A DNA stretch of 47,841 bases from a virus: positions 1 to 47,841 of the IMG/VR virus record IMGVR_UViG_3300047462_000148; one strand, written 5' to 3'. This document shows, piece after piece, positions 1 to 47,841 of this stretch (its first letter is position 1; every line of letters begins with the position of its first letter). The notes below the pieces were generated by a model. The model was not told the origin of the DNA and ran no database searches. It was given only the letters and a program-made list of their open reading frames with translations. The position numbers were made by a program, and so were the translations under genes.

Positions 1-150
1 CCTCTTGTGGCTACGCTTTCCAATCGTGATTATAACCTGAATACTGACGCGCGGCTAGTCAATGCCTATGCGGAGAAAGATCCCTTGACCGGCATGTATA
101 ATGTGATCAAGCGGTATGGAACTGCTATACAGTATAGCTATGCCGCCATG
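1..150. repeat. Terminal direct repeat, left copy (circular contig join)
   Basis: The first 150 bases recur at 47692-47841. The only difference seen is base 127 (A) against 47818 (G), which changes an Ile codon to Val in the tail gene. The repeat lies inside a coding frame that reads straight across the join, so it marks circular assembly rather than true virion ends. Confidence 0.95.
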
Positions 151-1434
151 AGTGCTGAGTATCCTTCGATCTCTAAAAGTACTTTGGGAATGTATGGGTG
201 GAACTATACCCCAACTAACGGTACTTATGGTAAGGGCAACTCGGAGCTTCTCTACATCATGGGCGGCTATCTGTTTGTTAACTTTATTCCAATTTTTCCT
301 ATTACTGGAAATGGTCCGGCAACTTTTACCCCCATACTTAATCAAGCTAATCCGCAAATTTTTATTAAGACAGTATCGTCAGGTTACTATCTTAACGCAC
401 AAAATGTTACTACTAAAATTGTAGATTCTAACTATCCTGTAAACACTGTTCCAGGTTCTGTCTACCTTGACGGCACAACATATGTCATGGATACACTTGG
501 TAATATCTGGGGAAGTGCCAACCTAAATGATGTTTCCACTTGGGACCCTTTGAATGTGATTGTGGCAGGGAACCAACCGGATATTCCGGTTTACCTGGCC
601 TTGCAAGTCACCTACATTGTGGCGATTAAGTCAAACTCAATTCAGTTCTTCTACGACGCCGGCAACACGACGGGAAGCCCCCTGGCTGAAGTTCCTGGAA
701 CCATCATCAATTTTGGCTGTGCCGATCCGGCAAGTGTTCAGCAATTCGAAGACGTGATTGTGTTTGTTACCAATAACATTGAAGGCATTTCACGAGTTGC
801 GATTATGAAAAACCTTCAGCCTCAGATAGTTTCCACCCCTTTTGTGGAGAGGGTATTGAGGTTAAATGGCCTGGGGTATGGTGAGATTACTTCATTGCTG
901 ATTAACTTAGATGGGCATACTATTTATGTGATTACTAACCAGGCTCTCAATGTTTCGATGGCTTACGATATCGAGCAAAAGCTTTGGTATCAGTGGACTG
1001 ACGCGAGTGGGAATATGTATCCGGTAGCTGCAGTAACTAATGGCTATCCAACACTGAATTCGTTGATCTGTATAGATTATAGCGGAAATGTAAATTATCT
1101 AAGTCCGCACTATGCCACGCCTAATGATAATGGTGTTGTGCCGCCTGTAGATATCTATACCCCCAACTTCGACGGCGGAATAGATCGACAAAAGTTTTTA
1201 CACATGATGCGCTTCAATGGCGATCAGCAAGCTGGTTCCAAACTCAAAGTCAGATCCTCGGATGATGACTATAAAAAGTATAGTAATTTCCGAACAGTCG
1301 ATCTGTCTATCCGCCGGCCGGTGCTGGATAACTGTGGCGCCTTCTACCGGCGTTCGTGGCATTTGAGACACCAGTCTAACACACCCTTTAGGCTCAACAC
1401 AGTAGCACTTGAAATGGATATTGGAACACTATGA
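1..1434 (+). CDS. P22 gp10-like tail hub / packaged-DNA stabilisation protein (3' part; gene wraps the contig end)
   Basis: This is the main body of a gene whose true start is the ATG at 47653. Joined across the circle it encodes about 490 residues beginning MPQARTMSEPKYM and continuing PLVATLSNRDYN here. The opening, with a short Asn/Asp-rich strand and then an INAYAEKDP-type segment, resembles P22 gp10, which plugs the portal-tail channel after packaging. The protein is rich in Tyr, Asn, Thr and beta-strand patterns, as in tail hub proteins. It directly follows a gp4-like adaptor gene, the order found in P22-type phages. Its stop overlaps the next start (ATGA at 1431). The family call is by resemblance and context; a general tail protein is the safe minimum. 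Confidence 0.72.
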   Translation, partial: PLVATLSNRDYNLNTDARLVNAYAEKDPLTGMYNVIKRYGTAIQYSYAAMSAEYPSISKSTLGMYGWNYTPTNGTYGKGNSELLYIMGGYLFVNFIPIFPITGNGPATFTPILNQANPQIFIKTVSSGYYLNAQNVTTKIVDSNYPVNTVPGSVYLDGTTYVMDTLGNIWGSANLNDVSTWDPLNVIVAGNQPDIPVYLALQVTYIVAIKSNSIQFFYDAGNTTGSPLAEVPGTIINFGCADPASVQQFEDVIVFVTNNIEGISRVAIMKNLQPQIVSTPFVERVLRLNGLGYGEITSLLINLDGHTIYVITNQALNVSMAYDIEQKLWYQWTDASGNMYPVAAVTNGYPTLNSLICIDYSGNVNYLSPHYATPNDNGVVPPVDIYTPNFDGGIDRQKFLHMMRFNGDQQAGSKLKVRSSDDDYKKYSNFRTVDLSIRRPVLDNCGAFYRRSWHLRHQSNTPFRLNTVALEMDIGTL

Positions 1435-1640
1435 ACCTTAATGCACCAGTTAAACTTCCGATGTTCACCGAGGACAAACATTTGACCACGGTGTGGCTTC
1501 AGTTTTTCACGAACATTGCGAAGATACTTTCAAGTGGGAATACGGTAACAGTGGTGACTGCGAAACTCACACCGACAGGTTCCCAAGGTATGATGGTTTT
1601 TGTAAACGGAGTTCTTATTTCCGAAACGGCGGCTACATGA
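1431..1640 (+). CDS. Small tail-cluster protein, 69 aa
   Basis: The ATG overlaps the stop of the gp10-like gene (ATGA) and the stop overlaps the next start (ATGA at 1637), so three genes are translationally coupled. The product is short, with an amphipathic helix around WLQFFTNIAKIL followed by Thr/Val-rich strands. I do not recognise a family. Small proteins at this place in podovirus tail clusters are often tail or needle accessory factors, but nothing in the sequence shows that here. Confidence 0.75.
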   Translation: MNLNAPVKLPMFTEDKHLTTVWLQFFTNIAKILSSGNTVTVVTAKLTPTGSQGMMVFVNGVLISETAAT

Positions 1641-2056
1641 ATCAAGTTGTGGAACAGATTAAGATAGCCGCCCGGGATATACCCAAGGTTAAAATCCCTA
1701 CCCGGCATTATTTACTAGAAGGCATGTACCTTCGCCAGACGTGTATTCCCCGAGGAACTTTATTTGTTGGCCGTGTGCATGTCAAGCCTAATTATTTTAT
1801 TGTAGCCAAAGGCTCTACTGGCATCTACGACGAGAGCGGCAAGATTGTTGAACTTAAAGCCGGTATGGTGTTCATGACCTCACCGGGAACTGAACGTATC
1901 GGTGTAACTTATGAAGACACTGTATTTGTCACCGTACATAGAACTGACAAAACTGAATTATCTGATATTGAAGCTGAGGTGGTGGAGTATGATAGCGCCA
2001 ATCTCTATGGCCTAGGCAACACGCCTTTGGTTCAATTACTCAAGGAGTCTGTATGA
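1637..2056 (+). CDS. Cupin-like small virion-cluster protein, 139 aa
   Basis: The start is the ATG at 1637, which overlaps the previous stop; the frame is open further upstream from 1493, but that stretch reads as a shadow of the 69-aa gene. The middle (residues about 25-105) is a run of short beta strands with glycines at turns, including PRGTLFVGRVH, HVKPNYFIVAKG and LKAGMVFMTSPG, resembling a single-domain cupin or jelly roll. A classical metal-binding cupin motif with two His and one Glu is not clear, so it is more likely structural than enzymatic. It overlaps the next gene by 4 bases. The fold call is by pattern. Confidence 0.7.
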   Translation: MNQVVEQIKIAARDIPKVKIPTRHYLLEGMYLRQTCIPRGTLFVGRVHVKPNYFIVAKGSTGIYDESGKIVELKAGMVFMTSPGTERIGVTYEDTVFVTVHRTDKTELSDIEAEVVEYDSANLYGLGNTPLVQLLKESV

Positions 2057-2679
2057 CTTTTGTAGCTGTAGCGATCGGCGGCGGCTCGGCGTTGGTCGAG
2101 GCTGGTGTAGGGCTTTATGAATCAAGCCAGGCTAATGAAATCGCTGAGCAAGGAATTGGGCTTGCTCAGTATACTCAGGGGCAGCAAGCCTATTACAACA
2201 ACCAACTTCAAAATTTAATGAATAACCCGTCAGGGTATTTGCAGAATCCCTTATTCACTTCGTCGTTAGCGGTAGGTGAGCAAGGCGTGAATAGGAGCCT
2301 GGCTTCTCAAGGTTATCTGGGATCGGGCAATCAGCAAACTGCTCTGCTCCAATACGGAAACAGCTTTGCCAATAGCCAGGTTATGCAGCAGGAGCAATTG
2401 CTGGCAGGACTTTCAGGACTTCAAGCTTCGACAAGTTCGGGGCAGGCAATAAGTGCTGCAAGCGGGGCACAGTCGAGTTCGTTTAATCAATTGGGAAGTT
2501 TACTGGCTTCCTTAGGGTATGCCGCGAATACTTATGGGGGCGGCGGCGCAGGAGGTGGCTATGGATTGGGTAATGGGACAGGGGGAACTCTTCTAGGTTC
2601 TACTGGCTATGCTTCGATTAGTTCGGGCGGCGGCTCACCACAGTCAGGGTATTTGATTAATACCCCAGGCGGCCCGTAA
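2053..2679 (+). CDS. Internal virion / DNA-ejection-type protein, 208 aa
   Basis: The N-terminus is a glycine-rich hydrophobic segment (residues about 2-22, VAVAIGGGSALVEAGVGLY). A Gln/Asn-rich helical middle follows, and the C-terminal 60 residues are Gly/Ser low-complexity. This composition, with an amphipathic or membrane-active N-terminus and a Gln/Ala-rich helical body, is typical of podovirus ejection proteins such as those in the P22 gp7/gp16/gp20 region. It heads a run of three coupled genes of rising size, ending with a 1,240-residue protein. Its stop (TAA, 2677-2679) abuts the next ATG (TAATG). The exact ejection-protein class is inference. Confidence 0.68.
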   Translation: MTFVAVAIGGGSALVEAGVGLYESSQANEIAEQGIGLAQYTQGQQAYYNNQLQNLMNNPSGYLQNPLFTSSLAVGEQGVNRSLASQGYLGSGNQQTALLQYGNSFANSQVMQQEQLLAGLSGLQASTSSGQAISAASGAQSSSFNQLGSLLASLGYAANTYGGGGAGGGYGLGNGTGGTLLGSTGYASISSGGGSPQSGYLINTPGGP

Positions 2680-3818
2680 TGAGTGAACTCTGGGGTTGGC
2701 AATCAGGGCAATCACAGGCCCAACAGGATAATCAGTCGAAGCAACTCTTTCAGCTCTCCATGGCCGAGGGAGCGGTTAAACTGGAGACTGAGAAGTTTAC
2801 GCTGGAAAACGCTAAGCTTTCGCTTCAACGACAGGAGCAGGCGCTTAGGTTATTCCAGATGGGATCGCAGGATAAGTCGGCCGGGAACAATCCGGTTCAG
2901 GAAACTTCGGATGTTTTAATGCGACTGGGTAATGCGGAGATGCAGGCGGGATTGTTGGAGGAAGGTGGTAAAAAGGTCTACGAGGCCGCGAAGCTGCAGG
3001 AAGGCCATCAAAAGATTGTAAATGAGACGACGACTAATCAGATTAAACGGTTTACCTTTGCGGCTAACCTTCTCGACGGTGTGCATAACGAGGCGTCTTG
3101 GGAACAGATGAAGATGGTTTACCAGTCGGAATTTGGCGAGCCGCTCGATCCGAATATTGCTAACCGGCCTTACGATCCGCAGCTAATTGACATGCTGCGA
3201 AAGGGGGCGGTGACCCAACTGCAGCAAGCAAATATTGCCAAATCTCAAGCTCAAATAGATTCTGCCAAAGCGGCTCAGGCAGCTAACTATGCCCGAGTGC
3301 CTTACTATCAAGCCGCCGCCCGAGCTGCTGCTGCTCGAGCTGATGCTCTGGGAAAAAACGGCAACACCAATATCAGGGCCAAGCCGGCTGATTTGAGTTC
3401 CGTTACCAGCCTGATCATGAACGACTTTCCTGACACAGACAGGTCCAAAGCCAGAATCCTTGCTGAGCCTATTGCCGAGGAAATGACTCGGATGATTAAG
3501 GACGGAATGGACCCTGTAGCAGCGAGAAACAAGGCTTACGGTGATGCGAAGGCGGCTGGGCAGCTCTGGGGGTTGAGAACGGGGAAGGCGAGGCCAGGAG
3601 AAACAGCGGCAAATCCCCTACCTATTCCACAAGCCGGCGGCAAGCCTGACGTCGCTGCGATGATTGATAATCAGTATTACGAAGTCCCCGGTCATCCTGG
3701 TTGGGTTGCTGTGTTTGATAAAAAGCGGGGTGGTTTGAGTGCGCCGGTCAAACAGGTGCCTGACGAACCCGCTGGTACAAGTGCAGCAAGTGAAGATGAC
3801 GAGGAGGACGACGAATGA
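2679..3818 (+). CDS. Internal virion / ejection-type protein with coiled coil, 379 aa
   Basis: Residues about 10-75 are a long heptad-like helix rich in Gln, Glu, Lys and Leu, and residues about 165-225 are Ala/Gln-rich. The C-terminus is very acidic (last ten residues nearly all Asp/Glu). The start overlaps the preceding stop by one base, and its own stop overlaps the next ATG (ATGA at 3815). Position and composition fit the second of three DNA-ejection proteins that leave the capsid and help build the conduit for DNA entry. No enzymatic motif is visible. A structural role is likely, but the family name is uncertain. Confidence 0.7.
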   Translation: MSELWGWQSGQSQAQQDNQSKQLFQLSMAEGAVKLETEKFTLENAKLSLQRQEQALRLFQMGSQDKSAGNNPVQETSDVLMRLGNAEMQAGLLEEGGKKVYEAAKLQEGHQKIVNETTTNQIKRFTFAANLLDGVHNEASWEQMKMVYQSEFGEPLDPNIANRPYDPQLIDMLRKGAVTQLQQANIAKSQAQIDSAKAAQAANYARVPYYQAAARAAAARADALGKNGNTNIRAKPADLSSVTSLIMNDFPDTDRSKARILAEPIAEEMTRMIKDGMDPVAARNKAYGDAKAAGQLWGLRTGKARPGETAANPLPIPQAGGKPDVAAMIDNQYYEVPGHPGWVAVFDKKRGGLSAPVKQVPDEPAGTSAASEDDEEDDE

Positions 3819-6800
3819 GTTCAGCGCCACCAAGTTTTATCTCTTTGACCGATGCCCCCTCGCCGCCCGAGAAGACCAAGCCGCCTTCCAAGCCACCGTT
3901 GTTCATCCCCCTTGACGGAGCTAATGGCACAGACCCGGCAAAGCCCGACGGCGGGTTTCTTGATAGGGCGCTGGCTACTAGCCGAGCCGCCCTGGATGCT
4001 GTGATGAAGTCGCCCAAAGACGCACTGATCGGGGCGGGAAAGTCTGTAGCCTCGGGGGCAGAGGATTTGACTGAGCAAGCCGCGCAAGGCGTCATGGCCC
4101 TAGGTCATGCAATCTTTGTTAAGAGTACATGGGACTCAAACAAATCTCTGGGCGAAAATGCTCAGATCAATGCTAATAGAGTTGTCGATCAGTTTGTCCA
4201 GGACAAAAACGATGCGGCTAAGGTTACTGGGCATTTCAAGAATATTGTCAATGCGGTGGTAGGGGTTAACATGGCTCCTGAAGGCAAGGAGCAAGAGGCC
4301 ACGTCGAAACTTCTAGGCATCCTTCCCGATGCAGTCAATGCCGCCGGCGACACAGTTTACGAAAAGACTGGCTCAGCTCTGTTTGGTGCTGGTGCCCAAG
4401 CCGGCTTGACACTCTTAATGCTCAAGCCCGGGGCTGCTGCCGAAATTGGTAAGTCGGTGATGAAGCCCAAGTCCGTAGCCTCGGCTGGGTTTGACGAACT
4501 GGCTGCAAAGAATCCTGAGGGTGCCTCAACTCTTGCCGATCATGTAGGTCAAGTTGATCCGATGCTGGCTAAATACATGAGGAAAAAGATTGATAAGTTT
4601 ACCCAGGCTTCGGAGGAGGAACTGGGTAAACTGGGCCGTGATCAGGCCGAAGCGGCGATCCGGGAACTTGAAGCGCCGCCGATGGATCAGATCATTACGC
4701 CGAGGCCTACTGATCCCAGGGTCAAAGGTATTGAAGGTTATCAAGGTACAGCAGGGCTTCAATACAAAGGTCCGGATGCAGGGAGGACTGTGGGCGAGAT
4801 GCCGCCGAAGCCGCAGCCTAGAGATGCCTTGGGCACGCCACTCAACACGCCGGCTAGACCAATCACTGTTGAACAGGCTTCAGCTACAATCCGCAACACG
4901 GTTCGGGAAGCAGCTGAGGAATTCGATAAGCCGCCCGAAGTTAACCCGTCTGTGCGGAATGACGTTAAAGGTACTGAAACTCCGGCCAAAAAACCTGAAA
5001 ATCCTGAAGGTCCCAAAGGCATTTATCTCAACTCCGGCATCCCTATCACCCGCGATATGATTGAGTCCTCGTTTCGTTTCTGGCACGAGCAGGCTCAAAA
5101 GATTCCTGGTGTGGTGATTGCTGAAGGTAAGCTGGCTACGCTTTATGACAAGTATATTAGAACGTTTAACCCTGAAGCAATGGGGCCTGAGGCTAAGATT
5201 GCAGGATCGACAATTGCGAAGAATTACTTTAAACAGGCTTCCAAAGAGCATCAGATCTGGGAGACTGCCAAAAAGCGGCGGGATTACTGGAACGCAATGG
5301 GCAGCAAGGCTGGGATGCAGTTCATTGACGGTTTTGAACGTGGGGTGAAGTTTCAGAATCCGTTGTGGGAAAAAGCGCGGCAAGGGTATAAGCTTTGGGC
5401 TGACGCGATCTACCGGCAGGATATGAAAACCGGGTTTAAGTACGATCCTAGGGATAATTACATGCCCCATCTTTTCAGGGACGAGGATGGGGTTCGACGG
5501 TGGCTGGAAAAAAAGTATGGAAACAAATGGGCTGATCCGAGATTTATCAAGGAACGCGGGTTTGATCTCTACAGCCAGGCCATTAGTGACGGACATTTTA
5601 CACCCAAGTATACCAATCCTGAAGATATCATGATCGCTCGGCAAAGGGCTTCGGATATTGCTCAGATGCGGGTGGATATTTTTAATGAGTTGGAAAAGTA
5701 CGGGGTGGCGCGTAAGGTGCCAAAGGGGGTTGTGAAGCCGCCGGAAGGCTTTTCCCCTAATTCCTACAGATCACCGACAGGTCAGCGTTACTGGGTGCAT
5801 GAAGGTGCCGAGCAACTCGCGCATAATGCTTTTGAAAGTAAGTCGCTCTGGGAAAATCCTAATTTGGTAGGTGATATGTTCAAGGGTTACATGGAGGCTA
5901 AGAATCGGATTATTCCCTTGAAGCTTGCTTTGAGTTTATTTCACCCTACACACATCATGCACATTGATGCGGCGGCTAACTTGACCCGATCGTTCAAAGA
6001 GTTGTTTGTCCCTAGCAAGCCGCCGATGCAGAAGCTTGGCAAGTTCTTCATGGACATGGCTATGGGAATTCCTTTCAGCCCTCAACAAATGTACAAGTCA
6101 CTGGTGTCCAACCCACGGCTAGGCAATCCGTTGCTCAAGGCTTTTCAAGGCAAAATCCCAATGGATTCCTTGAATGAAGCGCAGAAGTATGCAATGTCAA
6201 TTTTGACTGAAAGCGGAATGATTCCAACAAGGCCGAGGGAGGAAATGTCTGGCGTAGTGCAGAGCTATAAGGATGCTGTAGCATCCCGATCAGCATCAGC
6301 AATTTTCAAAGCCCCGTTTGCATTCCTTGCCGGCATGGGGCATCCGATCTATTCGGTTTGGATTCCTTCACTCAAGATAGCCTCCGTGCTCAAGGATGCT
6401 AAGGTTGCGATGGAATTGAATCCAGGGATGACTGCGTTGCAGCGGCAAGTAATGCTGAGGAACATTGCCAAAAAAGTAGAAGCTCGTTATGGAGAAATGA
6501 ACTATAACTCTATGTTTATGAGCAAAGCAATTAAGGACATTGGCGTAGCAACTAATCTTTCGTTTGGCTGGAATGTGGGACTCTTGGATCAGTATGCCGG
6601 CGGCGCGATTGACCTGGGAAAGGCTGTTGGGCAACGGGGCAGCCTGAGTGCGAAGGTTAAAGCCGGGTTACTTGATCGCCCTGTTATGGCGATGACTTAT
6701 GTGTCCACGGCAATGATGATCGGCGGCCTGATGCATAAGATGTTTACTGGGCAAGATCCTCAAACCGTTGAGGATTACACACATCCCAAGTCTGGTGAGA

Positions 6801-7537
6801 AGGACAAGTATGGGAAAGATATGCGGCTGAACACGATGTTTTACACCAGGGAATTTGAAGGCCTGGCTAAGCACATCCAGTCCGAAGGGGCTTTTGATGG
6901 AATTACTGAGTTCATTGCAAACAAGGGTTCAGGGCTGTTTGAAATGGGCAAGGCGGCTATTACAGGGGTTGATGGACTAGGACAAGAGATTCGGCGAGAG
7001 AACGATCCGACTTATAAAAAGATCGAAGAAACGCTGGCTTATGAGCTGGCGGATATAAACTCACTGACTATTGAAGCGATTCAAAAGTCGACAGGGAATA
7101 AAACTAAGGCAGCTGTGCTATCCACCCTGGGCTTTACGCCGGCTGGGAAGTATATCAGCCAGAGTGTGACTGAAAATAAGATCAGCAATGACTTCAACAA
7201 ATACGTGAGGCCGAAGCAGGAGTCTTACGATCGGGTCATGTATTCAAAGGATCTTGGGAAGCTCCAAGAAGCTTATAACTCCAACGATCCGAAGTATAAT
7301 GAGATGCTGGAGAAGGCTCGTAAAGACTATGACCTCAAGCCGGAGGATGTGCGCAAGCTGGAAAAGCGTTTACGCCGTGAGGATGACTTTGATATCAATG
7401 AATACATGTTTAGCCGCCTTGAGTGGAAGCAGCAAAAGGATCTGCTTGACCAGATGACTCCCGAGGAGCGGCAGAAGTATTTACCCCGGTCGAACAAAAA
7501 GCATCTACGGAATAACTACGAGGCGCCAGCGCAGTGA
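3815..7537 (+). CDS. Large internal virion (ejection) protein, 1240 aa
   Basis: This is the largest protein of the tail/ejection module. It opens with a Pro/Lys-rich disordered region (residues about 1-45), then Ala/Gly-rich hydrophobic helices (about 165-225, including GAGAQAGLTLLML). A long alpha-helical body follows, with further hydrophobic stretches around residues 930-980 (PVMAMTYVSTAMMIGGLMHK), and a highly charged C-terminus ends it. This matches podovirus internal core proteins of 1,000-1,400 residues that cross the cell envelope ahead of the DNA. I see no convincing lytic transglycosylase or peptidase motif. It overlaps neighbours by 4 bases at both ends. The antisense open frame at 4880-5644 is a shadow. 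Confidence 0.75.
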   Translation: MSSAPPSFISLTDAPSPPEKTKPPSKPPLFIPLDGANGTDPAKPDGGFLDRALATSRAALDAVMKSPKDALIGAGKSVASGAEDLTEQAAQGVMALGHAIFVKSTWDSNKSLGENAQINANRVVDQFVQDKNDAAKVTGHFKNIVNAVVGVNMAPEGKEQEATSKLLGILPDAVNAAGDTVYEKTGSALFGAGAQAGLTLLMLKPGAAAEIGKSVMKPKSVASAGFDELAAKNPEGASTLADHVGQVDPMLAKYMRKKIDKFTQASEEELGKLGRDQAEAAIRELEAPPMDQIITPRPTDPRVKGIEGYQGTAGLQYKGPDAGRTVGEMPPKPQPRDALGTPLNTPARPITVEQASATIRNTVREAAEEFDKPPEVNPSVRNDVKGTETPAKKPENPEGPKGIYLNSGIPITRDMIESSFRFWHEQAQKIPGVVIAEGKLATLYDKYIRTFNPEAMGPEAKIAGSTIAKNYFKQASKEHQIWETAKKRRDYWNAMGSKAGMQFIDGFERGVKFQNPLWEKARQGYKLWADAIYRQDMKTGFKYDPRDNYMPHLFRDEDGVRRWLEKKYGNKWADPRFIKERGFDLYSQAISDGHFTPKYTNPEDIMIARQRASDIAQMRVDIFNELEKYGVARKVPKGVVKPPEGFSPNSYRSPTGQRYWVHEGAEQLAHNAFESKSLWENPNLVGDMFKGYMEAKNRIIPLKLALSLFHPTHIMHIDAAANLTRSFKELFVPSKPPMQKLGKFFMDMAMGIPFSPQQMYKSLVSNPRLGNPLLKAFQGKIPMDSLNEAQKYAMSILTESGMIPTRPREEMSGVVQSYKDAVASRSASAIFKAPFAFLAGMGHPIYSVWIPSLKIASVLKDAKVAMELNPGMTALQRQVMLRNIAKKVEARYGEMNYNSMFMSKAIKDIGVATNLSFGWNVGLLDQYAGGAIDLGKAVGQRGSLSAKVKAGLLDRPVMAMTYVSTAMMIGGLMHKMFTGQDPQTVEDYTHPKSGEKDKYGKDMRLNTMFYTREFEGLAKHIQSEGAFDGITEFIANKGSGLFEMGKAAITGVDGLGQEIRRENDPTYKKIEETLAYELADINSLTIEAIQKSTGNKTKAAVLSTLGFTPAGKYISQSVTENKISNDFNKYVRPKQESYDRVMYSKDLGKLQEAYNSNDPKYNEMLEKARKDYDLKPEDVRKLEKRLRREDDFDINEYMFSRLEWKQQKDLLDQMTPEERQKYLPRSNKKHLRNNYEAPAQ

Positions 7538-8853
7538 AAGTCTTAATCATGGACATTGAAGGCGGCGGCACAGGGATCAACCTTGCGCTCAGGGCACAAG
7601 ATTGGGAACACCAGGTCAAGTACTGGATGCCGACGCGGGCTGGCAAGCCGCGCGAGTACGGGGATGGTTTACTGGATAAGCCGGCCGAGTGGGAACCTCA
7701 GATGGACTGGGCGGACCTAATCATTCTCACTGGCAACAACAAATACTCCGGACCTCTGAATGAATATTTTGGTAAAGGCTATCCTATCTTTGGTGCTAAT
7801 ATCCGAGGAGCAGAGCTGGAGCTTGACCGGGGCAAGGGTCAGGAAATACTCAAATCGAATGGAGTTAAGACAATTCCTTACGAGGTTGTTAAATCGCCTG
7901 AAGAAGGTATTGCTCTCATAAAGGAAACGGGCAAGGCTTATGCGATGAAACCTTGGGGTGGAGAGGCAGACTGCGCCCTGACCTATGTCTCCCGCGCTCC
8001 GGATGACGGGATCTTTACCCTGGACAAATGGAAACGCGAAGGGTTGTTCAAGGGCCAACTCATGATGCAAGAGAAGATCGACGGCATCGAGATGGGCATT
8101 GCAGGGTGGTTTGGGCCTGGTGGTTGGAATGCCGCCCTCGAAGAATCCTTTGAACATAAAAAGTTCATGAACGATGATCTGGGACCGAACACTGGGGAAA
8201 TGGGCACAGTCATTCGTCATGTGACTGAATCTAAGTTGTTTGATGTAGCCCTCGAACCGGTGACTGATTATCTCCACTCGATCAACTACGTAGGAGACTG
8301 CTCGGTCAACTGCATGATTGATGATAAAGGACGGGTCTGGCCGATGGAGTTCACGACGCGGCTGGGCTGGCCCGACTTCAACATCAGGCAGGAAGTTATT
8401 CAGGGTGATCCGATCAAGTGGATGAAGGGCTTGGTTGATGGGGAAGATTTACTTCACGTGTCGAACAAGATAGCCGTCGGGGTTATCATGGCGCACGGAG
8501 ACTTTCCTCACGAGCATGATGCGCCAGAGAAGTGGGCTGATTACCCTATCTACGGAATCACGGATGAGAACTTTAAACACCTGCATCTTCAACAGGTTAA
8601 ACAGGACAAAGGGTTTTTGTGGTTAGGTGGAAAGCTTCAACGGCCGAAGATGTATCTGACGGCTGGATCATACGTGATGGTGGTGACAGGATCTGGGCAA
8701 TCCGTGTCGGCGGCAGCACAGAAAGCTTACGATATTTGCTGGGATATCAAGTGGCCGTCTAACTTAATGTTCAGAACAGATATTGGCAAGCGGCTGGAAA
8801 AACAACTCCCTAAACTTCGCGGCATGGGATTTGCCAAAGGTATGGTGTACTGA
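7534..8853 (+). CDS. PurD-like ATP-grasp ligase, 439 aa
   Basis: The protein aligns by eye along most of phosphoribosylamine-glycine ligase (PurD, GAR synthetase, an ATP-grasp enzyme of purine synthesis). Matches include MKVLIM at the start, GPNTGEMG at residues 217-224 (PurD GPNTGGMG), MEFTTRLGWPD at 271-281 (PurD IEFNCRFGDPE) and a C-terminal block with AYDICWDIKWP. The metal-binding Asn of the EFN motif is Thr274 and the DPE triplet is WPD, so nucleotide binding may persist with altered or lost chemistry. Length is close to PurD (about 430). It lies inside the virion-protein operon, overlapping the ejection gene by 4 bases, so a virion or assembly role is possible. The ATP-grasp call is firm; the substrate is unknown. 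Confidence 0.85.
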   Translation: MKVLIMDIEGGGTGINLALRAQDWEHQVKYWMPTRAGKPREYGDGLLDKPAEWEPQMDWADLIILTGNNKYSGPLNEYFGKGYPIFGANIRGAELELDRGKGQEILKSNGVKTIPYEVVKSPEEGIALIKETGKAYAMKPWGGEADCALTYVSRAPDDGIFTLDKWKREGLFKGQLMMQEKIDGIEMGIAGWFGPGGWNAALEESFEHKKFMNDDLGPNTGEMGTVIRHVTESKLFDVALEPVTDYLHSINYVGDCSVNCMIDDKGRVWPMEFTTRLGWPDFNIRQEVIQGDPIKWMKGLVDGEDLLHVSNKIAVGVIMAHGDFPHEHDAPEKWADYPIYGITDENFKHLHLQQVKQDKGFLWLGGKLQRPKMYLTAGSYVMVVTGSGQSVSAAAQKAYDICWDIKWPSNLMFRTDIGKRLEKQLPKLRGMGFAKGMVY

Positions 8854-9182
8854 TGGGCTTTCCAAAGAAAGGTAGCGCGGATGGGCTGAAGCTTGGGGAC
8901 TGGAATGTCACCTGCAGCCTCTGTGGTTTCAAACGCAAGGCTTCTCAGGTCGTGCGGAATTGGCAAGGTCAGTATCGCTGCCCTGAACATAACGAGCCGA
9001 GGCAGCCTCAGGACTTTGTCCGAGGCGAGCAGGATATTCAAACAGTCCCCTTTGCCCAGCCGCCGATCGAGACCTATATTAATTTCTGTTCGTTCAATGG
9101 AATCTCAGGCATCGCTGGCCTAGCCACCGCAGGGTGTGCAATAGCGGGTCGCCGGCAATTCTCACAACTAGGAGTGCCTTAA
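8853..9182 (+). CDS. Zinc-ribbon-like small virion-cluster protein, 109 aa
   Basis: The ATG overlaps the stop of the PurD-like gene (TGATG). Residues about 20-48 hold CSLCGF and, 20 residues later, CPEH, giving Cys-x2-Cys and Cys-x2-His pairs suited to one zinc ion. The following EPRQPQDFVRG segment is typical of a family of small phage proteins found near tail and head genes. The C-terminal third is Gly/Ala-rich. Its function is not known to me. The stop TAA shares its last base with the next ATG. Confidence 0.75.
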   Translation: MGFPKKGSADGLKLGDWNVTCSLCGFKRKASQVVRNWQGQYRCPEHNEPRQPQDFVRGEQDIQTVPFAQPPIETYINFCSFNGISGIAGLATAGCAIAGRRQFSQLGVP

Positions 9183-10789
9183 TGGCTCTTACAAATTTCG
9201 TAGATCAAACAACAGTCATTGATGCTTCATGGCTGAATGGGATTGACGCAACAGTTAACGGAGCACTTGAAGGAGCAACGACGGCCGCTCAGATTCTCAG
9301 TATACTAGGGATTTCTAATCCAGTAATCCTATTGGCAAGTAATCCTAGTTTAATTGTCTCTGCAAACAGTTCAGGAGTTGTTAGCAGTTTTGCTAGTGCA
9401 ACAGGGCAAGCACAACTTTATTCGGGAAGTACGTTGAATCCTACAGGGGTTGTTTTTTCCCTGGGAACGTTGACTAATGTGACAGGAACTGTTAACGCCA
9501 CTACAGGTGTTTATGCGTTTACAGGTATGACGCAAAATACTGGGTCAATGGTTGTTAATGCACTTTATCAGGGAACAACTTATAGCATAACCATAACGAT
9601 TACCAAAGCTATTGCCGGCGCAACAGGAGCTTCTGGATCGGGGTTACAAGCTGTTTTTACGCCGCCGACGCTTACTGTTTTAGCAAATGCTAATGGGGTT
9701 ATTCCTTCGGGAAATTATGCGGCGGCTGTATCTCAATGCAGTATCTTTAACGGTTCGGTAAATGTGACAAGCCAGTGTACATTTACAGGAACCCCAACTA
9801 CAGGTATTATTGCTAGTATTAATTCTACTGGACTTGTTAGCGTTAGTAATATCTCGGGAGTAGTGTCAGGAGGTTACACCGTAACGGCCTCGTATAGTGG
9901 TGGTCAAGTAACAGCAGTTTTAGGTATTCAGGTTATTCAAGCTGGGTATCAAATTGTTACTTCAACAGGGGCAGTTACAAATCCTTACGAAGGGGAAATT
10001 GTTTTTGATTCTACTGACGGGCAGTTGTACAGGTATCATTCAGGGGCTTGGACAGTAGCTGTTCCAGCGGTTAATATCACAGGAACTATTACCGGGACAC
10101 AAATTTCTAATGGAGCTATATCGACCCCACAACTGGCGGCTAACTCGGTTACAGCAAGTCAGATTCAAACAGGAACAATTACCTCTACGCAAATAGCTTC
10201 AGGAACAATCACAGCTAATAATATTCAAACAGGGACGATAACAGCAGCACAAATTGCTTCGAATACTATTACCGCATCACAACTGGCTACAGGAACCATT
10301 ACAGCTACCTCAGGTGTGATTGCAAACCTGGCTGTTGGAACGCTTCAAATTGCAAGTGGAGCTATTACAGGTTTAGGTTATGCGAATCAGACTAGTACTT
10401 TTAATTTTACAGCTAATAACAATACTGCAAATTATTATGATAATGCAAATTGTTTTTTGACCATTAACTTAGCTTACGCAACGACAGTTATTATTACCGC
10501 TTATCAGGCTTATACAATTGGTAGCGGAGCTAGTAGCTGGTCAAACGGAGCCTTGGGTGGTATTTATGCTTATACGACAGGGGCAGGACAGGTTCTTATG
10601 TCTGGACTGCTTAAAATTAATAGTAGCTATTATTCTTCTCAAAACGGGGTTTTTATAATTGCTCTTCCTTCGGGAACAAGTACGATACAAACTTCGGTAA
10701 ATGCAAATAATAGTACTAGTCCGACAGGGACTAATGTTGCGGGAACTATTATTAATGCTCAAATTATTGCGCAGTGGTCTTATAAATAA
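9182..10789 (+). CDS. Tail fibre / receptor-binding-type protein, 535 aa
   Basis: The ATG at 9182 is preferred over the upstream GTG at 9134 because it overlaps the previous stop and has AGGAG in front. The N-terminus, with FVDQTTVIDASWLNGIDATV, is a common anchor sequence of podovirus fibre and appendage proteins. The body is Thr/Ser/Gly/Ile-rich beta sequence. Residues about 315-385 hold a tandem motif of the type TITxxQIAxGTIT, repeated about six times, as in fibrous beta-helical shafts. The C-terminal about 150 residues look globular and may be the receptor-binding tip. No depolymerase motif is seen. Confidence 0.75.
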   Translation: MALTNFVDQTTVIDASWLNGIDATVNGALEGATTAAQILSILGISNPVILLASNPSLIVSANSSGVVSSFASATGQAQLYSGSTLNPTGVVFSLGTLTNVTGTVNATTGVYAFTGMTQNTGSMVVNALYQGTTYSITITITKAIAGATGASGSGLQAVFTPPTLTVLANANGVIPSGNYAAAVSQCSIFNGSVNVTSQCTFTGTPTTGIIASINSTGLVSVSNISGVVSGGYTVTASYSGGQVTAVLGIQVIQAGYQIVTSTGAVTNPYEGEIVFDSTDGQLYRYHSGAWTVAVPAVNITGTITGTQISNGAISTPQLAANSVTASQIQTGTITSTQIASGTITANNIQTGTITAAQIASNTITASQLATGTITATSGVIANLAVGTLQIASGAITGLGYANQTSTFNFTANNNTANYYDNANCFLTINLAYATTVIITAYQAYTIGSGASSWSNGALGGIYAYTTGAGQVLMSGLLKINSSYYSSQNGVFIIALPSGTSTIQTSVNANNSTSPTGTNVAGTIINAQIIAQWSYK

Positions 10790-10798
10790 AGGATTGAA

Positions 10799-11011
10799 AT
10801 GCTAAACGATTCGAAAGGAGGCGACACGGCTGTAGTTATTACATGGTCAGGATTGTTTTTGTCTTATTTAACAGATATTAATTTGGTGCTGCAGACATTG
10901 ATTCTGATCCTGGCCTTTATTTCGGGTTGTTTTGCAGTTTACTGGCATGCCGTTAAGTTTGGGTGGATTAAAAGGAAAGGCTATGACGCAGAAAAATCCG
11001 ATCGGAATTAG
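10799..11011 (+). CDS. Small membrane protein, likely holin, 70 aa
   Basis: The product has one or two hydrophobic segments between about residues 12 and 50 (LFLSYL, and LVLQTLILILAFISGCFAVYW). It ends in a charged tail (KRKGYDAEKSDRN). Size, topology and position just ahead of a cell-wall hydrolase gene fit a phage holin, which makes the inner-membrane lesion that starts lysis. The next gene starts inside it at 10983. No dual-start motif is obvious. A different membrane accessory protein cannot be excluded. Confidence 0.65.
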   Translation: MLNDSKGGDTAVVITWSGLFLSYLTDINLVLQTLILILAFISGCFAVYWHAVKFGWIKRKGYDAEKSDRN

Positions 11012-11657
11012 GCTGAACAATCCGACAAACATTAGGTCGGTTAAAGGGCAGACCTGGATTGGCCAGGCGGCCAACCAGCCGGATGAGAACTTTGTGAAGT
11101 TTGTCGATGCGAAGTATGGGTACAGGGCTTCGAATCATATTATTATGCGAGGGTGGCTGTCCGGCCGCCAGTCTATCAAAGATGTGATTAGTCACTGGGC
11201 ACCGCCGAATGAAAACGACACGGAGGCTTATGAGCAAGCGATTAGCCAGAGAATCAATTGGCCTGTTGGCACGGCACTGGAATTGCCGGCTCAAATGCCC
11301 CAGCTTCTTCATGCAATCACGATTCAAGAGCAAGGTTTCTTTCCCTATACTGACCAGACGATTCAAGACGGGATAACCCTGGATGGAGGAGGCGATGTGA
11401 AAAAGCAACCACAGAGATCGAAGACCGTGGCTACGACGGTCGGAGCTGTGAAGAGTAAAACGATGTGGGTCGGAGCGGCGCTGGCGGTGGCGTCTAATGT
11501 ACAGGCGATGTGGCCGCAGGCGGCTGAGCAGTTTCACTGCAGTCCGACAGCAGTGCAGTTGGGAGGGAGTCTGATTGCTACGGTGATTTTGGTGTTGAGA
11601 ATGATGACTACGCAGAGTTTGATGGAGAAGGGTTTAAACACAGGAGATGACAAATGA
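10983..11657 (+). CDS. Endolysin-like / GIRxNNP-type protein with C-terminal membrane hairpin, 224 aa
   Basis: The ATG at 10983 is chosen because AGGAAAGG lies just upstream; longer in-frame starts fall inside the holin gene. Residues 7-17 read GIRLNNPTNIR, followed by W-I-G-Q, the signature of a phage family with a lysozyme-like fold seen in virion-associated and lytic muramidases. After a basic linker (about residues 140-155) come two hydrophobic stretches, MWVGAALAVASNVQAMW and LGGSLIATVILVLRMM, predicting a membrane hairpin. The gene overlaps the holin-like gene by 29 bases. The active site was not identified by eye, so enzymatic activity is inferred. Confidence 0.68.
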   Translation: MTQKNPIGIRLNNPTNIRSVKGQTWIGQAANQPDENFVKFVDAKYGYRASNHIIMRGWLSGRQSIKDVISHWAPPNENDTEAYEQAISQRINWPVGTALELPAQMPQLLHAITIQEQGFFPYTDQTIQDGITLDGGGDVKKQPQRSKTVATTVGAVKSKTMWVGAALAVASNVQAMWPQAAEQFHCSPTAVQLGGSLIATVILVLRMMTTQSLMEKGLNTGDDK

Positions 11658-12034
11658 GTGCGATTATTGGACTGCCGGCGGCATTGGGTTCACTGATTTT
11701 GGAATGGGGTATTAGTAAGTATATCGAGGCGGCAGGAAAGACGCCGGCGGAGCAATTGTTGAGAGCGCAGGCAATCAAGGCCATCGTGATGGATATTGAT
11801 CTGACGGTGCTGGGGCAAATGTCGGTGAGCAATCTGGCGACGGCGACGTTAGCGCAATTGCAGTCGAGCAATATCAGTGTATCGACGCAAATTCTGGTCA
11901 ATGGGCTGGTTACGGAAATCTCAGCTGTGTTTCCGATTCTACCTAATGGAAGTCTCTTGGGCGCGGCCAATGAGGCCCTGGTAGACCAGTTTCTCAAGAA
12001 CATCTTGAGTGTCACGGCTAAGTATGGTGCTTAG
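11654..12034 (+). CDS. Unknown protein in lysis cassette, 126 aa
   Basis: The start overlaps the endolysin-like stop (ATGA). The N-terminal about 20 residues are hydrophobic (IIGLPAALGSLILEWGI), and the rest alternates Leu, Ala, Thr, Ser and Val in helical patterns with no Cys or Trp beyond residue 18. I do not recognise a family. Being sealed between two cell-wall-hydrolase-like genes suggests a lysis or release role, possibly membrane-associated. The following gene begins directly after its TAG. Confidence 0.65.
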   Translation: MSAIIGLPAALGSLILEWGISKYIEAAGKTPAEQLLRAQAIKAIVMDIDLTVLGQMSVSNLATATLAQLQSSNISVSTQILVNGLVTEISAVFPILPNGSLLGAANEALVDQFLKNILSVTAKYGA

Positions 12035-12502
12035 GTGATTAACCTTAGGTTTGTCAAAGGCTCGGGGTGGAGTTCGAAGCTGATTACTTGGTTTAGTGGC
12101 GGGCACTTTAGCCATGTGGATGCCATTACGCCGGAGAAGAAGCTCTTGGGAGCGAGGTCGGATGAGGTCGGCGGCAGGCCAGCCGGCGTCCAAATCCGAC
12201 CCTTTCCTTACGAATCTACCCTCGACGAGAAAACCTTTTCAATCGGCTGCACTGATGCTGAAGAGAAATTATTTTGGGATTTCTTGTATGACCAGCTCGG
12301 TAAACCCTATGATGAGATTGGGATCTTTGGGTTTGTAGTGGGTAGAGATTGGAGAAACGAAAGTGCTTGGTTTTGTAGCGAGTTACAAGCTGCAGCACTT
12401 GAATATGCCGGCGTTTTACCTCGGCTTTATTCTCCAGTAAATAAGATAACTCCGAGTTGTCTAGCCACCGTATTGAGTGCGGTGAAAGCTGCCGCCAAAT
12501 AG
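12035..12502 (+). CDS. YiiX/NlpC-P60-like (permuted papain fold) cysteine hydrolase, 155 aa
   Basis: It starts with GTG directly after the previous TAG. Two blocks define the family. The first is GGHFSHVDAI with His27 near the N-terminus, and the second is AWFCSELQAAALE with Cys114 in a Cys-Ser-Glu context. This order, His before Cys, is the circularly permuted NlpC/P60 arrangement of YiiX/YebB/LRAT-type thiol hydrolases. Such enzymes cleave peptide or acyl bonds, so in a lysis cassette a peptidoglycan peptide or envelope lipid is a likely target. It is the last gene of this rightward unit and meets the leftward operon 24 bases later. Confidence 0.72.
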   Translation: MINLRFVKGSGWSSKLITWFSGGHFSHVDAITPEKKLLGARSDEVGGRPAGVQIRPFPYESTLDEKTFSIGCTDAEEKLFWDFLYDQLGKPYDEIGIFGFVVGRDWRNESAWFCSELQAAALEYAGVLPRLYSPVNKITPSCLATVLSAVKAAAK

Positions 12503-12506
12503 ACTG

Positions 12507-12550
12507 GTAATGGTAGGCGCCTAGAATCATTGTATTTTAGGCGCCTCCAT
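12507..12550 (-). promoter_or_regulatory. Dyad element copy 1 at the convergent operon junction
   Basis: Read leftward it is ATGGAGGCGCCT, 16 variable bases, AGGCGCCT, then ACCATTAC. The two self-complementary 8-mers are 24 bases apart, exactly as at 30197-30240, and both flanks match that copy. Part of it encodes the last residues of the 12527-13720 gene. It sits where rightward and leftward units converge, so a bidirectional terminator or protein-binding site is possible. Confidence 0.6.
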
Positions 12551-13720
12551 CCCGCTCACAAACTTCCCCGCTTCCACCCTAATCAAGCCGGCCTTGAGTG
12601 CCCCGGCTACAATGCCTTCGTAATCCTTGACATAAGGGAAAGAACGGTGGAGGTACTGGTATCCGGTCATGTATTCGACAGGCTGGTTTTTGGCCACGAA
12701 GTCGAGAAAGCGTTCGGCCTGAATCGAGTCTTCCGAACGGCCGATTTTGGCAAAGACTTTGGGCATGTCGAACTCTAGATCGCTGATCATGGTGTTGGCC
12801 AGAGCCAGGTCTTCATGGGTGATGACCATTTCGTCTCGGCGGCTAGCCGCCAGCACCATTCCTAACTTGTGGATGTGGGTTTGTTTCCGGGCGAGATAGC
12901 CGCCAAAACGGTCATCCTGTAAATGTTTCGGCGGGTGTTCATAATGAAACTTATACCATATATCTCCCCACTCAATAGCCTCCGGTGATAGGCTATATGG
13001 CCCGACCAGGTTAGTAGCGATATGCTCAAGATCATTGACGAGAGACTCTCGCTCTTGGGCAATTCCACGTGGGACGTGTAGACTCGGATACGCAACGAGT
13101 TTCTCCTTTTGATCGGTGTAGACGAATAGGCAGCGGGAAGTGAAGCCGCCGCCGATCACGTACTCGGGGAAGTTACCCGCAATCCACGACGGAGTTGTGC
13201 AGGCGACGAGGTTAATCCAAGGGTTTTCAACCACGTCGCTACCGGAGTTCTTGGTAACCTTCTTGAACGCCCCTTGCTTCGAGTCCCAGAGCGTCACCAG
13301 CAAATCAATCATCTCCCTGTCCGTAGGATTGATGAGATTGCCGAGTTCAGAAGATTCAAGCGTGAGCGCGCATTGTGCATGAAAATCTCCGGCCACTTCG
13401 AAAGACTCGGCAGATGCGGCAAAGGCAGTAACAAGTGCTGGCCAGGTAACAACGTCGGGACCGAAATTAACACCGGGGACTTTCCGGAGTATATCCATCG
13501 CGATAGCCACCGTAGTTGACTTCGAGACAATTCCTGGAGGAGCGACAAAGATAATGTAGTGGTTGCAGTGCCATTTAAAGTAAGCCATATCGATCCAGAC
13601 TCGCCGTCGAAGAGCACCTGCAACGGCGGCGACGCCGGACCAGAAGTGCATTCGTCGTGGAGCTTCTGAAAATCCTGCATAGTTAACATAGGCAGTGAGC
13701 CAGTCATCGTGGGTTCTCAA
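12527..13720 (-). CDS. Primase/helicase-type P-loop ATPase (DUF3987-like), 397 aa
   Basis: The protein begins with a short domain containing FSEAPRRMHFWSGVAAVAGALRRRVWI, the hallmark of phage and plasmid DUF3987-type replication ATPases, which act with or replace helicase-primase. The Walker A region is PPGIVSKST at residues 61-69, with Ser in place of the usual Gly before Lys67. The start chosen is TTG at 13720. It overlaps the polymerase stop as TTGA and has GGGGAG seven bases upstream, better placed than TTG at 13735. Downstream are LESSELG-type and WDSKQGAF segments likely forming the rest of the ATPase core. It ends the leftward operon. Confidence 0.75.
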   Translation of the reverse strand: MRTHDDWLTAYVNYAGFSEAPRRMHFWSGVAAVAGALRRRVWIDMAYFKWHCNHYIIFVAPPGIVSKSTTVAIAMDILRKVPGVNFGPDVVTWPALVTAFAASAESFEVAGDFHAQCALTLESSELGNLINPTDREMIDLLVTLWDSKQGAFKKVTKNSGSDVVENPWINLVACTTPSWIAGNFPEYVIGGGFTSRCLFVYTDQKEKLVAYPSLHVPRGIAQERESLVNDLEHIATNLVGPYSLSPEAIEWGDIWYKFHYEHPPKHLQDDRFGGYLARKQTHIHKLGMVLAASRRDEMVITHEDLALANTMISDLEFDMPKVFAKIGRSEDSIQAERFLDFVAKNQPVEYMTGYQYLHRSFPYVKDYEGIVAGALKAGLIRVEAGKFVSGMEAPKIQ

Positions 13721-16203
13721 TGGCAGTCTCCCCAAGAGACGTTAGAGGTCTTAACGCTGAAGGGGATAGTGAGGGGATCTTCGTAGGGAATCTGGATGCG
13801 GGCGGCTGATTCAATGAGGGTTTTGTAATCAGTGGAGTTGGTGGGGTATTGACCTGCGAGAGAATCGTGGACTTGGAGCAGGACTTGAACGCCTGGTAGG
13901 GTTTCATAGATGTTCATCCAGATTTTGTTGATAACGTTGGAGACTGTGGACTGGGGCACCCAGGCAATGGCTTGGGGGATGATTGAGTCTATACGGTCGA
14001 AGATGTACCAGCGATAGCCGAAACGATTTTCTATGAACTTGTGCTTGGTGATTTGGGTCTTGACTCGAGTGTGCCAGCGCTCAATGCCAGGATGAGCACC
14101 GAACCAAATGGCTTGGGCTTTTTCGACTTGGTGAACAGTCCAGCCAGTGTGGGCACTCATCGTCCGTGCCTTGCCGCCGTAGTTCGTGCCGTGGCAAAAG
14201 ACCTTGGCGAACTCCCGAAGGTTCTTCATAGGCCCGCGATGATCAGGATACTTGGGATGGGTTTCGACCAGTTCTTCGAGTGGTGGAATGGATTTGTTCT
14301 GGAGAACAAAGGCATTCATCAGGTGAATGTCAACGCCCTGCCGCAAGGCGGCTTTAAGCATCGCATCATCCGCCTCCCACACAACTACCTGGAGATCAGC
14401 TCTATCAAGATCCCCGTCGAAGAAAGTGTAGCCCTGATCCGGTATGAACATTGACCGGATATTGGGGTACTGATATGCGTCTCCGAGTCCAGCGATGCTG
14501 CCGCGAGCAACAGCTTTTCCAAGCGACTTGGACTTTTCAGAAGGGATGTTTTGCAGGTTCGTACCAGAGCCGAACGCATTTTCGCTTGAAGAGAGGCGGT
14601 AGGTTTTTGGAGCACTTTTGCCACTAGAGGAGCCTCCGATGTTGTAGGCGCAGCGCATCCGAGAGTCTTCGTCAAGGGATGCGGTGAGAAAATTGGATAG
14701 AAAAACGTTCATGGTTCGGATATCTGCTATGGCGCTGACCAGGGGTTTGAGGAGCGGTTCACGCTTGCCGATGGTTTGCAGGGCTTCGTCGTTCAGGGTT
14801 GGACGGGCCGGGGCTTTAGCTGTCGCTCGGGTCATGATGGGCGGCTGGCCGAGTTCGGTGTAGAATAGGTGCTGCATTTGCTTGGGCGAGGCGGGGTTGA
14901 GGTCGTAGCCGAGGAGTTCATGAATGAAATCCTGCCGCCGCTTGATTTCATCCTGGACTTCGAGAGTCAAGGCGGCTCGCTTTTCCAAGTCAATTCGGAC
15001 CCCGAGCTGCATGGCGCGGAGTACCGGCCAGAAGAGCTTTTGCTGAAATGCATGGACTTCCTGAAGTCCCATTTTTTCCACGAGCTTGAGTTCTGTCTGG
15101 CCGACTTCATCAGTGTAGACACAATCTTCACAGTTGTAATACCATAGTTGTTCCTCGCCAAGTTTGGGATCCCAATCCTTGCTTTCATCTTTCCAGTAAA
15201 CGTAATATTTGCAATAAAGACTCGCTTGAAATGCTAAGCTTTTCTGCATATCGCTGAATATTGCGTGTTGAGAGATCATGCAATCTTGGAAAACATTGGG
15301 TACAAAATTCCAGTGTCTCCATGTGTACTGAGAGTCGTATAAGATGTTTTGACCCACAACCTGAGCATTAGAATGGGTCAATATTTTCCACAGGAGCCAT
15401 ATAATTTCAGCCTCTTGATTGGGGGTCCAGTAGCCTTCTCTATTTTCCACACACATGAAGGGGATGCAGATGCAATCCTCTAATGTCCAGGAGAGACCTG
15501 CACAAGCGATATGTCCAGATCGTGTTTCAAGGTCAAAGGAAAGTCTCTGTGGACCTGTTTCAAGCAATTGAAGAATTCGTTCCAGTGCATCAATACAGTT
15601 CTCATAACTTGGCCGTATAATGAATCGCCATGAGGGCTTAGGGTACGGAATATCCGATCGATATGTTCCAGCTCTTCGAATGTCATTGAGTACGATTGCT
15701 CGGGATGACCAGTCTCTGAGGACTTGCCCAGGTCCAAAGGTGGGGATGACCTTTGGCCGCCCTGCCCCCGCGTGATCTCTATCCGTAAGCAACATTGATC
15801 CTCGCCACTTTCCAACTCCCCACAATCCTGTAAGGCTCCACAGAGCGATGTTACCAAGGGCAAGAATAATGTTAGGTCGCACCAGGGCAATTTCTTTAGA
15901 TAAGAGAGCTGATCCGGTGGTGATAGGTTCAAGGACTGATTTTCCACGATAGCTGATGTGAACATTGGTAGTGGCCTTTTGGGATTTGGCGATGAAAGAC
16001 ATTGGGTCGCCGCCGGACGGCAGGACCCTGGCAACGCTGGTGATGAAACATTCAGAACGAGTGATGCCGGCTTCATGGAGGAGCTTGTTGAACTCTTGGC
16101 CTTGGGCACCCTGGAGGGGGCTTCCGAGGCGCTGGTCGTCGTAGGACGGGGCGTCGATCACGACCATGATGCGGGCAGGAATAGGGCCTTCAGGTTTCAG
16201 CAT
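13717..16203 (-). CDS. UDG-superfamily / DNA polymerase I (family A) fusion, 828 aa
   Basis: Residues about 8-180 resemble family 4/5 uracil-DNA glycosylase: IDAPSYDD near residue 16, PNIILALGNIAL at 110-121 and PTFGPGQVLR at 154-163. Gly157 stands where the catalytic-motif His is expected, and the iron-sulphur cysteines are absent. Residues about 220-370 are the 3'-5' exonuclease with Asp224/Glu226, Asn286/Asp290 and Tyr356/Asp360. Polymerase motif A is DGDLDRADLQ near 596, the O-helix is REFAKVFCHGTNYGG with Arg663, Lys667 and Tyr675, and motif C is QVHDS near 777. All polymerase and exonuclease essentials are present. It overlaps the ATPase gene downstream. This is the phage replicative polymerase. 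Confidence 0.93.
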   Translation of the reverse strand: MLKPEGPIPARIMVVIDAPSYDDQRLGSPLQGAQGQEFNKLLHEAGITRSECFITSVARVLPSGGDPMSFIAKSQKATTNVHISYRGKSVLEPITTGSALLSKEIALVRPNIILALGNIALWSLTGLWGVGKWRGSMLLTDRDHAGAGRPKVIPTFGPGQVLRDWSSRAIVLNDIRRAGTYRSDIPYPKPSWRFIIRPSYENCIDALERILQLLETGPQRLSFDLETRSGHIACAGLSWTLEDCICIPFMCVENREGYWTPNQEAEIIWLLWKILTHSNAQVVGQNILYDSQYTWRHWNFVPNVFQDCMISQHAIFSDMQKSLAFQASLYCKYYVYWKDESKDWDPKLGEEQLWYYNCEDCVYTDEVGQTELKLVEKMGLQEVHAFQQKLFWPVLRAMQLGVRIDLEKRAALTLEVQDEIKRRQDFIHELLGYDLNPASPKQMQHLFYTELGQPPIMTRATAKAPARPTLNDEALQTIGKREPLLKPLVSAIADIRTMNVFLSNFLTASLDEDSRMRCAYNIGGSSSGKSAPKTYRLSSSENAFGSGTNLQNIPSEKSKSLGKAVARGSIAGLGDAYQYPNIRSMFIPDQGYTFFDGDLDRADLQVVVWEADDAMLKAALRQGVDIHLMNAFVLQNKSIPPLEELVETHPKYPDHRGPMKNLREFAKVFCHGTNYGGKARTMSAHTGWTVHQVEKAQAIWFGAHPGIERWHTRVKTQITKHKFIENRFGYRWYIFDRIDSIIPQAIAWVPQSTVSNVINKIWMNIYETLPGVQVLLQVHDSLAGQYPTNSTDYKTLIESAARIQIPYEDPLTIPFSVKTSNVSWGDCH

Positions 16204-16206
16204 GAG

Positions 16207-16374
16207 CTAGAACTTTTTGATAAAGTGGACTTGAAAGGTGCCGTTTTGGGCGTCGTCTTCGAATTCGAGGTCAAGGGTTTGAGATACGTGGTCGATGAAG
16301 GTGACAGTGCCGACGCGCTGGAGAACTACGTGGTAGACCCGTTCGCCAATGTGGAAGTCTTCAGTTTTGTTCAT
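16207..16374 (-). CDS. Small acidic protein, 55 aa
   Basis: The ATG overlaps the stop of the ParB-methyltransferase gene (ATGA), and the TAG lies 3 bases before the polymerase ATG, so it is a tightly packed operon member. The sequence begins MNKTEDFHIGERVYHVVLQR and continues as alternating strands (GTVTFIDHV, TLDLEFED), suggesting a small SH3-like or KOW-like beta barrel. The IGERVYH opening is common in short phage proteins beside replication genes. Its function is unknown. Confidence 0.8.
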   Translation of the reverse strand: MNKTEDFHIGERVYHVVLQRVGTVTFIDHVSQTLDLEFEDDAQNGTFQVHFIKKF

Positions 16375-17678
16375 TTGAGTTCTCCAAGGCGCTTGGCGGC
16401 AAGACCATAGGCGGCTGAGTCGAGTTCGATTCCTGTGGCTTTGACCTTGAGGCTATGAGCTGCAGGAAAGATTGTACCTGACCCGCAGAAGGGGTCCAGA
16501 ACGGTGTCGCCAGGCCGACAGGTTCGCTGCAGTAGGTCGACGAATAACGATACAGGCTTTTGTGCTTGATGACCCAAATTGGCATCGGACTTGTACTCCA
16601 TCACATCGGGTCGTAGGTGGAGAACTGGCCGGTCTCCTTTAACAGCATAAAGGCACAGCTGGTAACGCCGATGAGGACCTGAATGAGGCCACGGGGCGCG
16701 CTGGCTGGAAGGGTTGTGCCAGACAAAGGGGGTTCGGAATGGTTTCCAGCCGGCAAGGCTGGCCAATGTGCGAAGCTCATGAAAGCGATCAATATCACAA
16801 AATATATATAGATGAGCCATAGGCTTAGCAAAACGATAAGACTCAACAACAAGGCTTTTAGCAATTGTCTTCCAGGTCGAATAGGAATCGTCATAAAAGT
16901 GTGCTCCTGCTGCTTTGCCGTCGGAAGAGTTAAATTCCTGGGCGTCAATACCATAGGGAGGGTCGGTGAGAATGCAGTCGAAAGTTTCAGAGTGAATTAG
17001 TTTCATGTATTCGAGGGAGTCGCCTTGGAGTAAGGCATGGGCTTTGGCTGTGAATGTCTGGCCGACTTCGGCGGCGTGCTTGCGATTGGACTCCTTAGCG
17101 ATTTTCCTTTCAATGATCTTGACTGCATCTGCGCGAGAGCTGGCTTTAGCCACTTCGGGATCTTTAAGGTTTCGAGCAATGAGGAGTTCTCCTCGGACTG
17201 TTGCAGACGCAGCCGCCGGATGGTGGTCTGGGTAGACTTCGGCGGCAAACTTTTCCCGAGTGGGTTCAGGTAGATTGAGCTTTTTTGCTTGCAATGCTCG
17301 CAATTCGTAGAGACGCGCAGTAGCGGTTGCGCGTTCTTGCCAAGATATATCCACTCGACGGATATTTTCTTCGAGTTCGATTTCAAAAGCTTGGAGGTCG
17401 GTGAGGTCTTTGAAGAGGACCGCGGGGCAGTTGGTCGAGGCATAGGTTTTGTTCCCGTGTTTGAAGCCTTCGCCCATGATTTCGAGTTCCTTGATCGCCC
17501 GGACTCTGCGTTCGCCGGCGACCAAGTGGTAGACGCCATCTTCAAGTCGAACTACGATAGGTTGTATAAGACCCACGGAGCAGATTGAATCTGCGAGTTC
17601 TGCAATGGTTTCGGCATTGAATTCCTTGCGTTGGCGTTCAGGGGAGATGACAAGTTCGTCGAGGTTGACTGTTATCAT
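16371..17678 (-). CDS. ParB-domain / N6-adenine (N4-cytosine) DNA methyltransferase fusion, 435 aa
   Basis: Residues about 1-110 are a ParB/Srx-like domain with GERR at 55-58 and ENIRR at 104-108. Residues about 110-195 look like the helical KorB/ParB DNA-binding segment. The C-terminal half is an amino-methyltransferase: TDPPYG at 238-243 (catalytic DPPY) and DPFCGSGT near 394 (S-adenosylmethionine loop). Motif IV precedes the SAM loop in sequence, as in the beta class. The start is supported by AAGGA six bases upstream. A 15-bp palindrome lies 10 bases upstream, so the gene may be autoregulated through its ParB-like half. It probably modifies phage DNA against host restriction. Confidence 0.88.
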   Translation of the reverse strand: MITVNLDELVISPERQRKEFNAETIAELADSICSVGLIQPIVVRLEDGVYHLVAGERRVRAIKELEIMGEGFKHGNKTYASTNCPAVLFKDLTDLQAFEIELEENIRRVDISWQERATATARLYELRALQAKKLNLPEPTREKFAAEVYPDHHPAAASATVRGELLIARNLKDPEVAKASSRADAVKIIERKIAKESNRKHAAEVGQTFTAKAHALLQGDSLEYMKLIHSETFDCILTDPPYGIDAQEFNSSDGKAAGAHFYDDSYSTWKTIAKSLVVESYRFAKPMAHLYIFCDIDRFHELRTLASLAGWKPFRTPFVWHNPSSQRAPWPHSGPHRRYQLCLYAVKGDRPVLHLRPDVMEYKSDANLGHQAQKPVSLFVDLLQRTCRPGDTVLDPFCGSGTIFPAAHSLKVKATGIELDSAAYGLAAKRLGELK

Positions 17679-17687
17679 GCATTGTCC

Positions 17688-17702
17688 TTGTAAATTTTAC
17701 AA
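17688..17702. promoter_or_regulatory. Operator-like palindrome upstream of ParB-methyltransferase
   Basis: TTGTAAATTTTACAA is a perfect 15-bp dyad (7-base arms around one T). The identical 15-mer lies at 30255-30269 between two divergent promoters. Here it sits 10-24 bases before the methyltransferase ATG, after an intrinsic terminator. A leftward TTGCCT, 17 bases, TACAAG promoter-like pair overlaps it. Confidence 0.6.
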
Positions 17703-17713
17703 TTTGCGAAGGC

Positions 17714-17741
17714 AAAAAAGGAGGGGTGGCAGTCCCCCTCC
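17714..17741 (-). terminator. Rho-independent terminator after the SSB-like gene
   Basis: In the leftward sense a GGAGGGG/CCCCTCC stem of 7 base pairs with an 8-base loop is followed at once by six T residues. It starts 8 bases after the stop of the SSB-like gene and separates that operon from the ParB-methyltransferase operon. Confidence 0.85.
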
Positions 17742-17748
17742 CGAAGGC

Positions 17749-18216
17749 TTACGCCTTGGCTACAGAATCGACTTCATCGTAGAGTTCGTTTTCGTACTCG
17801 CGATGCTTGATTTTGACGAGGATCGGCATACCCTGGAGCTGACGAATCGAAAACGGCTTGCCGGGTTCGTTAAGACCTAGGGCCTCGCGGTAGCGGCGGA
17901 GCTTGGCGTTTTTGCCAGGACCGTAGTCGATCGTTCGGCCGTCGTCCTTCAGGTCGAGCATGATTGAATCCTGGAGAGTGACCTTGGGCGTGCCGCCGAG
18001 CTTGTCGAGAGTATCCGGATAGGCCGTCAGATCAATTTCGATCTTCAGATCTACCGCAATCCCCGACTTCGTTGGGTCCTTTTTGCCGGTCCAGGATCGG
18101 GTCTGTGGCTCCCCGATGATGCCGACGAACGAGCTACCTGCAGGCAGGGGTGGACGCTTGACAAGGGCTTCAGTGGTGGTTGCATCGAGAAATGCACTGG
18201 GATCAAATTCACTCAT
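17749..18216 (-). CDS. Single-stranded-DNA-binding-like protein, 155 aa
   Basis: The opening MSEFDPSAFLDATTTEALVK and the core with PLPAGSSFVGIIGEPQTR, DLKIEIDLTAYP and GKNAKLRRYREALGLN belong to a widespread phage family found beside Sak4-like or RecA-like ATPases. Short beta strands of OB-fold type fill the central part (residues about 25-105). The gene follows the Sak4-like gene in the same leftward unit, fitting an ssDNA-binding partner for recombination or replication. It is the last gene before a strong terminator. The SSB role is inferred from family and context rather than from a classical SSB signature. Confidence 0.72.
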   Translation of the reverse strand: MSEFDPSAFLDATTTEALVKRPPLPAGSSFVGIIGEPQTRSWTGKKDPTKSGIAVDLKIEIDLTAYPDTLDKLGGTPKVTLQDSIMLDLKDDGRTIDYGPGKNAKLRRYREALGLNEPGKPFSIRQLQGMPILVKIKHREYENELYDEVDSVAKA

Positions 18217-18255
18217 GATTAGAATACCTTTGGTTGAAGTTAGTAAACGGGTTGA

Positions 18256-19140
18256 TTAGATTTTGACTGTTGGTGCTAGTTTGCCTCCTCGGCTTTTCCA
18301 TTTGTTGAAGATTGGGACGAAACTGGGAGTGATGTTGTCAGCGACAGGCAGGTTTCGGGCTTTAAGATCAGCGTTAGGGTGGGCGGTAGACCAAGAGAAC
18401 TTGGTTCCGTCGCGGCTCGCCAGAATAACATCTGAAAACATTGGAGGGAGTTTAGGGGCAAGTTTGACACCCAATGTTGATACGGTGATCTTGACGCCGC
18501 CGAAGACTTGATCAACTTCTCGCTCGACGTGGGCTGTGAGGGCAAAGTGACATTTGCATCCATCGGTGAGCTGCCTTATGAGTTTTTCGATTTGGTCCTG
18601 GGCAATGCCCCAATCAGCTTGGCTCTTAACAGGCTTGCCGCCAACCACAAGAGACAGGGCAATAGGGTTGATACCAGTAAGGGAATCAATAGCAAGACAC
18701 CTATCAGGACCCCAGGAATCAACAGCGCCAAAACGACGGCCTGTCCGATCGTCTGGAAAATCTGCAAGAGCGGTGAGGAGGGTGACGAATTGGTTGTGCT
18801 TGGCACGATTGGTGTCCTGCATTTTGTGCAGGGCCTCTTGGGCTATAGTGTTGATGGTGGTGGCGGTCTGGGCCATGGTCACAAAGGAGTTTTCGGATCG
18901 CTTGAGGAGATGCCAGTGAACGTTAGCTGGTACGTCCATTCCTCGGTCTGTCCAGTAGCCCAGGAGAGTCTCAAGTCCACTTTCAGTGAAGAGAATGAAC
19001 AAGTCAACTCCAGTTTCTGCAAGCGTTGCGAGTGCATGGGTTTTTCCGGTACCAGTTGGTCCTTCAAGTAGGATATTAATTCCTGGCAGGGCTGATCGGT
19101 CAGGTTGGCTATTTGCGGGGGTAGTGAGTTGTGCATTCAT
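18256..19140 (-). CDS. Sak4-like RecA-fold ATPase, 294 aa
   Basis: A clear Walker A, EGPTGTGKTH, lies at residues 26-35. A Walker B-like hydrophobic strand with Asp (RCLAIDSLTG) occurs near residue 150, and a CHFALTAHVERE strand lies near 205. The single RecA-like core without N- or C-terminal RecA extensions fits phage Sak4 single-strand annealing/recombination ATPases. The SSB-like gene follows directly, the usual partnership. AGGA precedes the ATG. It probably supports recombination-dependent replication or repair. An alternative is a general AAA_24 ATPase of unknown role. Confidence 0.82.
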   Translation of the reverse strand: MNAQLTTPANSQPDRSALPGINILLEGPTGTGKTHALATLAETGVDLFILFTESGLETLLGYWTDRGMDVPANVHWHLLKRSENSFVTMAQTATTINTIAQEALHKMQDTNRAKHNQFVTLLTALADFPDDRTGRRFGAVDSWGPDRCLAIDSLTGINPIALSLVVGGKPVKSQADWGIAQDQIEKLIRQLTDGCKCHFALTAHVEREVDQVFGGVKITVSTLGVKLAPKLPPMFSDVILASRDGTKFSWSTAHPNADLKARNLPVADNITPSFVPIFNKWKSRGGKLAPTVKI

Positions 19141-19149
19141 GGGATTCCT

Positions 19150-19719
19150 TTAGGTTGAAGGGAGTTCGTAGTCGGACCAGAGATCAAGGGCCAGGTCGTG
19201 GTTGGTGATTTGGACCTGGAGCTTGCCGGCTTGCTGGGCAAGGTCGGCAAGGATGAATTCGATGGACATTTTAACCATGTCGGGGGCAGGTGATTTGCGC
19301 TTGAGCTTTTTGAGTCGCTTTTGGCCCCGAGTCAGGGCATTGGTGAGTTCGACATGCTTTATGAAAAACTCATCGCGTTTGGCAGTGAGTTTGGATTTGA
19401 CAATCATGTGGAAATTGTGGGCTGGTTCCCAAGGGTTTTCAGGATCAGGAATACCAAGGGCTTCCATCAGGGCTTGAGTGACGAGTTCCCTGGCTACGTC
19501 GGCCGGCGGCTGGAATTTGGTTTCGCCGGTCTGGTCGTATTGGAGGCGTTTCTGAGGATTAGAGAGAACTTCATAAGCCTTGTTGACCTGGACCATTTTC
19601 TCAGCATCGCCGGTGGAACGATCGGGATGCAGGGCCTTAGCCTTGCGTCTAAACGCTCGGCGGATTTCTTCCTGAGGCGTGTCCTTGTGGACACCGAGGG
19701 TTTCGTAGAGACTGGTCAC
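19150..19719 (-). CDS. J-domain (DnaJ-like) co-chaperone, 189 aa
   Basis: Residues about 3-65 are a complete J domain: YETLGVHKDTPQEEIRRAF, the HPD triplet at 31-33 that stimulates DnaK ATPase, and NKAYEVLSNPQKRLQYD. No Gly/Phe region or zinc-finger domain follows. Instead the C-terminal about 120 residues form charged helices (GQKRLKKLKRK) of unknown binding role. It starts with GTG overlapping the previous stop (GTGA). It probably recruits host DnaK to a phage target, perhaps a replication or assembly complex. The Sak4-like gene lies just downstream. Confidence 0.88.
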   Translation of the reverse strand: MTSLYETLGVHKDTPQEEIRRAFRRKAKALHPDRSTGDAEKMVQVNKAYEVLSNPQKRLQYDQTGETKFQPPADVARELVTQALMEALGIPDPENPWEPAHNFHMIVKSKLTAKRDEFFIKHVELTNALTRGQKRLKKLKRKSPAPDMVKMSIEFILADLAQQAGKLQVQITNHDLALDLWSDYELPST

Positions 19720-20075
19720 TTGTAAAACTCCAGATGCAGGGCGAATTCACGGCGGAGAAGAACTTCAGGCATGGCGTTGAGTAGGGCGTAGTTTACACCA
19801 TTGACGGTGGGGTTGTCAAGTAAGCTGCCGCCGACCGGACGCAAGTCTGGATGGAGATGTTCGGGGTGGGCAAGGGTGCAACTGTAGCACATAAATCCAC
19901 GGACTTCTTGGTATTGGCCAGGGGTGAAGTCGGCCCACTTGATACTAGCCCATTGACCAAGGCATACGGGGCAAACCATTACGCCTGGGTAAATAGGATA
20001 GCCGCCGGAATGGGTCTCACACTTGAATGTGAAACTCACCCCGGCGACCAGGACTTGCAGGTCCTTAAGGGCCAT
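19716..20075 (-). CDS. Cys-rich zinc-binding-like protein, 119 aa
   Basis: Two Cys pairs are visible, CPVC near residue 35 and CYSC near residue 62, with a further Cys and His around them (HSGGY, HPEHLHP). This fits a small zinc-ribbon domain. The ATG abuts the preceding stop (TAA read leftward) and the stop overlaps the J-domain start. Family and function are unknown. It may be a DNA- or protein-binding adaptor in the early operon. Confidence 0.75.
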   Translation of the reverse strand: MALKDLQVLVAGVSFTFKCETHSGGYPIYPGVMVCPVCLGQWASIKWADFTPGQYQEVRGFMCYSCTLAHPEHLHPDLRPVGGSLLDNPTVNGVNYALLNAMPEVLLRREFALHLEFYK

Positions 20076-20438
20076 TTAGTTACCTGTTACGACGACAGTG
20101 ACCTGACCAGGGCTTCCTGGGACGGCAAAAGGGATTGCCGCACAAGCAGGGCTTGATTGGGCTGACTCCTGGCCGGCGGCTACGGCGGTGACGGCGAAAC
20201 ACTGGGTGGTGCCAGGTGTTAAGCCAGCGGTGATGACGACAGTCACAGTTGAGAGGCCGCTTTGGACCTTGGTTAGCGATCCAGAGAGACCCTGGTAGAT
20301 ATTGTAAGTCAAGGGGACAGTGATGGCTGAGCCGTCGGTGTTGGTGGTTGGAGCGGTCCACGAGAGCGCTGCCTGTGGGGGGCTGGCCAGAGCCGGGAAG
20401 GCGGCAAGGCAAAGGGTAAGGGGGATTAGTTTACGCAC
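20076..20438 (-). CDS. Secreted fibronectin type III-like protein, 120 aa
   Basis: A GTG start has AGGAG seven bases upstream and overlaps the previous TAG. The first about 19 residues are a signal peptide: basic VRK, hydrophobic LIPLTLCLAAFPAL, then an A-L-A-S type cleavage site. The rest is one Fn3-like domain, with AALSWTAPTTNTDG, YNIYQG and GTTQCFAVTAV, the strand pattern and Trp/Tyr core usual for Fn3. An exported single Fn3 domain in the replication/early operon is unexpected. It could bind the cell surface or periplasm during infection, for example in superinfection exclusion, but that is speculation. Confidence 0.75.
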   Translation of the reverse strand: MRKLIPLTLCLAAFPALASPPQAALSWTAPTTNTDGSAITVPLTYNIYQGLSGSLTKVQSGLSTVTVVITAGLTPGTTQCFAVTAVAAGQESAQSSPACAAIPFAVPGSPGQVTVVVTGN

Positions 20439-20806
20439 TAGAAATCTCCTAAAGAGTTGTTACAAGCTTGTTCGTATTCAGCCCAATCGGTGAGCATTTC
20501 AAAAGCACAGAGCTTTTCGATGGCTGTGGCGATTTGGTGCTGGGTGAAATACGGGGCGGCAGAATTGTCTCCAGGTTCGCCTGGGCGATCCCAGTTAAAA
20601 TCCCACTGATCAATTTCTTCACACGAGACGTTGCTTATGTCGCAGAGTAAAGCTTCGACTAACTCATGAATGGCTATGAGATACATGTGGCGCTTGTCGG
20701 GAAGGTCGGTGACGTTGATGTAAAGGTCGTCGGCGATCCACTGATAGTCACCGACCGTAGCATAACGTTGGTCGGATTGAAGAATTGACTGGATGAAAAT
20801 TTTCAT
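20438..20806 (-). CDS. Conserved phage protein with HELVE motif, 122 aa
   Basis: The helix IAIHELVEALLCD (residues about 44-56) carries His-Glu-x-x-Glu, reminiscent of but not identical to the HExxH zinc-protease motif. The C-terminal half includes PYFTQHQIATAIEKLCAFEM. Short phage proteins with an (A/V)HELxE helix and a following PAAPYxxxH segment are common beside replication genes and usually carry no assigned function. The start overlaps the preceding stop (ATGA). Metal binding is possible, but catalysis is not supported. Confidence 0.75.
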   Translation of the reverse strand: MKIFIQSILQSDQRYATVGDYQWIADDLYINVTDLPDKRHMYLIAIHELVEALLCDISNVSCEEIDQWDFNWDRPGEPGDNSAAPYFTQHQIATAIEKLCAFEMLTDWAEYEQACNNSLGDF

Positions 20807-21084
20807 TTTTGTTCCACTAATATTCGTGCATTTACTATAGCTAAATCAGGTTGTTCTTCATCTAGCCATGTTGGCGGGATGCTTCTTGAAGAGACTACTT
20901 GCTCAACTTCTGCTAGCAAATCACGCAGTGCCTTTTTAAGCTCACTAATTCTCTTGTTCTCAGCTTCCAGCACGGCAACGTCTACCCGGCGTACCCAGAT
21001 ACCGTTTTCTGATTCAAAGCCCATGCTGTCGTAATACTTCATACGGCGTTCGAAGTAAGTTTCGAGCCAAGGTGTTTTATCCAT
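20803..21084 (-). CDS. Small coiled-coil protein, 93 aa
   Basis: The ATG at 21084 is chosen because GGAGG lies eight bases upstream; a longer frame to 21120 lacks this. Residues about 35-65 (VAVLEAENKRISELKKALRDLLAEVEQ) are a strong coiled coil. The first 13 residues, with TPWLETYFERR, repeat the C-terminal sequence of the RecB-like nuclease gene, and the DNA beneath is a 41-bp imperfect direct repeat. The N-terminus may thus derive from duplication of that gene's end. Its function is unknown. Confidence 0.72.
   Translation of the reverse strand: MDKTPWLETYFERRMKYYDSMGFESENGIWVRRVDVAVLEAENKRISELKKALRDLLAEVEQVVSSRSIPPTWLDEEQPDLAIVNARILVEQK
21042..21082. repeat. 41-bp direct repeat, copy A
   Basis: Matches 21762-21802 at 38 of 41 positions (differences at 21052, 21073 and 21078), with the two copies exactly 720 bp apart. 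It encodes TPWLETYFERR near the start of the 93-aa protein. The repeats bracket the Ala-rich gene. Confidence 0.88.
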
Positions 21085-21724
21085 GCTCTGATCCTCCGCT
21101 GTTCGTAGAGCCAACCGCAATCAAGTCGGCGAGCAGCTGGCAGGGATTGATGGCCGCCCACGCCGCCGATCCCGCCGCCCCCATCGCCGCTGCTTTCGCC
21201 GCCTCCGCCGCCCACGCCAACGCCTCCGCCGCCCACGCCGCTGCTTCCGCCGCTTTCTCCGCCGCCGCTGCCGCCGCTGCTTCCGCCGCTTTCTCCGCCG
21301 CCGCTGCCGCCTCCGCCGCTGCCGCCGCCGATCCAGTCTTTTCCTTAAGCATTGTTCGCCACTCAGTGCCGAAACCACGAGCATTGGCTGTCGGCTGCAA
21401 CAGCGGCAGGGCTACCGTCCACATATGGTTTAATAGCACGTTAAGCCGTTCTTTTTCGTGGTCGCGGCCAGTGCCCGCAGCAAGCGGTAGCAGGCGCTTC
21501 CATTCGACACTGTTGCGCATGTCGTCGGGCACCAAGTCTTGCGTGATAATGATCCAACGGCCAATTACTTCAGACATGCACGCCGGTATGTCATCCGTCA
21601 ATTCGCCGGTCAATGCGAGATTGATCGCGGCGATGCTGCATGCGTTTTCTTTGTCACCTAGTCCTCTGGGCAAGTGCATACGGTTCACAAGATCAGCGAT
21701 TTTCTGCATATCTATGGTGTTCAT
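21077..21724 (-). CDS. Protein with Ala-rich low-complexity C-terminal region, 215 aa
   Basis: The start at 21724 shares a base with the nuclease stop (TAATG) and has GAGGAGA upstream; the longer frame to 21760 is not needed. Residues about 1-130 look globular, with helices such as MQKIADLVNRM and CSIAAINLALTGEL. Residues about 132-190 are almost entirely Ala, with Glu, Lys and Trp at regular intervals, forming a predicted long single helix. The matching DNA (about 21155-21325) is imperfect GCC-type triplet repeats. The gene lies between two 41-bp direct repeats, suggesting a gained module. Function unknown. Confidence 0.75.
   Translation of the reverse strand: MNTIDMQKIADLVNRMHLPRGLGDKENACSIAAINLALTGELTDDIPACMSEVIGRWIIITQDLVPDDMRNSVEWKRLLPLAAGTGRDHEKERLNVLLNHMWTVALPLLQPTANARGFGTEWRTMLKEKTGSAAAAAEAAAAAEKAAEAAAAAAAEKAAEAAAWAAEALAWAAEAAKAAAMGAAGSAAWAAINPCQLLADLIAVGSTNSGGSEHG
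21155..21325. repeat. GCC/GCT-rich triplet-repeat tract inside the Ala-rich gene
   Basis: On the plus strand the tract is dominated by CCGCC, GCCGCC and GCTTCCGCC units with scattered variants. It encodes the Ala/Glu/Trp helix leftward. Such tracts change length by slippage, so the repeat number is likely variable between relatives. Confidence 0.75.
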
Positions 21725-22614
21725 TATAACAGTGTCTCCTCGCGAATCAGTGGGTTCCACTTACGGCGTTCAAAGTAAGTTTCGAGCCAAGGCGTTTCAT
21801 CCTCGCTAGAGCAGGACTCGCGAAACTGGCAGCCGCCGTATTCGGCACAGGCGTGGTCCAGGTTGTGGACCCAGACCCCGGTCTCATAGGCCTTCTTGAG
21901 CGCCTCGACCCAGACCAGCATTTCGCTGTACCAACGGTCGATTTGCCAGTCAGGACGGTAGGAGATCGCTTGCTGGGTGTCATATTTGGTCTTGAGAATC
22001 GAGACGCCCCGAACCAGAACTCCGTCGACCTTGATGCCCATCTGGCGGCAGCCCCAGGCGTAGCCGGAGAATTGACTTCGCAGGTCCCACTGGCGAGACC
22101 AGGAAGCGCCGAGCTGAGTGGTGGTCTTTTCATCGGTGATGAACTTGCCGCCGGCGTAATTCAGAATCGCGTCGAGGCGGCCGCAGTATAGGAGAGGGTT
22201 ACCTGTCTCGGGATGGAGGATTGGTAAAGGCTCGGCGAATGAAATTTCAATTGCCCGCTTGCCAGATGCCATGATGACTGGATCGTTTTCGTGATCAAGG
22301 GGGTAGTTGTCAAAATAGAATTCAAAGGCGCCGGCCATGCGTTCAGGGGACTTGGCGGAGTCAGGGGGGCAAGGGAAGTCACCGTAGAATTCCAATAGAG
22401 CCTTGATGCCTTCAGCTACCGAATCTTCGGCCGAGCGGTTCTGGACATAGAAGCATTCGCGTGCGACTTCCATGCCCTTTGCAAAAGCTCCTCCAGCTTT
22501 AAGGTGAACGGAAGGTGATTTGGACTTGTAATGGAGGATGTAGGACTTGCGACAGAGTTCGGGACAGGACTTGAACGAGGCGAGGAGGCTGGCGTCAATG
22601 AGTTCGGGAAACAT
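21724..22614 (-). CDS. PD-(D/E)xK nuclease, RecB/Cas4-like, 296 aa
   Basis: The core motifs are in order: GRLDAIL with Asp148, TDEKTTT with Asp161, Glu162 and Lys163, and QFSGYAWG with Gln181 and Tyr185, the RecB-family Q-x3-Y. One Cys pair near the N-terminus (Cys17, Cys21) and three Cys near residues 255-269 (HACAEYGGCQFRESC) suggest a Cas4/AddB-like iron-sulphur cluster. The enzyme probably trims DNA ends for recombination with the Sak4-like and SSB-like proteins. AAGGA lies nine bases before the ATG. The C-terminal TPWLETYFERR is repeated in the 93-aa protein downstream. Confidence 0.87.
   Translation of the reverse strand: MFPELIDASLLASFKSCPELCRKSYILHYKSKSPSVHLKAGGAFAKGMEVARECFYVQNRSAEDSVAEGIKALLEFYGDFPCPPDSAKSPERMAGAFEFYFDNYPLDHENDPVIMASGKRAIEISFAEPLPILHPETGNPLLYCGRLDAILNYAGGKFITDEKTTTQLGASWSRQWDLRSQFSGYAWGCRQMGIKVDGVLVRGVSILKTKYDTQQAISYRPDWQIDRWYSEMLVWVEALKKAYETGVWVHNLDHACAEYGGCQFRESCSSEDETPWLETYFERRKWNPLIREETLL
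21762..21802. repeat. 41-bp direct repeat, copy B
   Basis: The partner of 21042-21082, it encodes the TPWLETYFERR segment near the end of the RecB-like nuclease. Confidence 0.88.
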
Positions 22615-22632
22615 GGCTGGGGTTCCTTAGGG

Positions 22633-22815
22633 TTAAAGGTCATTGTCTTGGTCGTTGTTCCATTCGGTCCAGGTGGTCATCTGGTAGGTTCCAAAGAAGC
22701 AAACGCCGCAAAGGTCGGTGTTGCCCTGGGGATGACCTACAACGATCACACAGGGCGTGCTGGAGCAAATCCGGCACTCGGCTTGGAAGTCGGGTTGATA
22801 GGTGTCTTGGGACAT
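22633..22815 (-). CDS. Small zinc-binding-like protein, 60 aa
   Basis: Cys pairs at ECRIC (with a further Cys at TPC) and DLCGVC give a four-Cys treble-clef-like or ribbon motif between residues about 14 and 39. The tail is acidic (NNDQDNDL). It sits between the 73-aa gene and the nuclease with short spacers, in operon spacing. Function unknown. Confidence 0.75.
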   Translation of the reverse strand: MSQDTYQPDFQAECRICSSTPCVIVVGHPQGNTDLCGVCFFGTYQMTTWTEWNNDQDNDL

Positions 22816-22818
22816 TGG

Positions 22819-23040
22819 CTAGAAATTTTCAAGATCATCGAGCATCGAGTCGGTAGACTGGGTTGACTTGGCCTTTTTAGTCGAGCGAGCCTCGCGGCTG
22901 GTCGACGCCATGTCAATAGCAGACTTGCGCGAGGAACGCAGGATGACAATGAATTGCTTCATCTCGTCAAGAGTGACGGTGCCGGCGGCTGCTTTGGCCC
23001 TGCAGGTCGAGATGAAGGTTTGTTGTTCAGGAGTTAACAT
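22819..23040 (-). CDS. Small helical protein, 73 aa
   Basis: The sequence MLTPEQQTFISTCRAKAAAG followed by TLDEMKQFIVILRSSRKSA belongs to a recurrent family of short phage replication-region proteins. Two amphipathic helices and a basic Ser/Thr/Lys-rich linker are visible. The start overlaps the upstream gene. I know no proven function for it. Confidence 0.75.
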   Translation of the reverse strand: MLTPEQQTFISTCRAKAAAGTVTLDEMKQFIVILRSSRKSAIDMASTSREARSTKKAKSTQSTDSMLDDLENF

Positions 23041-23221
23041 TGGGAATTACCTCTTTGGAAAAATATTCTTGGATTCGCTCGATGAAGAATTTTTGATAGG
23101 CACCACGAGGGACACAGCCTTCGATATCCGAATAGAGATGAAGGTTCAGCCGCGCGTAGATATCCTCTGGGAGGCTGAGATTGATCTTCTGCTGGCGGAT
23201 AATCGAAGGCTGTCTGGCCAT
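23027..23221 (-). CDS. Ribbon-helix-helix-like small protein, 64 aa
   Basis: The core INLSLPEDIYARLNLHL is a strand followed by a helix typical of ribbon-helix-helix DNA-binding proteins, preceded by a basic N-terminus (MARQPSIIRQQK). The second helix IEGCVPRGAYQKFFIERIQE completes the pattern. It may be a small repressor of the early operon or a DNA-binding accessory factor. It overlaps its downstream neighbour by 14 bases. Confidence 0.72.
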   Translation of the reverse strand: MARQPSIIRQQKINLSLPEDIYARLNLHLYSDIEGCVPRGAYQKFFIERIQEYFSKEVIPNVNS

Positions 23222-23635
23222 TTAGGTAAATTCCTCTTCAGTTTCCAGCTCGTCGAGGAGTTCGTAGAAACGCTGGGTGATGGCCCGGATTTCTTCGTCG
23301 GAGTCAGGCGGCAAAGGAGCCGCCCGCATTGGATGCAGCCACCATTCGCCGTAGACCAGTTCCTCAGTCTCTGCTTGTGTCCCAATAGGCGCGGGCATCA
23401 AACGTCTGGTCGTAGGCTGGCTCTTGTGGAAGTATTCTCTGAAGATTCCCACCGGGCCTTCCGTTATGTGGGTGATTAGAATGGCTTTGGCTGGTTTCCA
23501 GTTGAGTGGATTCGAGTACGTGGTTTCCGAGGGCTTGGTTGGGGGCTTGAGTTTGAGGGAACGCTTGCGTTCCTGTTCGTATTGCTCCCGGCGAATGTCC
23601 TTGAAGAGAATGTCCAGGGGGTTGGTCATTGGCAT
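23222..23635 (-). CDS. Unknown conserved-looking protein, 137 aa
   Basis: The ATG is preceded by GGAG at seven bases. The N-terminal helix is charged (KDIRREQYEQERKRS). The middle has GPVGIFREYFHKSQP and ELVYGEWWLHP, which resemble short regions of other phage early proteins. The C-terminus is an acidic helix (FYELLDELETEEEFT). It directly abuts the 64-aa gene. No function assigned. Confidence 0.72.
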   Translation of the reverse strand: MPMTNPLDILFKDIRREQYEQERKRSLKLKPPTKPSETTYSNPLNWKPAKAILITHITEGPVGIFREYFHKSQPTTRRLMPAPIGTQAETEELVYGEWWLHPMRAAPLPPDSDEEIRAITQRFYELLDELETEEEFT

Positions 23636-23762
23636 TTTGAGTCTCCGATTTAGTAAGGTCGTTCATTAATTTGAGCTGTTTTGCGAGTTCCTGATCAGTT
23701 GCCTCGCGCAAGTGGTACGGGGGGCTACCAGGTGCGCGAGGCGAACTGAATGGGGAAGTCAA
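23364..23762 (-). CDS. Possible TTG-started overlapping ORF, 132 aa (only the first about 45 residues protein-like)
   Basis: A TTG overlaps the upstream stop as TTGA, with GGGGAG eight bases ahead. The first about 45 codons (HLREATDQELAKQLKLMNDL) read like a real helix, then the frame runs under the 137-aa gene and looks like shadow sequence. Either a short overlapping protein is made, or the segment is a remnant N-terminus of the 137-aa gene lost by frameshift. Weak call. Confidence 0.3.
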   Translation of the reverse strand: MTSPFSSPRAPGSPPYHLREATDQELAKQLKLMNDLTKSETQNANDQPPGHSLQGHSPGAIRTGTQAFPQTQAPNQALGNHVLESTQLETSQSHSNHPHNGRPGGNLQRILPQEPAYDQTFDARAYWDTSRD

Positions 23763-23968
23763 CCTTCAGTCTCCCCTTCGTCTTCCTCGTCTTCGTCGTC
23801 CTCGACGGTGGCTTGCTCATCATCATATTCATACTGAGCAGTTTCAGCCAGATTTTCCAGATCTTCAAGGTGCGACTCGAATTCTGTATCATCGAGATGG
23901 TCATACATCTCAGCGTTGATTTTGCCCTGCAAGGCGGCTAAACGGGTTTTGATTTGGTTAAGGGTCAT
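23759..23968 (-). CDS. Small acidic protein, 69 aa
   Basis: AGGAG lies seven bases before the ATG. An N-terminal helix (MTLNQIKTRLAALQGKINAE) is followed by an increasingly acidic tail in which nearly all of the last 22 residues are Asp or Glu. Such tails can mimic DNA or bind basic proteins. It is the first gene after the leftward promoter near 24007-24036. Confidence 0.75.
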   Translation of the reverse strand: MTLNQIKTRLAALQGKINAEMYDHLDDTEFESHLEDLENLAETAQYEYDDEQATVEDDEDEEDEGETEG

Positions 23969-23993
23969 TAGGAGTCTCCTGGGTAGATGTTAC

Positions 23994-24033
23994 ATTCAAC
24001 GCGCCCATAATACACCGATTCAATGCGCCCCAT
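23994..24033 (-). promoter_or_regulatory. Dyad element copy 2, overlapping a leftward promoter
   Basis: Read leftward it is ATGGGGCGCATTGAAT, ten bases, then GGGCGCGTTGAAT. The last 13-mer is identical to one at 45741-45753 on the plus strand. It covers the spacer and -10 of the promoter at 24007-24036, so binding here would affect the 23968-to-17749 genes. Confidence 0.6.
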
Positions 24034-24036
24034 CAA
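24007..24036 (-). promoter_or_regulatory. Leftward sigma70-like promoter P24
   Basis: TTGATG and TATTAT are separated by 18 bases, about 40 bases before the 69-aa gene. The block AATGCTTTGTTGA covers and precedes the -35, as at three other leftward sites (25087-25124, 28695-28733, 30216-30255). Confidence 0.62.
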
Positions 24037-24043
24037 CAAAGCA

Positions 24044-24060
24044 TTGGGCGATGCGCCCAA
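24044..24060. repeat. GC-rich palindrome next to P24
   Basis: TTGGGC and GCCCAA form 6-base arms around GATGC. It occupies the same place relative to the promoter block as the AT-rich palindrome at 30255-30269. Confidence 0.55.
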
Positions 24061-24087
24061 AGACTTGGGAGGTTGGAAACGAGACTG

Positions 24088-24115
24088 TGTAGCCCCCGAC
24101 TCTCCGAGTCAGCTG
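24088..24115. repeat. Structured 28-nt element, copy 1
   Basis: It begins TGTAGCCCCCGA and contains GACTC/GAGTC around a TCC loop. Copy 2 at 27848-27875 has GATCC/GGATC: two base pairs differ and both changes keep pairing. The region 23969-24219 holds this, P24 and a terminator, and no gene. Confidence 0.6.
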
Positions 24116-24123
24116 GAAAAGAA

Positions 24124-24156
24124 AAGGGCCAGTAGGGGATTAATCTACTGGCCCTT
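24124..24156 (-). terminator. Rho-independent terminator ending the helicase operon
   Basis: A perfect 12-base-pair stem (AAGGGCCAGTAG with its complement, 9-base loop) is followed in the leftward sense by TTTTCTTTTCC. It lies 60-100 bases after the stop of the 59-aa gene and before P24. Confidence 0.82.
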
Positions 24157-24219
24157 GATTCCCGCAGGAGTCGGAGACTCACTTCCTCCCCCACTCGCCC
24201 CGCAGGGCTATGCCACGGC

Positions 24220-24399
24220 TCACGCGGCTGGAGCGATTTCCTCTATCAGTACCCGATACTTCTGGCCGACTCGGGGGGCTTCAGTTGGCAAAAAAGCCGC
24301 GTGAAGGTCGAGTTTGAGATCAGCGGTGTCGGTGAACGAGGCCTGGACTACCTCGGGGGTAGCCAGGCGAACGACGGCACACGTCATTACTTTGTCCAT
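24220..24399 (-). CDS. Small beta-rich protein, 59 aa
   Basis: The ATG at 24399 is chosen because AAGG lies eight bases upstream and it follows the previous TAA by one base; a longer frame runs to 24423. The sequence alternates hydrophobic and polar residues (VMTCAVVRLATPEVVQASF, QKYRVLIEEIAPAA), suggesting a small beta barrel. It is the last gene before the terminator at 24124. Function unknown. Confidence 0.7.
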   Translation of the reverse strand: MDKVMTCAVVRLATPEVVQASFTDTADLKLDLHAAFLPTEAPRVGQKYRVLIEEIAPAA

Positions 24400-24400
24400 T

Positions 24401-25021
24401 TTAGAAGCCTTCCAACATAGCATCGGTGTCGATCTTGGAAGTCTTCAAGGCCTTCTCGGCTTCGAGGCGCTGGACGATTTCCTTCAGGGTGAAGCCGGCG
24501 GCATTCCTGCGCTTGTCGTTGTTACGCAAGGCGATCTTGTCGGCCTGAGTTTTGCCCTTGAGGAATTCCTTGACTTGATCGATAGTCCTGCCGCCGTACT
24601 CGGCCAGGGCCTTTAGAAGGATCGAAGTGCCCTGCATACCGCCACCTTCGCGGGTCACAGTCCACTCGCCCTTTTCGAGCCGCTCGATGATTTCCTGCAC
24701 AGCCAGTACCATGTCGTCGACCTCGGTCAAGCCGGCAGTCTCGTCACCGATTTTTTGGGAATAGCCGTGACCCAGGGCCAGGGCATTGGGCGTCGAATCG
24801 GTTGGGGCGAACTCGAGGGTTTCCCCATTGCGGAAGTCGAATTGGATATGCGACAGTGAGCCGTTGGAGTTGAATACAACGTCCTTGATGAGTTTCTTCT
24901 TGCCAGCAAACTCGACCTCACGGCCGTCAGTCATCTTGACTAGTTCGGGAGGAACTTTTTCCTTCGGCTTGAGTTCAGTGATATTCGAGGTGTCTTCGGA
25001 AGTTTCTACTTGAGCGTTCAT
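24401..25021 (-). CDS. Conserved phage protein, paralogue A, 206 aa
   Basis: Residues about 100-206 have an ordered pattern: an acidic helix (AVQEIIERLEKGEW), a glycine loop (TREGGGMQGTSILLKALAEYGG), then IDQVKEFLKGK and a C-terminal IDTDAMLEGF. The same pattern in the same order makes up the C-terminal part of the 188-aa protein at 29120-29686. The N-terminal half differs and carries MTDGREVEFAGKKKLIKD-type strands. The GGG-LLKAL helix pattern is common in phage early proteins of unknown role. GGAGACT precedes the start. Confidence 0.78.
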   Translation of the reverse strand: MNAQVETSEDTSNITELKPKEKVPPELVKMTDGREVEFAGKKKLIKDVVFNSNGSLSHIQFDFRNGETLEFAPTDSTPNALALGHGYSQKIGDETAGLTEVDDMVLAVQEIIERLEKGEWTVTREGGGMQGTSILLKALAEYGGRTIDQVKEFLKGKTQADKIALRNNDKRRNAAGFTLKEIVQRLEAEKALKTSKIDTDAMLEGF

Positions 25022-25086
25022 TTTCTATAAGTCTCCATGAAGTTGGCATCCTTTGGTTAGTGGCGATTACCGATTCCACGTGAGTA

Positions 25087-25124
25087 AGTCTACGCGATCG
25101 GCGGCATGAAAGCAACAAAGCAAT
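25087..25124 (-). promoter_or_regulatory. Leftward promoter candidate P25
   Basis: TTGCTT, 17 bases, TAGACT lies about 60 bases before the 206-aa gene. The block ATTGCTTTGTTG runs just upstream of the TTGCTT, and GGCATGA/TCATGCC arms at 25103-25130 enclose it. The -35 is a weak match, so this is tentative. Confidence 0.4.
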
Positions 25125-25139
25125 CATGCCACCCCCGCA

Positions 25140-25358
25140 TTACTTAGCCATATCACGACGCAGAATATCGGCGGCTTTCTGCCAGATCGCAAACTCCGTC
25201 GACAAAATCCAGAGTTTTTCTACATCCCCTTGGGTAAAGGGGCTGGTGTCGTAGTCGCTTTCATGCGTTCCCTGGCGGGCCCCCTTGCTCCGCAAGGCCG
25301 TCAGGGCTTCTAGGGCATTGTCAGCTTTTTGCTGAAAGAGTTTGATGTATTTGCGCAT
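25140..25358 (-). CDS. Small helical protein, 72 aa
   Basis: The ATG at 25358 is preferred (TTGGAA upstream), though an in-frame ATG at 25388 overlapping the preceding gene is possible. Helices MRKYIKLFQQKADNALEAL and WILSTEFAIWQKAADILRR flank a polar middle. Unknown function. It is the last gene before the P25 region. Confidence 0.65.
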   Translation of the reverse strand: MRKYIKLFQQKADNALEALTALRSKGARQGTHESDYDTSPFTQGDVEKLWILSTEFAIWQKAADILRRDMAK

Positions 25359-25371
25359 GGTAGGTTCCAAG

Positions 25372-25689
25372 TTAGTAGGGTATTTCATCGTCGTTTTCCA
25401 CGGCTTTAAAGCCAATAGCTAATAGATCCTTTTTGAACTCCTGGAGCTTGGCGACTTCCTTGAGAACGGTTTCAGTAATTTGATTGATCTTGGCATCGAC
25501 GGCCTTGACACGTTCAGGGATCAATTCGTCGGCGGCTCGGAAGTTAAAATTGACTTCGTGCCATTCGCTGACGCGAGTCATCTGGGGCGAGTGGGCGGCT
25601 TCACCTTCGGTTAAAAGCATCCGATAGGGATACTTGCCTTCGGACTCAAATACAGCGATTTTTAAAGCGCCCTCGTAAAGCTTAGTCAT
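25372..25689 (-). CDS. Unknown protein with coiled coil, 105 aa
   Basis: The start overlaps the stop of the 62-aa gene (ATGA). The N-terminal half forms strands (ALKIAVFES, YRMLLTEGEA). Residues about 60-95 (VKAVDAKINQITETVLKEVAK) are a probable coiled coil. The layout of a strand-rich head and a helical C-terminus recurs in short phage early proteins. No function known. Confidence 0.72.
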   Translation of the reverse strand: MTKLYEGALKIAVFESEGKYPYRMLLTEGEAAHSPQMTRVSEWHEVNFNFRAADELIPERVKAVDAKINQITETVLKEVAKLQEFKKDLLAIGFKAVENDDEIPY

Positions 25690-25874
25690 GTTGTTTCTCC
25701 ACTTGGTTGTGTTTGAAGTTGCTTGATTGAATCAAAGATGTAGTTTTGCAGAAACAGATAGAGGTGGGATTGTAGGGTTTGAATCTCCTTGAGTGTAAGG
25801 CTGATGGTTGGTTCTTGGTTGATTGAAATGTCTAGCAACAAGGGGTTGTTACGATTTTGACTCAGGCGAATCAT
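25686..25874 (-). CDS. Small protein, 62 aa
   Basis: The ATG overlaps the helicase stop (ATGA), indicating coupling. Strand-like segments (PLLLDISINQEPTISLTL) precede a hydrophobic helix (LQSHLYLFLQNYIFDSI). The helix is aromatic-rich but has polar residues, so membrane insertion is uncertain. Confidence 0.7.
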   Translation of the reverse strand: MIRLSQNRNNPLLLDISINQEPTISLTLKEIQTLQSHLYLFLQNYIFDSIKQLQTQPSGETT

Positions 25875-27355
25875 TTTGGCGTTGCTCCGTAGGTGAGGGT
25901 GGACTGGGACCTGGTTATGGCGACGTAGGTCAGATTGTTTTCCTGGACCAGGGCTTCAGGGGTCTCGGCGTAGAACGCTGGCATGAGGTCAGGGCGGAGG
26001 ATGTAAACGTCCGGGTGTTCGAGGCCTTTGGCCTTGTGAATGGTGGAGAAGATTGGCCCAGAGGTACAGTCCCCGAGTCGCTTTAGGAGCCGTAGGAGTT
26101 CGTCGGTGGTTTTGAGATCGCCGGCGAGAAGCTTGATGGTTTCCCACTTGTCCTTGAGCCTCGCGGCTTTGGACTTCATGCCCTTGGCCAAGGCGGCATC
26201 CTTTTCTCGTTCATACCAACGATCGAGCTTGGTGCATAAGTCGCTGGTGAACGTCGTCTTGAATCCCCGGATGAAGCCCTGGATAGAGTCCAAGAAATTG
26301 GACATAACTTGGCAAGGCTCCTTCGCCCTGAGGTGCCTTAGAATTGCCTGGAACATCGGAGCATTATTTCGGCAGAGGATGAGTTCGCGGCTGAATAGCT
26401 GCGGATCACCCTTGCCCATGTCGTCTATCCATCTCACTTCGCCTAGCGGCGCACCTGGCCGAGCTTTGATTTCAGGGCAATAGTACTGAGCGGCTTGGAT
26501 GACCAGTTCGGGGCAGCGATAGCATACTTCGAGGGGCAGTTCGGTCATCTGGAATTTGCGCTTGAGGTAGTCCATGGAGTCTGAAGCAGCCCCCCGGAAT
26601 GCGTAGATTGCTTGATGCCGATCGCCCACGGCAAACAGGCGGCTTCCTAGCCGCTCAAGCATCAGGTGCTGGATGGTCGACAAGTCCTGGGCCTCGTCAA
26701 CCAGCACGTTGTCGTATTGGGGAAATTTCCAGCGTTCTCGAACCGGGGTATAGAGTTGGTCATCGAAATCGAAGGTATCCAGTTGCTGTACCGAGTCGTG
26801 CATGGCGGCGGCGGCAAAGCCACAAACCATCTCGTGCTGGTCGTTGTCAAAGTCAAAGCCAAACCCATTGACGATTTCCTGAAAGTCATCTGCAGTCACC
26901 TCTGCGTTGATTCCGACTCCCATGTTCTTGGCCAGGCCAATCATGCGGCCAATCTGGTACCCATGATCCTTGAAAGCCTGCGAGTCCTCGCCCATGAGCT
27001 TGGCGAGGATGCCCGAGAGCTTCCTGGCATCCAATTTACTCCGGGGCTTGTTTTGCATCCAGATCCCATTCCCCAGTCCATTCAGCGTTTTCACATCTCC
27101 GGAAAAAACCTTGGCCCGGAGGCTGTCCGCAATGGCCTTGTTAAAGGCCATGAACAGGCTGGAACCTTCGAGTCTTTTCATCGTCTCCACAATCGTCGTG
27201 GACTTGCCACTCCCCGCCACGGCCTGAATGAGGAGATTTTCAGAAGTCTCTTGAGCTTTGGCGAAAATTGCTTCCTGGCGATCTGACCACGTGAGCTGTG
27301 TCGTGGCCGAGCCTTGCTCGGCGGCAGAATTGTCCTGTTGGTCTAAAATATCCAC
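25871..27355 (-). CDS. UvrD/Rep-type SF1A DNA helicase, 494 aa
   Basis: All main SF1A motifs are present: the Q-motif region (TWSDRQEAIFAKA), Walker A AVAGSGKSTT near residues 45-54, DEAQD (Walker B) near 222, GDRHQAIYAFRGA (motif III), STIHKAKGLEH (motif V) and NLTYVAITRS (motif VI). At 494 residues it is shorter than UvrD (about 720), lacking much of the 1B/2B regions, as in other phage versions. The start is GTG at 27355 with AAAGGAG five bases upstream. It unwinds DNA for replication or recombination; partners probably include the polymerase and SSB-like proteins. Confidence 0.92.
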   Translation of the reverse strand: MDILDQQDNSAAEQGSATTQLTWSDRQEAIFAKAQETSENLLIQAVAGSGKSTTIVETMKRLEGSSLFMAFNKAIADSLRAKVFSGDVKTLNGLGNGIWMQNKPRSKLDARKLSGILAKLMGEDSQAFKDHGYQIGRMIGLAKNMGVGINAEVTADDFQEIVNGFGFDFDNDQHEMVCGFAAAAMHDSVQQLDTFDFDDQLYTPVRERWKFPQYDNVLVDEAQDLSTIQHLMLERLGSRLFAVGDRHQAIYAFRGAASDSMDYLKRKFQMTELPLEVCYRCPELVIQAAQYYCPEIKARPGAPLGEVRWIDDMGKGDPQLFSRELILCRNNAPMFQAILRHLRAKEPCQVMSNFLDSIQGFIRGFKTTFTSDLCTKLDRWYEREKDAALAKGMKSKAARLKDKWETIKLLAGDLKTTDELLRLLKRLGDCTSGPIFSTIHKAKGLEHPDVYILRPDLMPAFYAETPEALVQENNLTYVAITRSQSTLTYGATPK

Positions 27356-27365
27356 AGAGTCTCCT

Positions 27366-27731
27366 TTAAAACCTAAATGAAAGTCCTGTCATGCGATTAT
27401 GCTGAGTCCAGTATAGTTCCAGGCTAATTGTGGAACCTTCCCAGATCCAGGCGGATTTAATCAGGCCGTGGTTAACCAAGCCCTGAGTGATTAGGAAATG
27501 ACCTAGGCTTGTCAAAACAAAATACCCTATGACTTTTGAATCACTCGGGTGCTTACCTAGAATTGGGTTTGATTCCTGATCATAAGGATGATGCTGAATG
27601 TCCAGAGTGGTCAGCATATCCCCGAGTGCGGCGGCTTGGTAAAACCCCTCAGCCGGCCATATGTCGGCGGCAGAGCAGGAACCTGTCCCTAGACAGATCC
27701 CTGCTGCCGCCAGGGCTTTAATCCTGCTCAT
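27366..27731 (-). CDS. Predicted lipoprotein / exported protein, 121 aa
   Basis: The ATG at 27731 begins MSRIKALAAAGICLGTGSCSAADIW: a basic start, a hydrophobic run and Gly-Ser-Cys at 18-20, near a lipobox. The longer frame to 27896 runs through a structured noncoding repeat and another small gene, so it is rejected. The mature part has ESNPILGKHPSDSKVIGYFV, then hydrophobic helices, a family often seen in phage genomes without assigned function. The start lies inside the 28-aa gene's last codons. A periplasmic or outer-envelope role is inferred. Confidence 0.7.
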   Translation of the reverse strand: MSRIKALAAAGICLGTGSCSAADIWPAEGFYQAAALGDMLTTLDIQHHPYDQESNPILGKHPSDSKVIGYFVLTSLGHFLITQGLVNHGLIKSAWIWEGSTISLELYWTQHNRMTGLSFRF

Positions 27732-27804
27732 AACCCTGGACAAGAACGCCGATTGCGGCCCAGGCGGCTGCCCCGAGCGCGAAAAGTTGCAGAACGATAA
27801 CCAT
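27718..27804 (-). CDS. Tiny transmembrane protein, 28 aa
   Basis: The ATG at 27804 has GGAG seven bases upstream (AAAGGAGATCTATC). The product begins MVIVLQLFALGAAAWAAIGV and ends LVQGYEQD, one transmembrane helix with a short acidic tail. Its last codons contain the ATG of the lipoprotein, so the two may be coupled. Short phage membrane proteins can be lysis regulators, but this one is in the early operon. Confidence 0.68.
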   Translation of the reverse strand: MVIVLQLFALGAAAWAAIGVLVQGYEQD

Positions 27805-27847
27805 GATAGATCTCCTTTGTTGATTGAGCAATCCATAAAGTCGTCTA

Positions 27848-27875
27848 TGTAGCCCCCGATCCTCCGGATCGGCTG
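27848..27875. repeat. Structured 28-nt element, copy 2
   Basis: TGTAGCCCCCGA followed by a CCGATCC/GGATCGG hairpin around TCC. It aligns without gaps to 24088-24115. It lies between the 53-aa and 28-aa genes and has no T-run, so it is not an ordinary terminator. Confidence 0.6.
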
Positions 27876-27895
27876 CGACACAAACGACTTGAGCA

Positions 27896-28057
27896 TTACT
27901 CAGCTTGAGGCTTCAAAAACATTAGTCCCTGTCCGAGCCTGGCTCTGCGAAGCATTCTCAGCTCGTGCTCGGCCTCCCGAACGGCCTTGAAATACCCTTG
28001 CCAGTCACGCTTGCCGGAGGCTAACCATTCCCGGCGGGCCTTTTGGAGCTTTGTCAT
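27896..28057 (-). CDS. Small basic protein, 53 aa
   Basis: The ATG at 28057 overlaps the upstream stop (ATGA) and has GGAGG seven bases ahead. The product MTKLQKARREWLASGKRDWQ continues as basic helices (HELRMLRRARLGQG). It may bind nucleic acid. The longer frame to 28084 lacks support. Confidence 0.7.
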   Translation of the reverse strand: MTKLQKARREWLASGKRDWQGYFKAVREAEHELRMLRRARLGQGLMFLKPQAE

Positions 28058-28254
28058 TCCAGATCCTCCCTGGTCATGAAACACCCTGGTTTGCAGTCAT
28101 TCACCTTGCGATACGGGGCGAGCCGGCGGCGTGCTTGTCCCCAAGCCGCCATCTGATCTACTATCCACCAAAACCCTGTCCACAATGCCCACCCCATTGG
28201 CAGTATCATCACTGCCAGAAAGACTGTCAATATCTGCTGTTCGTTCACTAACAT
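28054..28254 (-). CDS. Small membrane protein, 66 aa
   Basis: AAAGGAG lies six bases before the ATG. Residues about 8-34 (ILTVFLAVMILPMGWALWTGFWW) form a strong transmembrane helix, and the tail is basic then acidic (ARRRLAPYRK, MTREDLE). It overlaps the C-terminal coding part of the regulator gene by 158 bases in another frame. The strong ribosome site supports translation. Function unknown. Confidence 0.65.
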   Translation of the reverse strand: MLVNEQQILTVFLAVMILPMGWALWTGFWWIVDQMAAWGQARRRLAPYRKVNDCKPGCFMTREDLE

Positions 28255-28657
28255 TCGAGTCTCCTTTGTTTTCCAATTCAGCTAATTGTTTCAACCTTCG
28301 TTCTTCATCCGACCTCTTGCGAAGTTCAACGTAATCTACTATCGGCGGTCTGTCATCATCAGCCGTTTCTAGCCTACGCTGTACTCCTTCCATGAATTCG
28401 GCGGCTCGTCGTTTCATCTCTTCACTACGCTCCCCGTCATCCAGCGCCATATCGTGTTCAATCTCTTGCTCTGTCCGAATCATCGGAAGTGTTTTCCACG
28501 ATTCGCCCCGGACAATCCTGCCAATTGTCCCCACAGCCACGTCATAACGCTGCGCTAATTCCCTTTGCGTCATTCCATCCGCAAACAGCTTGCGAATGTC
28601 AATCACTGCGTCAGCGTTAACCTTCGCATGCCGCCGATTGTTTATCCTGTATACCAT
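28097..28657 (-). CDS. Helix-turn-helix regulator / possible replication initiator, 186 aa
   Basis: The start is the second ATG (28657), where AAGGAG is six bases upstream. Residues about 14-53 are a helix-turn-helix: VIDIRKLFADGMTQRELAQRYDVAVGTIGRIVRG, of the kind seen in resolvase-like and small phage repressors. The rest is charged and helical (EEMKRRAAEFMEGVQRRLE, VELRKRSDEERRLKQLAEL). It lies directly beside the iteron-like tandem repeat (28781-28840) and downstream of a good promoter, so it could be an early repressor or could bind the repeats at an origin. Confidence 0.72.
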   Translation of the reverse strand: MVYRINNRRHAKVNADAVIDIRKLFADGMTQRELAQRYDVAVGTIGRIVRGESWKTLPMIRTEQEIEHDMALDDGERSEEMKRRAAEFMEGVQRRLETADDDRPPIVDYVELRKRSDEERRLKQLAELENKGDSNVSERTADIDSLSGSDDTANGVGIVDRVLVDSRSDGGLGTSTPPARPVSQGE

Positions 28658-28694
28658 ACCCATCTCCTTGAATGCGTGAGATTTGCCAACGCGC

Positions 28695-28733
28695 AGTATG
28701 GCATGGCGGTCGGCGGCATGTCAATAAAGCAAT
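28695..28733 (-). promoter_or_regulatory. Leftward promoter candidate P28
   Basis: TTGACA (a perfect -35) and CATACT are 18 bases apart, ending about 38 bases before the regulator's ATG. The shared block ATTGCTTTATTG spans the -35 and the bases before it. Confidence 0.6.
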
Positions 28734-28780
28734 GGGGAATGGGTGTCAATCCTTTGCGCATCTCAACTCATCTCATCATC

Positions 28781-28840
28781 TCACCATGCCTCACCATGCC
28801 TCACCATGCCTCACCATGCCTCACCATGCCTCACCATGCC
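28781..28840. repeat. Six perfect tandem copies of a 10-bp unit
   Basis: TCACCATGCC repeats six times without change, after degenerate copies (CATCTCA and similar) from about 28760. The unit is about one helical turn. An A-rich tract follows at 28965-28986. The interval 28658-29119 holds this, a promoter, dyad copy 3 and no gene I can support. Confidence 0.95.
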
Positions 28841-28964
28841 TCCCCTCCCCGCTTGCCTATCGGGGGTTTCGGTTCCCGCCGTTAATGCGCCTACAATACC
28901 CCGCCCCTCCCAGTGCCCCTAGAGACTACCCAGGTCCCAGGCCCTAGGGGACTGCTTTGTTATA

Positions 28965-28986
28965 AGAAAAAAAAAAATAAAAAACA
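28965..28986. other. A-rich tract (candidate DNA-unwinding region)
   Basis: Nearly pure A with one T on the plus strand, in otherwise GC-rich surroundings. Beside the tandem repeat it resembles the unwinding element of an iteron-type origin. Not proven. Confidence 0.45.
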
Positions 28987-29000
28987 AACCAGTCCTTTTT

Positions 29001-29022
29001 CTAGGCGCCTTGAATTATTCAA
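29001..29022. promoter_or_regulatory. Dyad element copy 3 (partial)
   Basis: It reads CTAGGCGCCTTGAAT then TATTCAA; TTGAAT-T-ATTCAA is a perfect palindrome. The 13-mer AGGCGCCTTGAAT is identical to one on the minus strand at 30224-30236. It lies 98 bases past the stop of the 29120-29686 gene. Confidence 0.55.
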
Positions 29023-29119
29023 AAACCCCGAACGACAAGCGGTGAGGGGATACATTGTTAGGTGAGGGGATGAGGAGATGATAGGTAACCATAGCTACCT
29101 ACCACCCCCTCCCAGCCTC

Positions 29120-29686
29120 CTAGAAGTCTACTTCACTCTCCCCTTCGGCGGTCTCGTCCTCGTCCTCAGTCCCAAAGTCACTCAGCAAGTCATCAGTCTC
29201 GATGCCTCGCCCTGCTTCGGCCCTGATCTCGTCCGCAATCGGTCGGATCTTGTCACTCGCCAGCAACCGCGCCTTGAATTTGGCATCCTTGCTCGCCAGA
29301 AAGGCACGTATGCTGTCCTCAGACTTCTCAGGCTGATACCGCATCAATGCCTTGAGCAGCAACCCGCCCTGGGACTGGCCGCCGCCTCCGGCCAGGCGCC
29401 ATTCTATAGCACCACTCTCATAGTGCTCAATCAGTTCCGCCATAGCATTAAACTTGTCCTGAGGGCTGGCTGACTTCCCAGTTGTCGTATCCCTGCTCAT
29501 CGCTGCAGCGTCCCGAATTCGCTGCTCCCATCCATGCCGCTCGGCCTGCTCACGGCACGCCTGGGAAGCCAGCGTGATATCGAACTGTTTTGTAAAGCCT
29601 GCCTCCGGCACGTTTACATGGAATACATTCCCAATCCACTGCGTGGCAATCACACTATTCGCTCTGAGTTTCATTTGAGTCTCCAT
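29120..29686 (-). CDS. Conserved phage protein, paralogue B, 188 aa
   Basis: GGAGACT lies before the ATG. The C-terminal half repeats the layout of the 206-aa protein at 24401-25021: an acidic helix (AMAELIEHYESGAIEW), a glycine loop (GGGGQSQGGLLLKALMRY), IRAFLASK and a terminal TDDLLSDF. A very acidic tail (TEDEDETAEGESEVDF) follows. It is the first gene of the leftward arm after the operator cluster, so it may be an early-expressed DNA- or host-interacting protein. Function unknown. Confidence 0.78.
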   Translation of the reverse strand: METQMKLRANSVIATQWIGNVFHVNVPEAGFTKQFDITLASQACREQAERHGWEQRIRDAAAMSRDTTTGKSASPQDKFNAMAELIEHYESGAIEWRLAGGGGQSQGGLLLKALMRYQPEKSEDSIRAFLASKDAKFKARLLASDKIRPIADEIRAEAGRGIETDDLLSDFGTEDEDETAEGESEVDF

Positions 29687-29736
29687 TCAGGTTTGTGAAT
29701 CAATCAATCGACGCCCATATACATGCCAGTGCCGTG

Positions 29737-29791
29737 CCAACCAGGCCCACATTAACAATTTGTAATGTTGGCATGCCGGCCCGCTGGTTGG
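29737..29791. repeat. Nested dyads in the control region
   Basis: CCAACCAG at 29737-29744 pairs with CTGGTTGG at 29784-29791, and inside them ACATTA (29749-29754) pairs with TAATGT (29763-29768). It could fold as a cruciform or long hairpin. The stretch 29687-29867 has no gene. Confidence 0.5.
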
Positions 29792-29840
29792 TCGATTAAT
29801 CGCAGTGCACCATGAGACACTGGGAATTGTGCATTGCAAC

Positions 29841-29891
29841 GTGACAATTTTTGTCACTTAGTGACCGTCACATTGTGACAATTTTTGTCAC
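29841..29891. promoter_or_regulatory. Cluster of three operator-like palindromes
   Basis: Two identical 17-mers GTGACAATTTTTGTCAC (29841-29857 and 29875-29891) flank the perfect palindrome GTGACCGTCAC (29861-29871). Repeated dyads with one half-site, GTGAC, resemble the multi-operator control regions of phage repressors. Confidence 0.75.
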
Positions 29892-30074
29892 CACTGGATG
29901 TTCATACAGCCGCCGACATGTGTTGTCCCGGCGCGACTGTTGCCTGGTCAACCAACGGCCTGCCAAGTATTGCAGTGCATCATAGGCAGCCGCCCGCCAC
30001 CCCTCGCCAAACCCTCTGCCATACTCCAAGGCATCATTAGCCCAGTGGTGTTGTACATCACCATGACACTGCAT
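29868..30074 (-). CDS. Possible small protein, 68 aa
   Basis: The frame contains a plausible helix pair (EYGRGFGEGWRAAAYDALQYLAGRWL) that recalls short phage proteins. No good ribosome site precedes the ATG, and the last ten codons are made of the operator palindrome. It could be a short gene whose end is embedded in an operator, or chance. The overlapping rightward frame (29898-30200) is less convincing. Confidence 0.35.
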   Translation of the reverse strand: MQCHGDVQHHWANDALEYGRGFGEGWRAAAYDALQYLAGRWLTRQQSRRDNTCRRLYEHPVVTKIVTM

Positions 30075-30196
30075 CGGCCACCCTTGCGCCGCCGCCGGCC
30101 TGGTGCTGGGCGGTCGGGCCTGGAGGACCCGGGGGAGGGGGAAATTTTCTTAGTGCGCGAAATCGCTCCAATGTTCTTTTTCGCGGGCGAAGGCCT

Positions 30197-30240
30197 GTAA
30201 TTGTAGGCGCCTTAAATAATCTCATTCAAGGCGCCTCCAT
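30197..30240 (-). promoter_or_regulatory. Dyad element copy 4, at the divergent control region
   Basis: Leftward: ATGGAGGCGCCT, 16 bases including TTGAAT and ATTATT, AGGCGCCT, ACAATTAC. It is the same length as copy 1, with both outer flanks matching. It overlaps the spacer and -10 of the leftward promoter P30L. Confidence 0.65.
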
Positions 30241-30255
30241 TGTCAACAAAGCATT
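30216..30255 (-). promoter_or_regulatory. Leftward promoter P30L
   Basis: TTGACA and GATTAT are 19 bases apart, with AATGCTTTGTTG running up to and into the -35. Its -35 lies in the left arm of the 41-bp dyad. It would transcribe towards 29868-30074 and perhaps the whole leftward arm. Confidence 0.5.
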
Positions 30256-30282
30256 TGTAAATTTTACAATCGCTTTGTTGAC
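30242..30282. promoter_or_regulatory. 41-bp dyad between divergent promoters, with 15-bp core operator
   Basis: Eighteen of 20 base pairs match about the centre at 30262. The outer arms are GTCAACAAAGC and its complement, and the core TTGTAAATTTTACAA (30255-30269) is identical to 17688-17702. Each arm carries GCTTTGTTGAC, which supplies a -35 in both directions. Confidence 0.75.
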
Positions 30283-30306
30283 TCGGGGACAGGGCTGGGG
30301 TATCCT
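30278..30306 (+). promoter_or_regulatory. Rightward promoter P30R for the terS-like operon
   Basis: TTGACT and TATCCT are separated by 17 bases, just before the ATG at 30313. The expected transcription start falls at or next to the ATG, so the message would be nearly leaderless. Confidence 0.5.
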
Positions 30307-30312
30307 CGCGAG

Positions 30313-30987
30313 ATGGCCGCCGATCCGCTTTTCGAAATCCTGGACCAAGTGGATCAACCACCCAGTCAGGCCGAGCTATGCTCGGGGGCCCGCCAGGGAA
30401 CGCAGGACAACTCCTCTCTTGATCAGCTTCTCGAAGAGTCCGTCAAGCATCCTACTCCGCCCGTGGTGAAATCCAGTCCGCCCCAGTGGCCTTCAGGAGC
30501 CGCCCGGGGGATCGGGAAGGTTCACTATACCCACGACGCGATGATTAACCTGATGATTGCCAATCCAGGGATTTCGCAAAATGCCCTGGCCCGGCACTTT
30601 GGTTACACGCCGTCGTGGATTTCGCAGGTTATTAACTCCGACGCGTTCAAGGCAAAGCTCTTAGAGCGTACTGGCGAGTTGGTCGACCCCGCCATCCGGG
30701 CCTCGGTTGAAGAACAGCTTCAGAGCCTTATGTCGCGCAGCCTCGACATCCTTCGCCAGAAGATGAACGAGCCGGATGCCTTAAAGATCCCCGACAACCT
30801 CGTCATTCGATCACTTGAACTATCGTCCAGAGCCTTGGGGTATGGAGCCAGGGAGCAAACGGTAGCTGTGCAGGTTAATGTTGACAACCATCTTAATGAT
30901 CTGGGCGGCCGCCTTGTAAAGCTCCTCCATACCAAGAAAGCGGAAGCCTCAGGAGATTTTAGTGAAAGCGAAACAATCGAAGGTTAA
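30313..30987 (+). CDS. terS: Terminase small subunit-like helix-turn-helix protein, 224 aa
   Basis: After a disordered, Pro/Ser-rich N-terminus (about 75 residues), residues about 75-117 form a helix-turn-helix: MINLMIANPGISQNALARHF and GYTPSWISQVINSDAFKAKL. A long oligomerisation helix follows (ASVEEQLQSLMSRSLDILRQKM), then a C-terminal segment. This is the layout of phage terminase small subunits that recognise the packaging site. It is the first rightward gene after the control region, but the large subunit is 7.5 kb away. A transcriptional regulator is the main alternative. Confidence 0.7.
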   Translation: MAADPLFEILDQVDQPPSQAELCSGARQGTQDNSSLDQLLEESVKHPTPPVVKSSPPQWPSGAARGIGKVHYTHDAMINLMIANPGISQNALARHFGYTPSWISQVINSDAFKAKLLERTGELVDPAIRASVEEQLQSLMSRSLDILRQKMNEPDALKIPDNLVIRSLELSSRALGYGAREQTVAVQVNVDNHLNDLGGRLVKLLHTKKAEASGDFSESETIEG

Positions 30988-31141
30988 AAAATCCAAGCGT
31001 GAACCCGGCACCAAAGAAGCTACAAGGCTCAAGCTGTGCCAGCCTGATTTGATGAACATCAGCCCCCTCAGCAACCAGTTTGAACCCACCGATGCTCAGC
31101 CTATTCGTAGACAGAGCCGTATGAACGGTGTCTGCCAATGA
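30962..31141 (+). CDS. Small basic protein, 59 aa
   Basis: GTG start with AGGAG six bases upstream, overlapping the end of the terS-like gene. The first 17 residues are mostly Lys, Ser and Arg (VKAKQSKVKKSKREPG), and the rest is Pro/Gln-rich. The stop overlaps the next ATG (ATGA). The tight coupling supports a real gene. Function unknown; it may bind DNA or a virion protein. Confidence 0.75.
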   Translation: MKAKQSKVKKSKREPGTKEATRLKLCQPDLMNISPLSNQFEPTDAQPIRRQSRMNGVCQ

Positions 31142-31698
31142 GACCGATAAGGGAAACAGTTTCAGCCGTTGGCAACTCCCAATGGGTGCCCATCAACTAC
31201 CTGCAGAGAGCTATCCAGATTGGCCTTGCCGTGGTGCCCTGGTCAACCGCTACAGGACTTACTTGTGTGGTGCAAGAAACCCTGGACGATATAAGTGCCT
31301 CAAACATCGTCACAATTGCTCGGGTTACCACTACGGCTACTGTTACAGATACAGGTCCTCTGGGCCTAGGCCACGGTTTGTCAACCGGCGACTCGGTGAT
31401 CATCAAGGGCTCGGGATCGACGAATCTGGATAGCCCCCTTGCCGCCAACGGCAATGGTGATTTAGGTGTAACTGTCACCGTAACGTCGGCTACCCAGTAC
31501 ACCTACACCGTTGCCAATTCTGGTCCCACGGCGGCTACTGCCAAGGCCACTCAGCTCCGCGTAGCCACCGTAACCGGCTTCACTGCCGTCTCCACCCGCA
31601 CGGTCGGCAATATCGGCTTCCCGGTCACCGCTGTCCGCCTTGCCGTCAGTGCCCTGACCGCCGGCGCAGTCGACCTCCTCGTTCTACAAGGACTCTAA
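31138..31698 (+). CDS. Virion-type beta-rich protein, 186 aa
   Basis: After MRPIRETVSAVGNSQWVPIN comes a long run of Thr/Ala/Val strands, including ATVTDTGPLGLGHGLSTGD and a GSGSTNLDSPLAANGNGD loop. This is the composition of head or tail decoration proteins. It belongs to the coupled cluster of surface proteins that ends with the large enzyme. No enzyme motif is visible. Confidence 0.68.
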   Translation: MRPIRETVSAVGNSQWVPINYLQRAIQIGLAVVPWSTATGLTCVVQETLDDISASNIVTIARVTTTATVTDTGPLGLGHGLSTGDSVIIKGSGSTNLDSPLAANGNGDLGVTVTVTSATQYTYTVANSGPTAATAKATQLRVATVTGFTAVSTRTVGNIGFPVTAVRLAVSALTAGAVDLLVLQGL

Positions 31699-31701
31699 CC
31701 C

Positions 31702-32136
31702 ATGGCAGCGTTTAACAAATTCAACGCGTTTGTCCAGGAAATTGCTAATGGCAATATCAACCTGGCAAGCGATACTCTCAAGTTGCTCTTAACCAACACA
31801 GCCCCCGTGGCAACCAATACCCTTTATGGGGATATTAGCGCCAACGAGCTGGCCAGCGGAGCAGGGTATACAACAGGCGGCGCAGCCGTTACAACCGTGT
31901 CGTCCACTCAGACCGGCGGCATCGAAAAGCTCATTGTGTCGGCGGCTAACCCTACCTGGACCGCTACCGGCGCGATGGGTCCGTTTCGTTATGCAGTCCT
32001 CTACGACACCACACCAACCACCCCACTCAAGCCCTTAATCGGCTATTGGGACTATGGTGCCTCGATCACCCTGGCTTCTGGCCAAACCTTCACCGCCACC
32101 TTTGACGCAACCAACGGCGTGTTGCAGATCAGCTAA
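31702..32136 (+). CDS. Virion-type small structural protein, 144 aa
   Basis: The sequence MAAFNKFNAFVQEIANGNIN, with TLKLLLTNTAPVATNTLYGD and PFRYAVLYDTTPTTPLKPLIGYWDYG, belongs to a family widespread in phage structural clusters. It is a compact beta protein. The next ATG follows its TAA directly. A role as a minor tail or surface component is likely. Confidence 0.72.
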   Translation: MAAFNKFNAFVQEIANGNINLASDTLKLLLTNTAPVATNTLYGDISANELASGAGYTTGGAAVTTVSSTQTGGIEKLIVSAANPTWTATGAMGPFRYAVLYDTTPTTPLKPLIGYWDYGASITLASGQTFTATFDATNGVLQIS

Positions 32137-35100
32137 ATGCCCGCAGGTCTCAACCTTGGGTTTGGCAAGATACCTTACACGCTCGAGCCAGCGCACGGGT
32201 TGTTTTGCCTTGAATCCGTAGGTGTGGTGTTTGCGACGACTGGAGCCCAGGTTGGCGTAGCGATCACCTCTGCCTCGCCGCTTTTCGGTGGCCAGCAGTC
32301 AGTCCCCTATAACGTAACCATCGCTGCAACGGGCGGCATCCCGCCCTACACCTGGTCGTCCAGCGTTGTAATCGGTACCAATACTTATTCAATCAATCCT
32401 TCGACGGGGGCGTTGACCGGATTGCCCCTGAATGTAGAAACCGATAGTGTCAGCGTCACGGTAACCGACTCGACTACTCCGACACCAACACAGTCAACCA
32501 AGACTTTTTCCATTGCCATTAGCCCGACCCTGGCCCAGACCCCTGTCGCCAGTCCGGCCGCCGGCACCTATGGTTCAAGCCAGTCTGTAACCTTAAGCGA
32601 CGCTACCGCTGGTGCTGTAATCTACTACACCCTGGACGGTTCCACCCCTACAACCTCCAGCTCAGTCTACTCAACTCCGTTATTGATTTCCTCTACCAAG
32701 ATTCTCAACTACATCGCCACCGCTCCTGGCTACTCGACCAGCGCCGTCGGCAGCTCCCTCTACTCCATCACCGGTTCTCAGGTAGCCACCCCTACCTTCA
32801 GCCCTGCAGGTGGAACTTACTCTGGCGCCCAGAGCGTCACCCCTTCATGTGCTACTGCCGGGGCCTCGATATTCTATACCACTAATGGAACAACCCCGAC
32901 GCCCAGTAGCACACCTTACACCGGGACGCCGATTAACGTTACTGCTTCCGAAACTGTTCAAGCCCTGGCTACGCTGGCCGGTTTCGCAAACAGTGCTGTT
33001 GGTTCGGCCTCGTATACTATCGGAGCGGTGGTTTATAACCAGCGATTGCCTTATACCGGAACGTTGACTATTTCAGGTGGTGCGTTTTCTAATGGAACCC
33101 AAAAGGGTCTCCTGATGGGCGGCAACGTCGGCGGCACGGCTAACTCCAGTGCCCAGGCTCAAGCCAACGACTGGGCCGACGGCGGATATTCGGTGCCGCC
33201 GACTTACCAGTACGGCTACAACGGCTGGAACCATAATGTAGTTCGTCTTCAACTTAACGCAGCTTCGTGGCTTGGATTAACGTGTGCGGTGCTTACTACT
33301 CAATCCGTTACCTTTACTGCCGCCCCTACATTCGGATCGACAAGTGGGCAGTTAATTGGCAATTGGACTTTGCCTAGCGGTTCCTATGGAATGTACTTCG
33401 GCGGCTCACCGTTCACTACTGCCACCTTTACCCAGAACTCTCCTAATGTAACCTGGTCCACTCTTGACGTTAGTGGCAACAACGCCTCCGCCTCAACGGC
33501 TACAGCCAGTGTCAATATAGTTTCCACCACTCGAAATGCGGATTATCACGGGACTTATAAATCCAGTATCGATAACGCCATTGCGCAATTTCAGAGTGTA
33601 GGTTGTTATGTTATTCTAGATTTGCACTGGTCTGCCCCGCAAATAGTTATAGGCACCACAACCTATTACCTAATGCCCTTGGGTCAGCCTCAAATGGCTA
33701 ATGCCAATACCGATATTGCTTTCTGGACCTCAATCGCCCAGCGTTATGGGAATAACGTCAGCCCGCCATTAGCCGGGATCAGTAACGCAGGTATTGCATT
33801 TGAATTGTTTAATGAACCTTATCTCAGTTATAATCCCTATAAACTCACCACTACGTCGGGCGGCTCAACATCTGTAACTGCCGATGCCGCTGTGTGGTCA
33901 ACTACGGCCTGGTGTAGCGGCTTGGTTAACACGAGCGGCCAGGGTACCTACGTCATACCTGTTTCGTGGCAGACGACCAATCACCAGGCCATGCTCAATG
34001 CTGTCCGGGCGACCGGGGCTACCAATGTCTGCCTTGTCTCGGGTAATTCTTATACCCAGGAACTTCAGCACGCCCTAACCAACATGCCGACAGATTCGGC
34101 TAACCAACTCGGTTTTACCTGGCATTGTTATGGGCAGGGAACTTACCCTTATCTCGATGGAGACGTATGGCCGTTGATTGGCCGCGACAGTGGTTCAGGG
34201 ACCTCAGCCAGCCTTCAGTGGGGAGCTGCCCTGACAGCGGCAGGTTACGCCCTAATTTCAACCGAGGACGGTGGTGGCGCAGGTACGGCTGCAACGTCCA
34301 GCGAACCCCATTTGTCCCGTATGAACCTTTTTGCCGACACCTATGGCATGTCTCGAGTTAACTGGGAATGGGGCAACACCCGAGCCTATGGGTATGCGGG
34401 TCCACTTTCAGGTTCCGACGGCCCGTTCCTTACCGGCTTTGCTTCAGACAATTCGACAATCTTACCACTTACCGGCGCAGGCCAAGTTCAGTTTGATTGG
34501 CAACGTAAGCACGCGGGTAGCCAACTGATTAGCCGCGATTGCAGTGTACCTTGTATTCCTTATACTTCATCGGGCACGGCGGCTAACCTGACCAGTGCCG
34601 ATTATACTGTCAATTGGCGTTCAAGCCAAGGTGTCCCTTCACCAACTAACATTGTAAAGGAAATGTATGATGTATCGTGGAACACTGCTAATGGCACTAC
34701 CCAGATCAAAATGGTTTGGTATGCTCCTGGTAATCCTAATTTCGATGGATACGCTGACGGTAATTCTCCCTTCTACAACGGCCCTGGTACTTACACAGTC
34801 GTTACTAATACTGCTCCAGGCGGCACTTCTCCACCGACTACTGGTTGGGTTACAGTTGCAACTCGAACGGGTATAACGGCTCCAGGGACTATTAGCCTAA
34901 ATACCTTGGAAGACCTGGTCACTGTCAACTCTACGATTAACTGGATTGGAAGGTTTTATAGTGGCGGCAACGGTTCGAGTGGAAATAGTGATATTGCTAT
35001 TAAAGCCGATATTTACGATAACACTTTCTGCACTACCAACGGCGGCATAGCTTCTGACTTGTCTTATTTTTTCCTTGGTGATTCGATCGACGAACAGGCG

Positions 35101-35925
35101 ATGAATCTTCAAGGCCTTGGAGATGGTGTTAATCCGTCGGTGGCTTGTTTGTCCTTTGGTGAGATTTGCCGGACGGGCGGCTTTATTGCCTCTTCTACTT
35201 TAACCAATGGCGGAACTGGCTATACCCCAGGAACCTACAACACCATCATACTTGCCGGCGGGACAGGTGCTAATGCTGTCGCTACTATTGTTGTCAGTTC
35301 TGCCGGCGTTGTTACTTCTGTAACCGGCCTTGGTCCTTTAAATGCAATGGGTTATGGGTATAAAATTGGTGATGTGTTAACTGTCCCCAACACCTACATT
35401 GGCGGAACAGGTTCAGGGGCAAGTTTGACTGTGACTCAGATTGCCGGCTGGCCGACGCCAATTAATGGTTTGGGAGTTGGTGGATATAACCATGCCGGTT
35501 TTACGCCTCGTCAGGTGCCGGGCGGTCAAGGCGGCTGGACAGCCGCAAATTGGAATACCTATGTCACAACCAACTATACTAACATTTTCACTACTGATTT
35601 TGTCGGTAAGTATGTTGTTATCAAACTCGGGACTAACTCGTCAGGAACAGCTTCCCAGTTTGTCTCGGCCATTGGGCCAGTGATCGCGGCTGCTCAAGCC
35701 GCCGGCAAGACTGTCTATCTTGACTATCCGCCGAATAGCCCCAATAACACCTGGGTAGGTTCGTATATCGCTCAGTATCCCACGCTCCAAGCTAGCTACC
35801 CTGGTTTACTCTTAGGCTACAACATGTATGTTTTACCTTTGAACTTCGTTGACGGTACTCACCCAACCACTAATGGCCGCGTAGCTATCCGTGTCGGCCG
35901 CGCAACCTTTTACAGTTTTAACTAG
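32137..35925 (+). CDS. Multidomain virion enzyme: Ig-like, CHB_HEX-like repeats, GH5 cellulase-like, SGNH hydrolase, 1262 aa
   Basis: Residues about 45-135 are a putative Ig domain (PYNVTIAATGGIPPYTWSS). Residues 137-212 and 215-292 are two CHB_HEX-C-like repeats sharing TPTFSPAGGTYSGAQSVT-type starts and YYTLDGSTPT. A GH5-like glycosidase follows (about 300-820): DLHW at 495-498, FELFNEPY with acid/base Glu560, and LISTEDGGG with likely nucleophile Glu710. The C-terminus (about 970-1262) is SGNH hydrolase: GDS with Ser983, GTN with Asn1167, and DGTH with Asp1239 and His1242. The enzyme could cleave and deacylate a beta-glucan-type host capsule. It is the best candidate for the receptor/depolymerase. 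Confidence 0.85.
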   Translation: MPAGLNLGFGKIPYTLEPAHGLFCLESVGVVFATTGAQVGVAITSASPLFGGQQSVPYNVTIAATGGIPPYTWSSSVVIGTNTYSINPSTGALTGLPLNVETDSVSVTVTDSTTPTPTQSTKTFSIAISPTLAQTPVASPAAGTYGSSQSVTLSDATAGAVIYYTLDGSTPTTSSSVYSTPLLISSTKILNYIATAPGYSTSAVGSSLYSITGSQVATPTFSPAGGTYSGAQSVTPSCATAGASIFYTTNGTTPTPSSTPYTGTPINVTASETVQALATLAGFANSAVGSASYTIGAVVYNQRLPYTGTLTISGGAFSNGTQKGLLMGGNVGGTANSSAQAQANDWADGGYSVPPTYQYGYNGWNHNVVRLQLNAASWLGLTCAVLTTQSVTFTAAPTFGSTSGQLIGNWTLPSGSYGMYFGGSPFTTATFTQNSPNVTWSTLDVSGNNASASTATASVNIVSTTRNADYHGTYKSSIDNAIAQFQSVGCYVILDLHWSAPQIVIGTTTYYLMPLGQPQMANANTDIAFWTSIAQRYGNNVSPPLAGISNAGIAFELFNEPYLSYNPYKLTTTSGGSTSVTADAAVWSTTAWCSGLVNTSGQGTYVIPVSWQTTNHQAMLNAVRATGATNVCLVSGNSYTQELQHALTNMPTDSANQLGFTWHCYGQGTYPYLDGDVWPLIGRDSGSGTSASLQWGAALTAAGYALISTEDGGGAGTAATSSEPHLSRMNLFADTYGMSRVNWEWGNTRAYGYAGPLSGSDGPFLTGFASDNSTILPLTGAGQVQFDWQRKHAGSQLISRDCSVPCIPYTSSGTAANLTSADYTVNWRSSQGVPSPTNIVKEMYDVSWNTANGTTQIKMVWYAPGNPNFDGYADGNSPFYNGPGTYTVVTNTAPGGTSPPTTGWVTVATRTGITAPGTISLNTLEDLVTVNSTINWIGRFYSGGNGSSGNSDIAIKADIYDNTFCTTNGGIASDLSYFFLGDSIDEQAMNLQGLGDGVNPSVACLSFGEICRTGGFIASSTLTNGGTGYTPGTYNTIILAGGTGANAVATIVVSSAGVVTSVTGLGPLNAMGYGYKIGDVLTVPNTYIGGTGSGASLTVTQIAGWPTPINGLGVGGYNHAGFTPRQVPGGQGGWTAANWNTYVTTNYTNIFTTDFVGKYVVIKLGTNSSGTASQFVSAIGPVIAAAQAAGKTVYLDYPPNSPNNTWVGSYIAQYPTLQASYPGLLLGYNMYVLPLNFVDGTHPTTNGRVAIRVGRATFYSFN

Positions 35926-35933
35926 GAACCTGA

Positions 35934-37730
35934 ATGACAATCTCAACTGGTGCCTTGACTGTCGGCGCATCAAACGACACAAACCAAAGTTATTTTGTTG
36001 CCAGTGCCTCCGGCAACACGTCTCCGAGTGGCTCAACGTTTTACTGTGTAATTACTCACAAACAGCCAGTTAACAATCGCCTCTTAAATGTAACTGACAA
36101 CAAGGGTAATACCTGGACCCAAATTGGCAGTGCAATTAACGACAGTCAAAATTGTACTGTGTTGCGGTACTACTGCCAGAACGGGGTCGGCGGCACAGGA
36201 CATGTGGTGACGGCAACGAATCAGGTGTATAACACTGGCACGTGTTCGGCCACCGGCACCACTACTACCCTGATTGACACAACTCAATCTTGGGTGACTA
36301 ACGCCTATACCAATTACACAGTAATCGACGTTACTACCGCACAGAATGAAAAAATTAGCAGCAATACTGCAACGCAGTTAACTGTTGCTTCAGCTTTTAC
36401 AAATGCACCTGCCGCCGGTGATTCTTATATAATCGGATGTTTTAAGGGAACTATTGTATTCTATGAGATTACTGGCGGATTAACCTCAGGCATCTTGGAT
36501 CAATCCGGAACCACTTCCGGGTTTCTCAACTCGGCTTCCGCAGGCAGCTATCCTTCTATCACCCTGGGGGCTGAAGCCGCCAACGGAGCGATTATAATTT
36601 CGACCTTTGAGTTAAGTGCTTTTGCTGTAATCACCTATACGCAGCCGACAGGCTATACTTTGGCTTATTCGTATGGTTTAGGAACTTCTTATCCCAATAG
36701 CGTTCTAATGGCTTCAGCGTATCAAGTTGTTTCCGGGGCAGGAACTTATAACCCTGTGTGGTCTGTCGGTGGCGGCTCCCAGTATATGACCTCGGCGGTT
36801 GATTCGTTTCTAGGAGCAGGGATTAGTGGTGTAGCTTCTGCAGTCAACGTGGTAGGCATTGGCTCTGTCCCCAACGACGGCACAGGCGATCCTGCTCGGG
36901 TAGCGTTTGGAAAGGTGGATGATAACTTCTCGGTCCTGGCTTCGGCCATTGCTCGCAGGGCCTCGACGACGGGAACCTTTGGAGTTAGCTCAGGGGCAGG
37001 TGCGACAAACCAGTTGGTTGACTCGACGCAGACCTGGGGAACCAATCAGTTTGCGGGGCAAATTCTAGAGCTTGGTGGATCGGCGGCTACGTATCCGACG
37101 TTGACCGGAGTTCAGCGTTCCATCGTGTCCAATACCTCGACGGCTATCACAGTCTCTCCTGCATTTGCCGCCACGGTGCCGGCCAGCATCCCATATAAAA
37201 TTTCCCCGACCACCAATGGCTATACTGAGGGTTCTGCAACTAACGTAGGCGGAACCAGTCCTTCGACTATCGTGGATGGATTCAAAGCCTGGACAACCAA
37301 TCAATTCCAGGGTACGTACCAGGTAACCCTCCTGGGCGGCCCGTATGCGGGGCAATCAAGTCCGATTGCCTCAAACACGGCAACGACCCTAACACTGTCC
37401 TACGCCTTTGCCACGGCGATAGCCGCCGGCACGCCTTACATTATTGGTTCAGCCGCCGTGTTAGCCAGCCAGTACGTCACGGCCGGTACCACTGTCACCG
37501 TAACCCCAGGTGTCACCGTCCTTGAACTCAACGGCCCAACGTCGATGACTGTCACGTTGCCCACAGCGGCCTACGACCAGCAAATTCTTGAGATCTCCAC
37601 AACCACTGCAATCACCAGCTTTGCCATGACGGGCGGCACGGTGAGTGGATCACCTTCCAGTCTGAGCGCCAACACCGGCATCTCGTTCCGGTATCGCTCA
37701 GCCACTACAACCTGGTACCGGAGGTATTAA
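35934..37730 (+). CDS. Tail-fibre-like virion protein with three internal repeats, 598 aa
   Basis: The N-terminus is a beta-rich head. Residues about 105-170, 352-420 and 440-500 are three related repeats beginning with a DTTQSWVTN-type motif and ending in PAAGDSYIIG-type strands. The segment VPNDGTGDPARVAFGKVDDNF is a common phage fibre motif. The C-terminus looks like a small trimerisation domain (SGISFRYRS-like). It follows the GH5/SGNH gene, so it may be an adaptor or second fibre. No catalytic motif seen. Confidence 0.72.
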   Translation: MTISTGALTVGASNDTNQSYFVASASGNTSPSGSTFYCVITHKQPVNNRLLNVTDNKGNTWTQIGSAINDSQNCTVLRYYCQNGVGGTGHVVTATNQVYNTGTCSATGTTTTLIDTTQSWVTNAYTNYTVIDVTTAQNEKISSNTATQLTVASAFTNAPAAGDSYIIGCFKGTIVFYEITGGLTSGILDQSGTTSGFLNSASAGSYPSITLGAEAANGAIIISTFELSAFAVITYTQPTGYTLAYSYGLGTSYPNSVLMASAYQVVSGAGTYNPVWSVGGGSQYMTSAVDSFLGAGISGVASAVNVVGIGSVPNDGTGDPARVAFGKVDDNFSVLASAIARRASTTGTFGVSSGAGATNQLVDSTQTWGTNQFAGQILELGGSAATYPTLTGVQRSIVSNTSTAITVSPAFAATVPASIPYKISPTTNGYTEGSATNVGGTSPSTIVDGFKAWTTNQFQGTYQVTLLGGPYAGQSSPIASNTATTLTLSYAFATAIAAGTPYIIGSAAVLASQYVTAGTTVTVTPGVTVLELNGPTSMTVTLPTAAYDQQILEISTTTAITSFAMTGGTVSGSPSSLSANTGISFRYRSATTTWYRRY

Positions 37731-37733
37731 CTT

Positions 37734-38492
37734 GTGTGGTCAGCTGACTCTCTCGCCCCTAGCGCTGATAGTATTCTGGGTAGTGCTGATGGTCAGTATG
37801 GTTCAAGCTATGCGGTATCTCTGGCAAAAGGAACCTACTCACTTGCTGGTCAAAACCTGGGACTTGCTATTGGCAATTCTATTGCTGGCTATAACCTGGT
37901 TTTGTCTCCAGCAGTTATTAACTTGTCAGGCGCAGATTCCCAAAGCGCATTTGAACTGGGGCCAGTCTTTGGCACGTTTAGCCTCGCCGGCGAAACAGTT
38001 ACCTTCAGCTCAACAAACTTTTTCCCACTCTCTCCAGGGATATTTAATCTTACCGGCCAAGCAGTGCAATTTGGGCAGACGCTTAACCTGTCTGTGGGAA
38101 CCTTTAACCTTAACGGCCAGTCAGTTGTATTTGCCATCCAGCAAGCCGCCGTCTCGCCCTTTCGTCCGGTTACAGTCTCTGGAGGTCGTGTAGTGTTACC
38201 TTCAAAGAAAGTAGGCGAAACCCTGAGCTATACGTTTGACTTTATTTCGTCCCTGGTTCCCGGCGAAACCATCAACACGGCAAGTGTTACTTCCAATGTT
38301 TGGTCGGGGGTTGATTCGAGTCCTGGGTCAATGGTCGAAGGCATTTCTACGATCAGCGGCACACAAGTCAATCAGTTAATCACCGCTGGAATTGCCGGCG
38401 TCATTTACGACTTGATCTGCACCATCCAGACCTCCTATGGCCAAACTGTCGAACTCTCTGGTTATATAGCTGTTCAGCCTGATGTACCATGA
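37734..38492 (+). CDS. Virion surface protein with repeated GxFxLxG motif, 252 aa
   Basis: GTG start with GGAGG nine bases upstream. Between residues about 30 and 135 a repeat recurs: GTYSLAGQNLGL, GTFSLAGETVTF, GIFNLTGQAVQF, GTFNLNGQSVVF. This suggests a beta-helix or stacked strands. The C-terminal domain (about 155-250) is Ig-like with LSYTFDFISSLVPGE and LICTIQTSYGQTVE. Its stop overlaps the terminase start (ATGA). Probably a tail or head appendage. Confidence 0.7.
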   Translation: MWSADSLAPSADSILGSADGQYGSSYAVSLAKGTYSLAGQNLGLAIGNSIAGYNLVLSPAVINLSGADSQSAFELGPVFGTFSLAGETVTFSSTNFFPLSPGIFNLTGQAVQFGQTLNLSVGTFNLNGQSVVFAIQQAAVSPFRPVTVSGGRVVLPSKKVGETLSYTFDFISSLVPGETINTASVTSNVWSGVDSSPGSMVEGISTISGTQVNQLITAGIAGVIYDLICTIQTSYGQTVELSGYIAVQPDVP

Positions 38493-39967
38493 ATGATGTA
38501 GTTACAACTCCCAAGCTCACTGCCGACCTCATTGAGGCGTTTGCAGGGGTCTATCTGAGCCCTCGCTACGATATGGCCCAGGCTACTCCTGAGTTCCATC
38601 GTGAGTGCTGGACTCGGTACTGCTCGTCGGTCTTGCAGGCGGCTACCGCAGCCCCACGAAATCATGCCAAATCCACAGCTCTGACCCACGATTATGCCCT
38701 GGCCACCGCACTCTTCCGCGTTGAGAACTACATCATCATCGTAGGCTCAAGTGAGGAAATGGCAATCGAACACTTGAATGATATCGCAAATGAGCTTCGA
38801 GACAACGACGAGCTTATTCACGATTTCAAGATCAGCAAGTTTGTCACTGATCAAAAGACTGATATCATTGTTCAGTGTGCCGACGGCTATGAATTTAGGT
38901 TCATTGCTCGCGGGGCTGAGCAGAAAATCCGTGGACGAAAGTGGCATGGCCGCCGTCCAGGACTAATCATCGGGGATGACCTTGAGGATGACGAGCAGGT
39001 TGAATCCCGCGACCGGCGCAAGAAATTCCGTAAGTGGTTCTTCCGAGCCTGCAAACAATCCCTCCGCGACGGCGGCAAGATTCGGGTCCATGGCACCATC
39101 CTTCACGAGGACTCGTTGCTTAATCACTTGATCAAAAACAAATCGTGGAACTCGAAGATTTACAAGGCACATAATTCGTTTGACGACTTTGGCGGCGCAC
39201 TGTGGCCTGAGAAATTCCCCGAAAGTCGCCTGAGAGCCATCCGCCAGGAGTTCATCAACGAGCATGATGCCGCCGGCTATTCCCAGGAATACCTCAACGA
39301 TCCTTTTGACAATGAAGACGCTTACCTCCGCGAGGACTACTTCGTTGCGATGAAAGACGAAGATTATGAAAAAGCTAAAATCTTTGCAGTGGGTTGCGAT
39401 TTTGCTATTTCTAAAGCTGATACGGCTAATAGAACTTCTCTTACTATAGGCGGGAAGTGTATTGATAACCTGTTGCATTATGTCGACCAGCGGTGTGGTA
39501 GGTGGGACTCACTAGAAATCATTGACGAGATGTTTGCCATCCAGAAAGCTTATAGCCCTGATATGTTCTTTGTGGAAGGCGGGCAAATTTGGAAATCTCT
39601 TGAACCTGTCATCAATGCCGAAATGATCAAGCGGGATGTCTGGATTGCCTTTACCGTGATCAATCCGGTTAAGGATAAAAAGATTCGAGGTCGTTCGTAC
39701 CAGAAACGCATGAAGGCCTTGGGCTGCCGCTTCAACAAGCAAGCCGCCTGGTACGAGGACTTTGAAGCCGAGAACCTTCGGTTCACCGGAGATAGCGAGG
39801 CGATGCTAGACGACCAGTTCGATTCGGCGGCTCTCTTGTCCCTCGGCTTTGAGTCCTACACCCCTTCCGAAGAGGAAGATTACGAGACTGACGATATGGC
39901 TGAATTCAAATACCAGAGTCAAATGTCCAGGCATGCCGCCGGCCGCTCTGCAGTAACGGGGTACTGA
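38489..39967 (+). CDS. terL: Terminase large subunit, 492 aa
   Basis: The N-terminal ATPase has a Walker A-like APRNHAKST (residues about 55-63, a variant form with Ala before Lys) and Walker B LIIGDDLEDDE near 159-169, typical of phage terminases. The C-terminal nuclease begins with VGCDFAISKADTANRTS near residue 304, with acidic residues for two metals. The length fits the family. It cuts and pumps DNA into the capsid through the portal. The gene is translated from ATG overlapping the previous stop. The terS-like gene lies 7.5 kb upstream, an unusual split. Confidence 0.92.
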   Translation: MNDVVTTPKLTADLIEAFAGVYLSPRYDMAQATPEFHRECWTRYCSSVLQAATAAPRNHAKSTALTHDYALATALFRVENYIIIVGSSEEMAIEHLNDIANELRDNDELIHDFKISKFVTDQKTDIIVQCADGYEFRFIARGAEQKIRGRKWHGRRPGLIIGDDLEDDEQVESRDRRKKFRKWFFRACKQSLRDGGKIRVHGTILHEDSLLNHLIKNKSWNSKIYKAHNSFDDFGGALWPEKFPESRLRAIRQEFINEHDAAGYSQEYLNDPFDNEDAYLREDYFVAMKDEDYEKAKIFAVGCDFAISKADTANRTSLTIGGKCIDNLLHYVDQRCGRWDSLEIIDEMFAIQKAYSPDMFFVEGGQIWKSLEPVINAEMIKRDVWIAFTVINPVKDKKIRGRSYQKRMKALGCRFNKQAAWYEDFEAENLRFTGDSEAMLDDQFDSAALLSLGFESYTPSEEEDYETDDMAEFKYQSQMSRHAAGRSAVTGY

Positions 39968-39968
39968 A

Positions 39969-40172
39969 ATGGGTAAAGTAGTTAACCTTGACGACCAGAG
40001 ACCAGAAAACAAATACTGTTTTGTCTGTGCGTGTGAGAACCAGACTTTTGTTCTGCGGCCGGATGCGAAAATTCAGTGTACTTATTGCGAGGAGATAATG
40101 CCGCAATTGATCTGGGGGCAGTTCTTTGTTTCACAAAATCCTGAAATAGCGCCTACGGAGCATAAGAAGTGA
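39969..40172 (+). CDS. Small zinc-binding-like protein between terminase and portal, 67 aa
   Basis: Two Cys pairs, CFVCAC at residues about 17-22 and CTYC near 37-40, form a zinc ribbon. The start follows terL by one base, and the stop overlaps the portal GTG (GTGA). Small zinc proteins at this position occur in related phages and may help packaging. Function not established. Confidence 0.8.
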   Translation: MGKVVNLDDQRPENKYCFVCACENQTFVLRPDAKIQCTYCEEIMPQLIWGQFFVSQNPEIAPTEHKK

Positions 40173-42292
40173 TAGGGCTTGAGTTGAGTACCAGGATCGA
40201 GATTGACGAATCGGTGGCAAAGGCGGCTAACCTTTGTGACCGCTTTGCCCCTGATGATCTGAAGAAAATCGGCATGCTAGTCATGGAAGGTTACAAACGC
40301 GACAAGCAGTCTCGCATTGACTGGGAAACCCGGATGGAAGCCGGGATGGACCTGGCCATGCAAATCCAAAAGGAAAAAAACTTCCCCTGGCCTGGAGCCT
40401 CTAATGTTATATTCCCCCTCATTACTATCGCAAGCCTGCAATTTTCAGCCCGATCCTACGAGAACATTGTGCAAGGCACTGACGTGGTTCGCTATCGCAC
40501 CGTGGGCGCTGATGCCAGTGAGACCCTACGAAACCGCGCCGATCGCATTTCTCGACACATGTCTTGGCAGGTTTTGGAAGAAGACACTGCCTGGGAAGCC
40601 CAACACGATTCATTACTCATTAACCTTGGTATCGTTGGCACTGCCTTTATCAAGACTTACTTCTCGACTACACTAAATCATAATGTGAGTGAACTGGTTT
40701 TGGCCCGAGATCTGGTGGTTGATTACTGGGCCAAGTCAATTGAGACCGCCCAGCGCAAGACCCACATCAAACCCTTGTTTAGGAATGAAATTTATGAACG
40801 TGTCAAGCGGGGAATATTTCGCGATGTTTTGGCTAGTGATTGGTATAATTCTACGACTTCTATGCCTGAGACTAATGATAAGCAAGATAATCGTGCCGGC
40901 GTTCAACAGCCTTCTATCGACACGGATACCCCTTTTCGCACCCTGGAACAACATCGGAATTTGGATCTCGATGGGGACGGCTATGCGGAGCCTTATATTG
41001 TAACTGTGGAGGAACGCTCAGGTGAAGTACTCAGAATCGTGGCTAGATGGGAAAGTGAGAAAGCTGTTGAGTATGTTGGGAATACGAAAGAAATTCTCCA
41101 GATCAACGCAACCGAGTACTTTACCAAGTATTCTTTTATACCTTCACCCGACGGCAGTATTTACGACATTGGATTCGGAGTTTTGCTTGGACCGCTCAAC
41201 GAAGGAGTTAACACAGGAATTAATCAACTCTTTGACTGCGGAACAATGGCAAACTCAAATGGCGGCTTCCTTGGCCGAGGCGCTAAAATCCGGGGTGGTG
41301 TATATTCTTTTTCGCCCTGGCAGTGGAATCGAGTTGATTCCACAGGAGATGACCTTCGAAAGTCCCTTGTACAATTCCCAGTCCGGGAGCCGTCTACAGT
41401 AATGTTGCAGCTGCTGCAGCTGTTGATCGAGTATACGGATAGGGTGGCAGGGACTACAGACCCGATGGTGGGGAAAAACCCTGGACAGAACACCCCAGCT
41501 GAGACTTCCCGCAACACCCTTGAACAAGGCATGAGAGTCTACTCGGCTATTTTCAAACGTGTCTGGCGGTCGCTCAAGGAAGAGTTTAAGAAACTCCATG
41601 ACCTCAATGGGCAGTATCTACCTGTAACCTCTCGCTTTGGGGAGAAAAATGATTTTGTCCGACGAGAAGATTATTCAGGCAATCCTAATCAGGTTGTCCC
41701 CGTCGCAGACCCAAACATTACATCAAATGCTCTTAGACTTACTCAGGCAATGCACTTACGTCAGGCTGCCGCCGAAATGCCTGGCTACGATCGACCCACC
41801 GTCGAAAAGAGATTTCTCAAAGCAATGCAAGTCGATGGGGTCGATGAAGTCTACCCAGGTCCCGATAAAGTCCCTCCTCTCCCCAATCCCAAAGGTCAGA
41901 TCGAGGAGATGAAGCTGAAGGGGCAGCAGATGAAAATTGACTTTGAAAAGTGGAAATTCATTCAGGAACTGCAGGATGCTCGGCGGCTGAACCAGGCGCA
42001 GATTAATTTATACCAGGCTCAGATCGTCGAGATCATGGCGGGAGTTCAGACCGAGGCAATGAAGCTGAAAATTGAAGCTTTTGAACAGATAGTTGATGCC
42101 TTAGAGACACACGACAACATGTTAATGCGGCGCATCGAGGCTGCTCAAGGAGTACAAGAAAATGGTTCTGCCGACGGAAAAGGAATGGGAACAATGGGAA
42201 ACGGAGCCGCAAACCCTGGTGTTCAGGGAGCTGCTCCGGGAATGGCGCCAGGCGCTAATGGAGCAATGGGCCAGCCGGGTCTTCCAGGGTGA
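40169..42292 (+). CDS. P22-type portal protein, 707 aa
   Basis: The length, the early KNFPWPGASNVIFPLITIAS and VDYWAKSIETAQRKTHIK segments, and the long C-terminal helical barrel rich in Gln and Lys (residues about 560-660, QLQDARRLNQAQINLYQAQ) are characteristic of P22-like portals. Twelve copies form the DNA entry channel at one capsid vertex. GTG start with GGAG eight bases upstream, overlapping the zinc-protein stop. The C-terminus is Gly/Met/Ala-rich. Its coding end overlaps the following small gene by 131 bases. Confidence 0.92.
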   Translation: MIGLELSTRIEIDESVAKAANLCDRFAPDDLKKIGMLVMEGYKRDKQSRIDWETRMEAGMDLAMQIQKEKNFPWPGASNVIFPLITIASLQFSARSYENIVQGTDVVRYRTVGADASETLRNRADRISRHMSWQVLEEDTAWEAQHDSLLINLGIVGTAFIKTYFSTTLNHNVSELVLARDLVVDYWAKSIETAQRKTHIKPLFRNEIYERVKRGIFRDVLASDWYNSTTSMPETNDKQDNRAGVQQPSIDTDTPFRTLEQHRNLDLDGDGYAEPYIVTVEERSGEVLRIVARWESEKAVEYVGNTKEILQINATEYFTKYSFIPSPDGSIYDIGFGVLLGPLNEGVNTGINQLFDCGTMANSNGGFLGRGAKIRGGVYSFSPWQWNRVDSTGDDLRKSLVQFPVREPSTVMLQLLQLLIEYTDRVAGTTDPMVGKNPGQNTPAETSRNTLEQGMRVYSAIFKRVWRSLKEEFKKLHDLNGQYLPVTSRFGEKNDFVRREDYSGNPNQVVPVADPNITSNALRLTQAMHLRQAAAEMPGYDRPTVEKRFLKAMQVDGVDEVYPGPDKVPPLPNPKGQIEEMKLKGQQMKIDFEKWKFIQELQDARRLNQAQINLYQAQIVEIMAGVQTEAMKLKIEAFEQIVDALETHDNMLMRRIEAAQGVQENGSADGKGMGTMGNGAANPGVQGAAPGMAPGANGAMGQPGLPG

Positions 42293-42500
42293 GACGGCCG
42301 AGCAAACCGCGTTGATGAACGAAGGTGTGCTGGGTCAGGTGACAGTAATCGATAAACTTTTAGATCTAGATTATAGCCAAGTCAAGGAGACATTCGATGA
42401 CGATAAACAAGTCGGGACTGAAGCCGAAGGGCGTAGCGGTACTGGTGGAGCCTTACGAACTTCAAGTCACAAGTATACTAGTGCTACCACCCGCGGTTAA
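42162..42500 (+). CDS. Small protein overlapping portal and GroES-like genes, 112 aa
   Basis: AAGGAG precedes the ATG. The first 75 residues are a charged, Trp-containing helical segment (EWEQWETEPQTLVFRELL, WRQALMEQWASRVF) known from phage head clusters between portal and scaffold. The last about 35 residues share DNA with the GroES-like gene. Overlap with both neighbours (131 and 104 bases) is exceptional but supported by its ribosome site. Role unknown, probably head assembly. Confidence 0.75.
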   Translation: MVLPTEKEWEQWETEPQTLVFRELLREWRQALMEQWASRVFQGETAEQTALMNEGVLGQVTVIDKLLDLDYSQVKETFDDDKQVGTEAEGRSGTGGALRTSSHKYTSATTRG

Positions 42501-42702
42501 GGAACGTATGCAAACGGCTGAAACCAAAGTCAGGGTACTTGCGGTTGGTGCGGCCGCCTGGCATGACGAGCCTGAACCTCGGGCTGTGCCTGGTGACATT
42601 GTGATGATCACCCGTTTTGCCGGCGTGATGGTTGCGGGCAAGGATGACAAGCCTTACCGCATAGTCAACGATCGAGATATCTTTGTAGGATGTGAAGCAT
42701 GA
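42397..42702 (+). CDS. GroES-like co-chaperonin, 101 aa
   Basis: AAGGAG lies seven bases before the ATG. The fold pattern is GroES: LKPKGVAVLVEPYE at the start, ETKVRVLAVGAAAW and VPGDIVMITRFAGVMVAGKD in the middle, and YRIVNDRDIFVG at the end. The mobile-loop region is around residues 22-38 (QVTSILVLPPAVKERM), with hydrophobic ILVLPP in place of the host GGIVL. It probably replaces host GroES on GroEL to fold the coat protein, as T4 gp31 does. Its position between portal and scaffold fits. Confidence 0.86.
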   Translation: MTINKSGLKPKGVAVLVEPYELQVTSILVLPPAVKERMQTAETKVRVLAVGAAAWHDEPEPRAVPGDIVMITRFAGVMVAGKDDKPYRIVNDRDIFVGCEA

Positions 42703-43550
42703 GCGCTAATGAAATTGAAACCAAAGCGGCCGCTATGGGCTGGTCGCCGAAGGAAAAATTTCGCGGCGATCCGTCTAACTGGGTCGACGCTGAAACCTAC
42801 GTGAAGCGCGGCGAGGAAGTGATGCCTATTCTCAAGGCCACTAACCGCCAGCTCTCTAGTGAACTGGAGTCGACCAAAAGCCGACTTAACGAATTACAGA
42901 CTACCGTTGAGGAAAGCAAACAGGTTATCGAAGAGCTTAAAAACTTCAACACGGCAATCACCAAGCAAAAAGCTGATGAAATTAGATCGCAGCTTATTGC
43001 GGAGTTGCGGGAAGCAAAACGCTCGGGCGATGTGGATCGGGAAGTGGAGCTGACGGATCAGTTGACTGAGCACAAGGCGGCACAGGCGAAGGCGGCTGAG
43101 AAACCGGCTGAAAAACCCCAGGTTGAAAAACCTGCCGCCACCCCTGAAATACTCAAGGCCAAAGCTACCTTTGACAGTTGGCTCGCCGAGAACCCCTGGT
43201 ACAACACTGACCCGATCAAAACCGGAGTAGCTAACGGCGTCGCACAAAAACTTCGCTCGGAAGGTTCCGAACTCACTGGCCGAGAATTCTTTGAGGAAGT
43301 CGCCAGGCAAACCGAAGCAGTTCTTGATAAATCTGGCTCTACGCGACGGGTTGATAAGGTGGAAGGAGGTGGCAGGTCTTCAAGCGGCGGCGGCGGGATG
43401 GGCGGCAAATCCTATGCCGACATGCCGCCCGAAGCCCAGGCAGGGTGTGAAAAATTCGCCAGGTCAATGACCTTTGGCAAAGGCAGGCTGTTCGAGAACA
43501 TTGAAGCCTATCGGGCAAATTATGCGTCTAAATACTTTGAGAGAGAGTAA
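42699..43550 (+). CDS. Scaffolding protein, 283 aa
   Basis: Residues about 45-130 are a long coiled coil rich in Glu, Lys and Gln (NRQLSSELESTKSRLNELQ, VEESKQVIEELKNF). A Pro/Ala/Lys linker and a helical C-terminal domain with a basic, Phe-containing end (EAYRANYASKYFERE) follow. That is the scaffold pattern in P22-type phages, where the C-terminus binds coat protein. It lies between portal and coat genes. No protease is visible. Confidence 0.82.
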   Translation: MSANEIETKAAAMGWSPKEKFRGDPSNWVDAETYVKRGEEVMPILKATNRQLSSELESTKSRLNELQTTVEESKQVIEELKNFNTAITKQKADEIRSQLIAELREAKRSGDVDREVELTDQLTEHKAAQAKAAEKPAEKPQVEKPAATPEILKAKATFDSWLAENPWYNTDPIKTGVANGVAQKLRSEGSELTGREFFEEVARQTEAVLDKSGSTRRVDKVEGGGRSSSGGGGMGGKSYADMPPEAQAGCEKFARSMTFGKGRLFENIEAYRANYASKYFERE

Positions 43551-43552
43551 TA

Positions 43553-44107
43553 ATGGCACAAGAACTTAATTCGGCCGACGTGCCGAAGGCGAATCCTTCA
43601 GTCGACATGAACAAGGTTGTGGCAGGGAATCGAAAGCGTATTCCTATGTCCGTACCGTTGCAAAGGCTCGAGGTTCCTGAAATTCCCGGATATCACCTGC
43701 ATTGGTTTCTGGAGAAGAATATTCCCAGGGCCCTTCAGGCCGCTTACGAGTTTGTCTCGTCGGACGAGGTTCCTGTCAACCAAATGGGTGTCGGCACTCA
43801 CGGTAGCATTTCCGGTTCAGCCGACCTCGGCTCCCGTGTGACTGTCCACTCTGGCGTCAGTGAACTCGCCAAGCCTGAATACTTGACCCTGATGAAACTC
43901 AAGAACGAATTTTGGGAAGAGGACCGAAAGGCTATCGATGCCAAGAATGCCGGCCTCATGTCAGGTATCTTCCGCGATGAGCAAATTCAAGATAGTCCCA
44001 ACAACCCGGTTTCGGGCCAAGACCAGGACCTGCGTTACGTCAAGACAGCACGTACTTCAGCTCCTGTGTTCAACCGCCCGACCCGCAAGGCACGTATTGC
44101 TAAGTAA
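43553..44107 (+). CDS. Head-cluster protein, 184 aa
   Basis: The sequence contains SVPLQRLEVPEIPGYHLHWF, SSDEVPVNQMGVGTHGS and a helical LTLMKLKNEFWEEDRKAIDAKN. It resembles proteins found between scaffold and coat genes in related podoviruses. It follows the scaffold by two bases. A minor head or head-completion role is likely; the family is not named. Confidence 0.74.
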   Translation: MAQELNSADVPKANPSVDMNKVVAGNRKRIPMSVPLQRLEVPEIPGYHLHWFLEKNIPRALQAAYEFVSSDEVPVNQMGVGTHGSISGSADLGSRVTVHSGVSELAKPEYLTLMKLKNEFWEEDRKAIDAKNAGLMSGIFRDEQIQDSPNNPVSGQDQDLRYVKTARTSAPVFNRPTRKARIAK

Positions 44108-44143
44108 TTTAAACGACTTTAACTTTAACTTCAGGAGTTCCAA

Positions 44144-44806
44144 ATGGCACTTGTTTCAACATTGAACAAGCCACAAGGTCTGACTCCAGTAAAATACCTG
44201 AGCGGTAACAACTGGGACGGACGTGGCAGAATGTACCATATTGATTCGGGAGACACCAATGCGTATTATGTTGGTGATCCGGTTTCACTCAAGGCGGGTA
44301 CTGCGACGATTACGGGGGAAGATGCCGGTCTGCCGACGTTGACCGTTGGGCAGGTCGGTGCGACCAACGTCGGGGTTATCCTGGCAATCGGCACCACCCC
44401 TCGTGGCGGACCGTACATTGATCCGAGCAATCTGGGGTATGGATCTCAGGTGGTAACTGGGGCGCCGGCGACCAAGATCAAACCGTACTATGCACTGGTA
44501 GCCGATGATCCGAATATCATCTTTATGATCCAGGAAGGTGGCGGCGGCACAGCGTTAACTGTGGCGGCTTGCTCCAAGAATGCTAACTTCGCCCTCGCGG
44601 CCCCCGCGACCGGCGTGATGTATTCTGGCGCATACCTCAACAACAACACTGCTCCGGCCACTACGGCAACCTATAACCTCAAGTTATTGGGCCTTGCCCA
44701 GGTCATCGACTCGTCAACCGGCATCTACAACACCTATGGCCCGTATGCCAAATGGTTGTGCTTGCTGAACAACCATTACTACATGCCCGGCCGCGCTGGT
44801 ATCTAA
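44144..44806 (+). CDS. Head-cluster protein, possible decoration protein, 220 aa
   Basis: CAGGAG precedes the ATG. The protein is Gly/Ala/Thr-rich with short strands (GRMYHIDSGDTNAYYVGDPVS, NVGVILAIGTTPRGGPYID) and a MPGRAGI end. This type occurs directly before the coat gene in P22-like head clusters and may decorate the capsid. The 36-bp spacer before it contains no recognisable signal. Confidence 0.74.
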   Translation: MALVSTLNKPQGLTPVKYLSGNNWDGRGRMYHIDSGDTNAYYVGDPVSLKAGTATITGEDAGLPTLTVGQVGATNVGVILAIGTTPRGGPYIDPSNLGYGSQVVTGAPATKIKPYYALVADDPNIIFMIQEGGGGTALTVAACSKNANFALAAPATGVMYSGAYLNNNTAPATTATYNLKLLGLAQVIDSSTGIYNTYGPYAKWLCLLNNHYYMPGRAGI

Positions 44807-44818
44807 AGGAGAATTTTT

Positions 44819-45739
44819 ATGGCAGGTGGAGTTATTACAACTGGTGCACATCCAAAAGCCCTATGGCCTGGTGTGCACGCTTTCTGGGGTCAAGTGTACA
44901 ACGAACACCCCACTGAGTATACGGACCTGTATGACGTAATGATGTCAGATCAGGCCTACGAGCAGGACGTTCAGATTACAGGCTTTGGCCTTGCCCCCGC
45001 GAAACCGGAAGGCGATGCAATGAGCTTTGACTCTGAAATCCAGGGTACAGTGGCAACCTACACGCATATTGCTTATGCGCTGGGTTACATTGTGACCTTT
45101 GAAGAGCTGCGAGACAATCTCTACGAAGTTGTGTCAAAGCGGCGAGCCAAGGCCAATGCGTTCTCGATTGCGCAAACGCTGGAGCAATTGGGTGCAGGTA
45201 TCTACAATGATGCCTTTACGGGCAACATCTTCCTCAATTCGGACGGTGCGACGTTGGTATCTCCCAACCACATCAACGCTACGGGCGGGACGTATTCCAA
45301 TGCCCTGACCCCGAGCGCCGATCTAAGCGAGGCTGCGTTGGAGGATATTGCAATCCAGGCAATGGGATTCCAGACCGATCGTGGGCTGAACATCTCGATC
45401 ATGCCGACGTCCCTGCATATCCCCAAGCAAGAATGGTTCAATGCGAATCGGATTCTGAAGAGTGTGCTTCAGTCCGAGTCGGCATCCAACAACATCAACG
45501 TGCTCAAGGCGACAAATGCGTTCCCCGGCGGCATCAAGATGAATCATTACTTCACGGCCCCGCATGCTTGGTTTGTCCGAACCAACTGCCCTAACGGCAT
45601 GCAGATGTTCTGGCGCGATAAGCCGATGTTCGATACTGACAACGAGTATGATACGAAGAACGCGAAGGCGGCTACGTACTTCCGTTGCTCATTTGGGCAG
45701 ACTGACCCGCGCTCGATTCTGGGTTCTAACGGTCCGTAA
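44819..45739 (+). CDS. Major capsid protein (HK97-like fold), 306 aa
   Basis: The segments GVHAFWGQVYNEHPTEYTDLYD, ALGYIVTFEELRDNLYEVVSK, TLVSPNHINATGGT and RCSFGQTDPRSILGSNGP fit phage coat proteins of the HK97 fold. The long N-arm, spine helix with charged face and A-domain strands appear in order. It has a strong ribosome site (AAAGGAG) and lies centrally in the head genes. The plus-oriented dyad element begins at its stop codon. Confidence 0.88.
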   Translation: MAGGVITTGAHPKALWPGVHAFWGQVYNEHPTEYTDLYDVMMSDQAYEQDVQITGFGLAPAKPEGDAMSFDSEIQGTVATYTHIAYALGYIVTFEELRDNLYEVVSKRRAKANAFSIAQTLEQLGAGIYNDAFTGNIFLNSDGATLVSPNHINATGGTYSNALTPSADLSEAALEDIAIQAMGFQTDRGLNISIMPTSLHIPKQEWFNANRILKSVLQSESASNNINVLKATNAFPGGIKMNHYFTAPHAWFVRTNCPNGMQMFWRDKPMFDTDNEYDTKNAKAATYFRCSFGQTDPRSILGSNGP

Positions 45740-45774
45740 TGGGCGCGTTGAATTAAATGATTCAATACGCCTAC
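45739..45774 (+). promoter_or_regulatory. Dyad element copy 5, directly after the coat gene
   Basis: It reads ATGGGCGCGTTGAATT, then a loop region, then ATTCAATACGCCTAC, pairing GGCG/CGCC and TTGAAT/ATTCAA with a two-base mismatch. It lies between the coat stop and the next gene. Being just past the most highly expressed gene, a partial terminator or RNA-processing hairpin is likely, or a promoter (TTGAAT, 18 bases, TACATA). Confidence 0.6.
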
Positions 45775-45790
45775 ATAAAGGAGACTTGAA

Positions 45791-46567
45791 ATGGCAGCAC
45801 CTTCACAAGGGCCAAATCGGTATCCGAACGGATTTACGAGTGATCCTGTCTATGGGCCTTTGGCCCAGATGGGCACTCAAAACCCTTTCTTTTACCATTT
45901 GTGGAATGACGATTTTGACCAGGAAGTAGCTGAGTCCGGGTATACCAAGACACTGACGGGAAATGGAACTGTAGCCTTGGCTGCCGGCGACGGTGGCGTG
46001 GCGCTGTTTACTACCAATACCTCAACGCCAGCTACAACAGACATTGCCTCGATTCAATTGCCAGCCGCCGGGTTCAGCTTCACGGCTGGAAAGAAGTCAT
46101 TTTTCCTAACTCGAATCCAGTCCTCGGACATGACCAACGCTGCGATTGTCGCTGGTTTGATCCAAACGACTACGACTCCTTTTACAGTCACCGATGGAAT
46201 CTATTTCTACAAGGCGTCAGGGGCAGCATCGCTGGTTCTGATCACGACCGTTGGCTCTGTACCAACGAGCTTGACTATTCCAACAAGCGCCTACTCGTTA
46301 GCAAATAACGTAAATGTGGATCTAGGTTTCTACGTGGATCGGAAGCAAAACATCTATGCGTTTGTCGGGGCGCAGTTGGTTGGATATCTGCCGCAGCAGG
46401 GTACAGGTTCGACTGTCCCGAGCGGAGCGGTGGCGGCGATTCAGCAAACCATCACCCCAACCACGTTGACCACAGCCAACCTCAACCCAACGCTGGCTAT
46501 TCAGTCCGGCACCGCTTCGTCTAAGACAATGACGGCGGACTTTTTTCTCGCAGCCAAGGAGCGATAA
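45791..46567 (+). CDS. Beta-sandwich virion protein, 258 aa
   Basis: AAGGAGACT precedes the ATG. The N-terminus MAAPSQGPNRYPNGFTSDPV leads into a jelly-roll-like series of strands (FSFTAGKKSFFLTRIQSSD, VDLGFYVDRKQNIYAFVGAQLVG). Proteins of this kind follow the coat gene in many podoviruses as capsid decoration or fibre-base proteins. The end is FFLAAKER. No enzyme motif. Confidence 0.72.
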   Translation: MAAPSQGPNRYPNGFTSDPVYGPLAQMGTQNPFFYHLWNDDFDQEVAESGYTKTLTGNGTVALAAGDGGVALFTTNTSTPATTDIASIQLPAAGFSFTAGKKSFFLTRIQSSDMTNAAIVAGLIQTTTTPFTVTDGIYFYKASGAASLVLITTVGSVPTSLTIPTSAYSLANNVNVDLGFYVDRKQNIYAFVGAQLVGYLPQQGTGSTVPSGAVAAIQQTITPTTLTTANLNPTLAIQSGTASSKTMTADFFLAAKER

Positions 46568-46568
46568 A

Positions 46569-46940
46569 GTGAATGAGATCAGTGTTAAAGTTGTAGGCGA
46601 AGGGCATAAGAATTGCACACTTCAGGTGTCTGGGATTTTGTTCAAGGAAATAACTAACTTCCAGATCCTCAAATTCGCTGATCTCAGTCATGACGCCACC
46701 GGGGTCAAGCTCGAGTCTGTGTTGTTTGCAATACAGGAGAAAGCAGGGTTGTTTCTGAATTGGACAAAGGGAAAAGAAACTTCCCTTATCCTGCCTTTGG
46801 AATCCAGGGGAGTATTTAACTTCGAAGGGATGCAGTGTATCAACTCGCCTGAAGCTACAGATGGAATCTCAATTTCAGCCTTTGGCGTCCCAACACCCAA
46901 GGCCTTTCTACTCATGCTTGACATGGGGAAGCAACGATGA
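46569..46940 (+). CDS. Head/tail-joining-region protein, 123 aa
   Basis: GTG start just after the previous stop. The sequence is a compact alternating-strand protein (VSGILFKEITNFQILKF, SLILPLESRGVFNF). It overlaps the gp4-like gene by 4 bases (ATGA). Its position before the adaptor suggests a head-completion role. Family unknown. Confidence 0.7.
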   Translation: MNEISVKVVGEGHKNCTLQVSGILFKEITNFQILKFADLSHDATGVKLESVLFAIQEKAGLFLNWTKGKETSLILPLESRGVFNFEGMQCINSPEATDGISISAFGVPTPKAFLLMLDMGKQR

Positions 46941-47653
46941 CATTACCTGTCGACTTCTACACCCCTAACAGAATCATTCGTTTTGCTATGCAAGACGCGG
47001 GGTTGCTCCAGAAAGGTAGCGACCCTAGTGGCGAAGACCTTGCCGATTACATGAATCGCCTGAATGAATTGATCATCACAGCCTCCACCCAAGGACTCAA
47101 ACTATGGCTTCAATTCCTTCAGCCGATTACTCTCGTCGCTGGTCAGGCACTTTACACCTTAGGCCCAAGCGGGAATGTGCCGATCCAGAAACCGTCGAGA
47201 ATTATACAAGGGTATTATCTAGACTCTTCAGGTACCCAGCGGCCTTTGATACCATTGTCTTGGGACGATTGGAACAGGCTGTCAAACAAAACTCAGGAAG
47301 GCGAAATAAATAGTTATTTTGTCGACAAGCAGGCTTATGTGACTAACCTACGGTTTTGGTTGACGCCTGATACCACGGCGGCTACGGGAACAGCACAGAT
47401 GCTGATTCAACAGCAACAGGCTAATCCTGTGGCGTTGACGGATACAATGCAGTTGCCGCCTGAATGGGGCATGTGGTTGCACTGGGGACTTGCGGACCAG
47501 ATCTGCACAGGGGCTCCTCAGGCTATCATGGATCGGTGTGAGAAGAAAGCCGGGGCTATGTTTGATGCGTTGAGTAACTGGGACGTGGAAGATGCTCCAA
47601 CGTTTTTTCAACCTGATATCCGAATGGCAAGCCAATTCGGGCGGCCGCGCTAA
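46937..47653 (+). CDS. P22 gp4-like head-completion / adaptor protein, 238 aa
   Basis: The opening TPNRIIRFAMQDAGLLQKGS and following LADYMNRLNELIITASTQGLKLW match gp4-type tail accessory factors that extend the portal ring. The body is alpha-helical with a beta segment (YTLGPSGNVPIQKPSRI). The C-terminal part contains WLHWGLADQICTGAPQAIMDRCEKKAG. Its last base is the first base of the gp10-like start. It closes the portal channel after packaging. Confidence 0.84.
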   Translation: MTLPVDFYTPNRIIRFAMQDAGLLQKGSDPSGEDLADYMNRLNELIITASTQGLKLWLQFLQPITLVAGQALYTLGPSGNVPIQKPSRIIQGYYLDSSGTQRPLIPLSWDDWNRLSNKTQEGEINSYFVDKQAYVTNLRFWLTPDTTAATGTAQMLIQQQQANPVALTDTMQLPPEWGMWLHWGLADQICTGAPQAIMDRCEKKAGAMFDALSNWDVEDAPTFFQPDIRMASQFGRPR

Positions 47654-47841
47654 TGCCACAAGCCCGCACAATGAGCGAGCCGAAGTATATGCCTCTTGTG
47701 GCTACGCTTTCCAATCGTGATTATAACCTGAATACTGACGCGCGGCTAGTCAATGCCTATGCGGAGAAAGATCCCTTGACCGGCATGTATAATGTGATCA
47801 AGCGGTATGGAACTGCTGTACAGTATAGCTATGCCGCCATG
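47653..47841 (+). CDS. P22 gp10-like tail hub, 5' end (continues at position 1)
   Basis: The ATG at 47653 overlaps the gp4-like stop (TAATG) and encodes MPQARTMSEPKYM before entering the frame that starts at position 1. The last 150 bases duplicate the window's beginning. Read around the circle, the gene is complete. Its Ile/Val difference is at 47818. Confidence 0.85.
   Translation, partial: MPQARTMSEPKYMPLVATLSNRDYNLNTDARLVNAYAEKDPLTGMYNVIKRYGTAVQYSYAAM
47692..47841. repeat. Terminal direct repeat, right copy
   Basis: Identical to 1-150 except at 47818 (G for A). See the left copy. Joining the two gives a 47,691-bp circle. Confidence 0.95.

Follow-up and report, generated by a model that had tools for sequence, protein, structure and literature searches.

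A 41-bp dyad beside a phage terS-like gene as a probable head-to-head pair of extended -35 promoters

The gap between the two arms

The window analyzed here is the whole of IMG/VR virus record IMGVR_UViG_3300047462_000148 (47,841 nt). Its first and last 150 nt are 99.3% identical, so that the record was assembled as a circle and is probably a complete genome. The rightward arm encodes TerL (phrog_38; E = 6e-64), a portal protein, and a major head protein, and the leftward arm encodes a primase, a DNA polymerase, a ParB-methylase fusion, and a helicase; podophage families account for the matches of the portal and tail adaptor. Neither an integrase nor a phage repressor was found among the proteins scanned. 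The arms diverge at a 626-nt gap that holds the dyad and is flanked by a leftward gene and a terS-like gene (table). Homologues of the 188-aa leftward product are likewise encoded divergently from terS in three relatives (G005, G009, and G013). An 87-aa open reading frame elsewhere in the leftward arm (21121-21384, minus strand) consists almost entirely of low-complexity Arg/Gln/Lys repeats and is probably a non-gene or a repeat-expanded region.

We use the label terS-like on the strength of the helix-turn-helix (HTH) domain, a weak match of one relative to a terminase small subunit family, and the position of a homologue in MW202489, directly before TerL. Structure prediction for the protein was of low confidence (pLDDT, 64.5) and gave a weak match to the phage protein phBC6A51. 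Searches of IMG/VR with TerS, with the protein of 29120-29686, and with the exact dyad pattern returned no close relatives. A search with TerL did yield IMG/VR relatives, in which TerS was then located by profile; a profile of seven TerS sequences had no stretch conserved enough for scanning, and a narrower TerS set worked. A helicase query found no match in the relatives compared. One further record, L046 (IMGVR_UViG_3300047994_000011), is a 4.8-kb contig whose portal is 100% identical to that of the window over 657 matched residues; it stops short of the terS region but indicates that near-identical phages are present in another record.

Table. Features in and around the divergent gap and at the two other predicted element promoters of the window
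Feature	Coordinates	Strand	Remarks
G-box GGGGGAGGGGGAAA	30131-30144	+	Single copy upstream of terS; candidate cos/pac signal
Alternative leftward candidate, TTGAAT-18-TACAAT	30200-30229	-	Sigma70 matrix score
AGGCGCCT palindrome pair, 24 bp apart	30205-30236		Also a hairpin; the genome has five GGCGC-N-TTGAAT-type elements, this one included
Leftward promoter candidate, TTGACA (30246-30241)-19-GATTAT (30221-30216)	30216-30246	-	Sequence; alignment with the 24.0-kb promoter
41-bp dyad	30242-30282		Probable head-to-head pair of extended -35 elements with a common AT-rich centre
Left element copy CAAATGCTTTGTTGAC	30242-30257	-	Same extended -35 element as the right copy
Perfect 15-bp AT-rich palindrome TTGTAAATTTTACAA	30255-30269		Between both -35 elements
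Right element copy CAATCGCTTTGTTGAC	30267-30282	+	Family consensus around CTTKRTTGAC
Predicted rightward promoter, TTGACT (30278-30283)-17-TATCCT (30301-30306)	30278-30306	+	Sigma70-type; leaderless mRNA predicted
terS-like gene	30313-30987	+	224 aa, HTH; start of the rightward arm
First convincing leftward gene	29120-29686	-	188 aa; SD GGAGACTC
Predicted leftward promoter (28.7 kb), CATTGCTTTATTGACA-18-CATACT, then SD AAGGAG	28695-28735	-	One element copy
HTH protein gene	28097-28663	-	Downstream of the 28.7-kb promoter
Predicted leftward promoter (24.0 kb), CAATGCTTTGTTGATG-18-TATTAT, then SD AGGAG	24007-24047	-	One element copy
69-aa early ORF	23759-23968	-	Downstream of the 24.0-kb promoter; no convincing family match

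The dyad and its recurring half-site

The dyad consists of two 20-nt arms around a 1-nt centre, with 18 of the 20 pairs matched, and is the top ungapped palindrome of the whole window. The original prediction had its extent, its 15-bp core, and both promoter strings right to the letter and the coordinate. Such symmetry is well above chance: Markov-1 resamples reached at most 16 of 20 pairs, both for the whole window (n = 300) and for the 626-nt intergenic region, where this value was attained once (n = 3,000). The 11-mer GCTTTGTTGAC has exactly two copies in the window, one in each arm (30272-30282, plus strand, and 30252-30242, minus strand). Given the symmetry, a TTGAC in the right arm forces a TTGAC in the left one, so that the second -35 adds no independent evidence. 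Counting against a simple pair of promoters, the similarity between the arms reaches into the 15-bp core, beyond what two -35 elements alone would need. The core may serve both promoters as an UP-like region or represent two half-sites joined at their upstream ends. A reading as an intrinsic terminator was rejected because the dyad lacks a terminator-like site (G+C-rich stem, short loop, and T-run). Rfam and tRNA searches found nothing, and an integrase/attP reading was dropped as nothing was found for it either.

Outside the dyad, near-exact intergenic matches to GCTTTGTTGAC occur only at 28730 and 24042, both on the minus strand and each at the -35 position of an SD-led leftward gene; the remaining one-mismatch match (19577, plus strand) lies inside a gene. 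Likewise, GCTTTRTTGA occurs four times in the window where 0.3 would be expected. At these other positions the element is a single, asymmetric unit outside any palindrome. The gene behind the 28.7-kb copy encodes the sole regulator-like early protein that we found, which makes it a candidate reader of the element.

The element extends to relatives. At terS of G005 (L033), 17 of the 20 nt of the right arm are identical and in register. In the same genome, CAATGACTT followed by GG or GA and then TTGAC is found at terS (3194, plus strand) and at two SD-led leftward genes (45445 and 43564, minus strand), and CAATGACTT itself occurs six times versus an expected 0.4. A matrix built from seven sites of the window and G005 detected more leftward promoters in L037, L064, L053, and L052. 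The promoter class as defined in this analysis comprises CTTKRTTGAC with a -10 hexamer 16 to 18 nt downstream. Across 48 records (0.88 Mb) the pattern had 26 sites, 12 of them with a good -10 at that distance, compared with means of 6.7 sites and 0.6 with a -10 for 25 scrambled versions; one decoy pattern, the closest, still reached 6 sites with a -10, so that generic -35 context may account for part of the signal. The early leftward members have an SD-led start codon 30 to 65 nt past the -10.

The original prediction had let its case depend on conservation of the dyad among relatives. The 41-bp dyad was found in none of the relatives' terS gaps examined, including those nearest by TerS (G005, L053, and L052); what does recur, here and in relatives, is the arm, at the -35 of predicted promoters. 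Dyads unrelated to that of the window occupy the same gap in L083, L080, and L075. That of L083 is a near-perfect 32-bp palindrome, ACACCCGCATTAATATATAATAATGCGGGTGT, located 163 to 194 nt before the start of the TerS alignment. In G005, CAATGACT forms direct repeats about 21 bp apart, both at 3138-3202, upstream of terS, and on the minus strand at 45445-45474, upstream of a leftward promoter, an arrangement that suggests a regulator bound to one face of the DNA.

Predicted promoters on either side of the centre

TTGACT-17-TATCCT is the highest-scoring promoter of the intergenic region by a sigma70 matrix. Only CGCGAG separates its -10 from the terS ATG, and a 6- to 7-nt distance from -10 to ATG is also present at terS in L035, L038-40, L090/L111, L101, L117, and L118, although these relatives differ in their upstream DNA. 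Among control off-frame ATGs the distance was seen once. A rightward start at the terS-like ATG, as originally proposed, is therefore well supported by comparative sequence evidence. With the -10 ending so close to the ATG, a leaderless terS mRNA is implied and is probable in the window, whereas G005 and G003 have a short leader before terS. The right arm falls within the CTTKRTTGAC class, with its -10 at 17 nt, but differs from the early members in that an ATG follows at 6 nt instead of an SD-led gene at 30 to 65 nt.

The leftward promoter of the original prediction has fared less evenly. The best -10 for the left arm is GATTAT, which matches at four of six positions and lies 19 nt away; GAGATT, at a distance of 17 nt, is another weakly scoring match, and a simple sigma70 matrix favors TTGAAT-18-TACAAT (9.9) over TTGACA-19-GATTAT (8.3). 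No SD-led gene lies within 200 nt of the left arm: an ORF of at least 55 aa first appears 141 nt on, with a poor SD, and a convincing gene only after about 530 nt. No leftward element copy adjoins terS in the relatives examined, several of which have strong leftward promoters on the opposite side of the G-box. The best support for the candidate is that about 56 nt can be aligned between it and the 24.0-kb promoter; both contain GCTTTGTTG and, around the -10, two GGCGC-N-TTGAAT-type repeats at a spacing of 24 bp. GGCGC pairs with this 24-bp spacing occur at three places in the genome, where 0.05 would be expected per strand. Overall, the odds that the leftward promoter is real are about even.

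Conceivably, the rightward promoter alone is genuine; the left arm would then be a vestige or a half-site for a factor that helps the rightward promoter, and the early genes would use promoters elsewhere. The poor leftward -10 and the distant gene would fit, as would the extra element copies upstream of terS in G005, which are in direct orientation and come without a leftward promoter; against this, the alignment of the leftward candidate with the 24.0-kb promoter continues through the -10 region, and 29690-30190 contains no other good leftward promoter. We regard this as an open contender, somewhat short of an even chance.

Other repeats are found in this part of the genome. Exact GGCGC-N-TTGAAT occurs five times in the window versus 0.05 expected; the elements are dispersed and mostly intergenic (12515-12546, 23994-24029, 29003-29022, 30205-30236, and 45742-45771) and often form a hairpin or a 24-bp-spaced pair. 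Two identical 17-bp palindromes, GTGACAATTTTTGTCAC (29841-29857 and 29875-29891), flank GTGACCGTCAC in an operator-like arrangement, and similar GTGACAAATTGACTC-type repeats are present in the same gap of L038-40.

We consider it probable, at roughly 0.6, that the dyad is a divergent pair of promoters of one extended -35 class, placed head-to-head around a common AT-rich centre. Each arm would be one copy of the CTTKRTTGAC-type element, which the lineage appears to use at early leftward promoters and, in the window and one relative, at terS as well; the palindrome would arise where two outward-facing copies overlap in their AT-rich upstream ends. The right copy would direct a leaderless terS transcript into the packaging/structural arm, and the left copy, more weakly or conditionally, would direct transcription toward the early arm. 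The predicted starts, near 30313 and 30209, are separated by about 104 nt and the -35 boxes by about 37 bp, at which distance two RNA polymerases would overlap in the shared AT-rich segment and possibly compete. Either the polymerase could read the extra bases, as happens at T4 early promoters, or a phage protein could, the HTH protein of 28097-28663 being the obvious candidate. The recurrence of the arm at other predicted -35s in the window and in relatives supports the promoter nature that the original prediction gave to both arms, and their divergent layout is supported as well.

The function originally proposed, an early/late switch worked through a symmetric operator, is not supported. 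Here, a phage regulator such as the HTH protein would bind the 15- or 41-bp site as a dimer or a pair of dimers, with opposite effects on the early and late promoters. The symmetry, perfect 15-bp core included, is far above chance, a half-site is present at the promoter of the HTH gene itself, as autoregulation would need, and the half-site forms direct repeats in G005. However, at other promoters the half-site is solitary and non-palindromic, an equivalent dyad is absent from the relatives examined, and the element is found at early promoters as well as at terS. Whatever factor recognized it would act jointly on the dyad promoters and those at 28.7 and 24.0 kb, and with one element on both sides, its occupancy alone would not oppose them or give a toggle. 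We therefore think a switch of this kind unlikely.

As a divergent promoter pair, the dyad adds a new member to a promoter class of an uncharacterised phage lineage and is not a novel type of switch. It would provide the first promoter consensus for this largely uncultured lineage and allow the transcription units of early genes and of terS to be predicted in related genomes, and the leaderless terS start and the nearby conserved single-copy G-box bear on the timing of packaging genes and on the packaging start site. A more elaborate scheme, to which we attach only a small chance, has a phage-encoded factor, conserved across the lineage, read CTTKRTTGAC by the -35, the doubled site jointly setting transcription of the packaging and early arms beside the packaging start, with a leaderless terS message.

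Back-to-back promoters around a symmetric centre are familiar from lambda OR with PR and PRM and from other phages. The dyad shares this layout but lacks an adjacent repressor gene, repeated operators, and, among the proteins scanned, an integrase; moreover, its arms are themselves promoter elements. The nearest worked-out system with opposed early and late promoters and sites over the -35 is the A2c/A2b-A3 early/late switch of phi29, in which four p4 sites, CTTTTT-15 bp-AAAATG, act with p6 (PMC3100819). Both have divergent promoters in one intergenic region and inverted-repeat sites overlapping the -35. In contrast, the window has a single dyad of another sequence that does not fit CTTTTT-15-AAAATG, no p4-like protein was identified, and the opposite regulation of early and late promoters is a feature of phi29.

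Early promoters of T4 carry additional consensus around UP, -35, TGn, and -10 (PMC2988021). The predicted element resembles them in its conserved bases beyond the -35 and -10, its AT-rich upstream DNA, and its presumed reading by a host-type RNA polymerase, but its extra consensus differs and is placed directly upstream of the -35. By appearance, ATTGCTTTA (28.7 kb) and AATGCTTTG (dyad) also recall the MotA box of T4 middle promoters, (a/t)(a/t)(a/t)TGCTTtA, which replaces the -35 at 12 +/- 1 bp from the -10 (PMC2988021). The window element, however, is followed by a full TTGAC and lies 23 to 25 bp from the -10, outside the MotA spacing, and the proteins scanned had no Pfam hit to the MotA family.

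The G-box upstream of terS

The G-box, defined as G4+ H G4+ or G5+, an optional C or T, and then A3+, is represented in the window by GGGGGAAA, which occurs once counting either strand. Within 500 nt upstream of terS and on the same strand, it is present in 25 of the 35 non-redundant relatives with enough upstream sequence, versus 0.011 expected per 500 nt, and across the TerL lineage it mostly lies 120 to 480 nt upstream. The form GGGG(N)GGGGG(C)AAA is found in the window, L033, L036, L064, L117, L118, L124, L125, and others. In a second TerS lineage, the box is missing from most members. Its position, orientation, and single copy suggest that it may be the packaging start. Contig ends near terS were also considered as physical genome ends, but the six contigs concerned have 70- to 208-nt terminal overlaps typical of circular assembly, so that these ends are uninformative on cos.

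In lambda, cosN and the terS gene have the R sites between them. With the conserved single-copy G-box 169 to 182 nt before the terS ATG, the order and distance at this locus resemble that layout, and the dyad could by analogy be a cosB- or pac-like terminase-binding site between a G-box cleavage site and terS. This seems very improbable to us: the HTH sequences of TerS are conserved among the relatives and the dyad is not, and half-site copies at the 28.7- and 24.0-kb promoters would be unexpected for a packaging site.

Eleven relatives (L074, L080, L081, L082, L083, L087, L089, L097, L115, L116, and L119) carry a tandem pair of adjacent TerS-like HTH genes in place of one. The cultured Alcaligenes phage OK172329 and MW202796 also have the G-box in their divergent gaps.
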